Source: Candidatus Jettenia sp. AMX2 (GTDB taxonomy: Bacteria > Planctomycetota > Brocadiia > Brocadiales > Brocadiaceae). Taken from it: a stretch of 64,000 bases of DNA. Numbering within the stretch: the stretch's first letter is position 1; the number at the start of each line of letters is the position of its first letter. Below the pieces are notes generated by a model that had not been told where the DNA came from, made no database searches, and saw nothing but the letters and a program-made list of their open reading frames with translations. Positions 1 through 64,000 of the stretch are shown one piece after another. The position numbers and the translations under genes were made by a program. The DNA is taken from assembly GCA_030583665.1 (NCBI GenBank), contig CP129469.1:3277043-3341042 (forward strand), given 5' to 3'.

Positions 1-1
1 G

Positions 2-517
2 TATGTTTATCAGAAGGAACCGGCTGATTTTTTAAGAGAGCATGTGGATATTTTACCAAAGGGAAAGGCTCTTGATATTGCAATGGGTGAGGGCCGTAAT
101 GCTGTGTTCCTTGCAAAGAATGGGTTTGAGGTTGAAGGATGTGATATCTCAGAAGTAGCTATCAGTAAAGCATACAAGCTGGCTGAGGAAAACGGTGTAA
201 CAATACATGCGTTCACGGCAGACTTGGAGACTTATAAATTACCGGAAAATACGTATGATGTAATAATCTGTTTTTATTATTTGCAACGTGACCTTATACC
301 TCAGATTAAGAATGCCTTAAAACCAGGCGGAGTAGTAGTCTATGAGACATATACCTTAGAAAATCTGGAACATGGTTTTGGAGGACCGAAAAACAGGGAA
401 TATCTTCTTGGCCAAAACGAATTATTAAGATTTTTTATAGACTTTCAGGTTATCTTTTATCGTGAGATTATTATAAATAACAAAAAAGTGGTAGCCAGTA
501 TTATTGCAAGGAAATAG
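2..517 (+). CDS. SAM-dependent methyltransferase, 5' truncated by window edge
   Basis: This is the C-terminal part of a class I SAM-dependent methyltransferase of the TehB/small Rossmann type. The frame is open from base 2, so the true start lies outside the window. The glycine-rich SAM loop reads ALDIAMGEGRNAVFLAKNG, followed by the acidic strand end EGCDIS. A later segment, LKPGGVVVYETYT, matches the post-motif III region of the family. The substrate cannot be told from the sequence. It ends 4 bases before the ATG of the helicase gene, so the two are probably co-transcribed. Confidence 0.8.
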   Translation, partial: YVYQKEPADFLREHVDILPKGKALDIAMGEGRNAVFLAKNGFEVEGCDISEVAISKAYKLAEENGVTIHAFTADLETYKLPENTYDVIICFYYLQRDLIPQIKNALKPGGVVVYETYTLENLEHGFGGPKNREYLLGQNELLRFFIDFQVIFYREIIINNKKVVASIIARK

Positions 518-521
518 AAGA

Positions 522-2738
522 ATGGTCATTTTGAAAGATGTTACAGAGAGTCAGTATGAAGCAATAACCCACATTGAAGGACCGCTTCTCGTAGTAGCGG
601 GGGCGGGCAGTGGTAAAACGCGTGTTATTACACGACGGATTGGTTATCTTATATCCAGTGGTATACATCCATATAATGTCCTCGCTATCACATTTACCAA
701 TAAAGCAGCAAATGAGATGCATGAGCGTATAAAGCAATTTTCGTCTGAGGAAAGACTATGGGTTTCTACTTTTCACAAAACATGTTCCCGCATACTAAGG
801 TATAATATAGATTCCTTAGGGTACTCCAAAGATTTTTGTATCTATGATACATCTGATCAGATAAGCATAATAAAATCTGCTATGGCTGACCTTCAGTTGG
901 ACATCTCACAGTGGAAGCCGAGATCAGTCGCCGGAACAATCAGTAATGCCAAGAATAAACTCGTTGATCCGGAAACCTTTGCATCTACAACATCTGGCTA
1001 TTATAATCGTATGGTTGCACAGATATATAAAAAATACCAGTCGATTCTTAAAGTGAATAATGCACTTGATTTTGATGATTTACTGATAAAAACGATCGAG
1101 TTATTCAGAAAATACCCTGATATTCTGGAATCGTATCAGGACAGATTCAGGTATATTCTTGTTGATGAGTACCAGGATACAAATTACGCCCAGTATGTGA
1201 TAATCAATATGATTGCAAGTAAACACAGGAACATATGTGTTACAGGAGATCCGGATCAGTCTATTTACGGCTGGCGAGGGGCGGATATCAGAAATATTAT
1301 GGACTTTGAAAAGGATTACCCTGATGCCAGGGTTGTGTTGTTGGAACAGAACTATCGCTCTACAAAATATATTCTTCAGGCTGCTTCCGGTGTGATTCAA
1401 AAGAATAGGTACCGGAGGAAAAAAAACCTCTGGACAGAAAACGGGGAAGGTGAAAAGATCAAGGTAATTTCCTGTGAAAACGAGTATGGGGAAGCAGAGG
1501 AAATAGTGAAATCTGTAAAAGAGATGAAAAGCAGGGATATAAAATACTCAGATATAGCATTATTCTACCGCACGAATGCGCAATCCCGCATACTTGAAAT
1601 TTCTCTGAGAAATCATGCGATTCCTTATATCATCGTTGGAGGTGTTTCATTCTATCAGAGAAAAGAGATCAAGGATATACTTTCCTATCTCAGGTTGTGT
1701 ATAAATCCGCACGATGGCGCAGCGATGGAGCGTATTATCAATGTTCCTCTCAGGGGCATCGGTGAAACAACGGTGAAAAAACTGAAAGACCGGGCCAATG
1801 CAAAAAATATCAGCCTCTTCGATGCTATGTGTCAGATAGATACGATACCGGAAATTAAACGCCAGGCGGCAGCATCTATCAGGAAACTTACAGAGATTAT
1901 TACGGGACTACAGAGGGTCCAGGGGTCGCCGGTAGAAAACATTATACGAAGAGTAATAGAAGAAACAGGCTACAGAAATTTTCTGAAGGAGTCGGGTGAC
2001 AGGGAATCAGCAGACAGAATATCTAATATTGATGAGCTGATTAATGCTGCCCACGAATATGACCTTGATTTTTATGAAGGTAACTTACAGGGATTTCTGG
2101 AGGAAGTTGCATTGGTTTCTGATACAGACACCCTGGAAAATGATAGTGAAGGAATAACGCTCATGACACTCCACACGGCCAAAGGGCTTGAATTTCCCGT
2201 TGTTTTTATTACAGGCATGGAGGAAGGACTATTGCCCCATACTGAATCCAATGACTCAGATGATGAAGTCGAGGAAGAACGAAGGCTCTGCTATGTGGGA
2301 ATCACACGCGCAATGAAAGAACTCTATCTTACGTATGCCAGAAGGAGAACAAGACACGGACAGATGAATCTTTGCGTCAGGTCCCGGTTTCTCGATGAGA
2401 TCCCCGCGGAAGTTATTGTCACCACAGACAGAATATTTCAGAATCATACCAGCCGGTTTAATGCTACTTTTGAAGAAAAAGATCCACCATATAACGAAGA
2501 TACATTTGAGTCAGATCCATATGATATGGTTAGTCCCCGTTCAGTACCGGGGGGACATATGGCGACATCAGGCTTCTCAAGGGGAGAGATAATCAGGCAT
2601 CCTCTGTTTGGTACAGGACGGATACTTGAGATTTCCGGAAGTAAGGAGAAAACCTATGCTAAAATACATTTTAATATAGGCGGAATTAAGAGTCTTATGC
2701 TGGCATATGCAAAGTTAGAGAAATTGGGAAGAAAATAG
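522..2738 (+). CDS. pcrA: UvrD/PcrA-type superfamily 1 DNA helicase
   Basis: This is an ATP-dependent 3'-5' DNA helicase for repair and replication-fork clearing. All SF1A motifs are visible: Walker A GAGSGKT (about residues 27-33), DEYQDT (about 214), GDPDQSIYGWRG (about 242), the EQNYRS motif, TLHTAKGLEFP (about 549) and VGITRA (about 592). At 738 residues it has the normal length for PcrA/UvrD, with a divergent C-terminal tail of about 90 residues that ends in a Tudor-like strand region. I chose the ATG at 522 because it gives the conserved N-terminus; a TTG 18 bases upstream is possible but overlaps the previous gene. PcrA and UvrD cannot be separated here. Confidence 0.95.
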   Translation: MVILKDVTESQYEAITHIEGPLLVVAGAGSGKTRVITRRIGYLISSGIHPYNVLAITFTNKAANEMHERIKQFSSEERLWVSTFHKTCSRILRYNIDSLGYSKDFCIYDTSDQISIIKSAMADLQLDISQWKPRSVAGTISNAKNKLVDPETFASTTSGYYNRMVAQIYKKYQSILKVNNALDFDDLLIKTIELFRKYPDILESYQDRFRYILVDEYQDTNYAQYVIINMIASKHRNICVTGDPDQSIYGWRGADIRNIMDFEKDYPDARVVLLEQNYRSTKYILQAASGVIQKNRYRRKKNLWTENGEGEKIKVISCENEYGEAEEIVKSVKEMKSRDIKYSDIALFYRTNAQSRILEISLRNHAIPYIIVGGVSFYQRKEIKDILSYLRLCINPHDGAAMERIINVPLRGIGETTVKKLKDRANAKNISLFDAMCQIDTIPEIKRQAAASIRKLTEIITGLQRVQGSPVENIIRRVIEETGYRNFLKESGDRESADRISNIDELINAAHEYDLDFYEGNLQGFLEEVALVSDTDTLENDSEGITLMTLHTAKGLEFPVVFITGMEEGLLPHTESNDSDDEVEEERRLCYVGITRAMKELYLTYARRRTRHGQMNLCVRSRFLDEIPAEVIVTTDRIFQNHTSRFNATFEEKDPPYNEDTFESDPYDMVSPRSVPGGHMATSGFSRGEIIRHPLFGTGRILEISGSKEKTYAKIHFNIGGIKSLMLAYAKLEKLGRK

Positions 2739-2747
2739 GGAGTCTTT

Positions 2748-3920
2748 ATGAAGAAAGTATACATGGATAACATTTCAGGTACGCCGATGCACCCGGAAGT
2801 TGTAGAAACAATGAAACAATTTATGGATAACGGGTTTGGAAATCCTTCGAATCTGCATCAGTATGGAAGAACCGTCAATGATATGATTCAACAGGCAAGA
2901 GAGCACGTAGCAGATCTTATTCATGCGAAACCGAATGAAATAATATTTACCTCAACCGGTACAGAAGCGAATAATCTTGCATTAAAAGGGATATGCCGGG
3001 CATACAAAAAAAAGGGGAACCATATAATAACATCGGAGATTGAACATTTTTCCGTACTTAACCCATTAAAATTTTTAGAGAAATCAGGGTATACAATTAC
3101 CCGTCTGCCTGTCGATAAATCCGGAATGGTCAATCCTTCCGATGTACAGAGAGCCATTACCCCAACAACAATAATGGTATCAATTATGTATGCAAACGGA
3201 GAAATCGGGACGATTGAACCGGCGAAAGAAATAGGAACAATTACGAAGGAAAGGGGCATTATCTTTCATGCGGATGCGGTTGCAGCGGCGGGAAATATAC
3301 CAGTCGACGTCACAGACTGTCATATCGATGCCTTAAGCATGTCAGCGAATCAGTTTGGTGGTCCGCCAGGGGCTGGCGCACTCTTTGTCCGGGAAGGAAT
3401 AAGGTTGCTCCCGCTTATTGAAGGCGGTGTGCAGGAAGGGGGCCGCAGGGCAGGAACAGAAAATGCTATTGGTATTATTGGCATGGGTAAAGCGGCAGAA
3501 CTGGCAAAACAGGAAATGCAGGAACGTATGAATAAGGTCCGGAAATTGAAAGACCGGTTAAAAGATGGCATACTGAATACTATCAGCCACGTTTATATAA
3601 ACGGACATGAGACAAATCGTATACCCGGGAATCTGAGTTTATGTATTGAGTATATAGAGGGTGAATCGGTTCTTTTGTTTCTGGACATGGAGGGGATTGC
3701 GGTTTCAAGCGGTTCGGCATGTACATCACGGTCGCTCAAGGCATCTCATGTAATTATGGCTACCGGTGTTGACGCAGCGCTTGCTCAGGGCACGGTGCTT
3801 TTCAGTTTAGGGATAAACAATTCTGAGGATGATGTTGATTATGTTCTTGAAAAATTACCACCCATTGTTGAACGTTTAAGACAAATGTCGCCTTTGTATG
3901 AGAAAGGCAAAAATATATAG
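2748..3920 (+). CDS. iscS: IscS/NifS-like cysteine desulfurase homologue lacking the PLP lysine
   Basis: This is a fold-type I aminotransferase-like protein of 390 residues, the normal length for IscS/NifS. Family motifs kept are TGTEANNLALKG, His100 (E. coli IscS His104), Asp176, RRAGTEN and the sulfur-carrying Cys325 in SSGSACTS. The PLP Schiff-base lysine is gone: the usual His-Lys pair is Asn201-Gln202 (codons aat cag), and the PLP-contacting Asn and Gln are Gly151 and Ala179. It therefore probably does not work as an ordinary cysteine desulfurase. Archaeoglobus fulgidus IscS is a known case of lysine loss. It has a near-perfect operon position, 14 bases before iscU and followed by tusA. 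A scaffold or persulfide role is inference. Confidence 0.85.
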   Translation: MKKVYMDNISGTPMHPEVVETMKQFMDNGFGNPSNLHQYGRTVNDMIQQAREHVADLIHAKPNEIIFTSTGTEANNLALKGICRAYKKKGNHIITSEIEHFSVLNPLKFLEKSGYTITRLPVDKSGMVNPSDVQRAITPTTIMVSIMYANGEIGTIEPAKEIGTITKERGIIFHADAVAAAGNIPVDVTDCHIDALSMSANQFGGPPGAGALFVREGIRLLPLIEGGVQEGGRRAGTENAIGIIGMGKAAELAKQEMQERMNKVRKLKDRLKDGILNTISHVYINGHETNRIPGNLSLCIEYIEGESVLLFLDMEGIAVSSGSACTSRSLKASHVIMATGVDAALAQGTVLFSLGINNSEDDVDYVLEKLPPIVERLRQMSPLYEKGKNI

Positions 3921-3934
3921 AGAAGGAGTAAGCT

Positions 3935-4357
3935 ATGCAGTACAGCGCAAAGGTTATGGAGCATTTTGCGAATCCACGGAATGTGGGGGAATTGCCGGAT
4001 GCCAGTGGGGTTGGTGAGGTTGGTAACCCGGCATGTGGGGATATTATGAAGATGTTTATCAAAGTGAAGGATAATGTGATTGAAGAAGTAAAATTTAAAA
4101 CGTTTGGTTGCGGCGCGGCGATTGCAACCAGCAGTATTTCGACAGAAATGATAAAGGGAAAAACCATAGAAGAGGCTCTGACCATTACCAACAAGGCCGT
4201 TGCAGAAGCATTGGGGGGATTGCCACCGGCAAAGATGCACTGTTCCGTGCTTGCAGAAGAGGCCATTGAGGCTGCGATAGACGATTACCTGAAAAAGACA
4301 ACAGGGAAAGGATTGGAGAAGAAGAAGTCTTTTGAGCATGAACACGAGGAACATTAG
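3935..4357 (+). CDS. iscU: IscU/NifU-like Fe-S cluster scaffold
   Basis: This is a scaffold protein on which Fe-S clusters are built before transfer to apoproteins. All three ligand cysteines are present: NPACGD (with the conserved Asp), FGCGAAIATSS and KMHCSVLAEEA. At 140 residues it is slightly longer than typical IscU because of a charged tail ending in EHEHEEH, which may bind metal. An excellent Shine-Dalgarno site (agaaggag) sits just before the ATG. It follows the IscS-like gene by 14 bases, so the two surely work together. Because the neighbour lacks the PLP lysine, the sulfur source for this scaffold is an open question. Confidence 0.93.
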   Translation: MQYSAKVMEHFANPRNVGELPDASGVGEVGNPACGDIMKMFIKVKDNVIEEVKFKTFGCGAAIATSSISTEMIKGKTIEEALTITNKAVAEALGGLPPAKMHCSVLAEEAIEAAIDDYLKKTTGKGLEKKKSFEHEHEEH

Positions 4358-4375
4358 TATTTTGCTAAAGCTACT

Positions 4376-4606
4376 ATGAAACCCGATGAAATATTAGATT
4401 GCTACGGCCTGGTATGCCCTATGCCTGTTTTTAAAACAGCGAATAAAATGAAAGAGCTGAAGACAGGTGAAATACTGGAAGTCATTGCAACGGATGAGGG
4501 CATTAAAAAAGACATTGTATCGTGGTGTAAAGCTACAGGCAATGAGCTTTTGAGTATAGAAGAAAAGGATGAAGAAATCCATGTGTTTATCAGGAGATTA
4601 AGCTAA
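4376..4606 (+). CDS. tusA: TusA/SirA-family sulfur carrier
   Basis: This is a 76-residue protein with the diagnostic CPMP motif (CPxP) at residues 14-17, where the first Cys carries a persulfide in TusA proteins. The family relays sulfur to tRNA thiolation, molybdenum cofactor or Fe-S assembly. A second Cys lies near residue 46 (SWCKATG). It is the third gene of the iscS-like/iscU operon, 18 bases after iscU. This suggests the operon moves sulfane sulfur as well as building clusters. The exact partner is not shown by the sequence. Confidence 0.9.
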   Translation: MKPDEILDCYGLVCPMPVFKTANKMKELKTGEILEVIATDEGIKKDIVSWCKATGNELLSIEEKDEEIHVFIRRLS

Positions 4607-4616
4607 GGGCAGAGAA

Positions 4617-5267
4617 ATGCCGGACAGGAATTGTGGCAGAGAAAAGGAAATCCGGCAGAAATATGATACGTTTGCTTCGTTCTATAATCTGATAGAAGGC
4701 ATTCCAGAGCTTTTTGTCATTAGGCATCTTCGGAAAAAACTGATACCGCAAGCCACGGGGAAGGTATTGGAAATTGCAGTAGGAACAGGAAAAAATCTCT
4801 GCTACTATCCTGAAATATGCCAGATAACGGGTATTGATAACAGTACCGCAATGGTAAAGATTGCACGGAAACGCATGAAAAAGCTGAAACGCCATGTCAC
4901 TTTCTTCATTATGGATGCCAGTACCCTTGCCTTTCGTGATCAGAGCTTTGATACCGTGGTTTCTTCTCTCTGTTTATGTACTTTTGCAGACCCTGTAGCT
5001 GCACTGATTGAGATGGACCGGGTTTGCCGGACAGATGGTCAAATCCTGCTTCTGGAGCATGGTCGCAGCAGTCAGAAATGGTTGAGAAGCTTGCAGGACT
5101 GTACGGTAGATTGTTGTGTGAAGGGGCTTGGCTGTCACTGGAACCGTGAACCGCTCAATCTTATCAGACAGGCAGGATTAAGAATAGTCTATGCACAATG
5201 TTCTTTTTTAGGTGTTTTTTACCTGATAAAGGCAAGACCTTCGGGGGTGTTTGGCAATACAGCATAA
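4617..5267 (+). CDS. UbiE/METTL7-like class I methyltransferase
   Basis: This is a 216-residue SAM-dependent methyltransferase. The SAM-binding loop is VLEIAVGTGKNLCYYP (about residues 49-64), followed by the acidic end of strand 2 in ITGIDNS and the motif IV region VVSSLCLCTFADP. LLEHGRSS and the late Cys/His-rich segment GLGCHWNREP resemble METTL7/UbiE-like proteins. It starts 10 bases after tusA and closes the operon. Its substrate is unknown; a lipid, quinone or thiol substrate would fit the family. It has eleven Cys residues, which is many for its size. Confidence 0.85.
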   Translation: MPDRNCGREKEIRQKYDTFASFYNLIEGIPELFVIRHLRKKLIPQATGKVLEIAVGTGKNLCYYPEICQITGIDNSTAMVKIARKRMKKLKRHVTFFIMDASTLAFRDQSFDTVVSSLCLCTFADPVAALIEMDRVCRTDGQILLLEHGRSSQKWLRSLQDCTVDCCVKGLGCHWNREPLNLIRQAGLRIVYAQCSFLGVFYLIKARPSGVFGNTA

Positions 5268-5299
5268 ATAAATGCACGATAAAGCTGCTGAAATTTCCA

Positions 5300-5707
5300 T
5301 TAATGCAAACCTTTCTCGTTAAAAAATTCTTTATATTTCATATCTTCTTTCAGGATATGATTTGTCCACCATGATTTTAAAAATTCAGATATTTCCATCG
5401 GTACTGTTTCTGTATAGGCCATGGTGTCTATGCAGAAACCGGCTGTTTTTTTCTTGAATTCCTGATGCTGGCTTTTTTGTAATGAAAAACCGGGATAACC
5501 ATATTCAAGCATATAATGTTCTTCATCTTTAAAATGCTCGAGGGCGTAGCGGGTCATTTTTGTCAATGTGTCCGATATAATTTCTGAAGCAACTTCTACG
5601 TTACTCATCTCAATCAAGGTATTTATCAAAATAACGATTTGTTTATGCTGCTCGTCCAGAACGCGAACACCGACACTAAAACTTTTATCCCAGAGTATTT
5701 TTTCCAT
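5300..5707 (-). CDS. Bacteriohemerythrin (O2-binding di-iron protein)
   Basis: This is a 135-residue single-domain hemerythrin. The di-iron ligand pattern is complete: a His in LDEQH near residue 20, EHFKDEEHYM (H...E/H), HQEFKKK and the C-terminal WWTNHILKEDM (H...D). Such proteins bind or buffer O2 (or NO) in the cytoplasm and suit an oxygen-sensitive anaerobe. It is convergent with the sulfur operon and stands alone. There is no attached methyl-accepting or GGDEF domain, so a sensor role is unlikely. Confidence 0.93.
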   Translation of the reverse strand: MEKILWDKSFSVGVRVLDEQHKQIVILINTLIEMSNVEVASEIISDTLTKMTRYALEHFKDEEHYMLEYGYPGFSLQKSQHQEFKKKTAGFCIDTMAYTETVPMEISEFLKSWWTNHILKEDMKYKEFFNEKGLH

Positions 5708-5975
5708 GTCTGTTTTATGTAAAATATCCGTATTATTTTATCAAATGTAACGTTATTCTTTACCTTTGATTATTATCTTAGTGTTATTTTACTAGATTGC
5801 AATAAATATATTCAATATGTTCTGCAAAATTCATTTTCCTGAGTGGTCTGGTATGCTCATGTCAAATATGATTAGCAGAAGAGCAGTTTTTGGGAAATCA
5901 TAAATAAGAACCGGCTTGCGGGAATGTTCTCTCTTCGTTTCATTTTAAAATTCGATTCTTGGAGCAGAAGAAATC

Positions 5976-7343
5976 ATGGATAGTAAATACAAAACAGGTT
6001 TTCAGTCGTATGAAGAAGCGAATGATTTTCTCTACCTGGCGATTGATTATGAAAAACTTATTAGTTATCAATATAATGCATCAACCTTCAGTTTAAACAG
6101 AATGGTGAAGATGCTGGAGTACGCAGAGAACCCACACAAGACTTTTCCGAGCGTCCATATAACGGGTACAAAAGGAAAAGGTTCCACATCCATCATGGTT
6201 TCAACCGTCCTGGGGCAAGCGGGTCTTAAGACAGGGCTTTTTACATCACCGCATCTTATTGATCTCAGAGAACGTATACAGATTAATCACCAAAAGATAT
6301 CTGAAGAAGATTTTATGTGCTTCCTGAGCAGGCTCCGCCCCTATATACAATATCTGCGTGATACAGATCCTCCTGCATCCCCTACCTTTTTTGAGATCCT
6401 TACAGCAGTATGTATGCTTTGCTTCAAAAAAGAGTGTGTGGATATGGCAGTTTTGGAAGTAGGATTGGGCGGGCGCCTTGATTCCACAAATGTAGTTACG
6501 CCGGAGGTGGCGGTAATTACCAATATAGGTTATGATCACACCGCCATACTGGGAAATACCCTTTCAAGCATTGCTTATGAGAAGGCCGGGATTATGAAAC
6601 AGAATATTCCTGTGTTATCAGCCGTAGAAGATCCGGAAGCCCTGGCTGTTATTGAAAAGACTTGTAAGGAAAAGAATGCTGCGTTGTATCTGCTGGGAAG
6701 GGATTTATTTATCAGGGAGGTTCGGAATAACGCAGCCGGGGGACTGATATGTACAATAGAAACCTGCCGGCATACCTATGAGGATATCTTTTTGCCGCTT
6801 ATTGGTTATCATCAGGTAAGGAATTGTGCCCTTACCCTGGGTGTGTTGGACATCCTGGAGGGTCGCGGTTTTATTTCAGTTGATGACAAAGTAGTACGTG
6901 AAGCCCTTTCCCATGTGTATTGTCCCGCACGGATTGAGGTTGTCGGGAAGGAGCCATGGATTATATTGGATTATGCCCATACAGCAGATTCCATGCGGTC
7001 TCTCAGAAAATCCTTATTGGAAAATTTTCAATTTAATAAACTCGTTTTAGTTTTGGGCCTGTCACAGGACAAGGAACTGGATACTGTTTTGAATGAAATT
7101 GTTTCGGCAAGCGACCTTATAGTTGTTACAAAGAGTGCGAATCCCCGGGCGGCTTCCCCCGGGGACCTTTATGAAAAGATAGAAAGGCTTTGCGGAAAAA
7201 AGTCAACGGTATTTCATAATACAAGAGATGCGGTGATTGCTTCAAGGCAAATGGCTGCAAAGGATGATTTAATTTGTATCACCGGCTCAGTCTACATAGC
7301 AGGTGAGGCCTTGCAGGTCTTGCGTACCGGTACGGTGGAATAG
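5976..7343 (+). CDS. folC: FolC: folylpolyglutamate / dihydrofolate synthase
   Basis: This is a Mur-ligase-like ATP-dependent enzyme that adds glutamate to folates. The P-loop HITGTKGKGSTS (about residues 60-71) is typical, as are the loop TSPHLIDLRERI, the VLEVGLGGRLDSTN motif and the C-terminal ILDYAHTADSM and ITGSVYIAGE segments. At 455 residues it has normal length. The start at 5976 has a weak ribosome site (ggag 13-16 bases upstream). It stands alone, with a 268-base AT-rich leader before it in which I see no further feature. Confidence 0.95.
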   Translation: MDSKYKTGFQSYEEANDFLYLAIDYEKLISYQYNASTFSLNRMVKMLEYAENPHKTFPSVHITGTKGKGSTSIMVSTVLGQAGLKTGLFTSPHLIDLRERIQINHQKISEEDFMCFLSRLRPYIQYLRDTDPPASPTFFEILTAVCMLCFKKECVDMAVLEVGLGGRLDSTNVVTPEVAVITNIGYDHTAILGNTLSSIAYEKAGIMKQNIPVLSAVEDPEALAVIEKTCKEKNAALYLLGRDLFIREVRNNAAGGLICTIETCRHTYEDIFLPLIGYHQVRNCALTLGVLDILEGRGFISVDDKVVREALSHVYCPARIEVVGKEPWIILDYAHTADSMRSLRKSLLENFQFNKLVLVLGLSQDKELDTVLNEIVSASDLIVVTKSANPRAASPGDLYEKIERLCGKKSTVFHNTRDAVIASRQMAAKDDLICITGSVYIAGEALQVLRTGTVE

Positions 7344-8071
7344 AGTATCTTGATCGTATAGGAATTTTCATTTATGTAAGCGGATTTGCGGGAAGGTGTA
7401 GTTATAAGGTTGGTGATGGTAATATGATACGATAGTGTTTGTCCCAGTTCATGATCAGAACACTGTCAGGGTTGAGAATCCTGACGGTGTTAATTTCCAT
7501 TCAACCCTACGTGTGGCTAAAAACAAAGTCACCGAAGGCCTAATTTAATGTATAGGAATTTCAGACTATTAGTTCCTCCCCCTCGATGGGGGAGGTTAGG
7601 TGGGGGTGAAAGGAACAATCTGTGATCACCCTCCCTTAATCCCTCCCATCAAGGGAGGGAAAATGTGTTTTTTAGTCGCCGAAGGCCTAATTGATGGGTA
7701 AATATGAGGTAACCCCGAAGGGGTGAGATGATTATAGCCAATACATAACCATAGATTAATAACCCCGAAGGGGTGGCATAAAACAACGATAATTCTGAAG
7801 GAATAGTATGAAGAATCTGTATTCTCTGTCACCCCTTCGGGATTAAAAAAGTGGCAACTTATCAAATCCCACCCTAATTTGACGCCGGGAGGCTTAATAA
7901 AAAATTAACAAATTCTTAACATGTCCTTAACAGAGAACGATTATTCTTTGTAATAACGATATGGAATAATGTAACGAAAATGGCACAATCGTGTCAGTAT
8001 CTCATGTAGGGTGGGTATTGCCCACCAAAAATAAACTTCACCGGCACTTCGTTGATTAAAGGGGTTATATC
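7344..8071. other. 728-base gap: hairpins and palindromic repeats, no gene
   Basis: No protein is supported here. The stretch holds a perfect-looking hairpin (7461-7470 with 7480-7489, stem cactgtcagg against cctgacggtg), a C-rich hairpin at about 7574-7595, and a ccctcc/gggagg inverted pair near 7630-7663. It also holds two copies of a short gccgaaggcctaatt-like phrase (7534, 7678), the palindrome array at 7711-7844, and a gtgggtattgcccacc hairpin near 8020. The last resembles another at about 47985. It looks like a landing zone for dispersed repeats. Confidence 0.7.
7711..7844. repeat. Palindrome array A (accccgaaggggt units)
   Basis: Units of aaccccgaaggggtg lie at 7711-7725 and 7761-7775, exactly 50 bases apart. 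A decayed unit follows at 7791-7805, and one in the opposite orientation (caccccttcgggatt) at 7830-7844. The first unit is followed by the conserved phrase gatgattatagc, which also flanks units in the arrays near 21.85 kb and 61.22 kb. The same family therefore occurs three times in this window. Confidence 0.8.
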
Positions 8072-9193
8072 TTGTCAGAGAAAAGAAAGTTATCGTTTTT
8101 TGAAAAATACCTGACCCTCTGGGTTTTGTTATGTATTGGTGCGGGCATTATGGTAGGGAGGTTGGCGCCCGGAGTTGCCGTTTCTCTTGATGCGCTTGAA
8201 GTATATCAGGTTTCCATTCCTATAGCAATCTGTCTTTTTTTTATGATGTATCCGATCATGGTGAAGATAGATTTTACAGAGGTGATAAAATCGGCCAAAA
8301 CACCCAAGCCCGTGGCTTTGACCCTGTTTATCAACTGGGCAATAAAGCCTTTTACCATGTATTTCATTTCCTTCTTCTTTTTGGGTTTCGTATTCCGGGA
8401 ATTCCTGCCAGGAACAGAGATAATAAAGACCGGCCAGGAGGTGGAATTATGGAGAAGTTACATCTCCGGAACGATCCTTCTGGGGATTGCACCATGTACC
8501 GCGATGGTACTGATGTGGAGTTATCTGGCAAGGGGGAACAACGGTCTTACCCTGGTAATGGTTGCGATAAACTCGCTTTTTATGTTAGTGCTTTATGCAC
8601 CCCTTGGATCTTTTTTGCTTGGGATAAATACTATGCCCATTCCCTGGCAGACCATGCTGCTTTCTGTCAAGATCTATGTAGCATTACCTTTGATTACAGG
8701 CTATTTTTCACGAAAGCTGCTTATCAGATATAAGGGCTTGGATTGGTTTCACACCCGGTTTCTGCACTGGCTTACACCCGTGAGTATAGCGGCGCTCCTT
8801 CTCACGCTGGTACTCTTATTTTCCTTTGAAGGGGAGATTATTGTGAAAAACCCCCTTACGATCGTATGGATTGCAATGCCACTGTTTATCCAGACATCGT
8901 TTATTTTTGCCTTGGGATATGGTTTGGCCCGGTTGCTGAGGCTTTCCTATGAAAATGCCGCCCCTGCTGCAATGATAGGGGCATCCAACCATTTTGAGGT
9001 TGCAATTGCAACGGCAACTATGTTATTTGGCTTGTCTTCAGGTGCATCCCTTGCAACGGTTGTTGGCGTATTGATTGAGGTGCCTGTAATGCTGTTACTG
9101 GTCTCTGTTTGTAAGAGGACATGTCACATCTTTAAAGAATGCCACTTGGACTTACCTCAATGCAGAAATGCTGCGAGTGTTGGCTACAAATAA
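8072..9193 (+). CDS. acr3: ACR3-type arsenite efflux carrier
   Basis: This is an integral membrane protein of 373 residues with about ten hydrophobic helices, of the arsenical-resistance-3 (BART superfamily) type. It exports arsenite, driven by the membrane potential or proton gradient. The conserved Cys lies in [18 protein letters not shown] (near residue 145), and the later [12 protein letters not shown] motif is typical. The start is a TTG with an aaagggg ribosome site 8-14 bases before it. No arsR, arsC or arsM lies nearby, so it is an isolated carrier. A broader metalloid range is possible. Confidence 0.92.
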
Positions 9194-9216
9194 CCTGATT
9201 ATTATAAAATTTGTAA

Positions 9217-9506
9217 CTATTCAGCAAAATGATCTTAGGCCAAGTCCTTCTTAAAAAGGGGGATTCTGGGGTTGTAATAAAGCATTAAAATTAAAGTAAC
9301 AATTTAGTTTTTTGAAAAATGCCAATAATAGCGATGTTTACCGCACAGTGTAGGGGCGAAGCATTTGCCAGTTTGGATATAAACGCATTATACCAATCTA
9401 TAGCAAATGCTTCGCCCCTACTTTTTCAAAAAACTAAATTGTTACAAATTAAACAACCCCCTACCCCCTTTAATAAAAGGGGAATATGGTAAATTTTGCT
9501 GAATAG
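9217..9506. repeat. Outer inverted-repeat element split by an inner element
   Basis: A perfect 14-base inverted pair, ctattcagcaaaat at 9217-9230 and its complement at 9493-9506, encloses the stretch. Next to these ends lie G-rich (9259-9272) and C-rich (9454-9475) arms that can pair. If the inner 150-base element and one target copy are removed, about 132 bases of foldable sequence remain. It reads as an older hairpin-type repeat that was later hit by the inner element. Confidence 0.6.
9296..9445. mobile_element. 150-base MITE-like element with 24-base perfect terminal repeats
   Basis: The ends 9296-9319 and 9422-9445 are exact inverted complements of 24 bases. The element is flanked by a perfect 8-base direct repeat, aaattaaa, at 9288-9295 and 9446-9453, as expected of a target-site duplication. 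Inside lies a second inverted pair, gtaggggcgaagcatttgc (from 9352) and its complement (ending at 9421). It has no coding capacity, so it must have been moved by a transposase from elsewhere. The low complexity of the target copy leaves a small chance of coincidence. Confidence 0.75.
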
Positions 9507-9705
9507 AAACATTTTTTCCTCTATAATAAGTCATTGCCATAGGCTATGCATGGGGTAATGATTTTTGAATTAAAACACAGATATCGATGACCCTTAATTC
9601 CTCCGGGGGGGTTATTCCAGGATCAGAAATCAAGTGGGCTTTTCACCTCTTTGACAGTCTGGCTTTTGATCGTATGGGTGTATATCATGGTCGTCCTTAC
9701 ATCAC

Positions 9706-9827
9706 TGTTATTATTATCATTGCGAGCGACAGCGAAGCAATCTTAAGGCTTTATAGAACAAGAGTTTGCTTCGTCGTTTCACTCCTCGCAATGACATTCA
9801 TTTTTGTATAGGTTTTTATGAAACGTT
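9706..9827 (+). repeat. Dispersed gcgaagcaatc repeat, copy 1
   Basis: About 120 bases with arms cattgcgagcgacagcgaagcaatc and the inverted arm ending cactcctcgcaatgac. It is almost identical, in inverted orientation, to 23581-23700, including the non-palindromic middle and the outer tail that reads gtataggtttttatgaaacgtt. Shorter relatives lie at 31093-31161 and 47667-47742. Its right edge abuts the point where the neighbouring integrase reading ends, so it seems to have cut that gene. Confidence 0.8.
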
Positions 9828-10363
9828 GTATTAGCCTGCAGGAGGTGGGTGACGAAGCTGTGGCGGAAAGGTATGGGAAGATACCCGTCTCATAATCTCA
9901 GCCTTTCTCACCGCATGCTTAATTGCCTGCTGTACATGGGTTTCATAAAGATGATATCTCCGGTAAGCTTTTTCTTCAGGGACGAAGGTCAGCGACTTCG
10001 CCGGAAAAAACCATTGCCAAACAAACTCTTTCCCGTTCTTCCCGAGAAAGCACAACGGGTATATGACTCCTTCTCATTGCCCGTACATCGTCCCTCTGAT
10101 CCCCGAAATCCCTCTTGATCACATAACGATAAAAAAACAAGAGGGCATTAAACACCTGATTTTGGGAAGAAGCAGAGACATTCTTCCTGATTGCCAGGAA
10201 TCGTAAAAACCCCTTCACACCGGCAGAAGACAAATCCCCTGGCATCTCGTTTTTTACAAAAAGCTGAAACGTTCTGACCCACATGGCATAGGACTTCAAT
10301 GTCTTTGGAGAACAATGCCTCGTCTTTATCTCTGCAAACAACGCAGAGTGCGCTTTTTTCCAT
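9828..10363 (-). pseudogene. intI: Integron integrase (IntI-like) remnant 1
   Basis: Read leftwards, the N-terminal core-binding region is clear (RHCSPKTLKSYAMWVRTFQ, VSASSQNQVFNALLFFYRYV, IPVVLSREE). After a deletion and frame change it resumes with EFVWQWFFPAKSLTFVPEE and YRRYHLYETHVQQAIKHAV, the IntI-specific segment. One more frame change gives RHSFVTHLLQAN, after which the dispersed repeat at 9706-9827 begins. The catalytic Tyr region is missing, as is part of the centre. It cannot be active. It is divergent from the cassette genes to its right, the usual integron layout. Some relatives are called integron-like recombinases, so the exact subfamily is uncertain. Confidence 0.8.
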
Positions 10364-10445
10364 TAGAAATATTCTCTTTTCTGTCCATCACGACAAAAGT
10401 AATGTTATTCTAAAGTAATATGCGTATTTTTGTATTTTTTGTCAA

Positions 10446-10518
10446 TAAATATAAATATTCATTGACTTTCAAATTTTATTTTGTTAAATGACAAAAACTG
10501 TATAATAACTTGTTAGGT
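10446..10518 (+). promoter_or_regulatory. Probable attI/cassette promoter segment, copy 1
   Basis: This stretch, between the integrase remnant and the first cassette gene, ends in gttaggt at 10512-10518, a match to the integron core site GTTRRRY. A tataat box lies at 10501-10506; no good -35 is at the ideal distance (ttgtta is 14 bases away, ttgact 32). The segment from 10446 is repeated with about five changes at 13718-13786. The position fits an attI site plus cassette promoter; the function is inferred. Confidence 0.55.
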
Positions 10519-10578
10519 ATTGAAATGCCCCATTCATTGCTTGACAAATATTTATTGGGGCAACATAAGGAGGCTCAC

Positions 10579-11412
10579 ATGAGCAATGCATTTACCAAAC
10601 AAGATCTGCTTTTCCTCGTTCAAGCCATGGATCGGAAGGCGGAAACTAAGAAGACCATGCTCCTAGTGGCGCTGGCAGCCGAAGACAAGGTCGGCGGCGA
10701 TATGAGCATCCCAAAGCCGGTAGTGGTTGACGTGAACGGCACGATGAGTGCGGAAGATTACAAGGCATGCTCCATGGTCATGGCGGTATGCCAGAACATG
10801 GTTCAGAAATCGATCACGGATGCAGCGAAAACAGCGGGCATTGAAGCTGCTGACGCGCTGAAAAACATGAATGCCTGGGTGCAGGGATATGTGGATTTTC
10901 CGTTCCCGTTCTTCAATTTTAAGGATACGCAAAGCGACGTTTACCAAAAGAGCGATTTTTCGCTCACAGCTGACCCGGATGTTGTTGCGAAGATCGTGAA
11001 TATCAAGGGTCTCGACGGACTAAAGGATGCGGTGGTCGGGGCGCTGCAGAAATCAGGCGGGAACCTGGTCAGTTATGAGGGCACGGATCGGAAATTTAAC
11101 TATTTCGGGGTCATCACCGGCTACAATGAGACCGAGATCGCGACCAGGGTCATCAAGTTCCAGATGAACCTCAAAACAACCAAGGTGGATTCCTTGTGTG
11201 TCCACTACACGAAGACCAATCTCGACACCGCCTATGATACGTATCAATTCGTGGCCGACAAAGATCTGATGATCAAGATGCAGGCGAAAATGGGTGATCA
11301 ACTGATTGAATATATGGCCGACAAGTTGCTGGATTTTGTCAAAGCCTTCTATGACAAACAGTTGGCGAACTATCAGCAGAACCTCGCTGATCTTTTGAAG
11401 AAGAACACCTAA
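10579..11412 (+). CDS. Hypothetical integron-cassette protein
   Basis: I do not recognise this 277-residue protein. It is soluble, without signal peptide or membrane helix. It has an N-terminal MSNAFTKQDLLFLVQAMDRK, a possible helical pair, a Phe/Pro-rich patch YVDFPFPFFNF near residue 115 and a mostly helical C-terminus. The start at 10579 follows a strong ribosome site (aaggagg). Its G+C is clearly higher than the surroundings. It lies directly after the probable attI, so it is the first cassette of a decayed integron. Its stop codon overlaps an RYYYAAC-type motif (acctaac, 11407-11413), with another (gcctaac) at 11453, as left by a damaged attC. Confidence 0.75.
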   Translation: MSNAFTKQDLLFLVQAMDRKAETKKTMLLVALAAEDKVGGDMSIPKPVVVDVNGTMSAEDYKACSMVMAVCQNMVQKSITDAAKTAGIEAADALKNMNAWVQGYVDFPFPFFNFKDTQSDVYQKSDFSLTADPDVVAKIVNIKGLDGLKDAVVGALQKSGGNLVSYEGTDRKFNYFGVITGYNETEIATRVIKFQMNLKTTKVDSLCVHYTKTNLDTAYDTYQFVADKDLMIKMQAKMGDQLIEYMADKLLDFVKAFYDKQLANYQQNLADLLKKNT

Positions 11413-11500
11413 CCCACAACAGTCGAGCCGATTTTGCGATATGTGAAAAAACGCCTAACAATCGCGTAACCGCTTCGCGGTAGCATTGAGCATAGAGAAT
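11407..11500 (+). other. Possible truncated attC
   Basis: Two RYYYAAC core motifs (acctaac 11407-11413 and gcctaac 11453-11459) follow the cassette gene. A small gcttcgc hairpin comes after them, but no matching GTTRRRY core is found downstream. It may be the left half of an attC whose right half was lost. Confidence 0.3.
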
Positions 11501-11645
11501 AATGTATTTGTTCTTTGAAAACGAGTATTTCAAGACTTTACCCTGAGATTTTCCATTATTTGCTGGACAATTAGGAATTCCCATACTAAGTTACTTTTGT
11601 TTTGGGTTATTTGAGTAATTTTATAAAAACGAAGGGAGAAAAAGT

Positions 11646-11905
11646 ATGGGAAAATTACGGGAGCAGATGGTGGAGGAAATGGAGTTAAGGAATTTTAGTC
11701 CCAGGACAATTAAGGCATACCTGGGACATATGGTTGCCTTTACAGGCTTTTTAGGAAATCACCAGCAGAGATGGGGAAAGACGAGGTTCGAAGATATCTG
11801 CAGTATCTGAGGAAGGAAAAGCAGGTTAGTTGGTCAAACATCAACATTGCCTATTGTGCCCTCAAAGCCCTCAATTATTTGCAAGGACGGCCAACTGTTG
11901 TTTAG
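11646..11905 (+). pseudogene. N-terminal fragment of a tyrosine recombinase
   Basis: The reading MGKLREQMVEEMELRNFSP, then TIKAYLGHMVAFTGFLGN, is the SAM-like core-binding domain of phage/transposon tyrosine recombinases. A frameshift near 11760 moves it to a second frame (GKDEVRRYLQYLRKEKQ, INIAYCALKALNYL), which stops at 11903-11905. The catalytic domain is absent. A good ribosome site (gaaggga) precedes the ATG. It differs from the two IntI remnants and resembles the recombinases that accompany IS91-like elements. Confidence 0.7.
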
Positions 11906-11987
11906 CCTGAAAGATACTTATAAAAAACTGCTTATAGGGAGAAAGCCACTTGATTTTTCTATTTCTCACGAAAGATAAACGAAGCGT

Positions 11988-12136
11988 GCCTAACAAATCG
12001 CTCAACACCGATGCTCATTACGCTTTGCTTCATTCGCACGGGTTAGCTCAGTCGATGGCGCGAAGCGCCGGCCATCGCCAAAACTCAGCAGTAGCGGGCG
12101 CAGTTTCACGCTATACGCTGCAGTGCTTTGTTAAGC
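11988..12136 (+). other. attC-like recombination site, about 150 bases
   Basis: The stretch begins gcctaacaaatcgctcaaca (core RYYYAAC) and ends ctttgttaagc (core GTTRRRY). The two ends are partly complementary, and the inside holds a strong hairpin (gatggcgcgaagcgccggccatcgcc). Length and layout fit a long attC like the Vibrio repeats. The stop codon of the HepT remnant on the other strand lies inside the right core. Confidence 0.6.
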
Positions 12137-12403
12137 ATTCAATATCTCATGTATTTCTTTCATTAAAGTAGATAAATGATTCTCAACGGCCTTCCAGACA
12201 ATCATTTCATCAATGATATCATAGCCATGTATTAAGATGTTTCTGAACCCTATGATACGGTAATGCTCGGAAACTCTTTCAAGCAATTCCTCATCAATTC
12301 TTTTAATCCTGTTAAGGGCTTCCCCGATAATTTCAAAATCCCTTTCAAAAGCTCTTTGTGTAACGGCACTATTTTGGTATTCCTTGAAATTCATACCTTG
12401 GGT
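12131..12403 (-). pseudogene. hepT: HepT-like HEPN toxin, 5' end removed by IS insertion
   Basis: The readable part, from FKEYQNSAVTQRAFERDFEI onward to the stop, carries the HEPN catalytic motif RNILIHGY (RX4HXY). In this family the motif cleaves RNA and its Tyr is the target of the MntA antitoxin. About 25 N-terminal residues are missing, because the IS4-family element begins at 12404, right at the break. Any ATG upstream lies within the IS end. No intact mntA is adjacent; a mutated one lies at 14686. Confidence 0.8.
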
Positions 12404-13717
12404 CAGCATTGTCCGGTTGATTATTTGCGAAGCAAATAATCAACCAAGTTTTTTGTATGGAGGTAATTATTTGCTTGACTTTTTGAAATAAATTACCATG
12501 GCAAAGTGTTTATAACACATTAATTATAAAGGAGTTATAAAAATGCCATATACAATTGAACCGTTAAACAAAAAGCAAAAGGCACCTTCATTTCACGAAC
12601 TCTTAGTTCCTATTGATAACATTATTAACCATGTGCCTATTCTCCAATCAAAAGGAAACAGGTCTTTGCAAATGAATTTTGAACAACAACTGAGAGCACT
12701 CATTTTTTATCATCTTGAGGAACACTCCTCTGGAAGACACCTCCTTGAGGTACTCGAAAAAGATGATTTTGCAAAAACAAACACAGCTCCTCCTGATGGT
12801 ATTAAAAAAAGCAGCTTTTTCGAAGCCATAAACCACAGGGGGCTGGAGCAATTACTCTATATTTTTCAAAGGCTTCAGGCTGATGCTGCTCAAATATTAC
12901 CAAAGCAACATGAAACACTTGGAGATATCGTTTCTATTGACGGATCATTAATAGATGCCGTCCTTTCCATGCATTGGGCAGACTATAGAGATGGTTCAAA
13001 AAGCAAAGGCACACCTTGGCTTTGATATTAACCATTCTATCCCCACAAAAATATTTCTAACAGACGGTAAAGGTGATGAACGTCCCTTTGTAAGCAAGAT
13101 ACTCTCTGCCGGTCAGACAGGTGTTATGGATCGTTATTATCAATGCCATAAGGATTTTGACTTATGGCAAACGGAAGAAAAACACTTTGTATGCCGCATC
13201 AAAAGAAAAACCCATAAAACGGTTATAGAGACTAATCCTGTAAACCCTGATTCTATTGTCTTCTATGATGCTACTGTTCTCCTTGGAACACCTCATGTAA
13301 ATCAAACAAAAAAACCGGTTCGACTTATCGGATACCGTGTTGATGGTAAAGAATATTGGGTCGCTACAGATCGGTACGACATCACCGCTGAAGAGGTTGC
13401 GTATATTTATAAGCTTCGTTGGGATATCGAGATATTCTTTGGATGGTGGAAACGCCATCTTAAAGTCTATCACCTTATAGCAAGATCGCAATATGGTCTC
13501 ATGGTACAAATACTTGCAGGGTTAATAACCTATTTATTGTTAGCGATCTACTGTCATAATAATTTCAAAGAGAAAGTTTCTATTAAACGAGTCAGGGAAC
13601 TGAGAATAAAGATTAACAATGAGGCTCGAAATCTTGATTTTGGAAACTTTTCTCAACACAATTTCAAAGAACATACAAAAAATTATGACTACGCAAATAC
13701 TTAACCGGACAATGCTG
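12404..13717 (+). mobile_element. IS4-family insertion sequence
   Basis: The ends cagcattgtccggtt (12404-12418) and its exact complement (13703-13717) bound a 1314-base element. Partial matching continues inward for about ten more bases. A single frameshifted DDE transposase fills it. No target duplication is seen: the left flank is the hepT remnant, and the right flank is the second copy of the attI segment. The element therefore probably took part in a rearrangement after insertion. Confidence 0.85.
12543..13704 (+). pseudogene. IS4-family DDE transposase, frameshifted
   Basis: The first frame (12543-13025) carries the N-terminal domain and first Asp (IVSIDGSLIDA). The second carries the second Asp (FLTDGKGDERPFV) and the IS4 signature YKLRWDIEIFFGWWKRHL with the catalytic Glu. 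The break lies in the run of five A at about 12998-13002: homologues read DGSKKAKAHLGFD across it, which needs two more bases. A good ribosome site (aaggag) precedes the ATG. It is probably inactive unless translational or transcriptional slippage restores the frame. Confidence 0.88.
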
Positions 13718-13792
13718 AATAAATATAAATATTCATTGACTTTCAAGTTTTATTTTGTTCAATGATAGAAACTGTATAATAACGTGTTAGCC
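13718..13792 (+). promoter_or_regulatory. Probable attI/cassette promoter segment, copy 2
   Basis: This repeats 10446-10512 with about five substitutions in 68 bases. It carries tataat at 13775-13780 and ends in the core site gttagcc (13786-13792), after which the next cassette gene begins. It starts at the very end of the IS4-family element, which suggests the IS brought or bounded the duplication. It likely serves as promoter and attachment site for the isochorismatase-like cassette. Confidence 0.55.
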
Positions 13793-13865
13793 GGCTTGGC
13801 CCGTCCAGGGACGAGCCAAAGAAGAAAACAGAAACCCGAAACTACTTTAACTGGAGGATAATGTC

Positions 13866-14555
13866 ATGACCAAAGTCAACAAGTGGATGATCGACCCCAA
13901 TGACGCCGTCATGCTCCTGATTGACCATCAGAGCGGGCTGTTCCAACTGGTAAAGGACATCGACCTTCCCGTCCTTCGCTCGAATGTCACCGCGCTCGCA
14001 AAGGTCACTCATCTCGCCAAAATCCCGACCATAACCACGGCTTCGGTTCCCGATGGTCCGAACGGTCCGCTTATCCCCGAGATTCACCAATACAATCCCG
14101 AAGCGGTCTACATCCCGCGCACCGGCCAGATCAACGCTTGGGACAACCCGGCGTGGGTCACGGCCATCGAGCAAACCAAACGCAGGACGCTCCTCATTGC
14201 CGGAACACTGACCAGCGTTTGCATGGCCTTCCCCGCGCTGAGTGCCGTTGAGGCCGGATATAAAGTCTTTTGCATTATCGATGCATCGGGCAATTGGTCC
14301 AAAATGGCGACCGACCTAACGATCGCCCGCGTCGTTCAGGCTGGTGCAATGCCGATCGACACGTTTGCCGTCCTCGCTGAACTGCAGAGCACCTGGAACC
14401 GTCCCGATGCGATGGAGTTCGCGGCGATCTTTGCCGATCATGTTATCCCGGGCTATCGAGCTTTGATGGAGAGTTATGACAAAGCGCAGAACGTGCAAAA
14501 GGTCGGCTATGAAACAAAGCTCGAGCACCTTGAGGCCGCCCAGGTCAAGAAGTGA
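13866..14555 (+). CDS. Isochorismatase-family (YcaC-like) hydrolase, cassette gene
   Basis: This is a 229-residue cysteine hydrolase. The first strand ends in the catalytic Asp ([11 protein letters not shown]), [13 protein letters not shown] matches the YcaC group, and the nucleophile Cys is in [19 protein letters not shown]. The family hydrolyses amides or ethers of small molecules; YcaC's own substrate is unknown. The ribosome site ctggagga fits the ATG. G+C is much higher than in the flanks. It lies between core sites gttagcc and ggctaac, so it is a cassette gene of the decayed integron. Confidence 0.9.
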
Positions 14556-14578
14556 TCCATGCCTTCGAAGGGATCATC

Positions 14579-14643
14579 GGCTAACCCGGCGCTGGAGAGA
14601 GACGTCACAAAAGCTCGGCGCCCCTCAGCTTCCGTCGTTAGTT
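14579..14643 (+). other. attC site after the isochorismatase-like cassette
   Basis: The site runs from the core ggctaac (14579-14585) to gttagtt (14637-14643), 65 bases, directly after the gene. The inner arms cggcgctggag and the complement of the right arm (cggaagctgag) pair imperfectly with one bulged base, as in attC sites. The size is normal for an attC. Confidence 0.6.
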
Positions 14644-14685
14644 GTAAAAATGTGAGCCTGTGAACTGAAAAGAGGATAATAAAAA

Positions 14686-14985
14686 ATGGATAAAGATGAA
14701 ATAATACGTTTGATAAAAGAAAATTACAATGTTTTAACGGATGAATATGGTGTTTCCAGAATTGGCATTTTTGGGTCAGCGGCAAAAGGGACTATGAAAG
14801 AAGATAGCGTTTTGGATATATTTGTTGAATTCAAGAGGCCAATAGGATTCAAGTTTATTAGACTTGTAGAATACCTTGAAAGATTATTTGGAAAAAAGGT
14901 TGATGTGATAACAAAAGACAGGATTGAAAATATACGAGTAAAAGAGGTTGCAAGAAATATTAAAAGAAATTTAATTTATGTCTAA
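14686..14985 (+). CDS. mntA: MntA-like nucleotidyltransferase antitoxin, first catalytic Asp lost
   Basis: This is a 99-residue minimal nucleotidyltransferase. The motif reads IGIFGSAAKGTMKEDSVLDI: the Gly-Ser and second Asp are there, but the first Asp of the usual DxD is Val (codon gtt). MntA proteins AMPylate the Tyr of HepT to silence it and need these Asps, so this copy is probably inactive. It overlaps the following hepT pseudogene by 8 bases (atgtctaa), the usual operon form. Both partners of this toxin-antitoxin pair are damaged. Confidence 0.85.
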   Translation: MDKDEIIRLIKENYNVLTDEYGVSRIGIFGSAAKGTMKEDSVLDIFVEFKRPIGFKFIRLVEYLERLFGKKVDVITKDRIENIRVKEVARNIKRNLIYV

Positions 14986-15308
14986 AAGAGAAGATAACGC
15001 GATTATTCAAGATATGAAAGAAGCTATTGATAGAATTATGTCATATACATCCGGGATGGATTATGATGGTTTTCGGCTGGATTATAAAACACAAGATGCG
15101 GTGATTAGAAATATTTAAATTTTGGGTGAAGCTGTCAAATTGCTATCGGGTGAAACAAAAGAAAAGTATTCTGATATCCCTTGGAAAGACATTGCCAGAA
15201 CGAGAGACAAGCTAATCCATAGATTATTTTGGTGTAAACATTGATATTGTATGGGATATTGCCAAAAATGAAATCCCAACCCTATCCGTTCAGTCAAAAG
15301 ATATATAG
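14978..15308 (+). pseudogene. hepT: HepT-like HEPN toxin, stop codon and frameshift
   Basis: The reading starts MSKREDNAIIQDMKEAIDR and should continue QDAVIRNIQILGEAVK, but the Gln codon is taa. After it comes WKDIARTRDKLIH with the HEPN RX4H motif. One extra base follows directly, and the frame then resumes as DYFGVNIDIVWDIA to a stop at 15306-15308. The toxin is therefore dead. Loss of the toxin explains how the neighbouring antitoxin could lose its catalytic Asp. Confidence 0.85.
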
Positions 15309-15728
15309 ACAATTAATAAGTCCTGCCACCTGACCGCTTTCCGCTGACGCTCCATAACGGTTTGGTGAGCTTGGGTGTTCGACATTCCGCTTGAGGCAGG
15401 GTAAGAGGTGGCCCTCGCGCTTCTAATCATGGGGTATGACGTTCTCCCAGTGTGTGATCGGTTCGTCCGGTGATCTCAGGTCACTTCTTGTCGAGGTTCG
15501 AGGGCGACTGGTGGCATGGTGGCAACTGCCCTCATATCGGCTTAGCCGATTCCGGGATCAGTTTCTCTGTCACAAGCCCGTCTCCCGGACGGTGTCCGTA
15601 TCGGGCGCTGCGGGTACGACTCGGTGGCGCCGGTAATAATAATTGGTGATAGCGCTGGTTTCGTAAATTTGCATAAGATCAAGGGACTCCATAATACCTT
15701 TGAATCCGGATCACTTGGAGGTAAAGCG
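15309..15728. other. 420-base gap with an unidentified G+C-rich block
   Basis: From about 15322 to 15638 the sequence is far richer in G+C than its flanks and rich in small inverted pairs, for example ggcttagccgattccggg and ggtgatctcaggtcac. I find no convincing protein on either strand. It may be an end of a mobile element or a structured RNA remnant. The composition alone shows foreign origin. Confidence 0.4.
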
Positions 15729-16352
15729 TCAATCCAACGAAACCATCATGAGAACGCACATCATTGCAGTCGACCAGATGATATCAACGGGAAGTTGATG
15801 CTCACAACTCGAGTCAAAAAGCAGAGAGGCACGGGCAGGAAATTCATCACAGGTTTCCCACAGAATGATTACCACCGGAACCCTTGGCAATGGATACAAT
15901 TTCAGGGAGGCATCCTGGTAGTTCAAAGGCTCTGCATTATACTTTTTGCCTGTTTCAAAAAATTTGCTTCTGTTACTCCCATATTTCCTCGCAATTTCAT
16001 GGAGTGGTAATATATGGGTACCTCTCTCAAATATATCTCCCCCTTTGAGACTTGCAGGATTAATAAGTTCTCCCGAAAGAGCAATATTTTTTGCTGAAAT
16101 CATATACCAAAGTATCGACAACTCCAAGTAAATTTGAAGTTTGTTAAGCAACAATCCAGCTTCTGGTGAATTACCAAAGAGTTTTTGCTTTTTGGGTGAA
16201 ATGAAAATTTCATGTCCAAATGATATTAAAACATAGCATTGTGATGCCTCATGATAAGTCGCTTTGGTATTTTGACAGACACTATCTGGTTCAAGGCCGG
16301 CAAGGATAGACCATGCCTTTTGTTTTCCAAAACTTGTTTGTATCATATCCAT
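15729..16352 (-). CDS. DUF3786 domain protein
   Basis: This is a 207-residue soluble protein that matches the DUF3786 pattern: a C-terminal block with VPVVIILWETCDEFPARASL, then LFDSSCEHQLPVDIIWSTAM. The central part carries a conserved GGDIFERGTHILPLHEIA. The family occurs in anaerobes (sulfate reducers, methanogens, acetogens) and has no proven role; a link to corrinoid or one-carbon metabolism is only a guess. No operon partner is evident. The assignment rests on remembered family sequence. Confidence 0.7.
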   Translation of the reverse strand: MDMIQTSFGKQKAWSILAGLEPDSVCQNTKATYHEASQCYVLISFGHEIFISPKKQKLFGNSPEAGLLLNKLQIYLELSILWYMISAKNIALSGELINPASLKGGDIFERGTHILPLHEIARKYGSNRSKFFETGKKYNAEPLNYQDASLKLYPLPRVPVVIILWETCDEFPARASLLFDSSCEHQLPVDIIWSTAMMCVLMMVSLD

Positions 16353-16457
16353 AAAAAGTAAATTTCAATCCCCCTTGTTTTCGGGCATTCGTGTTTTGTC
16401 TTTACGTGGAAACCTCTGCCCAATACCCAAACGTGTAAGCAATAAAGCACCTGAGCA

Positions 16458-16880
16458 CTAAGTAACTTCAACGGTGTCATTGCTATTGTTTTTGACTGTC
16501 TTTTGATTCTGAGTTCTGCGGACAGTGCGAATAGCCTTATCCATTTTCCGGTATCTTACAAATCCAAAGGTCCCAACGGCAATCCCGCAAGGGATGGAAA
16601 CGATTCCGATGTAAGGGAGTATGCCCTTCTCAAAAAAATGGAGGAACGTGACTCCAACAATAATAAGGGTCATTGCACTGCGAAAATATGCCAGGGCTGT
16701 CCGCTCGTTTGCCAAGATAGTCCGGTCAATAGCAAGTTCATCGCGCAGGATCAGTTCTTTGTATTGAAAACGCTCATAGGGATTTTCTTCCCTGAACATT
16801 CCTTTCTTAAAGTTTAACTGGCAAGTCAGACCTTTGAAGCTCTCCGCAATAGTTTTCCAGTACCTTTTCGATTTCATCAT
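16458..16880 (-). CDS. DUF202 family membrane protein
   Basis: This is a 140-residue protein with the DUF202 signature RTILANERTALAYFR near residue 53. Two clear membrane helices follow (AMTLIIVGVTFLHFFE and IGIVSIPCGIAVGTFGFV), and the tail is basic. The family (YidH/YidG-like; also in fungal VTC chaperones) has no settled function. The N-terminal 45 residues are charged and cytoplasmic. It sits 87 bases downstream of the PfpI-like gene on the same strand, so co-transcription is possible. Confidence 0.85.
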   Translation of the reverse strand: MMKSKRYWKTIAESFKGLTCQLNFKKGMFREENPYERFQYKELILRDELAIDRTILANERTALAYFRSAMTLIIVGVTFLHFFEKGILPYIGIVSIPCGIAVGTFGFVRYRKMDKAIRTVRRTQNQKTVKNNSNDTVEVT

Positions 16881-16967
16881 GAATAGTGCCGCATTTATCG
16901 TTTTTGTTTTTTCAGGAAAAATGGCGGGTTAAAGCACTCGCCAGAAGTAACCTCTCTGAAAATACCG

Positions 16968-17582
16968 TCATTCCTGCAATGCTTCTGCAATTGTTTTACA
17001 GAACAGGGGAATATCATCCGGTATACGCGAAGTGATCAAGTTACCATCCCGCAGAACCGGGACATCTTTATATTGAGCACCGGCGCCTTTTAGCTCATCA
17101 CTCACAGCAGGAAAACAGGTAGCTTTGCGTCCTTCAAGCACTTTAGCAGTAATCAGAACCTGGGGACCGTGGCAGATAGCAGCGGTAGGTTTGCCTGTTT
17201 CGAAAAACCTGCGCGTAAACTTCACAACTTCTTCATGCCGGCGCAACCAGCCTGGAGAATGACCGCCGGGTATGATAAGTGCATCGAAATCCTCGGGGGA
17301 GACATCGCTTGCTGACCTATGAACCCTGGCGGTGATATCACTGTTGTAAGCGTTGTGAATTGCCGGTTTCACACCGATAACCGTCACCTTTGCACCAAGA
17401 TTTACCATATACCCCATAGGAATGTAGGTTTCTCCGTCGTGAAAACCTTCACCTAAAAGTATAGCAACATGCTTGCCACTCAAATCATCCCTTGCGGCAA
17501 CTGCCTCAACAAGAAAACTGAAGCTGAATACTATCACAATCGCAACAATACCCGTAAGAAACAATTTGTGAAAACTTTTCAT
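16968..17582 (-). CDS. Exported DJ-1/PfpI family protein
   Basis: This is a 204-residue protein of the DJ-1/PfpI superfamily. The nucleophile Cys sits in the elbow AAICHGPQVL (about residue 134), and the acidic partner is in GEGFHDGE. The first 30 residues form a signal peptide or membrane anchor (LFLTGIVAIVIVFSFSFLVEA), which is unusual for the family, whose members are mostly cytoplasmic. A perfect ribosome site (gaaaggagg) precedes the start. Its role could be glyoxalase, deglycase or stress protease-like; the sequence cannot decide. Confidence 0.9.
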   Translation of the reverse strand: MKSFHKLFLTGIVAIVIVFSFSFLVEAVAARDDLSGKHVAILLGEGFHDGETYIPMGYMVNLGAKVTVIGVKPAIHNAYNSDITARVHRSASDVSPEDFDALIIPGGHSPGWLRRHEEVVKFTRRFFETGKPTAAICHGPQVLITAKVLEGRKATCFPAVSDELKGAGAQYKDVPVLRDGNLITSRIPDDIPLFCKTIAEALQE

Positions 17583-17942
17583 TTTGTCCTCCTTTCAATT
17601 TAAAAATCCGGCTACTATCTCTACTTTTTTAAATATCTTTTTATCTTTCAAGGACTCAACTACCATACCACATAATATAATATAATTCACTTCATAAATC
17701 TATATCCTTAATAAACCCATTATCAAACCCTTTATAAATAAAAATTGTCGCAGAACTTAGACGAATTATTCTATTTTCCTGGATTTGTATTGATGTATAA
17801 GTATTTTACACTTTTTTTTGGAGGTCTAATTTACTATTTCGTAAGGTATTAGATAATATTTACGAAATTTAACAATACGAGTATTGATTTTGCGCATCGT
17901 CTTTGTGTTTATCTTTATAATTTTTTGAAAGGAGGATGGTGT
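17583..17942. promoter_or_regulatory. Divergent promoter region with inverted repeat
   Basis: This 360-base AT-rich region separates the divergent pfpI-like and cytochrome genes. A perfect 9-base inverted pair, atttcgtaa at 17836-17844 and its complement at 17860-17868, with a 15-base spacer, lies about 75 bases before the cytochrome start and could be an operator. No sigma-70 box pair stands out. Confidence 0.35.
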
Positions 17943-18413
17943 ATGAAGAGGAGCATTTTTTTAGGTTTTGGTCTGGCGGGAATAGTGGGTTTAACGGGTG
18001 TGGTCTCTCCTTCTCTAACCCTGGCTGAAGAAGGAAAGCAATGGCATGTGAACTTGCCCATTAAGAGACTCACCAGAGAGATGGAACACAGGGTAACGAA
18101 TATGATCGGAGGAGTATTAGAAGGTAATCTTGATTATGTAAAGCAGGAAGCCGGCACCATTCCCGATCTGGGAAAAAAGATACTCGAAAATTTTTTTCCC
18201 AGAGGCCAATGGTTTATGGTAGCGGAAGCCTTGAATCCTGAAGAAACCAAAAAACGGAGGGAGGTATTTACTACTTATATAAACAAGATGGATGAGCAAG
18301 TGAAAGAAATTCAAAAAGCTGCGGATTCAAACAATGAGGAAGCAACGTTAAGTGCCATTACAGTTTTGATAGAAAAGACCTGTCTCGAATGCCACAAGTT
18401 ATACCTTAGATAA
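17943..18413 (+). CDS. Exported monoheme cytochrome c'-like protein
   Basis: This is a 156-residue protein with a signal peptide (SIFLGFGLAGIVGLTGVVSP, ending near LTLAEE). It has a single heme motif CLECHK at the extreme C-terminus. A C-terminal heme on a helical protein is the layout of cytochrome c' and c-556, which bind NO or carry electrons in the periplasm; here that could include the anammoxosome. The ATG at 17943 follows a very strong ribosome site (gaaaggagg). The IS1380-family element begins only a few bases past the stop codon, leaving the gene intact. Confidence 0.85.
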   Translation: MKRSIFLGFGLAGIVGLTGVVSPSLTLAEEGKQWHVNLPIKRLTREMEHRVTNMIGGVLEGNLDYVKQEAGTIPDLGKKILENFFPRGQWFMVAEALNPEETKKRREVFTTYINKMDEQVKEIQKAADSNNEEATLSAITVLIEKTCLECHKLYLR

Positions 18414-18417
18414 CTAG

Positions 18418-20302
18418 TCCTAAAACAAGCGAGGTTTTATAAACCTCGCCTCTTATCACTGTTTTAATCGGTAATGGGTACTATTATTTGTATTATTTTT
18501 TCTACTCTCGATACTTTTTTTCATTTTAATCGGCATCAAGACTCCACTCACAAGAAAAATACCCTTATCGGAAAATAAAATCGGGGATGATCGCAAAGTG
18601 ATAAGGTACCGCTCCCGTTCCCGCTTCATTTCCTGCATCTTTTATCACCTATATCTGTTATTCTCTCATGCACATCTTCAGCCTACGGATCCGCTCCCAC
18701 GTGGCAAAGAAATCCTTCAGCCAGTCATTATATCTAAGGATTCGGTATACGATCTTCCTCCCCGTTTTCAGGATTTGACAGGGAAGTAAAATCAGGGTAT
18801 TCAGAAACCGTCGAAATTCCATCTTCTGTACCTGCATTCCCCTCACCGCGTTGGGCATCAACAACCCAAACCATGACTTTAAATTCCACGCCAGCGCTGC
18901 CATGACCATATACGCCCAGTTGCTCTCCAAATCCCTTACCGGCATCTTCATCGCATTTACACCGTTCTTCAACTGCTCTACCACATTCTCCTGATCACAG
19001 CGCCCGTTTGCCAACTCCACCAATTCCTCTGCCGTCATATCCCGCCGGGTAGTAATGTAAAAAAAAGTATCGTATATCATCAAGCAACACCTTCTCGCCC
19101 TTTTCTACACTCAGGTTTTTCATCAGCACAATTACCCGATAGCTCTGTTTACACTTCATTGGCCGATACTCAAACTCCGACACATGCTCACTCGCCAAAC
19201 GAATATCCTTATATTCTCGTTCCTTCACGATCCGCTCTTTTACCTTTTCCGGCTTGCTTCTCTCCTTGGTCTTTACCCTATATTTCGGTTTACGGCTTAA
19301 CACCCTCCATGCTTTCCCCGGTAACTCCTCTGCATGTCTTACCAGAACCTTATGTGCATCCATCCCAAAAACAAAGTCTACCTCCCGTGACCACCGATCA
19401 AAATTCTCCGTCAGCGAAAAGTCCGTGTCTCCTCTCACACATATCCGCCTGGCATACGGCTTCACCAATCCTATCGCACGGTCTACCCACTCCACACACC
19501 CATCATGGCTCGGCTTGTTACCAGGTCTATTTACCAGATACAACACCTCTTTCGTATTCCACAACGATATGATTAACGGTGCATATCCCCATATCCCTTT
19601 GTACGATATGTCCATCCCCTCTTTACATCCACCATATGTCTTCGCTATCGTACCGTCTATATCAACCAGCGCTTCTTCAAGGATCTCCTTTCTCGCTTCT
19701 TTCCATACACGAAGCCGACCTGTATTGATGCACTCCATCAGCTTTAGAATATCTTCTCTCCTGAACCGCCGGGTAAAATCTCCGGCTGTCGTCGGGTCTG
19801 GTATCCTCTGCGCTCCCACTGCGTTCAGATACCCCTCATCCTGACGATTCAGCTCTATATCCTCTAATCGTATATTCCCTGAAAGAACATTATACGCTAT
19901 GTTCAATACATGATCTGATTCATGGTAGGGCATGTGCATCTTCAACAATTCAAGTTTCTCGTCAATCTCTTTTACTAACCCGCATTTTAGCACCATCTGA
20001 TGGATTGCTCCTATCCCTCCACAGTTTATTGCCTGGTTCCTTTCTGCTATCTCGTAATGAATGTTCCTCGCTCTGAACATCGGTCGGTCTTGCTCTTCCC
20101 ACTGCTTCCGCCCCAGTCGCCTTTCGATTTTTTGTTTCCTTCTGCTGAGTATTTTGTTATACTTCTGTTCTGATTTTTTGCTCATCTGAAATGCCCCTTT
20201 TTCTGGTTGTTGGTTTTTTTGCAAATCCCATTTTAACCAGTAAATTCGGGCATTTCAACCAACTTCACCTCTCTCGGTAAAAAAATCACGCTTGGATAAG
20301 GA
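18418..20302 (-). mobile_element. IS1380-family insertion sequence
   Basis: The outer ends are similar inverted sequences: left tcctaaaacaagcgaggttt, and right, read inward on the other strand, tccttatccaagcgtgattt. Both are flanked by ctag (18414-18417 and 20303-20306), a plausible 4-base target duplication. The 1885-base length fits the family. A small hairpin at 18430-18452 lies just inside the left end. One frameshifted transposase fills the element. Confidence 0.8.
18658..20185 (-). pseudogene. IS1380-family transposase, frameshifted at a T8 run
   Basis: The reading begins MSKKSEQKYNKILSRRK. It carries the first Asp region (ALVDIDGTIAKTYGG), the second (RRICVRGDTDFSLTENFD) and, in the next frame, the C-terminal signature ANGRCDQENVVEQLKNGV with the catalytic Glu. 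The frame change falls in a run of eight T (read on this strand) near 19058-19065; seven T would restore a single frame of about 509 residues. It may be a true mutation, transcriptional slippage, or a homopolymer sequencing error. Confidence 0.88.
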
Positions 20303-20721
20303 CTAGTGGAATTTATAGTTTCCCATGGCTTTGTTGCACAAATCCGTTTCCAATTGTACAGATTGATTGAATATCCGGCGCAACACAACTGCAACAAATT
20401 TACCTTCTCTTAGTTTCCTCCTTGTGAAAGAGGGGGGGGGCTAAGGGGAGGTAAAAAGCTTCCCCAAAATTCATCTCAATGAGAATGGGGAAAGAAGTTT
20501 TTACACAATGTTACTACAGTATCCTCACCTTAGTACTATGTATAAAATATTTTGACATTTTCAGCAAAATATTTTTTGTATTGGCAAGGCGCGCCTTGCC
20601 AATACGGTCTTTTTCAATTCATTCTGGTTAGGCATGCAGACTTGTAGTTATCCTAATGCCCTTTATTCTTTAATTTAAGATGTCTTATAGAATTTTATTT
20701 TAGGGTGGAGAGGAGATACTT
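20303..20721. other. 419-base gap, repeat debris
   Basis: No gene is supported. At 20328-20345 the sequence ggctttgttgcacaaatc resembles the terminal repeat of IS5/IS903-type elements, but no partner end or transposase is present. A G9 run and flanking ctcctt/aagggg arms (about 20414-20452) form a further inverted pair. A gcaaggcgcgccttgcc palindrome lies at about 20584-20600. Confidence 0.45.
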
Positions 20722-20955
20722 GTGTTTAAGAAATTTATTATTGCTATCGGTATTTTACTTGCCATTACCTCATGTATGCCCGGGTGATTGCAGGAAATGC
20801 GAAGAGTGTATAGCAGACGAAAGGCCGAAAAAGAAGCCACCAGGAAGTGTGAAAAATGCGAACATAAAGATTGTTCTGGCAATTGTAACAGGTGTCCTGA
20901 TTGTTTGGAGGAGAGAATAAAGAAATTGGAGAAAGAGTTAGAAAAGAAGCAATAG
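20722..20955 (+). pseudogene. Small Cys-rich putative lipoprotein interrupted by in-frame TGA
   Basis: A GTG start with a good ribosome site (ggagagga) opens a lipoprotein signal, FKKFIIAIGILLAITSC, and then meets TGA at 20785-20787. The same frame continues open to 20955 with a Cys cluster CEKCEHKDCSGNCNRCPDC and a coiled tail. In the +1 frame the middle part reads CPGDCRKCEECIADERPKKK, also Cys-rich, so two compensating indels are another explanation. The gene precedes the DUF1326 gene by 109 bases. Metal binding is likely if it is expressed. Confidence 0.5.
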
Positions 20956-21064
20956 TGAAAAAGGTGTATTCGCTGCCGCTAATTTTAATTGTTCGACTGA
21001 ACTCACTACGAAGCATACCTTACCCAATTGGTAAAATTACTTTATTTTATTTAAGGAGAAACCT

Positions 21065-21709
21065 ATGCGTACAAAATATTTTTCTTTTGTTTTTATACTG
21101 ATTCTAGGATTTATTTTTCTGTCTTCCCTTACAAATGTCAATGCAGATGGAAAATATAGTGTAAAAGGAACCTTCGTGGAAGGATGCAGTTGCGACATAC
21201 CTTGCCCATGCGAATTGATTAGTTTTAAAACGGGCTGTCAAACTATTGGTGCGCTGTCTTTGAGTGGTGGTAGTTGTTGTGATATCGACTTAACAGGTGT
21301 AAAAATTGCCTATGCAACCCAACCGGGAGAATGGGTTACTCTTTATGTCGATGCAAAAGATGATAAACAAAAACAGGCGGCCATCAAGTTTGCCAAAGGT
21401 CTTTTTGGTCATTATGGTAAGATAGAAAAGGCCGGCAGCGCAACAATTGAGTTCTCAGGCAAAGATGGTAATTACACCGTCAAAGTTGACGATGGCAAGA
21501 TTATGCAACTGACAACGGAACCAGTACTCGGCGGGGACAATAAAACTCCTGTAATGTACACGAACACCAAAAGCAAACTGACCCCTGTTTTTATGCAGGG
21601 AAGGGTTCTCTCGGGAAGTTTTAATGACGGAGAACGGAGTTTTGAACTGAAGGGAAGCAACTCTTACTTTAACACAAATATACATTGCGAAGGTAGTTCC
21701 GAACCATAA
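21065..21709 (+). CDS. Exported DUF1326 domain protein
   Basis: This is a 214-residue protein with a signal peptide (YFSFVFILILGFIFLSSL, cleaved near VNADG). The DUF1326 core has the Cys motif EGCSCDIPCPCELISF, a second Cys pair in GGSCCDID, and the usual strand-rich C-terminus. The Cys cluster suggests metal (possibly copper or iron) binding, but the family has no proven role. The ribosome site aaggag suits the ATG. It follows the small Cys-rich gene, a pairing that hints at a common metal-related job. Confidence 0.85.
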   Translation: MRTKYFSFVFILILGFIFLSSLTNVNADGKYSVKGTFVEGCSCDIPCPCELISFKTGCQTIGALSLSGGSCCDIDLTGVKIAYATQPGEWVTLYVDAKDDKQKQAAIKFAKGLFGHYGKIEKAGSATIEFSGKDGNYTVKVDDGKIMQLTTEPVLGGDNKTPVMYTNTKSKLTPVFMQGRVLSGSFNDGERSFELKGSNSYFNTNIHCEGSSEP

Positions 21710-21744
21710 GTTTCAATCTTGCAGATTGAAACAACAATAAGCAT

Positions 21745-22230
21745 AGCGCGGCCTGTGGCCGCAACCAAATTCGAAATACGAAACAGTTTCTAATGCGTTC
21801 TTTGCACCTTTGCGGTGAATTATTACGATTTATTTTTTGTTTTCTAATCCCGAAGGGATGTCATGATTATAGCAAGAGTCATACAAAAGATTTCTAACCC
21901 CGAAGGGGTGACATAGGAAACCCACGATCATCTTACAATCATGCCACCCCTTCGGGGTTATCAGTCAGCAGTTGTTCATTGGTTATAATAATATCACCCC
22001 TTCGGGGTTGCTGGTTTTTGTTTGTTCGTTTACTATAATCATGTCAGCCCTTCGGGCTTGGTGCAGCCTTTGGCACAACCAAATTCGAAATACGAAATAC
22101 GAAACAATTTCAAATGACAAAATACTCAATGCCCAAAACTTTACGTAAGCCTTATCTGGTCAATGTCTTACGGTTATGTATTTTGAAAAACACGCAAAAA
22201 AAACAAGAAATTGATGGATTGTAGTATAGA
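21745..22230. repeat. Palindrome array B inside a long duplicated segment
   Basis: Five palindromic units (accccgaaggggt type) start at 21846, 21896, 21945, 21995 and 22045, a near-exact 50-base period. The first two have a GAA loop, the last three TTC, so the orientation flips in the middle. Flanking phrases such as catgattatag recur. The whole segment, from gcgcggcct at 21745 to the gatggattgtagta tail at 22215-22230, has a close copy at 61121-61468. That copy lacks one unit and part of the tail. No cas gene lies nearby. Confidence 0.85.
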
Positions 22231-22242
22231 GGGTGCCTGCAA

Positions 22243-22440
22243 ATGATCATTTTTGGCCCCGTTCCATCCAGGCGTTTGGGGCGCAGTCTGGGTATTAATA
22301 ATATTCCGCCAAAATTTTGCACCTATTCATGGGTTTATTGCCAGCTGGGGGGAGCACGATACGGATGTTGGTTCAACGTCGTGCATTTTATAAACCCGAT
22401 GTTATTCTGAAAAGAACAGGAAGGAATACTGCGGAAAGGT
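22243..22440 (+). pseudogene. Radical SAM protein fragment
   Basis: The reading [19 protein letters not shown], then [12 protein letters not shown], is the start of a known radical SAM family (COG0731-like). The cluster motif should be CxxxCxxC, but the middle Cys is Trp (tgg). A frameshift follows at about 22357, after which the next frame reads [18 protein letters not shown] before it ends. The rest of the enzyme is absent. It sits at the edge of the repeat segment and is clearly non-functional. Confidence 0.75.
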
Positions 22441-22541
22441 CTTCTATATGAGGAAAATTCATTGAAAGCCATGAAAATTATACACTACGAATGAAGGCAG
22501 TGGTACCAATCTTCATAATTTGGTACTGTTGACTTAATTTC

Positions 22542-23069
22542 TCATGGTTGTTGTACGAATCTCCCATCATCTTTTGTACCGGTAAGCTTATGAATATTTG
22601 ATTCGAGCCACCCGATCTTTTTTACTTCCCGTACGTCAAATGCCGGTACATATGGTTTGATATCGAGAAGGGGGGTTCCATCTACAATATCCACATCTTG
22701 AATATGAAGTAATGTCTTTTTAACACTTTCAAGCCGTACAGCAGAAATGCCTATCGGGTTTGGTCTACTCGGTACCCGTGTTGAAAAGATCCCGTGAACG
22801 TTGGTGCCCAAGTATGGCTTCACTTTTAATGGCGACTTTTTGGCTAAATGAAAGTGGTAAATCAAAATGATGTGAGAAAAACCCTCAATATCTTTTAATC
22901 CTTCTGCATATTCCGGGAACACTTCAACCGTTCCTTTGATGTCCCTGGCAACTGTGGGTTGTATCGGTGTTCCACTGGGTTCTTTGAATTGAGAATGAAT
23001 GATTCCTATGGGCGTGTACTTTATTTCGTTCACGCACAAATTATAGTCTATTGTTTTTATGAATTTCAA
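22542..23069 (-). CDS. trmO: TrmO-type tRNA (m6t6A37) methyltransferase
   Basis: This is a 175-residue protein of the TsaA/YaeB/VirR family, whose E. coli member N6-methylates t6A37 of tRNA-Thr using SAM. Typical segments are YTPIGIIHSQFKEPSGTPIQ, the SAM-site strand FSHIILIYHFH and the signature STRVPSRPNPIGISAVRLES, then DGTPLLDIKPYVPAFD. Length is normal for the minimal form. In anaerobes the family is sometimes tied to metal handling, so the tRNA role is by homology only. It stands alone. Confidence 0.9.
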   Translation of the reverse strand: MKFIKTIDYNLCVNEIKYTPIGIIHSQFKEPSGTPIQPTVARDIKGTVEVFPEYAEGLKDIEGFSHIILIYHFHLAKKSPLKVKPYLGTNVHGIFSTRVPSRPNPIGISAVRLESVKKTLLHIQDVDIVDGTPLLDIKPYVPAFDVREVKKIGWLESNIHKLTGTKDDGRFVQQP

Positions 23070-23800
23070 TGAAATAATTTACGATTTTGAATTATCATAA
23101 TTTGAACAAAACACAGTATATGTGATACAGTAAAACCTATAATTGTATTCTTAGAAAACCTGGAAAGACCAGCGTCCTTTCCCTTCCTCACAAGCAAAGC
23201 TAATATTTCGGATGCAAGGTGTCAACGATTTGTGACCGTTTCTAATCCACTTGCCCCGTCAAATTCCACGGTAATAGAAAGCACCTTTTCAAAGGGATGG
23301 GAGAAAGCAAATTCCCCCATCAAAGGATACAGGTAAACCGGTAGTATTAGGTGTAAATCGTAACTGATCCCCTTGCCTCCGGTCTGATCGCTAATAATCA
23401 GGTACAAAAAAATTTTATCATTCATTCTTTGCAGTGTTTGTTTTTTACTTATGCCTTAAAAACACCAAAACATTCAATTCTATATTTATTTTTCAGAGTT
23501 ACAGATTTATCAAACAAGAAATTTTTATCCCCTTAATTTTTGTTCATTGTGGTATAATGTTTTTTCAGACATGATAGTAGAACGTTTCATAAAAACCTAT
23601 ACAAAAACGAATGTCATTGCAAGGAGTGAAACGACGAAGCAAACTCTTGTTCTATAAAGCCTTAAGATTGCTTCGCTATCGCTCGCAATGACAATAACAT
23701 AGGTAAACATATTTGTAGAACGATACAATAGTATTATACCCTGCGCAGAAAAACCTGTAATATTAATTTCTATGAAAGTATTCCTTTTAGATCATGTGCT
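23070..23800. other. 731-base gap with one dispersed repeat
   Basis: The only sure item is the dispersed repeat at 23581-23700. A 67-codon open frame on the minus strand (23222-23425) lacks a ribosome site and any recognisable motif, so I do not call it. The rest is AT-rich. Nothing resembling a promoter with clear -35/-10 boxes was found for the fusion gene that starts at 23801. Confidence 0.5.
23581..23700 (-). repeat. Dispersed gcgaagcaatc repeat, copy 2
   Basis: This is the inverted near-identical copy of 9706-9827. The two differ at only a handful of positions over about 120 bases, including the unique middle (ttctataaagccttaag). Such identity between non-coding copies 14 kb apart means recent spread or gene conversion. 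It ends about 100 bases before the fusion gene. Confidence 0.8.
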
Positions 23801-25510
23801 ATGCGTTATCTTGCGTTAGTAGCAGACTATGACGGGACGCTCGCTTCACACGATAGCATGTCTGAAGAAGCGGCCCGCGCAGTAGAGCGTTTGAGGGTTT
23901 CCGGCAGGCGGGTAATTCTGGCTACGGGAAGGCGTGTAGATGACCTGATTGCCATCTGTCCCTATTTACGGCTCTTCGATCTCGTTGTAGCCGAAAACGG
24001 AGGAATTGTTTACGATCCTGCCAGCCGGGAGGAAGTAAGGCTTGCCAATCCGCCACCAAGGAAGCTCGTGCAGAACCTCCGGGCCCGCGGGGTAGAACCG
24101 CTGGAGATCGGTCAGGTTGTGGTCGCTACGCATGCGCCGCATCGTGCAGCAGTCCAGGATGTAGTCTGGGAACTCGGCATCGAGGCACAGACAATCGGCA
24201 ACCGTAATGCCGTTATGGTACTGCCGGCTGGCATCAATAAGGCGGCTGGTATCGGACATGCGCTGCGTAAGCTTGGCCTCTCGCGTCACGAGGTTGCGGG
24301 CATCGGGGATGCCGAGAACGACCATTCGTTTCTCGAACTGTGTGAATGCCCCGTAGCAGTCGCAAACGCAGTGCCTTCTCTCAAAGAAGTAGCGGCATTC
24401 ATAACAACGGCAGAGAACGGAAATGGCGTTATTGAACTGATCGATGAATTGATCGCCAATGATCTGTGCATGGCAGAGAGCAGGCTTCAGCAGCACCTCA
24501 TACCTCTCGGCACACGGCCAGACGGCACGGCGGTGCATCTCCCGCCTTACGGTCAAAACATGCTGGTTGCCGGACCTTCAGGTAGCGGCAAGTCTACGTT
24601 CACCGCCGGAGTCATTGAACGGCTGATCGAAAAGGATTACCAGATCTGCATCGTTGACCCTGAAGGCGATTATGGTACCCTGCAGGACGTCGTAGCGCTC
24701 GGCAATCAGTGGCGCTCCCCGGGTATCAATGAGGTCCTTTCGATCCTCGAAGACCCGAAGATCAACCTGAGTGTAAACCTCCTTGGTATTCCGCTAAACG
24801 ACCGGCCTGATTTTCTGACCCAGCTCATCCCGAATCTGCAGGCCATGCGTGCACGCACGGGGCGGCCCCACTGGCTCGTACTTGATGAAGCACACCACAT
24901 GCTTCCCGATACGTGGGGGCATGCGGGTGAAACACTGCCGCAGCACCCCGGTGAAACTATCCTCGTCACCGTACATCCCGACCATGTCGCCCCGGCCATA
25001 CTTGCAAAAATTCAGATTGTTGTGGCCATCGGCCACTCGCCGGAAAATACGCTGGCAAGGTTCAGCAAGGCGGCAAACAAAAAACTTATGTGGCCCGGGG
25101 GATTGTCCCACCAGCCGGACCGTGTCATTGCGTGGATAACCGGGGACACGAATCCGCCATTCACTTTGATCCCCATACCCGGAAGGGCGGAACGTATCAG
25201 ACATCATCGCAAGTATGCCGAAGGCAATCTGCGCTGGCACAGTTTCTATTTCCGGGGACCCGACGGACGGCACAACCTGAAGGCGCAGAATCTTGCCATC
25301 TTCTGCCAGATTGCAGAAGGGATAGACCAGGAGACCTGGATGTTCCATCTGTATCGCGGAGATTACGCGCGCTGGTTCCGCCATGCGGTCAAAGACAACT
25401 TCCTGGCCGAAGAGACAGAACGCATCGAGTGCCGTACCGATCTTGCGCCATGGCAGACGCGGCAGATGATAACAGAACTTATAAACGCACGCTATACGCT
25501 GGCAGAATAA
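23801..25510 (+). CDS. HAD hydrolase fused to HerA/VirB4-like ATPase
   Basis: This is a 569-residue two-domain protein. Residues 1-220 are a Cof/SPP-type HAD phosphatase: DYDGTLA (9-15), ATGRR (about 41) and GIGDAENDHSF (about 167). Residues 240-440 are a HerA-like P-loop ATPase: GPSGSGKST (about 258), VDPEGDYG and Walker B LVLDEAHHML (about 358). The last 100 residues hold WMFHLYRGDYARWF, like DUF5752-type modules. It starts at the ATG at 23801 without a clear ribosome site. G+C is far above the flanks, suggesting transfer. It is not part of an operon. The substrate and purpose of coupling the two activities are unknown. Confidence 0.88.
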   Translation: MRYLALVADYDGTLASHDSMSEEAARAVERLRVSGRRVILATGRRVDDLIAICPYLRLFDLVVAENGGIVYDPASREEVRLANPPPRKLVQNLRARGVEPLEIGQVVVATHAPHRAAVQDVVWELGIEAQTIGNRNAVMVLPAGINKAAGIGHALRKLGLSRHEVAGIGDAENDHSFLELCECPVAVANAVPSLKEVAAFITTAENGNGVIELIDELIANDLCMAESRLQQHLIPLGTRPDGTAVHLPPYGQNMLVAGPSGSGKSTFTAGVIERLIEKDYQICIVDPEGDYGTLQDVVALGNQWRSPGINEVLSILEDPKINLSVNLLGIPLNDRPDFLTQLIPNLQAMRARTGRPHWLVLDEAHHMLPDTWGHAGETLPQHPGETILVTVHPDHVAPAILAKIQIVVAIGHSPENTLARFSKAANKKLMWPGGLSHQPDRVIAWITGDTNPPFTLIPIPGRAERIRHHRKYAEGNLRWHSFYFRGPDGRHNLKAQNLAIFCQIAEGIDQETWMFHLYRGDYARWFRHAVKDNFLAEETERIECRTDLAPWQTRQMITELINARYTLAE

Positions 25511-25641
25511 GCATCTGTGTGCATTGTCAACGACAAACAGTATTTGAAGGTTCTCATCTGTTTCCTCAATTATCACAACTTTACCCACAAAAGTGCACAA
25601 CACGCTCTAATACCTCCATTATGATTGATAATTTCCTGCAA

Positions 25642-27945
25642 TCAGAATTTGAAAGTCAGCGCGGCACGGACTGCAATGGGTTCAACTGTTTTAAAGTGAA
25701 TGTTGTTGTGGCCACCGTCAACCGGCCCGGTCGCCTCGTTTTTCAGACGTGAAGGATAATAATACGTAATATCGTGATCCCTTCTGTCGAGGAGATTGAA
25801 ACCTTCCACGCTGAGAGTCCAGTTTTTGTTGAAGATGTAGCCAACTTTTGCACTCAGCAGGCTGGTGGAATGAGATCGTACACTGTTATCTTCCGTAAGG
25901 GGGCGCGGACCAAAAAACCGCAGCCGTAACTCTCCGAAGAAGCCGTACTCACCCGGGGGATGAAAGGTAATCCCGGTGGCGATAACGCTTTCCACCGATC
26001 CGGGAATGTGCCTGCCCCGCACTCCGGCACCCTCGACAGTTTCACGAAACTCAGCATGTGAAAATGAAAAATCGGCATTCAGAGAAAACCAACTCGTGGG
26101 TGTGTAGTAATTTGTCCACTCAACACCATAACGCCTGCTTGCTGCACTTTCCTCGGTAATTGCAGCATCGCCGGAAAATACGAGTTCCGAATCAATCTCC
26201 AGCCACCACAACGCCAGCGTGCTGTGCAGGCCAGGAACGATATTCGTACGCATGCCGATTTCCGCTCCTTTTGTACGTACCAACGGGTCTGACCGGGCTG
26301 CAGGTTCACCCGTCTTTGGATCAATACGTAATGTCACTCCCCGGCCATCATTACTGTGGAAACCAAGGCCACCACTCAGGTAATACTCCGTTTTGGCCCA
26401 GGGACCGAAGATAAGCGACCCTTTGGGACTTACGATTACGTCATCCCGCGTACCTGAATTGGCTGATATGTTGCTATCCACGTCGAAATAATAATAATCC
26501 ATCCGCACTCCGGAAACCGTGCGAAAGGCGTCCGCCCATTGCACCTTATTCTCGATATAAGGGGAAATACTCGTCTGCCATACATTATCCGCACGAATGG
26601 TAGCGGAAATCGTTTCACCATCATAATCAACCTTATCCGTACGACGACGTTTAACAGTCTGGAACAAACCGTTCTGAATCCAATCGCTGCGTATCTGAAG
26701 ACCAACGGTGTTTTCCATGTCACGATTCAGGATGTCGTCATACCAGGTCTGGCTGGCCTTTATCCCGCCAGCTCCCCGCTTGTCTTGCTGCAAAATCTGA
26801 TCACCCTGGGGACTATCGAGAAAATAAGTGAAATTCCCGAACAAATCAAGGTCATAGTAGAACCCGTATGCCAATATCTTCGTGGAAGACTGGGCATCAG
26901 CACGGTACCACTCAGTGGAAAGACTGTAGCGTTGCGAGTTACCACCGTTGCTTGAATCCAGAGAATCGAAACGGCCAAAGCCGGGAATGTCCCGCAGTGC
27001 CCGACTTGCAATCTGGTCGGTCGCTGTCCATTCACCGGCGTATGCCATGGCAGTTACGCTATAGCCAGACCCGGCGGTACCACGGCTATAGCGCAATATA
27101 CTATTAATCTTTTTGTAACCATTCGGGATGCTCCACGGACCGTCTTCATGAAATACTTCAACGGCATACAGGACATCTCCACTTCCGATTCTCTGTGAAG
27201 ATGCATACAGACCTCGTCCATATCCGAAACTGCCGCCCTCCAACCGAACGATACTTTGCGGAAGGGAACGAACATATTGAATGTCTGCTGCACCGGCAGA
27301 GGAAAAATCTCCAAGGTCGGCATAGTATACCCCCTTTCGGAAATTTACGCGATCGATCATTTCGGGGATGATTATATTCAAATCGGTATAGCCCTGGCCA
27401 TGCCCGTGAGTGGGCAGATTCACCGGAATGCCATCAATTGAGGTGGCAAAGTCTGTTCCGTGGTCAAGATTAAAGCCACGCAGAAAGAACTGATTCGCCT
27501 TTCCAGCACCGCTGTGCTGGGTAAGGATAAGGCCGGGAACCGTCTCAAGCACTTCACCAGGACGCGACAGAGCCCGCCATCCCAGTTCTTTTCTGCCCAC
27601 CGTACCCTGAGATGCAGCATCTGCAATGCCAAGCAGGCTGTCTGCACGTCCATAGATGAACACTGCTGGTAAAAGAATGGGCTCGTCTGCCGGAGACGCT
27701 GAGTTTGTGGACGGTTGAAGATCGTCTTGCGAAGATCCCGTCATATGAACCCTTTTTTCTGATTGAGGAAACGTATCTGCATTGGCTGTATCTAACACCG
27801 AAGAATCAACTTCCCTTTGCTTTCCGTTTACGTCCTGCTCTGTTGATTGATTTTGCATTTCCCCTGCCATTACCGTTTTCCAAAAAAAGACAAACAGAAA
27901 AGTCAATATCAAGAAAATACTAAAAAACTTCACTTTTTCATCCAT
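25642..27945 (-). CDS. TonB-dependent outer-membrane receptor under B12 riboswitch control
   Basis: This is a 767-residue receptor: an N-terminal signal/anchor (FSIFLILTFLFVFFWKTVMA), a low-complexity linker, a plug domain (ETVPGLILTQHSGAGKANQF, FLRGFNLDHGTDF) and a 22-strand barrel ending in the aromatic C-terminus RAALTFKF. Receptors of this type import scarce ligands using TonB energy. Two cobalamin riboswitches lie directly upstream on the same strand, so the ligand is probably a corrinoid or cobalt chelate. It is larger than E. coli BtuB, and no btuFCD genes are near. A different siderophore-like ligand cannot be excluded. Confidence 0.9.
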   Translation of the reverse strand: MDEKVKFFSIFLILTFLFVFFWKTVMAGEMQNQSTEQDVNGKQREVDSSVLDTANADTFPQSEKRVHMTGSSQDDLQPSTNSASPADEPILLPAVFIYGRADSLLGIADAASQGTVGRKELGWRALSRPGEVLETVPGLILTQHSGAGKANQFFLRGFNLDHGTDFATSIDGIPVNLPTHGHGQGYTDLNIIIPEMIDRVNFRKGVYYADLGDFSSAGAADIQYVRSLPQSIVRLEGGSFGYGRGLYASSQRIGSGDVLYAVEVFHEDGPWSIPNGYKKINSILRYSRGTAGSGYSVTAMAYAGEWTATDQIASRALRDIPGFGRFDSLDSSNGGNSQRYSLSTEWYRADAQSSTKILAYGFYYDLDLFGNFTYFLDSPQGDQILQQDKRGAGGIKASQTWYDDILNRDMENTVGLQIRSDWIQNGLFQTVKRRRTDKVDYDGETISATIRADNVWQTSISPYIENKVQWADAFRTVSGVRMDYYYFDVDSNISANSGTRDDVIVSPKGSLIFGPWAKTEYYLSGGLGFHSNDGRGVTLRIDPKTGEPAARSDPLVRTKGAEIGMRTNIVPGLHSTLALWWLEIDSELVFSGDAAITEESAASRRYGVEWTNYYTPTSWFSLNADFSFSHAEFRETVEGAGVRGRHIPGSVESVIATGITFHPPGEYGFFGELRLRFFGPRPLTEDNSVRSHSTSLLSAKVGYIFNKNWTLSVEGFNLLDRRDHDITYYYPSRLKNEATGPVDGGHNNIHFKTVEPIAVRAALTFKF

Positions 27946-27978
27946 TTTTTCCCCTCGGAAATTAAGAATTTATAAAAT

Positions 27979-28160
27979 GGTGTCCGAATAGGTCTCCTGG
28001 CTCCCGGATATACCTACTTTCTGCGCCTTCCCATTCCAAAATACATACTATTCTGAGAGAATTACTCACTCAATCGGAACAGTGGCATAGTGCAGATTTC
28101 GTTACCGGCTACAGTTGCGGGGCAGCTCCGTTTCTACGGATTCCCTTGCATTCGAACTAA
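27979..28160 (-). promoter_or_regulatory. Cobalamin riboswitch, proximal
   Basis: Read on the minus strand it carries the conserved core elements: gggaatcc, gctgccccgcaactgta, gccactg (28080-28086) and the B12 box agccaggagacc (from about 28002 down to 27991). It lies 34 bases before the TonB receptor start, so it probably represses translation or transcription of that gene when adenosylcobalamin is plentiful. Confidence 0.92.
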
Positions 28161-28163
28161 AAT

Positions 28164-28204
28164 AAAAAAACCCATATCTTCGAAAAGAAAATATGGGTTT
28201 TTTA
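28164..28204 (-). terminator. Intrinsic terminator between the two riboswitches
   Basis: The stem cccatat (28171-28177) pairs with atatggg (28191-28197), extended by the A and T runs on both sides. The hairpin therefore has a T-run on either strand. On the minus strand it lies downstream of the distal riboswitch and upstream of the proximal one, so it can end a transcript that begins at the distal one. Confidence 0.8.
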
Positions 28205-28205
28205 T

Positions 28206-28375
28206 CACAGCACTAATATACTTAAAGCCATTTTAAAAACTAAGAACCACTCATAATACAAACAAAAACAGATCATTTCGATTCCGTTTGTTAATTGCAG
28301 AATCGCAAAATCTGTGGTTCCTTATATTATTTTCCCTTCACCTTCTTTACCTTCGAAGATAACGTGAAGCAATTA
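28206..28375. other. Spacer between distal riboswitch and terminator
   Basis: These 170 AT-rich bases contain no reading frame worth calling. It holds the region where a gene controlled by the distal riboswitch would be expected, so such a gene was either lost or never there. Confidence 0.5.
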
Positions 28376-28535
28376 CAGGCAGGTCTTCTGGCTCCTGGAT
28401 CATCCTACCCATCACCCTTCCCGTCATATTACAATATGGCAGTGGCTTTGTGATATTCGTCCCCAGTTACAGCGGCGGGTCCGCTCCTCATCTTGTTCTT
28501 ACATAAAACAAGATATGGATTCCCTTTTATCTCTC
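28376..28535 (-). promoter_or_regulatory. Cobalamin riboswitch, distal
   Basis: Read on the minus strand it has gggaatcc, a shortened core ggacccgccgctgtaact, gccactgccatat (gccactg at 28438-28444) and the B12 box variant agccagaagacct (28393-28381). The core and box deviate more from consensus than in the proximal copy. No gene lies between it and the terminator at 28164-28204. Confidence 0.85.
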
Positions 28536-28890
28536 GTTGCTAATAGGAATGGCAGTAAATCATCTTTCTCTATAGTTTCATTAGTTATTCATGCAGTCAA
28601 AACTACAATATTCAATTGCATTTATTACCTACAATTCGCTATTGCATCAGAAAAACCTGTAATCATAATGTATGATTATAAAAAAGAGCAGCGCCCAATA
28701 AGGCGGGGTAATTTTACTTTAGACACTTGATATTTGTCAAATAAAATAATTTTCATAGAAGGAATCGAAGAGTCAGGTCTTGACAGGCTGTCCGGGAAAT
28801 AAGAATTTTTCAATAATTTATACCCGATTCATCATAAAACTGCATCGGCAATTAGCAATATAACGCTATAGAGGTAAAATTAAGCCTTTT
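28536..28890. other. 355-base gap, no feature seen
   Basis: This AT-rich stretch lies between the distal riboswitch and the 3' end of trpD. It must contain the promoter for the riboswitch transcript (minus strand), but I cannot point to clear boxes. No gene is supported. Confidence 0.5.
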
Positions 28891-29907
28891 CTAAGACTGC
28901 CAACTAACTTCTTTGAGCTTCAAAAGCACATTTTTTGCACTTCCGGAATCGATAGACCTGGCTGCAATTTTTAATCCTTCCCTGAAATCCCTTGCCAGTT
29001 CCCCTGCGATAATTGCGGCTGCAGCATTTAAAAGAACGATATCCCTTTTCGGACCCGGAACGCCTTCGAGAACTTCCTGAATTGCAAAGGCGCTTTCATC
29101 GGGGGTGTTTACGATTAATCCGGAAAGCCCTGATTTTTTTATACCAAACTCCTCCGGGTTTATATAATAACTTTTTATGGTATTTCCAACCAGTTCACAC
29201 ACCTTGGTATTATCCGTAATGGTAATCTCATCCATGCCGTCTAATCCATGAACAACAAAGGCATGCCTGTCACCAAGCCGCTTCAACGCTTCTGCCATAA
29301 TAATAGTCAGATGCTCGCTGTAGACTCCCAGAATACGGTGCGTAGCATTGGCAGGATTTGCCAGAGGACCGAGGATATTAAAAATAGTACGTATTCCAAT
29401 CTCTTTCCTGGGACCCGTGGCATATTTCATGGCCTGGTGTAACAGGGGGGCAAAGAGAAATCCAATATTTGCTGCCGCAATACACCTTTCCACTGTCTTC
29501 ACTTCTGCTTCAATATTAACGCCCAGATGTTTTAAAACATCTGCGCTTCCACACTGGCTGGAGGATGCCTTATTGCCATGTTTAGCCACTTTCAGACCAG
29601 CACCTGCGGCAACAAATGCAGCTGCAGTGGATATATTAAAGGTGTTTTTCGCATCGCCTCCTGTTCCACATGTATCAACGATGATGCCTTCCCCTGCGTG
29701 TATTTTAACAGCCTTTTTTCTCATAGCCAGAGTACACCCGGTAATCTCCTCAACTGTTTCTCCTTTCATGCGCAAGGCCGTGATAAAAGAAGCGATTTGC
29801 GCATCCGTAGCATTCCCTTCCATGATCTGGTCCGCTACTATCATGCTTTCCTCAAGGCTTAAATCCCGGTTATTTACAATTTTTGATATAGCTTCCTTAA
29901 TACTCAT
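28891..29907 (-). CDS. trpD: Anthranilate phosphoribosyltransferase
   Basis: This enzyme transfers phosphoribose from PRPP to anthranilate, the second step of tryptophan synthesis. At 338 residues it has normal length, with the PRPP loop DTCGTGGDAKNTFNIST (about residues 79-95) and the following KHGNKASSSQCGSADVL segment. The latter replaces the usual GNRSVSSxxGSAD with GNKASSSQCGSAD. No other trp gene is adjacent, so the pathway genes are scattered. Confidence 0.95.
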   Translation of the reverse strand: MSIKEAISKIVNNRDLSLEESMIVADQIMEGNATDAQIASFITALRMKGETVEEITGCTLAMRKKAVKIHAGEGIIVDTCGTGGDAKNTFNISTAAAFVAAGAGLKVAKHGNKASSSQCGSADVLKHLGVNIEAEVKTVERCIAAANIGFLFAPLLHQAMKYATGPRKEIGIRTIFNILGPLANPANATHRILGVYSEHLTIIMAEALKRLGDRHAFVVHGLDGMDEITITDNTKVCELVGNTIKSYYINPEEFGIKKSGLSGLIVNTPDESAFAIQEVLEGVPGPKRDIVLLNAAAAIIAGELARDFREGLKIAARSIDSGSAKNVLLKLKEVSWQS

Positions 29908-30020
29908 AGTATTGACCCGCTCAATATTTTTTCCTTGACATAATTCAGGATATCATGTAAGTTAATTGCCATTCTGATTTTTTCAAATAACTCTTTAAAG
30001 AAAGGAATGTTAGATTATTT

Positions 30021-30257
30021 ATGGCAAAAATACAGATCACCAATGATGAAAACATAAGGGATGCACTGAGAAGATTCAAAAAAATGTGCGATAAAGAAGG
30101 TATTATTAATCATTCAAAACGTATTGCTTATTTTGAAAAGCCTTCAGAAAAGAAACGCCGTGAGGAAAGCCGCAGGATTAAAAATATTAAAAGAGCTCAA
30201 AAACTTGGCATCCTGGGCCCTTTTAGCTCGCTTCGTCCTCAAAAAAACCATTATTAA
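30021..30257 (+). CDS. rpsU: 30S ribosomal protein bS21
   Basis: This is a 78-residue basic protein with the S21 pattern IRDALRRFKKMCDKEGI followed by KKRREESRRI. It assists base-pairing of mRNA with 16S rRNA during initiation. The ATG is preceded by aaagaaaggaatg, a usable ribosome site about 14 bases upstream. The stop overlaps the convergent rsfS stop by 4 bases, so the two genes end tail to tail. Confidence 0.93.
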   Translation: MAKIQITNDENIRDALRRFKKMCDKEGIINHSKRIAYFEKPSEKKRREESRRIKNIKRAQKLGILGPFSSLRPQKNHY

Positions 30258-30619
30258 TCTTTTCTCCACTTTACTTTTGGAGCATCACCCCACAGAAGTT
30301 CCAAATCATAAAAACGGCGGGTATCCTTATTAAATATATGAACAATCACATCTCCATAGTCCATGAGTATCCATGAGGCTTCTGTATATCCTTCCATACC
30401 AATTAAACGAATACCATAGCTATGGAGGTCCTGTTCAATCCCGTTTGCAATACTTTGCAACTGCCGTTTATTGCTTCCGCTGCAAATAACAAAATAGTCT
30501 GTAAGAAACGTTAATCCTTTCATATCAAAGATTAAAATATCTTCAGCCTTCTTATCATAAGCGATCCTGGCACAAATAATCGCAATTTCTTTTGAATCTA
30601 CCGTCTCAATTCCTCCCAA
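30254..30619 (-). CDS. rsfS: Ribosomal silencing factor RsfS
   Basis: This is a 121-residue member of the RsfS/Iojap family, which binds uL14 and blocks subunit joining when nutrients are short. The conserved core is ILIFDMKGLTFLTDYFVICSG and YGDVIVHIFNKDTRRFYDLE (residues about 27-107). The start is uncertain: the TTG at 30619 gives the longest frame, but a gggagga ribosome-like site lies immediately after it, so an inner non-ATG start is possible. It is convergent with rpsU. Confidence 0.92.
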   Translation of the reverse strand: MGGIETVDSKEIAIICARIAYDKKAEDILIFDMKGLTFLTDYFVICSGSNKRQLQSIANGIEQDLHSYGIRLIGMEGYTEASWILMDYGDVIVHIFNKDTRRFYDLELLWGDAPKVKWRKD

Positions 30620-30684
30620 GGCATATTTTATTATGAAAACATTGTACCCAAAAAAGATCTTTCCCTGTGTACATCTCCATCAGC

Positions 30685-30728
30685 CGGGCAACCATAATCC
30701 TGAGTAATCACAAATTCAAGGTTGCCCG
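30685..30728. terminator. Hairpin, possible terminator or repeat
   Basis: The arms cgggcaacc (30685-30693) and ggttgcccg (30720-30728) are exact complements around a 26-base loop, between the rsfS start and the zinc-ribbon gene. No T-run follows, so it may be a repeat rather than a terminator. Confidence 0.35.
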
Positions 30729-30820
30729 ACTGAAAGCCGGCAACAAAACCTGATCCGGATTGACCGATGATTGTAAAAAATTATATCGTATGCAAAACAT
30801 AGTTAAGGTTCTTTCCCATA

Positions 30821-31027
30821 TTATGGGGTAGGCTTAATTTCGGATGTACTGCTCCCACAGTAATAACAAAACCTTGCATATTTAGGATTAACATCCGCAC
30901 AATTCTCACACCGGTGATAAAGCAGTGTGCCACATAAAATGCAGAAATTTGAACCTTTTACATGATGGTCGTATTGACAATTTGTGTTAGGGCATATTCT
31001 ATCATCTTGTTCAGTACTATTTGTCAT
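30821..31027 (-). CDS. Small double zinc-ribbon protein
   Basis: This is a 68-residue soluble protein with four Cys pairs: CPNTNC, CILC, CENC and CYYC. They form two zinc-ribbon units at residues 12-35 and 40-58 (FCILCGTLLYHRCENC and RFCYYCGSS). Proteins of this size act as adaptors or regulators, often of unknown partner. The ATG has a usable ribosome site (aggag). No operon is evident. Confidence 0.8.
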   Translation of the reverse strand: MTNSTEQDDRICPNTNCQYDHHVKGSNFCILCGTLLYHRCENCADVNPKYARFCYYCGSSTSEIKPTP

Positions 31028-31092
31028 AGCATCTCCTGTTTACAGATTTTTGAATAAAGGTATAAAACATACGTATTTTGTAACTACAAATA

Positions 31093-31161
31093 ATCGTGAA
31101 GCAATCCCGAACCTTTTGGGGACACGAGATTGCTTCGCCGCTTCACTCTCACAATGACCTT
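31093..31161. repeat. Dispersed gcgaagcaatc repeat, copy 3 (short form)
   Basis: This carries the arms cgtgaagcaatcccg and gagattgcttcgccgcttcac...caatgac of the same family as copies 1 and 2, but with a different and shorter middle (aaccttttgggg). It lies between the zinc-ribbon gene and hppA. Confidence 0.7.
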
Positions 31162-31252
31162 TGTTTGTGTATCCTTTCACTGATCTGACAGACTGGCGGT
31201 ACATAGCCATGGTCAGATTCATGACTTTGCAAAAAAATAAACAACATGACAT

Positions 31253-33682
31253 TTAATGAAGGTGCAACAATGCGCTTATCTTTGGTGAAAACTTAATAAT
31301 AACTCCGGCAAATACCACCGACACAACAGACATCAGCTTTAAGAGAATATTTAGCGACGGACCTGAAGTGTCTTTGAAAGGATCGCCTACGGTATCGCCA
31401 ACAACAGCGGCTTTATGTGCAGGGGAACCCTTTCCTCCCAGAAAACCGCCTTCAATATACTTTTTCGCATTATCCCATGCTCCGCCCGAATTTGCCATGA
31501 AAACTGCCAGGAGGAAGCCTACCGTTAAACCTCCAACCAAAAGGCCAATAATACCAGGAACGCCAAGTATAAGACCAACAGCAATGGGAACCAGCAAGGC
31601 CAGAAGTGAAGGAACGAACATCTCCCTCTGCGCCCCTTTGGTACTGATTGCCACACATGCCGCATAATCAGGCTTCCCTGTTCCCTCCATAATGCCGGCA
31701 ATCTCTCTGAATTGCCTCCTGACTTCTTCAACCATACTTGTTGCAGCACGGCCTACGGCCTTCATTGTTATCGCACTGAAAACAAATGCGGATAAACTGC
31801 CGATAAATAAACCAATCAGTACCTTTGGATTAATCAGGGTAACATCAAGATAGCCCATCAGGTCGTAAAGACTTGCAGAAGCTAAATTTACAGAAGACCC
31901 GGCAATCTGTATGGCATGCACTCCCGACCTTTCCAATCCTACTTTTATTTGCTCTACAAATGCGGCAATCAAAGCCATAGCCGTTAGAGCAGCAGATCCA
32001 ATAGCAAACCCCTTTCCTGTTGCAGCAGTGGTATTCCCTAATGCATCAAGTGCATCTGTTCTCTCCCTTACGTAGGGCTCCAGACCACTCATCTCTGCAT
32101 TACCACCGGCATTATCTGCAATAGGCCCATAAGCATCTGTTGCAAGTGTCAATCCCAATGTTGAAAGCATACCAACAGCGGCAATTGCAATCCCGTAGAG
32201 ACCGAGTGAAATATTTGAAAAACCACCGGCAAATGAGTAACTTAACAGAATTGCCATAGAAATTGTAAGAACAGGTACAATTGTTGACATCATCCCTGTT
32301 GCAATACCATCAATTATGACCGTGGCAGGTCCCGTCTTTGCATTTTCCGCAATGCCTTTCGTCGGTGAATAATTGGATGAGGTAAAATATTCTGTGCCCT
32401 TACCAATAATGATCCCTGCGATTAAACCTGTTACGACGGATCCCCATATGCCAAAATTTTCAGGTAGCAGCATTTTAATAACTACCGAGGAGCAAATCAG
32501 GATGAGAACCGAGCTGAGGTTAATACCTTTTCCCAGCGCCTTTAAAAGTTCCTTCTGCGATGCTTCTTCCTTTGTCTTAACAGCATAGATACCGATAATG
32601 GAAAGAATGATACCGATTCCGGAAAGGATCATTGGCACTATCATACCAGCAACACCCAGGCCGGCAGTCACGCCCAAAGCCGCACAGGCCAGCATTGAAT
32701 TATAATAAGACTCATATAAATCAGCACCCATACCTGCCACATCGCCAACGTTATCACCAACGTTATCTGCAATGGTGGCCGGGTTCCTTGGATCATCTTC
32801 CGGAATACCGGCCTCTATTTTACCCACTAAATCTGCACCCACATCAGCCGCTTTTGTGAATATTCCACCTCCCACCCTTGCAAATAATGCCTGAGAGCTG
32901 GCGCCTATACCAAAGCATGGCAGCATCATTGCCATATCAAGCAGCGACACATTCGCAAACTTGCGAAAGACAAAAAACCACAGGGAAACATCCAAAAGCC
33001 CCATGCCTACGACGGTCAACCCCATAACGGCGCCGCTTCGAAACGCAACCTGCAGTCCCTGATTCAGAGACTTCCTTGCAGCCTCTGCTGTCCTTGAACT
33101 GGCATTCGTGGCCGTTTTCATCCCAAGAAAACCAGCAAGCCCTGACAGAAAGCCACTCGTTAGGAATGCGAAGGGCACTATTCTGGATTGGGCCTGTAGT
33201 CCAAACGAAATCAGAAAAAGAGCCAAAAAAGCACCAATAAAAAATATACCCACTATCTTATATTGTTGTTTCAGGTATGCATAGGAACCTTCCCTGACAT
33301 GGCTGGCAATAGAAATCATTTTCTCATTACCTTCGGGCGCCCTCATAACACCTTTATAGAACCTTCTTGCAAAAAAGAGGGCGCATAATGCGCCAAACGG
33401 AGCAATCCACCATATTTTTGGTATTGTATCCGACACATCATCTTTCTTCCGGACAGGCTCTTTCAATTCAAATAAGGGTTTTTCCTTTTGAGCAGATTCT
33501 CCACTATCAAACAGGGGTAATTCCTTACTTACCTTTAACGCAGCTTGTGCCTGTGCACTACGCGAAAACAACTCTGACCTTGTTACTCCAAGGACCAGAA
33601 TCGCTAACAATAAAAGTATCATGATAATGCGAACCCGACTACTCTTTACCGCAAATTTACAATTTCGCCAAAAATTGTTCAT
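31253..33682 (-). CDS. hppA: Membrane-bound ion-translocating pyrophosphatase, potassium-dependent type
   Basis: This is an 809-residue membrane pump that couples PPi hydrolysis to H+ or Na+ transport. The PPi-binding motif DVGADLVGK (about 278-286) and NPATIADNVGDNVGDVAGM are intact. GNTTAATGKGFAIGS (about 548) has the Ala/Gly pattern of the K+-dependent class, many of which pump Na+. An extra N-terminal part of about 85 residues contains a signal-peptide-like helix (IIMILLLLAILVLGV, then SAQAQA) before the usual first helix WWIAPFGALCALFFA. It is the last gene of an operon with an ABC exporter. In anammox bacteria such pumps may serve the anammoxosome membrane (inference). Confidence 0.95.
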   Translation of the reverse strand: MNNFWRNCKFAVKSSRVRIIMILLLLAILVLGVTRSELFSRSAQAQAALKVSKELPLFDSGESAQKEKPLFELKEPVRKKDDVSDTIPKIWWIAPFGALCALFFARRFYKGVMRAPEGNEKMISIASHVREGSYAYLKQQYKIVGIFFIGAFLALFLISFGLQAQSRIVPFAFLTSGFLSGLAGFLGMKTATNASSRTAEAARKSLNQGLQVAFRSGAVMGLTVVGMGLLDVSLWFFVFRKFANVSLLDMAMMLPCFGIGASSQALFARVGGGIFTKAADVGADLVGKIEAGIPEDDPRNPATIADNVGDNVGDVAGMGADLYESYYNSMLACAALGVTAGLGVAGMIVPMILSGIGIILSIIGIYAVKTKEEASQKELLKALGKGINLSSVLILICSSVVIKMLLPENFGIWGSVVTGLIAGIIIGKGTEYFTSSNYSPTKGIAENAKTGPATVIIDGIATGMMSTIVPVLTISMAILLSYSFAGGFSNISLGLYGIAIAAVGMLSTLGLTLATDAYGPIADNAGGNAEMSGLEPYVRERTDALDALGNTTAATGKGFAIGSAALTAMALIAAFVEQIKVGLERSGVHAIQIAGSSVNLASASLYDLMGYLDVTLINPKVLIGLFIGSLSAFVFSAITMKAVGRAATSMVEEVRRQFREIAGIMEGTGKPDYAACVAISTKGAQREMFVPSLLALLVPIAVGLILGVPGIIGLLVGGLTVGFLLAVFMANSGGAWDNAKKYIEGGFLGGKGSPAHKAAVVGDTVGDPFKDTSGPSLNILLKLMSVVSVVFAGVIIKFSPKISALLHLH

Positions 33683-33703
33683 TAGCTTAGATCTTTCTCC
33701 TTT

Positions 33704-34513
33704 CTATTCAATATTTACCAAAGTTTGCAAGAACTCCCTTCTTTCTTCGTGCTCATTTATGAAGTCATCAATGCGAATCGTTGAGTCTTCAGGATGATTT
33801 GCGCGATACGACTCCCACTCATAAATGGCTGATTCTGTATATTTAAGTGCCTTATTAAAATCCCCCTCCTTTTCTGCCTGCAGCGACGCATACCTCAGAG
33901 CATGGCAAACAGTTCTTTCTATTGCCAGAATATTATATGATTTGGGAGTAGCGAAAAGAGACCTTCTTAACCAGTAAAGTGATGTTTCATAATTATCTTC
34001 TCCATCCTCTCTTTTTAACTGTTCCCGGTAATAATCGGCATACTTAAAAAATCTCCGGTCGAAGAGATGCAGATACATATAACCAAGTTCAAACAACAGG
34101 TCGCTGCTCCCCGGATTTTTTAATGCCCCTTTTTTCCCAAAATTCAATCCGGCATGAACCCACTTCCATTTATTTTGAGGTGCATCCCATTCATGAGCAA
34201 TATTATATGCCTTATTCCATGCCTGAAAAATCCAGACAGCAGGAAAGTCGGGCTGTAATTTTGCAATCAGATTATTAATGGTTAACAACTCATAATATTT
34301 CTTCTCTTCGTGCCTGGCAATAGCCCGTATCCACAGTAAATCTACTGCAATTCCCCGCAAACTCCCTAATAAGAGCAACGGCAGATGCTCTGCCGGCTCA
34401 TAACGGGAGGCTTTGTGAGCTGTTTCCGCATCACGCAGGGAAACAATCCAACCGTTTACAAAAAAAACAGCGCATAACAAGCCTGGTATAAGAAAGACCC
34501 TTTTCCGGTTCAT
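33704..34513 (-). CDS. Membrane-anchored protein of unknown function with TPR-like helices
   Basis: This is a 269-residue protein with an N-terminal membrane anchor (VFLIPGLLCAVFFVNGWIV). A conserved patch LLLLGSLRGIAVDLLWIRAI follows, then helical repeats with TPR-like spacing (residues 80-250: FQAWNKAYNIAHEWDAP, LFELGYMYLHLFDRR, ALRYASLQAEKEGDFNKALK). I know similar proteins next to ABC-2 transporters in planctomycetes but no function. It lies 8 bases after the permease and 21 before hppA, so it is a part of the same operon and may be an accessory exporter subunit. Confidence 0.75.
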   Translation of the reverse strand: MNRKRVFLIPGLLCAVFFVNGWIVSLRDAETAHKASRYEPAEHLPLLLLGSLRGIAVDLLWIRAIARHEEKKYYELLTINNLIAKLQPDFPAVWIFQAWNKAYNIAHEWDAPQNKWKWVHAGLNFGKKGALKNPGSSDLLFELGYMYLHLFDRRFFKYADYYREQLKREDGEDNYETSLYWLRRSLFATPKSYNILAIERTVCHALRYASLQAEKEGDFNKALKYTESAIYEWESYRANHPEDSTIRIDDFINEHEERREFLQTLVNIE

Positions 34514-34521
34514 CCGGGTAC

Positions 34522-35820
34522 TTAAAAAAATTCTCTTCTCTTAAATGCCAGAAACGAAATAAAAAGACAAACGCCTGCATACAGGGCTGTATATCCAAAA
34601 GAAAGTCCGACTGTTCCTAAAGGAATATCTATGCCCTTCAGTAAAAATTCCAGACTATCATACCTCTTAAAATCCGGTAAAATAATTGAAAACCACCCCA
34701 GAATTTTCTTAACAAGAATATCTATGTAAGGCAAAAATATATCCGGCTTTTCAACCATTTCTGACAAGATATGTTCATGTTCATGTTCATGTTCATGTAC
34801 GTGGTCGTGCATGAGGAGCGAGAAATCCTGGATAAAATCCAAAATGTGCCCGCAGATAAAGATAATGAAAGCAACGGCTATAGTAACAGGTGCCGACAGG
34901 TATGTGGAACCCATAACAGCAATTATCATTATCAATAAAATCTTTAAAAAGGTTATGGTAACAGCCTTTCCGTAATTGAGTAAAAAACCTTCTTTTGCCA
35001 AATACAACCTGACATTATCCCGCGTGATACCAATATAATCTGTCTTGTTCAGAGGAAAGGCACTTATCTGTATATCGCAGCCATGCTTTAGCACTTCCGG
35101 GGCTATTTTCACCAGAAAGGGTTCATCCGCCCTTGCCGGTATAACATCCATTCTCTGCTTGCCGGAATCAACATTTTCTATCCGTATCACCAAAGGAATC
35201 GTACCGGCAAGCCTTCCCGTGCTTTCTGTCTTAGGATTAAATTCCATTTCAAAATACGACGTGCCATGCGGTTTGTTGTATAAGCCGGAAAAATTCCATA
35301 CCGCAATCCCTGTTCTTCCCCCTTCAATCCATACAATTCCTCCACGGACATGGTGCGTTTTCCCCTGTACATGAAATCGAGATGCTGCAATTTCACTTCT
35401 TGCTTTTACTATACCACGGTATTTTTCAGGCAAGCCCGCCTTTGTCCGCTGAAGGACGATAATCTGTAACAAAGAGAGTGTTGCCAGCACGAGTACCGAT
35501 AACAAAGCAAAGCCAATGATCTTTCCTGTAATAATTTGTATTCTTGAAACAGGTTTTGACAAAATGCCAAATATAGTTTTATCGCCTATCTCGCATGGCA
35601 ACGATGTGGCAGCAAGAAGAATTATGCCTGTAATGCAGAAAATCACCACCACCTGGAAAAATACAACAAGTATCATCTTCATGCGGGCATCAGGTTCATC
35701 TGTTACGGGTATAAGAAGTGAAACAATTATAATGAGTACGCTAATCCCGATTATTACATGCAATATTCTCTTCCGGATCGATTCCCGGAAAGTATGGCTG
35801 GCAATCGTTACTATCGTCAT
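34522..35820 (-). CDS. ABC-2 type transporter permease
   Basis: This is a 432-residue membrane protein with a first helix at residues 20-40 (ILHVIIGISVLIIIVSLLIP) and several further helices. A large extracytoplasmic domain occupies about residues 145-270 (KYRGIVKARSEIAASRFHVQ onward). A His-rich loop, HDHVHEHEHEHEH, lies between the helices near residue 345; its DNA is a gttcat repeat. The His loop may bind metal or be a repeat-expansion product. It works with the ATPase encoded 13 bases upstream. The cargo is unknown. Confidence 0.85.
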   Translation of the reverse strand: MTIVTIASHTFRESIRKRILHVIIGISVLIIIVSLLIPVTDEPDARMKMILVVFFQVVVIFCITGIILLAATSLPCEIGDKTIFGILSKPVSRIQIITGKIIGFALLSVLVLATLSLLQIIVLQRTKAGLPEKYRGIVKARSEIAASRFHVQGKTHHVRGGIVWIEGGRTGIAVWNFSGLYNKPHGTSYFEMEFNPKTESTGRLAGTIPLVIRIENVDSGKQRMDVIPARADEPFLVKIAPEVLKHGCDIQISAFPLNKTDYIGITRDNVRLYLAKEGFLLNYGKAVTITFLKILLIMIIAVMGSTYLSAPVTIAVAFIIFICGHILDFIQDFSLLMHDHVHEHEHEHEHILSEMVEKPDIFLPYIDILVKKILGWFSIILPDFKRYDSLEFLLKGIDIPLGTVGLSFGYTALYAGVCLFISFLAFKRREFF

Positions 35821-35833
35821 GTAAAAGATCAGC

Positions 35834-36682
35834 CTACCGGCGATTTTGTATTGTATTCACAAATAGTTCCTCTAAAGTGGAAACAGGATGGCTGACAGAA
35901 AGTACCTTGCCATTTCTGCCTCTGATAAAATTCTCTACAGAACGGACATCCTTTTCTGAGAGGTTTTTTACCAAAAACTCTATCGTATCTTTTTGCAAAA
36001 GCAGGCTATGAATGCTTCCTTCTACCTGTAAAACACCCTTGTTCAGTATGGCAATTCTGTCACATATGCTCTGTGCATCGGCAAGCAAATGTGAGCAGAA
36101 AACAACGGTCTTCCCCTGCCTTTTAAACTCAGTGATAAGTTCCTTAATTTCGTGTGTTCCAATGGGATCCAGCCCGCTTGTTGGCTCATCTAATATTATC
36201 AGTTCAGGATCATTTATAAGGGCCTGCGCTATACCAATCCTCCTGAGCATGCCTTTTGAATATTGGCTTAACGGACGTTTCCTGTGAGCATGCAACCCTA
36301 CATCCTGAATCAATTTGTCAATCCTTGATTTTCTTTCTTTTCTTTCGATATGAAAGAGTTTTCCGTAAAAATCCAAAATTTCCTCTGCATTGAGGAATTT
36401 ATATAAATAGGACTCTTCGGGTAAGAAGCCTATTTTGCTCTTGATCTTCAAATCACTTGAGGGATAACCTAACAGCCAGGATTTACCGCTTGTAGGAAAC
36501 AAAAGCCCAAGCAACAATTTTACCGTTGTTGTTTTACCCGAACCATTAGGGCCAAGCAATCCAAATATCTCTCCCCTTTCAATATTCAGAGTAAGATTTG
36601 TAAGGGCTGGAATGTGTTTGCGTCTCCAGAAATCACGGTAAACCTTTGTTAACCCTTCTATTTTAATTGCAGAATTATTCAA
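35834..36682 (-). CDS. ABC transporter ATP-binding protein
   Basis: This is a 282-residue ATPase of the ABC-2 exporter class. Walker A is GLLGPNGSGKTTT (about 39-51), the Q-loop is in GFLPEES, the signature is LSQYSKGMLRRIGIAQ (about 137-152), and Walker B is LIILDEPTSGLDP. The C-terminal part (EFLVKNLSEKDVRSVENFI) is the usual regulatory extension. It is the first gene of the operon ATPase-permease-TPR protein-hppA; no strong promoter boxes were found in the 295 bases upstream. Confidence 0.93.
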   Translation of the reverse strand: MNNSAIKIEGLTKVYRDFWRRKHIPALTNLTLNIERGEIFGLLGPNGSGKTTTVKLLLGLLFPTSGKSWLLGYPSSDLKIKSKIGFLPEESYLYKFLNAEEILDFYGKLFHIERKERKSRIDKLIQDVGLHAHRKRPLSQYSKGMLRRIGIAQALINDPELIILDEPTSGLDPIGTHEIKELITEFKRQGKTVVFCSHLLADAQSICDRIAILNKGVLQVEGSIHSLLLQKDTIEFLVKNLSEKDVRSVENFIRGRNGKVLSVSHPVSTLEELFVNTIQNRR

Positions 36683-36978
36683 ATATTTTTACAATTCCCG
36701 AATGATAATATTTATAACATTTTGCAAGAAGAGAATAAATCTGTAATACTTTAATCAATATTATTTGATAAGTCAAATGATATTTAAGGGTTACCTATCT
36801 ATCGCCGGATAATTTGTTTTTTCCCGTAAATAATTGGTAGGAAAGGTTTAAGGATTGAATTCGTTCTTTGAGATGGGATTTAAGGTGGGAGGAGGGCGGA
36901 AACGAAACCACAGATTTCTCAGATTATACAGATAAAAGATATGAAATAAAACTACGGATTACACAAGAAAAGATTGGG

Positions 36979-37479
36979 TCAGGAAGGTTTTTCGCGGTCT
37001 TTTGCACATTCGCTAACATTGCCTTTCATGAGATCAATAGTATGCTGGATGACGGGTAAGACAACAGCCAGATTTTCAGCTACTCCTTTAGGACTTCCGG
37101 GAAGGTTAATAATGAGTGTTTGTTTATAAATCCCCGCAACAGCCCTCGAACCCATAGCCCTCGGCGTATGCTTAAGTCCTTCTGACCTCATAGCTTCAGC
37201 AAAACCTGGCAATTCCTTTTCGATGACTGCACGGGTAGCCTCAGGCGTTACATCTCTCGGCCCTACGCCAGTACCACCTGTAGTAATAACAAAATCCGCC
37301 TTTTCAGCAAATTCGAAAAGTTTTTTTGTAATAAGCTCTTTTTCATCGGGAATAACTTCATAGGCCGTAATTTCAGCACCAATGCCCTTAAGCATAGTAC
37401 GAATAATCTCACCGCTTTTATCCTCACGCTCCCCTCTTGAACCTTTATCACTTAATGTCAAAATAGCCGTCCGAATCAT
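36979..37479 (-). CDS. moaB: MoaB/MogA-type molybdopterin adenylyltransferase
   Basis: This is a 166-residue enzyme that activates molybdopterin by adenylylation. The signature TTGGTGVGPRDVTPEA is at about residues 66-81, and RAVAGIYKQTLIINLPGSPKG matches the family C-terminus. Its start overlaps the stop of the MOSC gene by 4 bases, so the two are translationally coupled. Molybdenum or tungsten enzymes are expected in an anaerobe with nitrate or formate metabolism. MogA and MoaB cannot be split by eye. Confidence 0.9.
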   Translation of the reverse strand: MIRTAILTLSDKGSRGEREDKSGEIIRTMLKGIGAEITAYEVIPDEKELITKKLFEFAEKADFVITTGGTGVGPRDVTPEATRAVIEKELPGFAEAMRSEGLKHTPRAMGSRAVAGIYKQTLIINLPGSPKGVAENLAVVLPVIQHTIDLMKGNVSECAKDREKPS

Positions 37480-37946
37480 ATTTTTACTGCCGTATCCTTT
37501 TCAAGTATCACAATGTTATCACCGGATTTGACCATGCCCCCCCTGATAATCTCAGCAAAAACACCTTCCCTGGGCATAATACAATCTCCGGCTTTATAAT
37601 AAATAGCGCACCGGTCATGGCATAGTTTTCCGATCTGCGTTATCCGGACAATGATATCTTCGTTAATCTTCAGGAGTGTACCGACGGGAAGCGATTTTAT
37701 TTCGATACCTTCGGTTACAAGGTTTTCCCCGAAATCGCCATCCCTGATAGCCAGTCCCTTTTCTCGCATACTATCCGCGCTTTCTTTTGCCAGCAGGCTT
37801 ACCTGGCGGTGCCATTTTCCGGCATGGGCGTCACCTTCCAGACCAAAATTTTCGATAAGCCTGCATATGCCGACATTATGCTTTTGAACACCCTTTTTTT
37901 CACTGATACAAACTGCTACAATTTTTCCCATAATAATCACATACAA
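37476..37946 (-). CDS. MOSC domain protein
   Basis: This is a 156-residue single-domain MOSC protein (molybdenum cofactor sulfurase C-terminal domain). Typical elements are GLEGDAHAGKWHRQVSLLA, GDFGENLVTEGI and the late Cys in GKLCHDRCAIYYKAGDC. The domain binds molybdopterin and a persulfide Cys in relatives. It is the first gene of a two-gene operon with moaB, in line with cofactor maturation. Multiple Cys residues near 110-120 are candidates for the sulfur site. Confidence 0.88.
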   Translation of the reverse strand: MYVIIMGKIVAVCISEKKGVQKHNVGICRLIENFGLEGDAHAGKWHRQVSLLAKESADSMREKGLAIRDGDFGENLVTEGIEIKSLPVGTLLKINEDIIVRITQIGKLCHDRCAIYYKAGDCIMPREGVFAEIIRGGMVKSGDNIVILEKDTAVKI

Positions 37947-38485
37947 GGTTACTGAAAAGTTTCCGGATGATAATACCTTTCGTTGTTTCTCTTTTTTCTG
38001 AAAACCGTCAGGAAATGTCGTTGGGTTTATTTAAACGATCTCATCCCCCGACACCAGACTGAGGCTATAACTAAGTGGAGTGTAACAGGATATAAAGTAC
38101 GTGTCAAGTATGAACCATTGATGAATAGTTATAAATCACTTGTTTTTTTATAACAATATGATTAGAATAGAAACCGTTTTTGTTTTTTTAATACAAACCA
38201 TCACGATACTGTGGCTTACCTTTTCAAATACGTTCCTCAAAGTTCTCCAGAAAAAGGGAGATTTTGATTTAGGGAGTGGTCGTAAAACCGCTTAATTATA
38301 GAATGGAAAACCTATGCAATTACATTACGTTTGAGACAAAAGCAGGTCTGAAAATCATAGTACCATACCATTGTGTAAACTCATACCCTGTATTAGCAGA
38401 TATGCATCTGGGGCTGTGAGGATATACTCCGTGTTATGGGCTATTTCAAAGTAATAATAACAAAGATGACAGAAAGGTGGAATGA
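37947..38485. promoter_or_regulatory. 539-base divergent region before glnA and the MOSC gene
   Basis: The region is AT-rich and separates divergent genes, so it must hold two promoters. I searched for a sigma-54 -24/-12 pair (TGGCAC-N5-TTGC) upstream of glnA and found none. A ribosome site, agaaaggtgga, precedes the glnA ATG. Confidence 0.4.
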
Positions 38486-39829
38486 ATGACTGGCGAGCAT
38501 ATGGATTTAGCAGTTATTAACCGTGCAAAGGAAGACAGGGTAAAACTGGTCCAACTGCAGTTCACTGATATAGACGGAAACATTAAGGCAGTTACGATAC
38601 CTATAGAAAAATTCCCGGAATCCATTGAGAAGGGACTCTGGTTTGATGGCTCTTCGATCGAGGGTTTTACCAGAATCTGTGAAAGTGATATGTTTTTAAA
38701 ACCTGATACAAGTACGTATATTCTCCTTCCCTGGGAAGAGGAGATAACTGCAAGGCTGTTTTGTGACGTGCATATGCCTGATTGCACCCCTTTTGAAGGC
38801 GACCCGCGCTATATCCTGAAAAGGGCAATCAAAAATGCCCAGGCAATGAACTTTGGATATAATGTAGGACCGGAGCTGGAGTTTTTCTTATTCAAACCGA
38901 AAAATAATGGTCAGGTAGAACCGACACCTCATGATGTGGGAAGTTATTTTGATTTTTCGCCGAGAGATCTTGCCGGAAGTGTCAGAAGGGATATTATTTT
39001 TACCTTGGAAAAGATGGGACTTAATGTTGAAATGAGTCATCATGAAGTTGCACCAGGCCAGCATGAGATTGATTTTAAATACGCCGAGGCGTTAAAGACT
39101 GCGGAAAACGCCTTAACCTTTAAACAGGTTGTGAAATCCATTGCGCATAAACATGATTTGTACGCCACCTTCATGCCTAAACCAATTTTCGGTCAATGCG
39201 GAAGCGGAATGCACTGCCATCAAAGCCTTTTTGATATCAATACACAGAAGAATATCTTTTTTGATGAAAAAGATGAATACAAACTCAGTAAAACGGCAAG
39301 GCAGTTTGTTGCCGGACAGCTTGTTCATGTAAAAGCGATGAGTGCGATTTTGTCTCCGACAGTAAACTCCTACAAAAGGCTGGTGCCGGGATATGAAGCT
39401 CCGGTATATATCTGCTGGGGGCAAAAAAACCGCTCTGCCCTTATCCGTATTCCCCGCTACTCTCCGGGAAGGGAACAGGCAACAAGGGTAGAATTACGAT
39501 GCCCGGATCCAAGCAACAACCCATACCTCGCCTTCGCGGTCATGCTGGAAGCTGGCCTGGACGGCATCAAAAGAGGCCTTACCCCACCCCCTCCCGTAGA
39601 AGAAAATGTTTATGAATTCAATATGGATGAACTGGCATACAGGAATATCGCAACCCTTCCAGGTTCTTTGGGTGAAGCAATTGAAGAATTAAAGAAAAGC
39701 AGATTAATGGAACAAGCCCTCGGCTCACATACCTATCAGATATACCTTCATGCAAAAACCGCCGAATGGAATGAATACAGAATACAGGTCACCGAGTGGG
39801 AACATAAAAAGTACTTTGAAACAACGTAG
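38486..39829 (+). CDS. glnA: Glutamine synthetase, type I
   Basis: This is a 447-residue type I glutamine synthetase, of the short form close to GSI-alpha. The metal and substrate sites are visible: WFDGSSIEGF, ELEFFLF, VAPGQHEIDFKYA, CGSGMHCHQSLF and NRSALIRIPRYSPGREQATR. It condenses ammonium with glutamate, the main nitrogen assimilation step. The short length suggests feedback or protein-partner control rather than the E. coli adenylylation cascade, although a Tyr is present in ENVYEFNM near the usual site. It stands alone. Confidence 0.95.
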   Translation: MTGEHMDLAVINRAKEDRVKLVQLQFTDIDGNIKAVTIPIEKFPESIEKGLWFDGSSIEGFTRICESDMFLKPDTSTYILLPWEEEITARLFCDVHMPDCTPFEGDPRYILKRAIKNAQAMNFGYNVGPELEFFLFKPKNNGQVEPTPHDVGSYFDFSPRDLAGSVRRDIIFTLEKMGLNVEMSHHEVAPGQHEIDFKYAEALKTAENALTFKQVVKSIAHKHDLYATFMPKPIFGQCGSGMHCHQSLFDINTQKNIFFDEKDEYKLSKTARQFVAGQLVHVKAMSAILSPTVNSYKRLVPGYEAPVYICWGQKNRSALIRIPRYSPGREQATRVELRCPDPSNNPYLAFAVMLEAGLDGIKRGLTPPPPVEENVYEFNMDELAYRNIATLPGSLGEAIEELKKSRLMEQALGSHTYQIYLHAKTAEWNEYRIQVTEWEHKKYFETT

Positions 39830-39920
39830 CAATACCAGGGCAAACAGTGATAAATGCATATCATAAAGCTCTGTATCGTTGTAATTGATGAAGGTATAAA
39901 ACTTCGTTGTCATAGAAATC

Positions 39921-40718
39921 ATGATAAAGAGAACGTATCAGAAAATCGCCTTCGCGGAAAATGAATGCTCCGACGGGATGTGTTGTTTTACTTGTGTCAT
40001 CCCGCCTGGCAACGGGCACGTCAGCTTTTTCAAATCGCTATGGAAAAGAGGGACAGCAGCACCCTACGTTAAATTACTGGTTATGAGCGAGGGATATAAA
40101 AACGAATTATATGATTCCTGCAGATTCCTGGACTTCATAATTTATGAAAATCCTGCCGACTCAAGCATGAGGATGGATTTACGCTGCAGTATTTATAAGT
40201 CCCGCCCTGAACAGTGCAAGGGCTACCCAGATAAGGCGGGAGAATCCCTCTATAAGAAAATCAGCGGTCCGTGTATATATAATGAATACACAGCTCCCGG
40301 TTCGTATCAGAAGCTTGTTTATAAAAGGGAATGGCAGGCTTTTTATGCAATCGAGGATCATCCGGAAGCGCTTCGAAATATATTTTCCGGAGCAGATGCC
40401 GTTACTACTGCAAGGGAATCGCTGCTTAAGATAAAGGATGTTCATGTTGCTGTTATATCCCAAAGGAAAAGAGCAACAGATTATATCCTGATTCCCCTGC
40501 CAAAACAGATACAAAATATTATGTATCTATCAGAGAAACACAGGCCGATTACCTCAATAGGAGAAGCTTGTCATCTCTGGAGTGAAAAGATACAAAATAA
40601 TCTTCAAAACCATTACGGAGAGGAATGGGAAAGAAAGCTCAAAAACGCTATAGAAATGGAGGAAAAAGATGCTGGTAAAAGATGTGATGAAAACTCAACT
40701 GGTAACGCTGAATGCTGA
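39921..40718 (+). CDS. YkgJ-like metal-chelating Cys-rich protein
   Basis: This is a 265-residue protein. The N-terminal 130 residues carry ECSDGMCCFTCVIPP and RCSIYKSRPEQCKGYP, the pattern of the YkgJ zinc/iron-chelating family. The second half is a charged helical region without known match (EKIQNNLQNHYGEEWERKLK). The end overlaps the start of the CBS gene by 50 bases in another frame, implying coupled expression. The physiological metal and role are unknown. Confidence 0.75.
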   Translation: MIKRTYQKIAFAENECSDGMCCFTCVIPPGNGHVSFFKSLWKRGTAAPYVKLLVMSEGYKNELYDSCRFLDFIIYENPADSSMRMDLRCSIYKSRPEQCKGYPDKAGESLYKKISGPCIYNEYTAPGSYQKLVYKREWQAFYAIEDHPEALRNIFSGADAVTTARESLLKIKDVHVAVISQRKRATDYILIPLPKQIQNIMYLSEKHRPITSIGEACHLWSEKIQNNLQNHYGEEWERKLKNAIEMEEKDAGKRCDENSTGNAEC

Positions 40719-41085
40719 CACAAAACTTGGTTTCGCTAATGATATTATGTATTTAGGCCGGATAAGACATTTGCCCGTTGTTCAAGGGGATAGTATTGTA
40801 GGCATCCTGACGCAGAGGGATCTCTACCGGGCATCGTTAACTTCTATTCTGACAAGCTGGAAGGAGAATAAAGAATTTCTGGACTCTATTAAAGTCTCTG
40901 ATGTAATGGTAAAGAATGTGATTACCATATCTCCGGATGTAACCGTTGAAGAAGCAGCAAAGGTTATGATCGACAGGAAAGTAGGATGCCTCCCGGTGGT
41001 GAAAGACAACAATAAATTGGTAGGGTTAATTACAGAAACAGACGTAATGCAATATTTTGTAACCCGGATTGAAAAAGGAAATTAG
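40669..41085 (+). CDS. CBS-pair domain protein
   Basis: This is a 138-residue protein made only of two CBS domains (residues about 5-60 and 78-132: MKTQLVTLNADTKLGFANDI, VGILTQRDLY, VMVKNVITISPDVTVEEAA, VGLITETDVM). Such pairs bind adenine nucleotides and regulate partner proteins. The ATG has a strong ribosome site (atggaggaaaaag), and it overlaps the upstream YkgJ-like gene. A second stand-alone CBS pair occurs at 58380. Confidence 0.93.
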   Translation: MLVKDVMKTQLVTLNADTKLGFANDIMYLGRIRHLPVVQGDSIVGILTQRDLYRASLTSILTSWKENKEFLDSIKVSDVMVKNVITISPDVTVEEAAKVMIDRKVGCLPVVKDNNKLVGLITETDVMQYFVTRIEKGN

Positions 41086-41112
41086 GTTTTTAAAAGGAAA
41101 AGGAGCTTTTTC

Positions 41113-41337
41113 ATGTGTGATGTAGGCGGACATATAAGTAGTGATATGATTACCTGGCAATGCGCATGCTGCGGATCAGCAATACAAGGATCAAATGATA
41201 CCTTTGAAGGGCTTTGTGATATTGGAATATGTTCATCATGCCGGAACTCTCCCGGTGATTGGATAAGCTTTGTTCAGGAAGAGTGGGATGAAGGCACTTG
41301 TATGGAATGCCCAACTCCCTGTGCTCTCAAAAGGTGA
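41113..41337 (+). CDS. Small Cys-rich putative metal-binding protein
   Basis: This is a 74-residue soluble protein with nine Cys: CDVGG, CACCGSAI, GLCDIGICSSC and GTCMECPTPC. The CxxC spacing is zinc-ribbon- or rubredoxin-like but matches no family I can name. An aaaaggag ribosome site precedes the ATG. It follows the CBS gene by 27 bases, so it likely belongs to the same operon as the YkgJ-like and CBS genes. Its end overlaps the end of the convergent sensor gene by 11 bases. Confidence 0.7.
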   Translation: MCDVGGHISSDMITWQCACCGSAIQGSNDTFEGLCDIGICSSCRNSPGDWISFVQEEWDEGTCMECPTPCALKR

Positions 41338-43519
41338 CATCTTCACAATAACGGAATACACAATCAATTCTCACTGGCTTGCCGCTCTCATCCCGCACAG
41401 GAAGACAGGTCATCACAGAAATAAACGGTTCATTGTTGTGTTTCTTCCAGTGTGTAGTAATATCTCTCCACTCCGCATCTTTTTCAAGCTGCTCAATCAA
41501 CTCTTTCCATTCACCGGTGTTGACGTATCTATCTTTTACCGGTGTTCCGATGACATCTTCCGGTGATGAATATCCAAGAATCTGCGCCCCGGCCTGATTC
41601 ACCCACAGAAACACCCCTTCCGGCACCGGCTCAGACTGAAAGATCCCTTCTCCTGCAAAATCAAAGAATTGCCGGTATCGTCTTTCGGATTTTGCAATCA
41701 CTAATTCTGCCTTCTGTTTCTCCGAAGCATCCCTGAATACCCCATAAACAGCAAGAGTATTTCCCTTGTCATCTTTCAGAAAACTACCGGTAAATTCTGC
41801 ATAGAAACTTTCTCCGTCTTTTCTTTTGCACAGGAAAACAAACTCATTCGTTCCTTCATTTTTCCCCAGGCTCTTACACAATCTTTCCCGGTCCGCCGGA
41901 TCCAGATAAATCTCCTTTGCTTTCATTCCGATGACATCTTCCGGTGATTTATATCCCAGGATCTCTGCCCCTGCCTGATTCATGAAGGTAAATATACCCT
42001 CGATTCCCGGCTCTGAATAGTAAATCCCTTCCTTTACCGAAGAAGAAATTTCCCTGTATTTTTCTTCAGAGATTGCGATCTCTTTCGTTATCTCGCCAAG
42101 GGATTTTGCCATAGTATTAAAGGAGTGTGCCAACTCTCCGGTCTCGTCTTCTTTTTGGATATCGGCCCGCTGTGTTAGGTCACCCGAGACCACCTTCTTC
42201 ATTACTTCTGCAAGTTCAATAATTGGCACTGAAAGTCTTCTGCCAGCAAAGCAAGCCACCAAAGCAAAGGGTAAGGCTATGATTAATACCACTGCAATCA
42301 CAATGTTGCCGAGATTGTAAGCTACCCCATAACCTTCATCTTTATCAATCTCTACCATAACCCCCAGGTTATATCTGGAAACCCATCTCCACGCTCCTAT
42401 TACGGTTATACCTCTGTAATTCTTATATCCGTTTTCATCAAAACCATTGTTGCCGGAAACGCACTGCTGAACACCATCGGTTAACCTGAGTGTTTCCCGG
42501 TTAATCATACTTAGCTCCAGCGCACATCTCCTTTTTATCCAGCCTATTCCTTTCAGATGCTCCGCAAAACGCGATTCGGTAAGCATATATCCATCCTGAT
42601 TCACCAGGTATGTCTCTCCTGTTTTACCCGGCACAAAATTGTTCACTAAATCATTCAGTTTTAATGCATCTGTTCTCAATGCAATACTGCCAATTAACCT
42701 GTCTTTTTTATCTTTTAATGGTATGGAAACAAAGAAAACGGGTATCCCAGGTTCTTCTTCTCCGTATTCATTTTCCAGTGGTATTTCTGAAGGAAAAATG
42801 TTCGATACGAATGCCTCTCCGTATATCGCATCACGGAGATGCTTTAACTTTAAAATATTATTTACCGGCGTCTCTCCCTTTGTAGCAATTATCACAAAGC
42901 CCTTATCGTCACTTACCAGTACGCCCCTGTATCCGTATTCTTTTTTTACTGTTTCCAGATATTGAACAATCTCGGCATATTCTTTATGCCCTTGTGCTCC
43001 CTTTATGTAATTAATAATAACCGGATATTTTGCAATCACATCAGCGTTGTTTACCCTCTCGTGTATCCAGTTGGTTATCAATTCCGCCTGTTTATAGGCA
43101 ATCCTGTCAAGATTTCGTATGAGTACTCCCTGAATGTCAGCCTGCATTTGCGGATAAGCTATCGCTCTCAATAAGAAAATGGGTATTAATATACCTGCAA
43201 TGAAAAACAGAGTAATCCGGTATTGAATGGAGAGGGAAAGTATTTTGCTCTTTAGTGTAGCAGCTTCAGGTTTGAACAAAAAACGCAGGAAAAGAATGGT
43301 GGTAGCAAGTGAAACGACAGCTATGTTTGAGAGGATAATGATAGGATTCTTTAAATGCACTCCATACGCCAGCCACAGACTGCTTCCTGCCATGGTAATT
43401 GTTATTGTTGCCGGCGAGACATCGGAAAGGGACTTTGTCTTTATCCCCCTGATAATTTGCGGTACAAATCCCACGGTTGAGCAAAGTGCAGCAATCGTCC
43501 CGATTATAAACCACACCAT
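41327..43519 (-). CDS. SemiSWEET-dCache-HAMP-PAS-PAS sensory protein without output domain
   Basis: This is a 730-residue protein. Residues 1-85 form a three-helix SemiSWEET/PQ-loop unit (TVGFVPQIIRGIKTKSLSDV, SSLWLAYGVHLKNP). A fourth helix (FFIAGILIPIFLLRAI) leads into a dCache sensor (about 125-400) and a membrane helix near 410-430. Next come a HAMP domain (LAEVMKKVVSGDLTQRADI) and two PAS/PAC domains (about 495-605 and 625-730). No kinase, GGDEF, EAL or methyl-accepting region follows; the protein stops at the end of PAS2. The SemiSWEET fusion is most unusual. It is encoded 102 bases after uvrB on the same strand. Confidence 0.85.
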   Translation of the reverse strand: MVWFIIGTIAALCSTVGFVPQIIRGIKTKSLSDVSPATITITMAGSSLWLAYGVHLKNPIIILSNIAVVSLATTILFLRFLFKPEAATLKSKILSLSIQYRITLFFIAGILIPIFLLRAIAYPQMQADIQGVLIRNLDRIAYKQAELITNWIHERVNNADVIAKYPVIINYIKGAQGHKEYAEIVQYLETVKKEYGYRGVLVSDDKGFVIIATKGETPVNNILKLKHLRDAIYGEAFVSNIFPSEIPLENEYGEEEPGIPVFFVSIPLKDKKDRLIGSIALRTDALKLNDLVNNFVPGKTGETYLVNQDGYMLTESRFAEHLKGIGWIKRRCALELSMINRETLRLTDGVQQCVSGNNGFDENGYKNYRGITVIGAWRWVSRYNLGVMVEIDKDEGYGVAYNLGNIVIAVVLIIALPFALVACFAGRRLSVPIIELAEVMKKVVSGDLTQRADIQKEDETGELAHSFNTMAKSLGEITKEIAISEEKYREISSSVKEGIYYSEPGIEGIFTFMNQAGAEILGYKSPEDVIGMKAKEIYLDPADRERLCKSLGKNEGTNEFVFLCKRKDGESFYAEFTGSFLKDDKGNTLAVYGVFRDASEKQKAELVIAKSERRYRQFFDFAGEGIFQSEPVPEGVFLWVNQAGAQILGYSSPEDVIGTPVKDRYVNTGEWKELIEQLEKDAEWRDITTHWKKHNNEPFISVMTCLPVRDESGKPVRIDCVFRYCEDVTF

Positions 43520-43621
43520 AATGCGCCTCTTCTATTCAGGATATCGTTAGTATCTTCGTGTACAGGTAATTCCTGTGAAACACCGCTCTCGCTTTATCCT
43601 TGCCTATTCTGGTATATTATC

Positions 43622-45628
43622 TTATTTATTGTTTTGTAAGATTCGCGGTACGTTCTTTATACCGCATTTTGCTTGTATTTGCTGTATCTTGTCCCTCAAC
43701 TCAGTTGCGCGTTCAAACTCCAACGCCTCTGCTGCCTCAAGCATCTCTTCTTCCAGTTCCTTCACATACTCCTGGGTTATGTACTCTTCCTCGCTTTCGG
43801 CTACCGTCTCATACACCATCCTGTGTGAAGAAACCTCGTCTTCAATACCCTTTTTAATCTCTTTTTGTATGGTGACAGGGGTAATATTGTGTTTCTTGTT
43901 ATGAGCAATCTGAATCGCCCGGCGGCGGTTGGTCTCGTCAATCGCCCGTTTCATCGAATTTGTGACCTCGTCTGCATATAAGATTACTTCTGCATTCACG
44001 TTTCTTGCTGTCCGGCCAATAGTCTGAATGAGCGAGGTTTCCGAGCGTAAAAACCCTTCCTTGTCAGCGTCAAGAATTGCAACCAGAGAGACCTCCGGCA
44101 GGTCCAGCCCTTCCCTTAGCAAATTAACACCCACCAGCACATCGAATTTACCCAGCCTCAAATCTCTTAATATCGTTACCCTTTCTATGGCATCCAGTTC
44201 AGAATGGAGATACATACCCTTTAGTCCTTCTTCCCTGATATATTCGCTGAGATCTTCTGCGAGCCGTTTTGTTAATGTCGTTACCAGAACCCGCTCTTTT
44301 TTCTCTGCCCGGTTTTTGATCTGTTTCAGCAAGTCCTCTATCTGAGTCCTTGCAGACTTCACATAAATTACAGGATCGACAAGACCCGTAGGACGGATGA
44401 TCTGTTCAACAACCTTACCACCGCATTTCGCTAACTCGTAGGGACCTGGTGTTGCAGAAACAAACAGGACCTGATGTATCCTGGATTCCCATTCATCAAA
44501 CCTTAACGGGCGGTTATCCAGTGCTGAAGGCAAACGAAACCCGTATTTGACAAGGGTCTCCTTGCGTGCGCGGTCTCCATGGTACATACCCCTGATCTGT
44601 GGAACAGAAACATGGGATTCATCTATAATGAGGAAAAAATCTTTGGGAAAGTAATCGAAAAGAGTATAGGGAGTTTCGCCGGGAGCGCGGCCGCTCAGAT
44701 GCCTGGAGTAGTTCTCAATACCGTGGCAATAACCGACTTCCAGAAGCATCTCCATATCATACCGCGTACGCGCCTCCAGGCGCTGGGCCTCGAGAAATTT
44801 CTCCTGTGAACGCAGCTCCCTGAGCCTGTCAATCAACTCATATTCAATTGATCTGACCACCCCTTCAATCTTTCCTTCCGGCATTACAAAATGTTTCGCT
44901 GGATAAATTGACACCTCCCTGACTTTCTGCAAGGAACTTCCGGTCACGGGATTAATTGCAGATATCTTCTCAACCTCATCCCCGAACAACTCTATACGAT
45001 AAGCAAACTCCTCGTAGGCAGGAAAAACCTCAACCACATCCCCGCGTACACGCAGAGAACCGCGGACAAACCGGATGTCATTCCGCTCATACTGGATATC
45101 AACAAGCTTACGCAGTAATTTATTTCGTTCTATATAATCCCCCTGACAAAGGTGAACATACATCTCCTGATATTCTTCAGGGGATCCCAAACCGTAAATA
45201 CAGGAGACGCTGGCAACGAGGATGACATCCCGGCGCGACATAAGGGCACTTGTGGCAGCCAGACGGAGCCTGTCAATCTCCTGGTTAATCGTAGCCTCTT
45301 TTTCTACATAAATGTCCCGTTGTGGAATATACGCCTCGGGTTGATAATAATCATAGTAACTGACAAAATAGCCAACAGCATTTTCCGGAAAGAAACTCTT
45401 GAATTCACTGTAAAGCTGGGCTGCAAGGGTCTTGTTGTGGGTCATCACAAGGGTAGGCTTTCCCAGCGCCGAGATAACATTTGCCATGGTAAAGGTCTTG
45501 CCGGATCCCGTAACCCCCAATAAGGTCTGGAAGTTGATATTTCTCCGGTAATCTTCTGTTAATTGTTGTATTGCACGGGGCTGGTCACCCTGCGGAGTAA
45601 ACGGCGAAACTAATTTAAAAATGGACAT
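43622..45628 (-). CDS. uvrB: UvrABC system protein B
   Basis: This is the nucleotide excision repair helicase-like damage verifier. Walker A is [16 protein letters not shown] (about residue 37 on), the beta-hairpin region reads [20 protein letters not shown], and the helicase motifs [33 protein letters not shown] and QTIGRTARN are all present. The C-terminal UvrC-binding coil ends [18 protein letters not shown] chose the ATG at 45628 ([17 protein letters not shown]), which matches the family N-terminus; a longer frame upstream is not supported. The length is 668 residues. Confidence 0.97.
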
Positions 45629-45987
45629 AAATAACAAACCTAAAAGATGGTGAATTTTACCTTTTTCCAACCTTTTGATTCTAACCAGTAATAACAAGGC
45701 ATTCAAGGGAATTTAATCCTTAACCATAATCAAATACAGCGTTTCTCTTTTAGATCATTCGGGTTAAGGGATTAAGGGTATTTCCTTGCTGCTGATAAAT
45801 AAAAATATCCTGAAGCACACTTTACTTTTGTTCTTTCCTTCTGCTAAACTGACTATCTAATGGAGTAACGGTTCAAAGCAAAGGTGCAAAGGGCGCAAAG
45901 AAGAACTTATCCCTGACATCGTACGTCGCACAGCATTGGATATCAGGAAGCGGTTGCAAGGATTAAAAGTTGGGGAGGAAAAGAGCA
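45629..45987. other. 359-base gap between uvrB and the Na/Pi carrier
   Basis: This is a divergent region that must hold both promoters. I see a caaaggtgcaaagggcgcaaag phrase (about 45878-45899), a common dispersed sequence type, and no gene. Confidence 0.45.
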
Positions 45988-47631
45988 ATGACATTTAACT
46001 TGTTTGGCGGAGTTGGATTGTTCCTGATCGGAATGTTCATGATGACGGATGGATTGAAGTTGATCGCAGGCGATGCCCTGCGTGAAATTCTCCGCCGCTT
46101 TACCCGAACAACCCTTTCCGGCGTATTATCCGGTACCGTTGTAACACTGGCTGTACAATCATCCAGTGTTACTACTTTGACGACCATTGGATTTGTTAGC
46201 GCCGGATTATTGAATTTTACCCAGGCTGTAGGCATTATTTACGGAGCAAATATTGGTACAACAGGAACTTCGTGGCTGGTTTCCCTGATCGGATTGAAGG
46301 TCAAGCTGGAATTGCTGGCAATGCCTCTGGTTGGGATTGGTGCAATGTTGAAACTCTTCGGTCATGGAAAATGGAAGTATATCGGGATGACGCTGGCTGG
46401 ATTCGGAATGCTTTTTATCGGAATCGACCTTATGAAAAACTCGATGCAGGGCCTGTCGGGACGGATCGATATTAGCCAGTTCTCCGGAGACACGTGGTTT
46501 AATATGCTGGTATTGCTGATGCTCGGCATTGTGATGACAGTCATTCTGCAATCGTCCAGTGCGGCCATGGCAACCACTTTAACCGCACTTTATGCAGGTG
46601 CGATTTCTCTGGAACAGGGTATGGCGCTCTGTATCGGACAGAGTATCGGCACTACCGTTACCGCAGCAATAGGAGCGCTGAATGGTTCTATTTCCGCCAA
46701 ACAGGCAGCCCTAGCTCATATTCTTTTTAATGTCATCACCGGAGTTGTTGCTTTTAGTCTCTTACCTGCATTCGGCTGGATTGTTCATGCACTCGATAAA
46801 AACCTGGATCCCGGTGATGCTACAATCGCTCTTTCCGCTTTCCAGACGACCTTTAAGACCTTTGGCGTAATCATGTTTCTTCCGCTCACCAGACAATTTA
46901 CACAGGTAATCGAAAAGATACTTCCGGACAGACGCATGGCACTGACCCGGCGCTTAGACAACGCCAGCCTGATTACCCCGGCAATTGGTATCGAAGCCGT
47001 CTGGACTACGACTCAGGAAATAGCGAAGGAAACGGCTCTGGTATTAAGAGAATTGCTTTTCGGTGAAATTATGCCACAAAAAGCAAACGAGCGGATTGAT
47101 GAATTGGTCGTAGCCCTGGACGAAACCCGGAAGTACCTGGCTAAAATCTTTTCAGATCCCGGTCAGGGAGTTTTGTTCGAACGTCACATCGCTTTATTGC
47201 ACCTGATCGATCATCTTTACCTCCTGCATCAGACTGCCAAAGAAAGCAAAAATTCAAGAACGTTTCGCGAAGTTGAGGAGGTACGCAAGCTTGGTGATTC
47301 ATTTGTCAGGAAATTAGGGGATATCGCAGATTGGATGAATAATAGCAAAAGAACTTCTCCGCTTGCTGCAATAGCTGCGGTATCAGCGGATATAGCAGCA
47401 CGCCGAAGATCGATGCGCCCGCAGATAATAGAAGCAGCCACTCAGGGAAAGAAACCGGGCAGTGCTGATAAAGCCCTCGATTTGCTCGATGCGATCCGGT
47501 GGGTGGATAGGTTGGCTTACCACACCTGGCGAATTGTAGAACATTTTTCAAAGGGATTTTCAGAAGGGGAAGCTCCTCGTTCATCGGAACTTGAGTTTCC
47601 GGATGCAGTTGCCGGATCTGCCGGACATTAG
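45988..47631 (+). CDS. Na+/phosphate cotransporter with PhoU-like domain
   Basis: This is a 547-residue protein of the NptA/PNaS family. The two inverted repeats each have a Gln-Ser-Ser motif (VVTLAVQSSSVTTLTTIGFV, and VMTVILQSSSAAMATTLTAL), with GANIGTTGTSWL and GQSIGTTVTAAIG. After about eight helices a cytoplasmic PhoU-like helical domain spans residues 340-530. It imports phosphate with sodium or controls it. The ATG at 45988 has the ribosome site ggggagga; an earlier frame start lacks one. Confidence 0.93.
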   Translation: MTFNLFGGVGLFLIGMFMMTDGLKLIAGDALREILRRFTRTTLSGVLSGTVVTLAVQSSSVTTLTTIGFVSAGLLNFTQAVGIIYGANIGTTGTSWLVSLIGLKVKLELLAMPLVGIGAMLKLFGHGKWKYIGMTLAGFGMLFIGIDLMKNSMQGLSGRIDISQFSGDTWFNMLVLLMLGIVMTVILQSSSAAMATTLTALYAGAISLEQGMALCIGQSIGTTVTAAIGALNGSISAKQAALAHILFNVITGVVAFSLLPAFGWIVHALDKNLDPGDATIALSAFQTTFKTFGVIMFLPLTRQFTQVIEKILPDRRMALTRRLDNASLITPAIGIEAVWTTTQEIAKETALVLRELLFGEIMPQKANERIDELVVALDETRKYLAKIFSDPGQGVLFERHIALLHLIDHLYLLHQTAKESKNSRTFREVEEVRKLGDSFVRKLGDIADWMNNSKRTSPLAAIAAVSADIAARRRSMRPQIIEAATQGKKPGSADKALDLLDAIRWVDRLAYHTWRIVEHFSKGFSEGEAPRSSELEFPDAVAGSAGH

Positions 47632-48054
47632 CAATCTGTGGATTCCAGGAAAGCCTCCATCAAAAAATGTCATTGCGAGGAGCGAAGCGACGAAGCAATC
47701 TTTGTCCTTGGGATTGCCACAGAAAAGACCCTCGCAATGACCAGCAGGGTAGTTTCTCCTCGATTGGAGATATGTTCGGTTTGATATTTTGTACTATTAC
47801 AAAACAACAACAAGACGCTCAAGGGATTTCCTCGCAACCCTTATCACATTAAATCCTTGATATTAACAGCGTCTCCAGTGTAATATACTAACACAGATAC
47901 GCTGTTACAGGAGCATATGGATTCTGATATGGGAAATAGTATTCCCATAAGGCAAATTTCTATTTTATTTAAGCGGTTTTTTCAGGTAGGGTGGACCACC
48001 GCCCACCAAGAAGCACTTTTCCCATTTTTCCGGTACCGTCAGAGAGGAATATTT
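47632..48054. other. 423-base gap with repeats before the DUF2130 remnant
   Basis: This holds dispersed repeat copy 4 (47667-47742) and a gtagggtggaccaccgcccacc hairpin at about 47983-48005, like that near 8020. No gene is supported. An open frame that runs in from 47917 is only the upstream extension of the DUF2130 reading. Confidence 0.5.
47667..47742. repeat. Dispersed gcgaagcaatc repeat, copy 4
   Basis: It begins tcattgcgaggagcgaagcg and closes with the inverted arm ccctcgcaatgac. It has the canonical arms of the family, with a middle different from the other three copies (tttgtccttgggattgcc). Confidence 0.75.
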
Positions 48055-49263
48055 ATGGCAGAACCAGTAATTAATTGTCCGAAATGCCAGGTGGAGATCA
48101 AATTAACTGAGTCACTTGCAGCGCCAATGATTGAATCAATACGGCAAGAGTATGAGCAGCGATTGACCCGGAAAGACGCAGACATCGCCAGGCGTGAATC
48201 GGTACTTCGTGAGCGGGAGCAGACGCTTTCGAAGGCAAAAGAATCCATGGACGAACAAATAGCAGAAAAACTGCAGCAGGAGCGTGTTAAAATCATCACA
48301 GAAGAATCCAGGAAGGCAAAACTTGCCCTGACAACTGATCTTGAGCAAAAGGCTAAAGAAATTACCGACCTTCAGGAAATCCTCAGGCAGAGGGACGAAA
48401 AGCTTGCGGATGCACAGAAGGCACAGACTGAAGTTTTGAAAAAACAGCGTGAGCTTGACGACGCAAGGCGTGAGCTTGACCTGACGGTTGAAAAGCGCAT
48501 CCAGGAAGGACTTACCACTGTCCGCAAACAAGCTCACAAGGAAGCAGAGGAACAACTGAAACTCAGGGTATTGGGAAAGGAACAGACCATCGCCTCGATG
48601 CAGAAACAGATCGAGGAACTGAAACGCAGGGCGGAGCAAGGGTCGCAGCAACTCCAGGGAGAGGTTCAGGAGCTTGAACTTGAAGCACTATTGAGCACAA
48701 AATTCCCGCATGATACCATCGAACTGGTACCAAAAGGAGAGTATGGGGGAGACGTATTGCACCGCGTTACCAGCTCACACGGTCAATGCTGCGGAACCAT
48801 ACTGTGGGAATCGAAACGAACCAGGAACTGGAGCGATAGCTGGCTGGCAAAGCTCAGGGACGACCAGCGTGCTGGCCCCGGGCTGAAATCGCTATCATCG
48901 TCAGTCAGACCCTCCCGAAGGGTGTGGAGACATTCGAAATAATCGATGGGGTCTGGGTAGCCCATCCGAGAGCAGCGATCCCCGTTGCCATTATACGTTG
49001 ATTGAGGTTGCATCGGTACGGCAGGCTTCTGAAGGTCAGCAAACCAAGATGGAAATGGTCTACCAGTACCTTACTGGCCCGAGGTTCCGTCAGCGGGTAC
49101 AGGCCATTGTTGAGGCATTTGAATCAATGCAGGAAGATCTTGAAAAGGAGAAGAAGGCGATAACGAAGCAATGGGCGAAGCGGGAGGAACAGATTGACCG
49201 TGTCATGCGGGCAAAACGCTGCAGGAAATCGAGGGTCTTGGTTTACAGGCATTGGAATCTTAG
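48055..49263 (+). pseudogene. DUF2130 coiled-coil protein, broken
   Basis: The intact 5' part has an N-terminal Cys pair NCPKCQVEIKL, a long coiled coil (residues 25-220) and the start of the DUF2130 domain (ELEALLSTKFPHDTIELVPK, ILWESKRTRNWSDSWLAKLR). Near 48870 the frame shifts, giving EIAIIVSQTLPKGVETFEI and DGVWVAHPRAAIPVA. A second shift at about 48990 gives LIEVASVRQASEGQQTKMEM, and a deletion with a third shift at about 49215 leads to KTLQEIEGLGLQALES. With three lesions it is non-functional. The family's role is unknown. Confidence 0.85.
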
Positions 49264-49861
49264 TGTGATATGAAAATTGAAGCAAATTAATCTATCCTGC
49301 CTGGCTCAAGCAATAGGTATGTTGCTCTATTTCTGTCTTCGCCAAAAAATAGCGCATGGTATTTTGGCATTTGCTTTATTTTATCAGTGTATCGATTAAC
49401 TTGGTCTGAGGCAGCCATTATTTTGCTAACACTTTTGCATCATTCTCTGTGTGAAATCTCTTTCTATCCAACGGTTTTCAGAACGATGGGAAACGGTAAA
49501 CACAGATGTTCTGAAGCACGTGGATTTTATACTGAAAAAGGTATTGAGACTTTAAATATAACCAAAAGCTTCTGTTTTTCTAAAAATACCGGTTAAATTT
49601 CTGATGTTTATTGGATTGCACACCGAAAACCTGACTTATCTGGCTATAAATCATTCGAAAATTATTACCGGCATAGATTACACTCATTACATGGAATACC
49701 AAACACTTTACCAGAAAGCCGCCTGTCAATATTTTAACCCTAGGATTTTTCCCTGGGTTGAGGTATCTTCAGACAAGAACCCTTGTCCTTCCTATCTCAT
49801 ATATTCTAATAACTTATGCTTTTCCAAGGAATGAAGTTCCGCTCTATGTTTCAGGAGATGG
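49264..49861. other. 598-base gap, nothing recognised
   Basis: Two open frames here (49387-49596 and 49604-49834, plus strand) lack ribosome sites and recognisable content. I do not call them. The stretch is AT-rich and may be former coding sequence. Confidence 0.4.
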
Positions 49862-50485
49862 CTAACTTTCTTTACCCGTACTTTTCTCCAGGGCATCAAG
49901 CCTGCTTTTAAGCCTCGTTAGCTCTCTGGCATAATCCTGATAATCAACGCGCAGTGTTCTCACTTCTTCTATTATAAAATCCTTTATTCTTTCGTGGGCT
50001 TTATGCAGTTCAGTAAAATGCAAATTAAAGTATCTTTCCGTATCACTTATTGCATTATTCAGAGCCACGATGTCGGTTTTCCTGGCGGAGTGCTGCAGCG
50101 ATTCTTTTATGTCATTCAGGTCTTTTTCTATCCTGGCTAATTTTTTAAGTTCATTTTCTATCTCTAATCTCATAGCATGTAACTTTTCTGCTTCTTTCAG
50201 AAACAAGTTCTCTTTTTCAAGTACATCCCCCTTCACTTTTCCCAAGGTTTCCTGCCATGTAACAAACCTTTTGTCCATTGCTTTCAGGGTGTCGTACAAA
50301 TCCCTCACCTGCCCTTCAAGTACCTCCTGGCTATTTTTTAATTGCCCCTGCGCCTTAACCGAATCGCCCAGGGCCGCCTCCAGTCTTGTAATCTCATCCC
50401 TGGAATGCTCCTTCACCCACTCACGTGAGGCACAACCGAAACAAAGGCCAGCCAGAATAAATGACAACACCATTTCCCTCAGCAT
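49862..50485 (-). CDS. Coiled-coil lipoprotein
   Basis: This is a 207-residue protein with a lipoprotein signal peptide (VLSFILAGLCFGC; Cys at about residue 18) and a nearly continuous coiled coil. The coil is rich in Glu, Lys and Leu (KNSQEVLEGQVRDLYDTLKA, ELKKLARIEKDLNDIKESLQ), with no globular domain. It is probably anchored in a membrane facing the periplasm. A role in envelope architecture or cell division is possible but not shown. I chose the ATG at 50485; an upstream TTG has no ribosome site. Confidence 0.75.
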   Translation of the reverse strand: MLREMVLSFILAGLCFGCASREWVKEHSRDEITRLEAALGDSVKAQGQLKNSQEVLEGQVRDLYDTLKAMDKRFVTWQETLGKVKGDVLEKENLFLKEAEKLHAMRLEIENELKKLARIEKDLNDIKESLQHSARKTDIVALNNAISDTERYFNLHFTELHKAHERIKDFIIEEVRTLRVDYQDYARELTRLKSRLDALEKSTGKES

Positions 50486-50665
50486 AATCTGTAACCCCAA
50501 AAAGATGTCCGGAAATTACTCTTTTATAAAATAGTATCGACAAACAAGTCTGGTTTTCGGTACTGAATCCAATAAGTACCAGATATTCAGCCGGTATTTT
50601 TTCTGGAAAACAGAAACTTTTTGGCTATAGTACTCAAAGCAAAATATCTGTTCTCTGGCAACGCC

Positions 50666-51100
50666 TTACTCCCGATTGTCAAAATCTGCCACCGTTGCAT
50701 CTTGGTCAATTTTTACAAAGTCCCGTATTGCCTCTATGATTGATTTTCCTATACCATGTACATATGATAGCTCCTCCAGGGTTTTGAATTTACCATGCTT
50801 TTCCCGGTAGGCTACAATCGCCTTTGCTTTTACTTCACCCAGTTTTGGCAGTAAAATCAGCTCGTGCCAGGCAGCCGTATTGATATCCAGTGTTACCCTT
50901 GTATCTTCTTTATCAACAGGTTCGAGGTAACGAACTACCCCGGTATTTGGTAACCACCAATGATAGTCCACCCCCGCTTTTATCAGTGTACCAACAAATA
51001 ACATGCTTATCAAAAAGAAAATAACAATGAGCTGCCCTTTTGCCGGTGACAATTTACCGGATGGCTTTTGTTGTGGTGTTTGCATAATCATACGAACCAT
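50666..51100 (-). CDS. comEA: ComEA-like helix-hairpin-helix DNA-binding membrane protein
   Basis: This is a 144-residue protein with one membrane helix (QLIVIFFLISMLFVGTLI, about residues 23-40) and a C-terminal ComEA helix-hairpin-helix domain. The domain reads LDINTAAWHELILLPKLGEV, KAKAIVAYREKHGKFKTLEE and LSYVHGIGKSIIEAIRDFV. It is likely to bind incoming DNA at the membrane or to be a related repair protein. I chose the ATG at 51100, because the longer frame would run into the divergent gene. An extra segment between the helix and the domain is not recognised. Confidence 0.85.
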   Translation of the reverse strand: MVRMIMQTPQQKPSGKLSPAKGQLIVIFFLISMLFVGTLIKAGVDYHWWLPNTGVVRYLEPVDKEDTRVTLDINTAAWHELILLPKLGEVKAKAIVAYREKHGKFKTLEELSYVHGIGKSIIEAIRDFVKIDQDATVADFDNRE

Positions 51101-51341
51101 GAAAAAATCTGTTGTAGTTCGGTTTTGTTTTTTCCCTATTTTACCAGTATCTTTATGACTTTCAATACCCTTAATGACATTCCTTGAAAATCCTCTTTTT
51201 GTATTGAAATTATTGCCTGTATTCAGGTAGAATCCGTTTGCGAGATTGTTTTGTGCATTGCTGATTGTCAAAATACGGACACATGCTTCTCCGGAATTCA
51301 AGAATGTCCGGCAGTTCCGGATTTCCCAAAGGACAGGATTT

Positions 51342-52256
51342 ATGGCAGAATATTTTAAGGCTAACCGCAACGCAACATCTGAAACCAGTACGCAGGAAAA
51401 GCCCTTTCCGTTCAAATACCACGGCTGGATTGGTCTTGGATTAATCTGCTTCGTTGAGTTCTGCTTGTTTATCCAGCACCACTATTATTTTGCATATAAA
51501 ATAAGCGTCTGGACAACACCTTTATGCTGGCTTGGTTATGTGATGTTTTTAGACGCTGTCATTTTTAAATTAAAGGGAAATTCACTCCTTTGTAACAGAA
51601 GGCATGATTTTTATCTTCAGATACCTCTGTCCATCGTCTTCTGGCTTCTCTTTGAACTCTATAATCTCCACCTTGTAAATTGGGAATATCATGGCCTGGC
51701 AGAAAACAAAATAGAACGCTATCTCGGGAAAGGGCTGGCTTATGGAATGATTATGCCGGGAATATTCCAAACGACAGAATTTATTGAGGCGCTTCGCCTT
51801 TTTGACCGGTTCCGGATAAGTGCCCTGCGTATCTCCAACAGACTCGTTTACAGCAGCGTTGTACTTGGATTCTTCTTTATTATTACACCCCTCGTTGTTC
51901 CCAGGGAGTATGCACAATATCTCTTTGGACTGGTCTGGACGGGTTTTATAATGATATTTGATCCCATCGTATATTGCAGCAAAGGGGATTCCCTGTTAAA
52001 GGATCTGGAAGATGGCAGGCTTTCGCGCATAGTAAATCTGTTTCTGGCAGGTTATGTCTGCGGTTTTCTCTGGGAGTTCTGGAATTACTGGGCTGCGGCA
52101 AAATGGATATACACAGCTCCCTTTACGGAAGATGTTAAGATATTCGAAATGCCTGTGGCAGGTTTTCTGGGTTTCGGACCCTTCGCCTGGGAATACTTTT
52201 GCTTCTATCACCTTTACAGGCTCGTAAGACAGAGTCCTTATACAGATACTAGGTAA
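51342..52256 (+). CDS. Polytopic membrane protein of unknown function
   Basis: This is a 304-residue protein with about eight hydrophobic helices. Conserved-looking aromatic segments are FELYNLHLVNWEYHGL and VCGFLWEFWNYWAAAKWIY, both Trp/Glu/Asn-rich and facing the same repeat: the two halves (residues 30-150 and 170-290) seem to be an internal duplication (GLGLICFVEFCLF vs SSVVLGFFFIITPL; GDS and KGNS loops). The ATG at 51342 has an aagga site. I do not recognise the family, though similar proteins occur in anaerobes. It is divergent from comEA. Confidence 0.65.
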   Translation: MAEYFKANRNATSETSTQEKPFPFKYHGWIGLGLICFVEFCLFIQHHYYFAYKISVWTTPLCWLGYVMFLDAVIFKLKGNSLLCNRRHDFYLQIPLSIVFWLLFELYNLHLVNWEYHGLAENKIERYLGKGLAYGMIMPGIFQTTEFIEALRLFDRFRISALRISNRLVYSSVVLGFFFIITPLVVPREYAQYLFGLVWTGFIMIFDPIVYCSKGDSLLKDLEDGRLSRIVNLFLAGYVCGFLWEFWNYWAAAKWIYTAPFTEDVKIFEMPVAGFLGFGPFAWEYFCFYHLYRLVRQSPYTDTR

Positions 52257-52738
52257 TTATTTACTTAAATTCTGTAACTATTATAATAACAAACAGATAC
52301 AGGAAACCTGTGTTTGTTGTGTCGTACTTATAGTACTAAGCATATGAACTCGAAACAGAATATGAAAAAGTAAGTTTTAAAATTGCATTCTGATATGTGC
52401 AAATATGTTCGGTTTCATCCGTGGAGTACTATATATAATCTTTATTTGTTGAATTATCCCAATTTGCAAAGTCTGCAATGAATTCCAATAGTGCCCGCCG
52501 AATCTCAATTCCATCATCCCAATTTCGTGGCATTCAACCCCTCTTATCCCGAAATGCCTTCATCGGCCTGGCAGATTCTGCCTTAAATCTTTCGGGACAA
52601 TTTGGATCTCCCGGATCAGACCAGAGTGCGGCACATATTACCGCACGGCATGCAGCCAGAGGCAGCCTTGCCTACCAAAATATGAAGCGTTGATATAAAA
52701 GGGTCATGGGGTCAAAGGGTCATGGGGTCAAACCTTCA
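52257..52738. other. 482-base gap before the REP-type transposase
   Basis: This is mostly featureless. A 71-codon frame at 52478-52693 shows no motif. At 52708-52739 a 16-base direct repeat (gggtcatggggtcaaa) occurs twice in tandem, leading into the inverted repeat that bounds the transposase gene. Confidence 0.5.
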
Positions 52739-53763
52739 TTATTCAATAACGAATTGTTTTTTTAATACTTCGATTTCTTTCCTGAATTTACCTTCTCTTT
52801 TTATCCTGGTCTCCACTCTCTTAAGAGCTTCACTTACTGTTGACCCCTGTATACCAAAATACTTCCCAATTTCTGTATTCTTCGCATTACTCATGATTTT
52901 TGATACATATATCGCTGCTTGTCTTTCCCTTTTTCCCTTCCCTTTTCTCAACTCCTCTTCCTTTTTGCCGTAATACTTACAACAACCTTTGATAACTTTC
53001 TCTACAGGAATTATTTCCTGGAGTTTTTTCAACTGAGGAATCTCTTCATCGGGTTTTCGTCTCTGTAACATCCTCCTTATTTGTGCTACGAACATTTCAC
53101 TACCGAGGAGAACTCCAGCTACCATATCGTCCATGGGATTATTTCTTTCCCCTATACCTTCCAAGACAAACTCTTTGTATGCCTTCATTGCAGCATATTT
53201 TGTCTTTGAAAAGTATGAAAGAGTTTCTGCGATATCTACCATTGATTCTTTTCCCTTACAAGCGCCTATGTATTCCCTGTAGCTTGTCCATCTATAATCC
53301 TCAGGGCTTTCCACCATCCTGGCTCGTACCGGATTTAAGTGAATGTATCTGGATAGGACAATTAAATATGTTTCCTTGTCCACAATTATTCCCTTAAATC
53401 TCCCTTGAAAGAGATGACCAAATCTCTTATGCCTTTTATTTATATAAACTGTATAACTTGTGTTAATATTTTGCATGATCTGAGAGATATTTGCCTTTGG
53501 TGTTTCAAGAAAAAGGTGGTAGTGATTTTCCATCAAGGCATATGCATGGAGGAGGTATCCATATCTCTCCTTTGTTCTTCTTAAGATATCCAAAAACTTT
53601 TCCCTGTCTTTATCATCAAAGAATATTCTGTCTCTCAGATTGCCCCTTGATGTAATATGATAAAAAGCACCTTCAAATTCCAATCGTAATGATCTTGCCA
53701 TAACGCATCATTTTATCCATTACCCAGAGTTTGTCAATTGAATTATGAAGGTTTGACCCCATG
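52721..53763 (-). mobile_element. REP-type (RAYT/Y1) transposase unit with 27-base inverted flanks
   Basis: The flanks 52721-52747 and 53737-53763 are inverted complements of 27 bases with a single mismatch (the catggggtcaaaccttcat core). They enclose one Y1 transposase gene. Such a layout is typical of RAYT genes, where flanking palindromes act as the recognised sites, but the repeat here could also be the end of an autonomous element. Confidence 0.75.
52739..53701 (-). CDS. REP-associated tyrosine transposase (Y1_Tnp)
   Basis: This is a 320-residue HUH single-strand transposase. The N-terminal Y1 domain has AFYHITSRGN, the HUH motif in MENHYHLFLET and the Tyr candidates in NINTSYTVYINKRHKRFGHL. 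A C-terminal helix-turn-helix (EIGKYFGIQGSTVSEALKRV) resembles DnaA domain IV proteins, as in long RAYTs. The frame is intact, so it may be active. Its stop codon lies inside the left inverted repeat. The product would move or process palindromic repeats, of which this genome has many. Confidence 0.9.
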   Translation of the reverse strand: MARSLRLEFEGAFYHITSRGNLRDRIFFDDKDREKFLDILRRTKERYGYLLHAYALMENHYHLFLETPKANISQIMQNINTSYTVYINKRHKRFGHLFQGRFKGIIVDKETYLIVLSRYIHLNPVRARMVESPEDYRWTSYREYIGACKGKESMVDIAETLSYFSKTKYAAMKAYKEFVLEGIGERNNPMDDMVAGVLLGSEMFVAQIRRMLQRRKPDEEIPQLKKLQEIIPVEKVIKGCCKYYGKKEEELRKGKGKRERQAAIYVSKIMSNAKNTEIGKYFGIQGSTVSEALKRVETRIKREGKFRKEIEVLKKQFVIE

Positions 53764-53930
53764 TTTTCTTTTATACTTTGACCCTATCCCTTCCCTATTG
53801 TCGAGAGGGATCCACACCCCATCATCTGCGCAGTGGTAGCATGCCTCCCTAGGGTACTGATGGGAATACATCTGGTATAAACAAGGTGATAACATCTTGT
53901 TATACAATCATTTATGCAAAATAGGGTTGC

Positions 53931-53994
53931 AACTAACGGCTTGCATTAACCGGCGCCGGCTTTGCCGGCGTCCGAGTTGAATGCTTTGTTAGAT
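53931..53994 (-). other. attC site of the TIR cassette
   Basis: Read on the minus strand the order is R'' atctaac, L'' gcattcaac, a gcc-rich stem (ggacgccggcaaagccggcg), L' gttaatgc and R' gttagtt, 64 bases in all. L'' has one extra base (c) compared with L', the unpaired base that sets strand polarity in attC recombination. This is the clearest attC in the window. It follows the TIR gene by 2 bases. Confidence 0.88.
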
Positions 53995-53996
53995 CT

Positions 53997-54854
53997 TTAT
54001 GACTCCCACTTCTTGCACAGAGTCTCAACGCGCCCAGGAACTCCCCAAGAACCGGAGACTTGTGAGTTCGAATTGACGGCATCCCTGATCCGTTGCGAAA
54101 AGCCTGGGTTCCAAACCTCTAAATCTTCCAGAAGGCTCATATTGCTCTTCGCATTCTGGAAGCTGTATGAATTTTCGAAGCGAGACACGATAATCTCTGC
54201 CATACGCCGCTTTGTCTGCTTGTGTGTGCGGAGCTTATCAAAAATTTCCTGTGCTAAGACATCCGGGTCTTTCCTAACTCCGTTAAAGGCCTGAAACCTG
54301 CCAATAAACCCATACGGATCTTGATCGAATCGGATAGAAAAGGAAGGAATTCCTCGCCCCATACAGAAACCTACTTCCTGATCCGTCCAATTGCTAGATT
54401 TGAATCCCGAATGCAATAAGGCAACAAGGACTTCACATGTGGAGAGCGCAAGTAATATCTGGTCTTCCCATTCCGTCGTTGGCTCAATATCATCATGAGC
54501 CACGAAACAGGATATTCCGTAGCTATCCAACTCTTCCTTGAGTGAGCCAGCGAAAGCTCGGTGCTCGGCCAAATGTGAAAGAAATATCCGTAGATGTCCG
54601 TCCTTCCAGAAAGGAGGGTCTATTCCAACAGGCCCCCTGCCAACTTCAATCCCTACATGATGCGCGAGCTCAAGAAGCTTCTCATCGTCCGCATTCTCAA
54701 TCATCTGGATGATGTAGACGTCTTTGTCACCAGACCACGTATCTGACCATGGGAGACTGAACTGCCTTAGCGTCTGATCAATCAGTGGCCAGTCGGCCCC
54801 AGAAAGCCTCCTCGAGATTTCGGAGATCACATTGATCCGCTCAGATGGGGTCAT
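53997..54854 (-). CDS. TIR-domain protein encoded by an integron cassette
   Basis: This is a 285-residue protein. Residues 1-75 form a helical domain (ISRRLSGADWPLIDQTLRQF, DDEKLLELAHHVG) like the N-terminal modules of AbiJ-type proteins. Residues 88-205 are a TIR domain (LRIFLSHLAEHRAFAGSLKE, CEVLVALLHSGFKSSNWTDQ). The segment EWEDQILLAL aligns with SARM1's FEDKLI, so its Glu may be the NAD-cleaving residue. The C-terminal 80 residues are helical. The ATG at 54854 has gaggaaag before it; an ATG at 54893 is an alternative. An antiphage abortive-infection role is likely but inferred. Confidence 0.88.
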   Translation of the reverse strand: MTPSERINVISEISRRLSGADWPLIDQTLRQFSLPWSDTWSGDKDVYIIQMIENADDEKLLELAHHVGIEVGRGPVGIDPPFWKDGHLRIFLSHLAEHRAFAGSLKEELDSYGISCFVAHDDIEPTTEWEDQILLALSTCEVLVALLHSGFKSSNWTDQEVGFCMGRGIPSFSIRFDQDPYGFIGRFQAFNGVRKDPDVLAQEIFDKLRTHKQTKRRMAEIIVSRFENSYSFQNAKSNMSLLEDLEVWNPGFSQRIRDAVNSNSQVSGSWGVPGRVETLCKKWES

Positions 54855-55033
54855 TCTTTCCTCAGATCTAACATAGATTAGATTGATCCGCATAATATGC
54901 AGAATACATATAACATGCCTTTGATGTGGTAATTGTTATATTGATAAGCACTTCAGATACCTCCGCTTGTGTCTTATTGCACTTTTTATCATGTCGTCTT
55001 ATATGGATCAGTATAACATCCTCTTGTTCCATT

Positions 55034-55853
55034 TCAACGTATATCTAACGGCCTATGAACCTCTGCCGGTCCGCGATTAAAGACATGGGTATAGATCATC
55101 GTAGTTTTTACATCGCTATGCCCCAGGAGTTCCTGAATAGTTCGAATATCACAGCCACCTTCCAACAGATGAGTCGCAAATGAATGCCGGTGATTTCGTT
55201 CCGTGCAAAGCAATGTCCTTAACCCGCAGGCGCAGGCATTCCATCAGACGCAACCCCGCACCGTACATAAGCGAAGCCATCAGCCACTTCTCTTCCGAAA
55301 GGTTCGATAATACGGCCTTCACTTCATCGCGGGTCATAACCGCTGGCAGGCGTGTTGGCTTACAGGCACGGATGACCTTGCCGGGATCGCCGACTTCACG
55401 ATCGACTATGTAACGATAGAGGAACAGCAAGGCTGAAAGCGCCTGGTTCTGCGTTGAGGCGCTCACCTTTTCATTCAAGGCGAGATGAGTAAGGAAGGCG
55501 TTATTCTCAGGTTCTGCAATCTCTGCAGGATGACGAACCTTACGAAAGAATATGAACGGCTTGATCCAATGACCATAGGTCTACTCTGTGTGGCTGCTGT
55601 AATGGTGGGAACGAAGGGCTTCCCGAAGATGGTTCAGTAATTTCGGCTTGCGATCCGTCTTCGGAGTTTCTGCCAGACGTTTGTTAATACTCTCCGTATT
55701 TATTGTTACGTTGTAAGCTTGCTGCACATGCCTCCGCCTCTCGTAGAGGTAAAAACCGGGATATAGATCATAGTATCCCCCTTTGCTATACTCTCTGCAC
55801 TCAAAATACCAGGGATCAGCAGCACAAGGTACTACATCGTCAAGGTAATTCAT
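55034..55853 (-). pseudogene. intI: Integron integrase (IntI) remnant 2
   Basis: The N-terminal domain reads KPKLLNHLREALRSHHYSSH, then a stop (tag, near 55579), [39 protein letters not shown] and [21 protein letters not shown] deletion of roughly 120 codons with a frame change near 55200 joins this to [20 protein letters not shown] and [13 protein letters not shown], which holds the catalytic Tyr. An unusual N-terminal extension (from MNYLDDVVPC) is also open. It lies upstream of the TIR gene on the same strand, so integrase and cassette point the same way. Confidence 0.85.
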
Positions 55854-55923
55854 AATAATAGTCCTGAAATGGTTATAACATAACAATAAGACCTCTCTAC
55901 CTGGCTGTGCACTACCAGGAAAA

Positions 55924-58131
55924 TTATCCAAATGACAGGTGGGTGCGCTTTAATAATAAGGAATTAGTTACTACGGAAACGGACGAAAAGGCCATTGCCA
56001 ATCCTGCATATTCGGGTTTCAGACTTATGCCAAAAAACGGGTAGAGTATACCGGCAGCAACGGGGATGCCGACTATGTTATAAATGAATGCCCAGAAAAG
56101 GTTCTGCTTTACCTTCGATAGTGTTCTGCGCCCCAGTTGAATGGCCCTTACGACGTCCATGATGTCGTTCCTTATCAGGACAATATCTCCTGTTTCCTTT
56201 GCGACGTCTGTTCCGGCACCAATGGCAATTCCTACGTCAGCCTGTGCCAACGCAGGGGCATCGTTAATCCCGTCGCCGACCATTCCGACATGCAGGCCTT
56301 TCCCCTGAAGGTCTTTTACCACCTCCATCTTTTCTGCGGGAAGCACCCTGGCCCGGTATTCTTCAATACCCGCCTCTGATGCCACTGCCTTTGCAGCCTG
56401 TTCACTGTCGCCGGTTATCATAACAACCCTTATATTCATCTCTTTTAATATTCTTACGGCATCAGGTATATTTTCTTTTATCCTGTCCATGAGACCGAGC
56501 ATACCGAGAAATATTTGGTCATATGCCACATAAACAAGAGACCTGCCATGAGCCTCCAGGTCCCTGGCCTTATCTTCCATATCATCAATTATGACAGAGT
56601 GAGAGACCATAAGGCCCTTATTTCCAACCAACAATTTCTTTCCTTTATATTTGCAAATAATACCACTTCCCGGCTCTTCATGAAAATCCTCAATAGTATC
56701 CCATATGATCCCTCTTCCCTCCGCCTTTTCTACAATGGATTGCGCAAGAGGATGGTTGGAAAAGGCACACCCTGCTGCTGCAAGGGTAAGGAGTTCCTGT
56801 TCAGAAATTTCTTTTTGAGGAACACTGTCAGTCACCACAAAACGCCCTTCAGTAATCGTCCCTGTCTTATCCAGGATGATGGCATTGAGTTGCGCAATGT
56901 TTTCAAGAACACTGGCACGTTTAATAAGAATAGAACGGCTGAGACCTATACCACTACCGACCATAATGGCCGTTGGGGTAGCCAACCCCATAGCACATGG
57001 GCATGCAATTACCAAAACGGCAATTGCCGTCTTCAGCGCCCATACAAAGTGATGCTCTCCGATTATGGTATAGAAGAAGAAATACCAGCTCGCAAAAGTT
57101 ACGAGGGAGAATCCCACGACAACCGGTACAAATACATTGGTTACCCTGTCTACAAATCGCTGGATGGGTGGTTTATCCATCTGGGCTTCTTCAACCATAT
57201 TGATAATCTGCGACAAGACAGTCTCTTCACCAACCTTCAGGGTTCTTACCACCAGGATACCTGTTTTATTTATTGTTGCCCCAACAACCTTATCACCCTT
57301 TTGTTTCAAAACCGGCATTGATTCACCTGTTACCATGGATTCGTCAACCGATGAAATGCCCCTTATTACCTCGCCATCTACCGGAATACTTTCACCCGGT
57401 CTGACCACCACGATATCACCTTTTTGAACGGTAAACGCATCAACTTCCTTTTCTCTCCCTTCGGGTAATAATAATCGTGCCTTGCCTGTTTGTAATCTCA
57501 GCAGTTCCTGTAATACCTGACCCGCCCTTCCCCTCACACGTTCCTCCATATACTTTCCAATGCGAATGAAGGCAATCAGCATTACCGATGTCTCAAAGAA
57601 CATATGTCCTGTCATTCCAAAGATACCGTAATGTGCCAGGAGGCTATACGTATAAGCAGATAAGACTCCTATCGAGACCAGCACATCCATATTGGCAGAC
57701 AGGTTTTTTACGGACTTATATGCGCTGACAAAAAAATCCATCCCCGGCCCCAGCATCGTGAGTGTAGCAATAAGCATCATGATGTAAGATACGCGTGCAT
57801 GCGTCATTCCCGGTAAGGGGATATACATCGGGACCATGATGGCAACGGCAGCCACAATGCTGAAGAGAAGCCAACCTGTCTGAATAAATCTTTTTGCAGT
57901 CTGGTCTAACTGAAACCGTTCTTTTGCCGTGTAGCCAATTTCCTTAATATGCTTAAAAATGCGGGTTTTGCTGATCGCACCGGTATCATAGGTTACTATC
58001 CCTGTATTCGTGGAAAAGTTGACACGCACTGACTTCAGACCATTCACTTCTTTCAGTCTTCGTTCTATCGTCGTCGCACAATTGACGCAGTGCATGCCGG
58101 CTATATTAAATTTTATGGTCTGTTCTCCCAT
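55924..58131 (-). CDS. copA: Copper-transporting P1B-type ATPase
   Basis: This is a 735-residue heavy-metal ATPase with one N-terminal HMA domain ([14 protein letters not shown], residues 13-26). The actuator is in VTGESMP, the membrane metal site is [13 protein letters not shown], the phosphorylation site is DKTGTIT and the hinge is [17 protein letters not shown]. The CPC motif indicates Cu(I) export, the usual role of CopA. It starts 70 bases beyond the integrase remnant. No copper regulator or chaperone gene is beside it. Confidence 0.95.
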
Positions 58132-58379
58132 CTTTCGGTTTTTGGCTTCCGGATAGTATGATGTATTCGTGGTTAAAATTATTTTGCAGAAAGTATACTA
58201 TTTATTTCTGAAGGCATTGCGCCTTCTCACACACTGCAAATTCAGGATTTCAGCTCACGCTTGTTGCCTCGTCCTGAATCCTCCTCAGTGAAGGGATAGT
58301 GCGGTCCCCTGCTGAAGAGGATCAAGGGAGGCCTGGCCAATGTAATGAATGTATTTTCCAGGCTGCTTGAATTCACGAT

Positions 58380-58787
58380 TCAATCAGCATAGATCGTTAC
58401 AAACTCAGGTTGTATAATACTACTGAGGATATCACAACGGGAAATTAACCCTACGAGGTTATCATTTCTTACGACAGGAACACGGATGATATTGTGCCTT
58501 ACCATAATCTCTATAACATCATCAACGGGGGTTTCTTCGGATACTGTGACCGGGTCCTTTGACATGATATCTTCTGCGGTTACCTGTTCCAGCGTTTTCC
58601 CCTCTTTTATCGCCTTTAAGAGATCAAACTCGCTTACCACACCAATAACCTTTCCTTCATCATCCACAACAGGTAGTCCGCTGTACATACCTGATAATAA
58701 CTTTACTGCGAGGTCCCTGCCTATGGTTTTCTTTCTCGCTGCGGTAACGATCCGGTTCATAACATCTTTCGCTAATTTAGCCGTCAT
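58380..58787 (-). CDS. CBS-pair domain protein
   Basis: This is a 135-residue protein of two CBS domains (SGLPVVDDEGKVIGVVSEFD and TVSEETPVDDVIEIMVRHNI, RVPVVRNDNLVGLISRCDIL). It differs in the N-terminus from the CBS protein at 40669. A strong ribosome site (aaggaggg) precedes the ATG. It is probably a nucleotide-sensing regulator of an unknown partner. Confidence 0.92.
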   Translation of the reverse strand: MTAKLAKDVMNRIVTAARKKTIGRDLAVKLLSGMYSGLPVVDDEGKVIGVVSEFDLLKAIKEGKTLEQVTAEDIMSKDPVTVSEETPVDDVIEIMVRHNIIRVPVVRNDNLVGLISRCDILSSIIQPEFVTIYAD

Positions 58788-59219
58788 GTTTCTAGCCCTC
58801 CTTTAAAGAGATGTATCTGGTCTATATTACGATTTGTACACACCATTATAAATCTGATGCGAATCCCAATTCCATAATGAAGGTTTCACAGGGACAACTC
58901 TATCGTTTTTACCCATTCCCCAGGAACAAGCCTGCGAACATGGGGAGTGGCAGTCATGAAAAGCACCTGATTCCGGGTATACCCGGCATGACAGACAATA
59001 TGGAGCAGGATAATTTCATTATACGTTCAATCCGTTGTTTGTCAAACAATAAGAAACGAGAAATCGCTTGATAACCATCAGGCAAACTGATAACATTTGG
59101 AAGAATTATTAAAGAAGCCAGCCATAGCGGAGAAACATTTACGTACCTTAAGTCTCATATCCGGTAAATGCTTTACTTACAAGAGGTTATTCAGAAATAT
59201 TTTTAAAAGGGGTTTATAC
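58788..59219. other. 432-base gap before hslV
   Basis: The divergent region between a CBS gene and the hslVU operon. A frame at 58811-59071 has no recognisable content. It must carry the hslVU promoter, but no clear heat-shock or sigma-70 boxes were found by eye. Confidence 0.45.
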
Positions 59220-59759
59220 TTGAAACCTGTTATTGTATCTACAACAATCCTGGCGGTGAGAAGAGACGGGCATGTTGCAATCGGTGGTGACGGGCAGGTA
59301 ACGATGAATGCGGCAATCGTAAAGCAGGAGGCAAAAAAGATCCGCAGGCTTTACCATGATAAAGTTATTGTGGGTTTTGCAGGCTCTGCGGCAGACGCTT
59401 TTGCCCTTATGGAAAGGTTCGATGCAAAACTCGAACAGTATCAGGGCAATGTCCTGCGCAGCGCCCACGAACTTGCCAGAGAATGGCGTACAGACAAGGT
59501 GCTCAGGAGGTTGGAATCGCTCCTTATTGTCGTTGACAAGCACTACTCTTTTTTGATCTCCGGCAGCGGTGATGTGATTGAACCTGATGATGGCATCATT
59601 GGCATCGGCTCCGGGGGTTCTTATGCAATTGCGGCGGCAAGGGCATTCATGAAACATTCCGTACTCACTGCAAGGGAGATTGTTGAAGAAGCGCTCAATA
59701 TTGCTGCGGATATTTGTGTATACACGAACAAGCATATCAAGGTAGAGGAGATCAGGTAA
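59220..59759 (+). CDS. hslV: HslV (ClpQ) proteasome-like peptidase
   Basis: This is the catalytic subunit of the HslUV protease, 179 residues. The catalytic Thr lies after a short N-terminal piece: [20 protein letters not shown]. The family core [29 protein letters not shown] and [17 protein letters not shown] is present. I chose the TTG start at 59220, which has an aaaagggg ribosome site and gives the family length; a longer frame from 59097 is unlikely. The mature enzyme probably begins at one of the two Thr. The hslU start follows directly on the stop. Confidence 0.95.
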
Positions 59760-61094
59760 GTGGATAATCTAACACCCCGTAAGATTGTAGAAGAACTTGA
59801 TAAATACATTATCGGTCAAAAGAATGCGAAACGCGCTGTATCAATTGCTATTCGTAACCGGTGGCGCAGGCAGCAGCTTTCTGATGAGTTGCGGGAAGAA
59901 GTCCTGCCGAAGAATATTATTATGATTGGCCCGACAGGTGTGGGGAAAACAGAAATTGCAAGACGTATGGCTGCCCTCGTTAAGGCACCGTTTCTCAAAG
60001 TAGAGGCATCGAAGTATACGGAGGTTGGCTATCACGGCCGTGACGTAGAATCCATGATACGCGATGTTACGGAAATCGGAGTTACTATGGTAAAAGGCGA
60101 ACTAATCCAGAGTGTTCAGGAAAAAGCAGAAAAGATGGCGGAGGAAAGGCTTCTGGATTTACTACTGCCACCTACACCGAAAAGCACGGAACCAGCTCCT
60201 GCTGATGCAGAAGAACAGCGATTAAGCACCCGTGAGAAATTCCGGAAAAAATTGCATAGCGGAGAACTGGCAAACCGTACCGTAGAACTAACGGTTCATG
60301 AAAAACCTTTTGTACTCCAGGGCTTTGTGGCAGGAATCGAGGAAGTGGGCATGGATTTCCAGAATATACTTGAGAAGATGGTTCCTCCGCGTGCGCAGAT
60401 GCGAAAGGCCTCTGTGGCAGAGGCAAAACGGATTCTGACTCAGGAAGAAGCTGAAAAGCTTATTGATAAGGAAAAGGTTATGCAGGAAGCGATCAGGAGG
60501 ACCGAACTGTTCGGAATTATTTTTATTGACGAGATAGACAAAATTGCAGGACGTGAAACTGCCCGGGGGCCGGACGTCTCCAGGGAAGGGGTACAAAGAG
60601 ACCTTCTCCCCATAGTTGATGGCACAACGGTAAATACCCGGTATGGGATGGTCAGGACTGACCGTATTCTGTTTATTGCTGCCGGTGCATTCCATGTATC
60701 GAAACCTTCAGACCTGATACCTGAACTCCAGGGGCGTTTCCCGATACGTGTGGAACTGGAAGACCTCGGGAAGGAAGAATTCTTACGTATCCTGACCGAG
60801 CCGAAAAATGCGCTGATAAAGCAATATAAGGCGCTGCTTGAGACAGAAGGGATAACGGTAAGGTTTGAAAATGATGCGGTAGAAGCTATTGCAGATATTG
60901 CCGTACAGGTAAACAAAAGAACTCAGAATATCGGCGCACGAAGACTGCATACCGTAATGGAAAGGCTTGTGGAAGACATATCATTTGATGCACCTGACAT
61001 GAAAGGCTCGGAAGTAATTATCGATGCAAAGTATGTGCATGATAAATTACAGGCTATTGCAAAAGATGAAGATTTAAGCCGGTATATTTTGTAG
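59760..61094 (+). CDS. hslU: HslU ATPase subunit of HslUV protease
   Basis: This is a 444-residue AAA+ unfoldase that feeds substrates to HslV. Walker A is [15 protein letters not shown] (about residues 59-73) and Walker B is [14 protein letters not shown]. The pore [13 protein letters not shown] segment, the sensor region [13 protein letters not shown] and the C-terminal EDLSRYIL, which docks into HslV, are all present. The start is a GTG that follows the hslV stop with no gap, so the two are translationally coupled. Confidence 0.97.
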
Positions 61095-61120
61095 ATGGAT
61101 TTAAGACCACGGATTACCTG

Positions 61121-61468
61121 GCGCGGCCTTTGGCCGCAACCAAATCCGAAATACGAAACAGTTTCAAATGCGTTCTTTGCACCTTTGCGGTGAACTATTA
61201 CGATTTATTTTTTGTTTTCTAATCCCGAAGGGATGTCATGATTATAGCAAAAGTCATACAAAAGATTTCTAACCCCGAAGGGGTGACATAGGAAATCCAC
61301 GATCATCTTGCCATCATGCCACCCCTTCGGGGTTGTTGGTTTTTGTTTGTTCATTTACTATAATCATGTCAGCCCTTCGGGCTTGGCGCAACCAAAAAGA
61401 TGAAATTTGATCAATAAAGCGGCATGAAAAACACGCACAAAAAACAAGAAATTGATGGATTGTAGTAC
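61121..61468. repeat. Palindrome array C, near-copy of array B
   Basis: Four palindromic units start at 61221, 61271, 61320 and 61370, with a 49- or 50-base period. The flanking sequence (gcgcggcctttggccgcaacc at the left edge and gaaattgatggattgtagta at the right) matches array B at 21745-22230 at well over 90% identity by eye. One unit and part of the tail present in B are missing. It fills the gap between hslU and the amidotransferase gene, along with a gtaggggcgaaaaatctttcg phrase near 61474. Confidence 0.85.
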
Positions 61469-61512
61469 GCATGTAGGGGCGAAAAATCTTTCGTCCTTAC
61501 TTGGTTAAAAAC

Positions 61513-62214
61513 ATGAAGCCGGTTATTGGTATTAATTGTGATTACGAAGAAAAGGGAAGACATCCCTGTTCTTTTTTGTACAGAGATTATAGTGACGCCA
61601 TTATTAAGGCCGGCGGCATCCCAATATTGCTGCCTCTTATAAAAGAAAAAAACAACGCCCTTCGCCTTCTGAAAATGGTTGGCGGCCTGCTCCTCACCGG
61701 AGGAAATGATGTCTCACCCGAACGCTATGGTGAAAAAAAACACGAAAAAGGCAGTTGTGTTCACCCTGATAAGGATATCTCTGATTTCACCCTGGTACAG
61801 GTGGCCATAGAGACAAAGAAACCCATCCTTGCCATATGCTATGGCACTCAGCTCATAAACGTCACCCTGGGAGGATCTCTGATACAGGATATCCCCTCAG
61901 AAGTACCATCTTCAATTATTCATAAAGATCTTGAAAATGTGCATTCTACCCATTCTGTAAAAATAAAAAAGGATTCCCTTTTGTACAGGATCACGGGAAC
62001 AGATTGCCTCTATACAAACAGTATTCATCATCAGGCTATTAAGGTACTGGGAAAGGGGCTAAAAGACACTGCCCGTTCTGCTGACGGTATTATAGAGGCC
62101 ATTGAATGGGATGATTATCCATTTTTACTGGGTGTCCAATGGCATCCTGAACGCATGGCTTCTCATCCACACCATTCATCTCTGTTTGATGCCCTTATTG
62201 CAGCTACAGGCTGA
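61513..62214 (+). CDS. Class I amidotransferase-like hydrolase (peptidase C26, PuuD-like)
   Basis: This is a 233-residue protein of the gamma-glutamyl-GABA hydrolase type. The nucleophile Cys is in PILAICYGTQLINVTLGGSL (about residue 115; the usual CRG is CYG). The oxyanion part is GLLLTGGNDVSPERYG, and the catalytic His/Glu pair is in GVQWHPERMA. It likely cleaves gamma-glutamyl amides; the exact substrate is unknown. I chose the ATG at 61513; a TTG 12 bases earlier is possible, and neither has a clear ribosome site. Confidence 0.88.
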   Translation: MKPVIGINCDYEEKGRHPCSFLYRDYSDAIIKAGGIPILLPLIKEKNNALRLLKMVGGLLLTGGNDVSPERYGEKKHEKGSCVHPDKDISDFTLVQVAIETKKPILAICYGTQLINVTLGGSLIQDIPSEVPSSIIHKDLENVHSTHSVKIKKDSLLYRITGTDCLYTNSIHHQAIKVLGKGLKDTARSADGIIEAIEWDDYPFLLGVQWHPERMASHPHHSSLFDALIAATG

Positions 62215-62245
62215 ACCCCGGAAGTGGTATACCCGCCATACTTTT

Positions 62246-62662
62246 TTATCTGCATGCCCTGCAAATGCCATAAAAAGAGATCTGGAATCCGGAAACGGCA
62301 TAATCGTTTTTGATTGATTCGGGTAATTTGATATGCGATGAGTAATCGGCATAAATATCGTGTATTTTTTTACAGGAAGAGCAGATGACGTGGTGATGAA
62401 TGTTCATGTTAGGGTCGTAATGCTTGCGGTCTTCATCAATAATAAGCTCTCTTACTTCCCCAAGATCTCTTAAGGTTTCCAACGTCTTATAGATCGTGGT
62501 AAACGATACGGTAGGATATACTTTTTTTACACGGTTAAAGACCTCTTCAGCAGACGGATGAGAGGTATTATTCTCAAGGACATTGAAGATCAGTAACCGC
62601 TGAGGCGTAATCTTCATACCGTTATTTCTCAATACTTTGGTTAGTTTCTCTACAGATTCCAT
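62246..62662 (-). CDS. Fur-family regulator, PerR-like
   Basis: This is a 138-residue metal-dependent repressor. The winged helix domain holds ITPQRLLIFNVLENNTSHPS and FTTIYKTLETLRDLGEVREL. The metal domain has HYDPNMNIHHHVICSSCKKI and a C-terminal CRACR, giving the two CxxC pairs of structural zinc. Spacing looks like PerR (peroxide sensing), but Fur or Zur cannot be excluded. The ATG has an adequate site, and the 160 bases before it, shared with the P460-like gene's 3' side, are AT-rich. Confidence 0.9.
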   Translation of the reverse strand: MESVEKLTKVLRNNGMKITPQRLLIFNVLENNTSHPSAEEVFNRVKKVYPTVSFTTIYKTLETLRDLGEVRELIIDEDRKHYDPNMNIHHHVICSSCKKIHDIYADYSSHIKLPESIKNDYAVSGFQISFYGICRACR

Positions 62663-62822
62663 AGGTTATTTATCAATGTATGTAAAAAAGAATGATTGTT
62701 AACTAATATTAAATATAATTTAAACATTTATGGTTTGTCAACAGAAAATCAATCGTCAGCTCAATAGTAAAAATTTGACTTTGAACGGAAAACCTTAAAA
62801 TTGTAATTCCTTTCACGTAAAA

Positions 62823-63344
62823 TCATTCTTTTATGTTACCGGTAAATATATAATCATTCCCTGCTACTCCTATATGGCAGTTAATACATATATCAACTTT
62901 GCCTTCCAAACGTGCTTCCCCATCTGGCTTGTATTTTATCCAGTACCAGTCGTGCCCTGCAGGATTAAACCCTTTTGCTTTATACATTACGGTGATTAAA
63001 AACAGCTCCTTGTTATCGGTGTAGTTTTCTTTAATCAGTAGTGCACCGTCAGGAAATACGCCTCTTTTGTTTACAACCGTATCAAAGGCAATATCATTAA
63101 TGTACAATTTAAGAATATTACCAGGCGGCATGGTGCTTTCATAGAAACCCTCTTTACCCGGCCACTGCGGATAATTATCCCTGTAAGGATTCTCTTCAGT
63201 AATATATCGCCACAGCAATTGTGCATTGACACTGTCCTTGTTGCCAAACATTTCTCCCGATACCTTACCACCATACGGAATCAGCAGGGCACAAAACATA
63301 CACAGTGCAGTAACTGTCCTGTACGTTAAAAGATAGCTGATCAT
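62823..63344 (-). CDS. Cytochrome P460-family monoheme protein
   Basis: This is a 173-residue exported protein with a signal peptide (ISYLLTYRTVTALCMFCALL) and one C-terminal heme motif CINCHIG. The pattern EENPYRDNYPQWPGKEGFYE, PDGALLIKENYTD, VMYKAKGFNPAGHDWYWIKY is that of the cytochrome P460 family. Its members oxidise hydroxylamine or handle NO, and in true P460 a Lys cross-links to the heme. The candidate cross-link Lys cannot be fixed by eye. I chose the ATG at 63344, because upstream codons give no signal peptide. It follows a small secreted Cys-rich gene. Confidence 0.82.
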   Translation of the reverse strand: MISYLLTYRTVTALCMFCALLIPYGGKVSGEMFGNKDSVNAQLLWRYITEENPYRDNYPQWPGKEGFYESTMPPGNILKLYINDIAFDTVVNKRGVFPDGALLIKENYTDNKELFLITVMYKAKGFNPAGHDWYWIKYKPDGEARLEGKVDICINCHIGVAGNDYIFTGNIKE

Positions 63345-63363
63345 TTTGAATGCCTGCCCTGGC

Positions 63364-63546
63364 TTATCTCTTATGGCAACTGCACCGGCATTCCTCATCC
63401 GGCTTCGAAGGATAATGCCCGCACTTTTTACACCTTTGCTCCTCAGCGAGTACGGAATGAACAAAAGTAGCAGGGACAATACCCGTACTAAATAATAACA
63501 TTCCCATCACAGCAAGATTATACAAAACCTTTTTTAACATTTTCAT
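63364..63546 (-). CDS. Small exported Cys-rich peptide
   Basis: This is a 60-residue protein with a signal peptide (VLYNLAVMGMLLFSTGIVP, cleaved near VLAEE). The mature part of about 25 residues carries CKKCGHYPSKPDEECRCSCHKR. The five Cys do not form a heme CxxCH motif; metal binding is more likely. A good ribosome site (aaggaggaatg) precedes the ATG. It lies 19 bases before the P460-like gene and 46 after gyrA, so the three may share a transcript. The family is not recognised. Confidence 0.7.
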   Translation of the reverse strand: MKMLKKVLYNLAVMGMLLFSTGIVPATFVHSVLAEEQRCKKCGHYPSKPDEECRCSCHKR

Positions 63547-63592
63547 TCCTCCTTACAATCGGACAAAAAATTGTTTCTCCGGTTCGGAGCCA

Positions 63593-64000
63593 TTATTCCT
63601 TCATCTCTTCCGGGGTGACCTCTCCAGTTGCTTCTTTATGTGCAACCTCTTCCGGGCACTCTTTTAAGTCTATGCCGGAATGTACTTCTTCAGGAATAAT
63701 ACGGGCAACAGAGACAAGCTTATCACCGGCTTCCACAGAAAAAAGCTTTACCCCTTGTGTATTTCTTCCAATACTTCTGATGGTATTCACAGGAGTACGG
63801 ATAACCATACCTTTTGCTGTTATCATAATTAAATCATCTTCGTCCCGAACGTCAAGCAAAGCAACAACCTTTCCGTTTCTTTCAGTAGTCTTTATATTAA
63901 TGACACCCTGCCCTCCGCGGCGATAGGCAGGATACTCTCCGAAATCCGTACGTTTGCCAAACCCGTGTTCACAAACTGTCAGCAAAGATGCATTCTCATC
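63593..64000 (-). CDS. gyrA: DNA gyrase subunit A, C-terminal part (cut by window edge)
   Basis: This is the tail of the GyrA C-terminal beta-pinwheel domain: TDFGEYPAYRRGGQGVINI, MITAKGMVIRTPVNTIRSIG and NTQGVKLFSVEAGDKLVSVA are characteristic blades with the RGGQG motif. The last 30 residues are acidic. The start lies beyond the right edge. GyrA and ParC cannot be fully separated from this piece, but the blade pattern and acidic tail favour gyrA. Confidence 0.92.
   Translation of the reverse strand, partial: DENASLLTVCEHGFGKRTDFGEYPAYRRGGQGVINIKTTERNGKVVALLDVRDEDDLIMITAKGMVIRTPVNTIRSIGRNTQGVKLFSVEAGDKLVSVARIIPEEVHSGIDLKECPEEVAHKEATGEVTPEEMKE

Follow-up and report, generated by a model that had tools for sequence, protein, structure and literature searches.

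A SemiSWEET unit joined to an output-less dCache-HAMP-PAS sensor in anammox bacteria, a possible sensor-gated sugar facilitator

Introduction

Bacterial receptors of the classic kind have a kinase, a cyclase or a chemotaxis domain at their end. What, then, is the output of a receptor that stops after its last sensory domain and begins with a transporter? The question is raised by a gene on the minus strand (positions 41327-43519) of the window, that is, the whole stretch of 64,000 nucleotides of anammox DNA analysed here. The reading frame is intact and encodes 730 amino acids in the order SemiSWEET-TM4-dCache-TM5-HAMP-PAS-PAS, after which comes the stop codon. The window belongs to a genome of one contig (3.46 Mb) which, together with its sister G001 (Candidatus Loosdrechtia aerotolerans, SOER01), is referred to here as Loosdrechtia.

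Each part of this protein has well-known counterparts. The SemiSWEETs 4rng, 4qnc, 4x5m and BjSemiSWEET share with it the three-helix fold, the PQ motif, the Trp and Asn of the pocket, and the Tyr and Gly of the gate; they are, however, free proteins of about 90 amino acids that pair, whereas the unit analysed here forms the N-terminus of a sensor of 730 residues. In the excerpts of two papers that deal with this point, the SWEET fusions described are SWEET-SWEET duplications only (PMC5972207, PMC5742349). Sensor kinases and chemoreceptors of the dCache-HAMP-PAS type have sensor, HAMP and PAS in the same order, but the fusion and its nearest subfamily stop after the last PAS. Transporter and sensory domains are also found on one chain in CbrA, an SLC5 symporter with a sensor histidine kinase that has been called a rare transceptor (PMC7096432, PMC13022988); it differs in having a kinase and a response regulator, and in its transporter fold. 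Among anammox bacteria, Ks-Amt5 of Kuenenia is a fusion of Amt and a histidine kinase (excerpt of PMC5764959). It differs by its trimeric Amt fold and by the kinase that it carries, and no dCache domain is mentioned in that excerpt. With a transporter fold and a sensory domain on one chain, the fusion has the composition of a transceptor of the CbrA and Ks-Amt5 type. Transporter-sensor fusions with kinases are already known, while a SemiSWEET fusion without an output domain is undescribed in the open-licence PMC papers searched, where SemiSWEET or PQ-loop proteins were looked for in connection with histidine kinases, sensors or fusions.

Architecture of the fusion protein

All parts are read from the minus strand. 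The SemiSWEET or PQ-loop unit covers residues 1-85 (43265-43519), with helices at 2-28, 36-56 and 59-81, and keeps P20-Q21, W49, Y52, G53 and N65. It is followed by a cytoplasmic linker and TM4 (residues 86-128; 43136-43264), a stretch devoid of internal ATG codons, and by the periplasmic dCache_1 sensor domain (residues 129-387; 42359-43135). TM5, a hydrophobic peak at about residues 403-424 (42248-42313), leads to the HAMP domain (residues 425-474; 42098-42247) and to two PAS domains (residues 508-600, 41720-41998; residues 614-723, 41351-41680). The dCache, HAMP and PAS limits are those of Pfam. The protein stops seven residues after the second PAS domain, at the point where kinases would begin.

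The architecture that the sequence-only reading had proposed, a SemiSWEET unit plus a dCache-HAMP-PAS-PAS sensor with no output domain, is upheld by Pfam, by matches to known SemiSWEETs and by the predicted model. In Pfam, residues 3-83 are recognized by the PQ-loop (37.2 bits; cut-off 22) and MtN3_slv (31.8; 23.7) families, the dCache_1 and HAMP domains score 71 bits (cut-off 45) and 51 bits (25), and both PAS stretches exceed their cut-off; the same scan of the 730 residues gave no HisKA/HATPase, GGDEF, EAL or MCP signal domain. The NCBIfam SemiSWEET_2 profile reaches 66 bits (E 2.4e-18), below its whole-protein cut-off of 80. Solved SemiSWEETs are matched by residues 5-80 with E values of 5e-11 to 1e-7, and the predicted model of residues 1-97 (pLDDT 86) has the SemiSWEET 4rng as its top structural match (TM 0.76 by target; Z 11.1; 3.2 A over 83 residues), with 4qnc also matched. 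Mitochondrial pyruvate carrier chains, of the same three-helix fold, rank equally high structurally, at an identity of only about 10%. Residues 1-85 are thus a three-helix bundle with a PQ motif and a family profile match, as in the SemiSWEET/MtN3-PQ-loop family, and the remainder has dCache_1, HAMP and PAS in order with two flanking TM helices, as in the dCache-HAMP-PAS receptor family. Hydrophobic peaks and the full-length model agree on three N-terminal helices followed by TM4 and TM5 on both sides of dCache; this model has a pLDDT of 71 and a pTM of 0.43, and its Foldseek matches are PAS proteins and receptors with low TM-scores.

SemiSWEETs have their N-terminus outside. The parts of the fusion fit each other topologically, because this orientation puts the end of the unit in the cytosol, where TM4 begins. 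Since the ancestral start position of the sensor is a CTT leucine codon in the window copy, and no ATG lies between the two parts, the gene would be expected to yield a single polypeptide.

An output-less sensor subfamily

The sequence-only reading had also considered a simple truncation, with close homologues that carry a kinase or GGDEF domain and a stop in this gene. What was found is different: two paralogues of the same genome match the fusion at 58% and 57% identity from residue 91 or 95 onwards, and they too lack an output domain, their PAS domains numbering three and four. Relatives with HisKA and HATPase exist in the same genome, but at about 38% identity. All 24 family sensors of alignment A4 have dCache, HAMP and PAS, and none has an output domain; the C-terminus of the family lies at the DIT motif with which the last PAS closes. 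As far as the compared sequences tell, the lack of an output domain characterizes the sensor subfamily of the anammox lineage as a whole. In G010 and G008, separate genes encode the dCache membrane part and the soluble PAS part of the sensor (L098 6662-8463; L102 3001-4907).

Distribution, locus and origin

A search for the same architecture in other genomes, advised by the sequence-only reading, found it in four further assemblies. The full-length fusion is present, with conserved synteny, in the window genome, in L. aerotolerans and in three Jettenia genomes (G005, G012 and G017, the last being Candidatus Jettenia ecosi, SULG01). The number of PAS domains differs among these orthologues (one in L. 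aerotolerans, two in the others). Chance read-through or assembly error was rejected as a source of the fusion, the same continuous frame being found in the four other assemblies; two of the five fusion-bearing genomes are single contigs. With the SemiSWEET_2 and PQ-loop profiles (392 and 394 Planctomycetota genomes), sensor-length open frames were found only in the five fusions. One other long frame, of 463 amino acids in G301, was rejected as a sensor fusion, being an open frame in GC-rich DNA that encloses a small PQ-loop-like protein. Two scans of GTDB contigs were made with short peptide patterns, whose reach is limited to close relatives: the whole fusion protein gave no hit, and the N-terminal alignment picked out L. 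aerotolerans and J. ecosi alone.

In the rest of the family, SemiSWEET is a free protein of about 90 amino acids, and in several genomes its gene occupies the same locus. The order there is glnA, carbonic anhydrase, cysteine-rich protein, CBS, a 74-residue ORF (in some), metallophosphoesterase and SemiSWEET, after which some genomes have DUF456 or uvrB. In the window, the conserved neighbours of the fusion are the CBS-domain gene (40669-41085, plus strand), a convergent CxxC-rich ORF of 74 amino acids (41113-41337, plus strand) and, upstream and on the same strand as the fusion, uvrB (43622-45706, minus strand). The DUF456 gene, although beside the SemiSWEET gene in relatives, is absent from the window locus (43520-43621), and a metallophosphoesterase gene was not found in the window genome. 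The 74-residue ORF has no Pfam match, is conserved at the locus in three compared genomes, and its end overlaps the 3' end of the fusion by 11 bases on the opposite strand. Jettenia has the fusion in tandem with a free SemiSWEET, the two lying about 20 bases apart; in Loosdrechtia, the fusion is the sole SemiSWEET/PQ-loop gene left.

In the trees, the five fused sensors form one clade (support 100/96), and so do the five fused SemiSWEETs (100/99). Because both halves form single clades, the joining of SemiSWEET and sensor is read as a single event in evolution. The nearest neighbours of the fused SemiSWEETs are the free tandem copies of Jettenia, with weak support (87/77). In a tree to which the Jettenia operon sensor was added, with kinases as outgroup, the fused sensors come out as sister to their unfused counterparts in Loosdrechtia and Jettenia, and the joint group has an SH-aLRT of 98. 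The simplest account would be a tandem doubling of the SemiSWEET gene, followed by insertion of a copy of the operon sensor that became joined in frame, and later by loss of the free copy in Loosdrechtia. A second case of local duplication is found in G053, of the same order and another family, where about 1.6 kb separate two free SemiSWEET genes (L092 5001-5261 and 6880-7236).

Pore residues and selection

Residues F18, P20, Q21, D33, S35, W49, Y52, G53 and N65 are invariant in all five fusions; their pocket and gate roles in SemiSWEETs are given in an excerpt of PMC5972207. W49 and N65 (W48 and N64 in Lb numbering), the Trp and Asn of the substrate pocket, are in addition invariant in all the aligned free SemiSWEETs. 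At the pocket position Thr13 (Lb numbering), Ser is found in the five fusions and Thr in all 23 free Brocadiaceae copies, this Thr being a common residue and not a strict family criterion, and the exchange a conservative one. This position is one of several that set the fusions apart from all, or nearly all, free copies; the others are Lb 40, 41, 63 (A to S), 65 (G to V/I), 66 (F to S/A) and 71, and several of these changes flank the pocket Asn. Only in the window copy has the Met of the inner gate become Thr. The stem branch of the fused SemiSWEET is long (0.68, versus a median tip of 0.03).

Nei-Gojobori dN/dS values lie between 0.04 and 0.36 for all domains in all pairs with computable dS, and between 0.05 and 0.29 in the SemiSWEET part; between genera dS is saturated, and only the values within Jettenia are reliable. 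In several pairs, conservation is lowest in the linker that separates the two membrane modules. The dN/dS values indicate that the joined protein is maintained under selection. Because the residues are kept and dN/dS is low, and because there are fusion-only changes and a long stem branch, the data speak for a pore that is altered yet still constrained.

Possible modes of action

A single joining that has been kept under selection suggests that sensor and transporter may act on each other directly. The preferred reading, held tentatively and at somewhat less than an even chance, is that the transporter replaces the missing output domain, the protein being a sensor-gated sugar facilitator. Two fusion chains would pair and their SemiSWEET units would form one pore; dCache in the periplasm and PAS in the cytosol would report solute and cell state, and the change would pass via TM4, TM5 and HAMP to alter the opening of the facilitator in the same dimer. 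Such gating is consistent with the lack of output domains in all 24 family sensors, the transporter operons of the unfused sensors, the retained pore residues, the low dN/dS, the fused clades, the topological fit and the fact that the fusion is the only SemiSWEET/PQ-loop gene that Loosdrechtia has kept. On the other side, the weakly conserved linker does not favour rigid mechanical coupling, and the operon neighbours are also compatible with simple co-expression. As a matter of reasoning, two C2-symmetric membrane modules on one chain could not share an axis without rearrangement. The pocket-flanking changes common to all fusions may mean that transport is altered or gone.

It is possible, although rather improbable, that the protein acts as a transceptor. 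The SemiSWEET unit would then be an extra input that responds to the flux or binding of sugar and may itself transport little, and the signal would exit through contacts of the PAS domains with a separate protein in trans, for instance the one-helix coiled-coil protein or a dCache histidine kinase homologous to the sensor. In Ks-Amt5 of Kuenenia a transporter fold has become a sensor (excerpt of PMC5764959), and the protein is stated to be non-transporting in an excerpt of PMC7438415; the stem branch of 0.68 and the fused-only changes around the pocket suggest a changed role, and a kinase with an NtrC-type regulator lies just upstream of the operon of the unfused sensor in some genomes. However, in none of the five genomes does the fusion adjoin the coiled-coil gene or a kinase, and the intact substrate residues are not strictly needed by a pure sensor.

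A distinctly unlikely reading is that the two parts are independent and that the fusion serves only to bring them to the same place, for example an anammox membrane, or to have them made together. The weak conservation of the linker, the variable number of PAS domains between orthologues and the free SemiSWEET kept beside the fusion in Jettenia would all agree with a loose tether, but two genera have retained one and the same fusion, and Loosdrechtia has lost the free gene. A truncated or decaying histidine kinase, or an artefact of ORF joining, is hardly credible: the window copy does evolve fastest within the family clade (tip 0.68) and has an atypical C-terminal end (FRYCEDVTF instead of RDITER), but close paralogues and orthologues are equally output-less, the frames are intact in five assemblies, selection is purifying, and no kinase remnant was found downstream of the fusion's stop.

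Transporter operons of the unfused sensors

The unfused sensors are commonly found in an anammox transporter operon (L010 2141-7434; L099 5202-10381; L100 5188-10409; L098 4922-8463; L102 2244-6581). An HPP gene lies directly upstream of the sensor (within about 0.7 kb) in about 42 of the 48 genomes with an HPP match, as counted by eye from coordinates, and downstream is a gene for a one-helix coiled-coil protein, with matches, a few of them weak, in 46 of 59 genomes. The fuller operon (HPP, sensor, coiled-coil, receiver and FNT) is found in Loosdrechtia and in Brocadia- and Jettenia-type genomes, the receiver-only protein being encoded between the coiled-coil and FNT genes in L010, L099 and L100. 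In L098, L099 and L102, from Brocadia- and Kuenenia-type genomes and G008, a dCache kinase and an NtrC-type regulator are encoded just upstream. A second sensor paralogue adjoins efflux genes of the OEP/CusB type, and Scalinduaceae-like copies of the sensor are near NhaA. The output-less sensors are thus found beside transporters, of which the fusion is the covalent case, an association and not a proof of control.

Under nitrite limitation, Kuenenia raises the expression of focA_2 and of an HPP gene near it, and HPP has been proposed as a nitrite carrier there (PMC7438415). Gene order suggests that this locus may be that of L098 (HPP, sensor, FNT), and the output-less sensors may in this way bear on nitrite handling by anammox cells. 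The receptors form a conserved anammox subfamily with transporter neighbours and no C-terminal enzyme, joined to a transporter in one lineage. Returning to the sensor-gated facilitator, its wider form, which is unlikely, would be a receptor-gated bacterial sugar pore: the receptor would have as its output that the SemiSWEET attached to it opens, and its output-less relatives would likewise act directly on the HPP, FNT and efflux transporters encoded in their operons. Should the transporter prove to be the output, this would be a new mode of transport control in bacteria, for which the fusion offers a one-gene test object.

At one Jettenia locus (L101 4078-7541), a homologue of the coiled-coil protein is encoded beside a protein of 815 amino acids that ends in a Na+/H+ exchanger domain and in which about 400 residues at the N-terminus have no assigned domain; PII-like and FNT genes are nearby.
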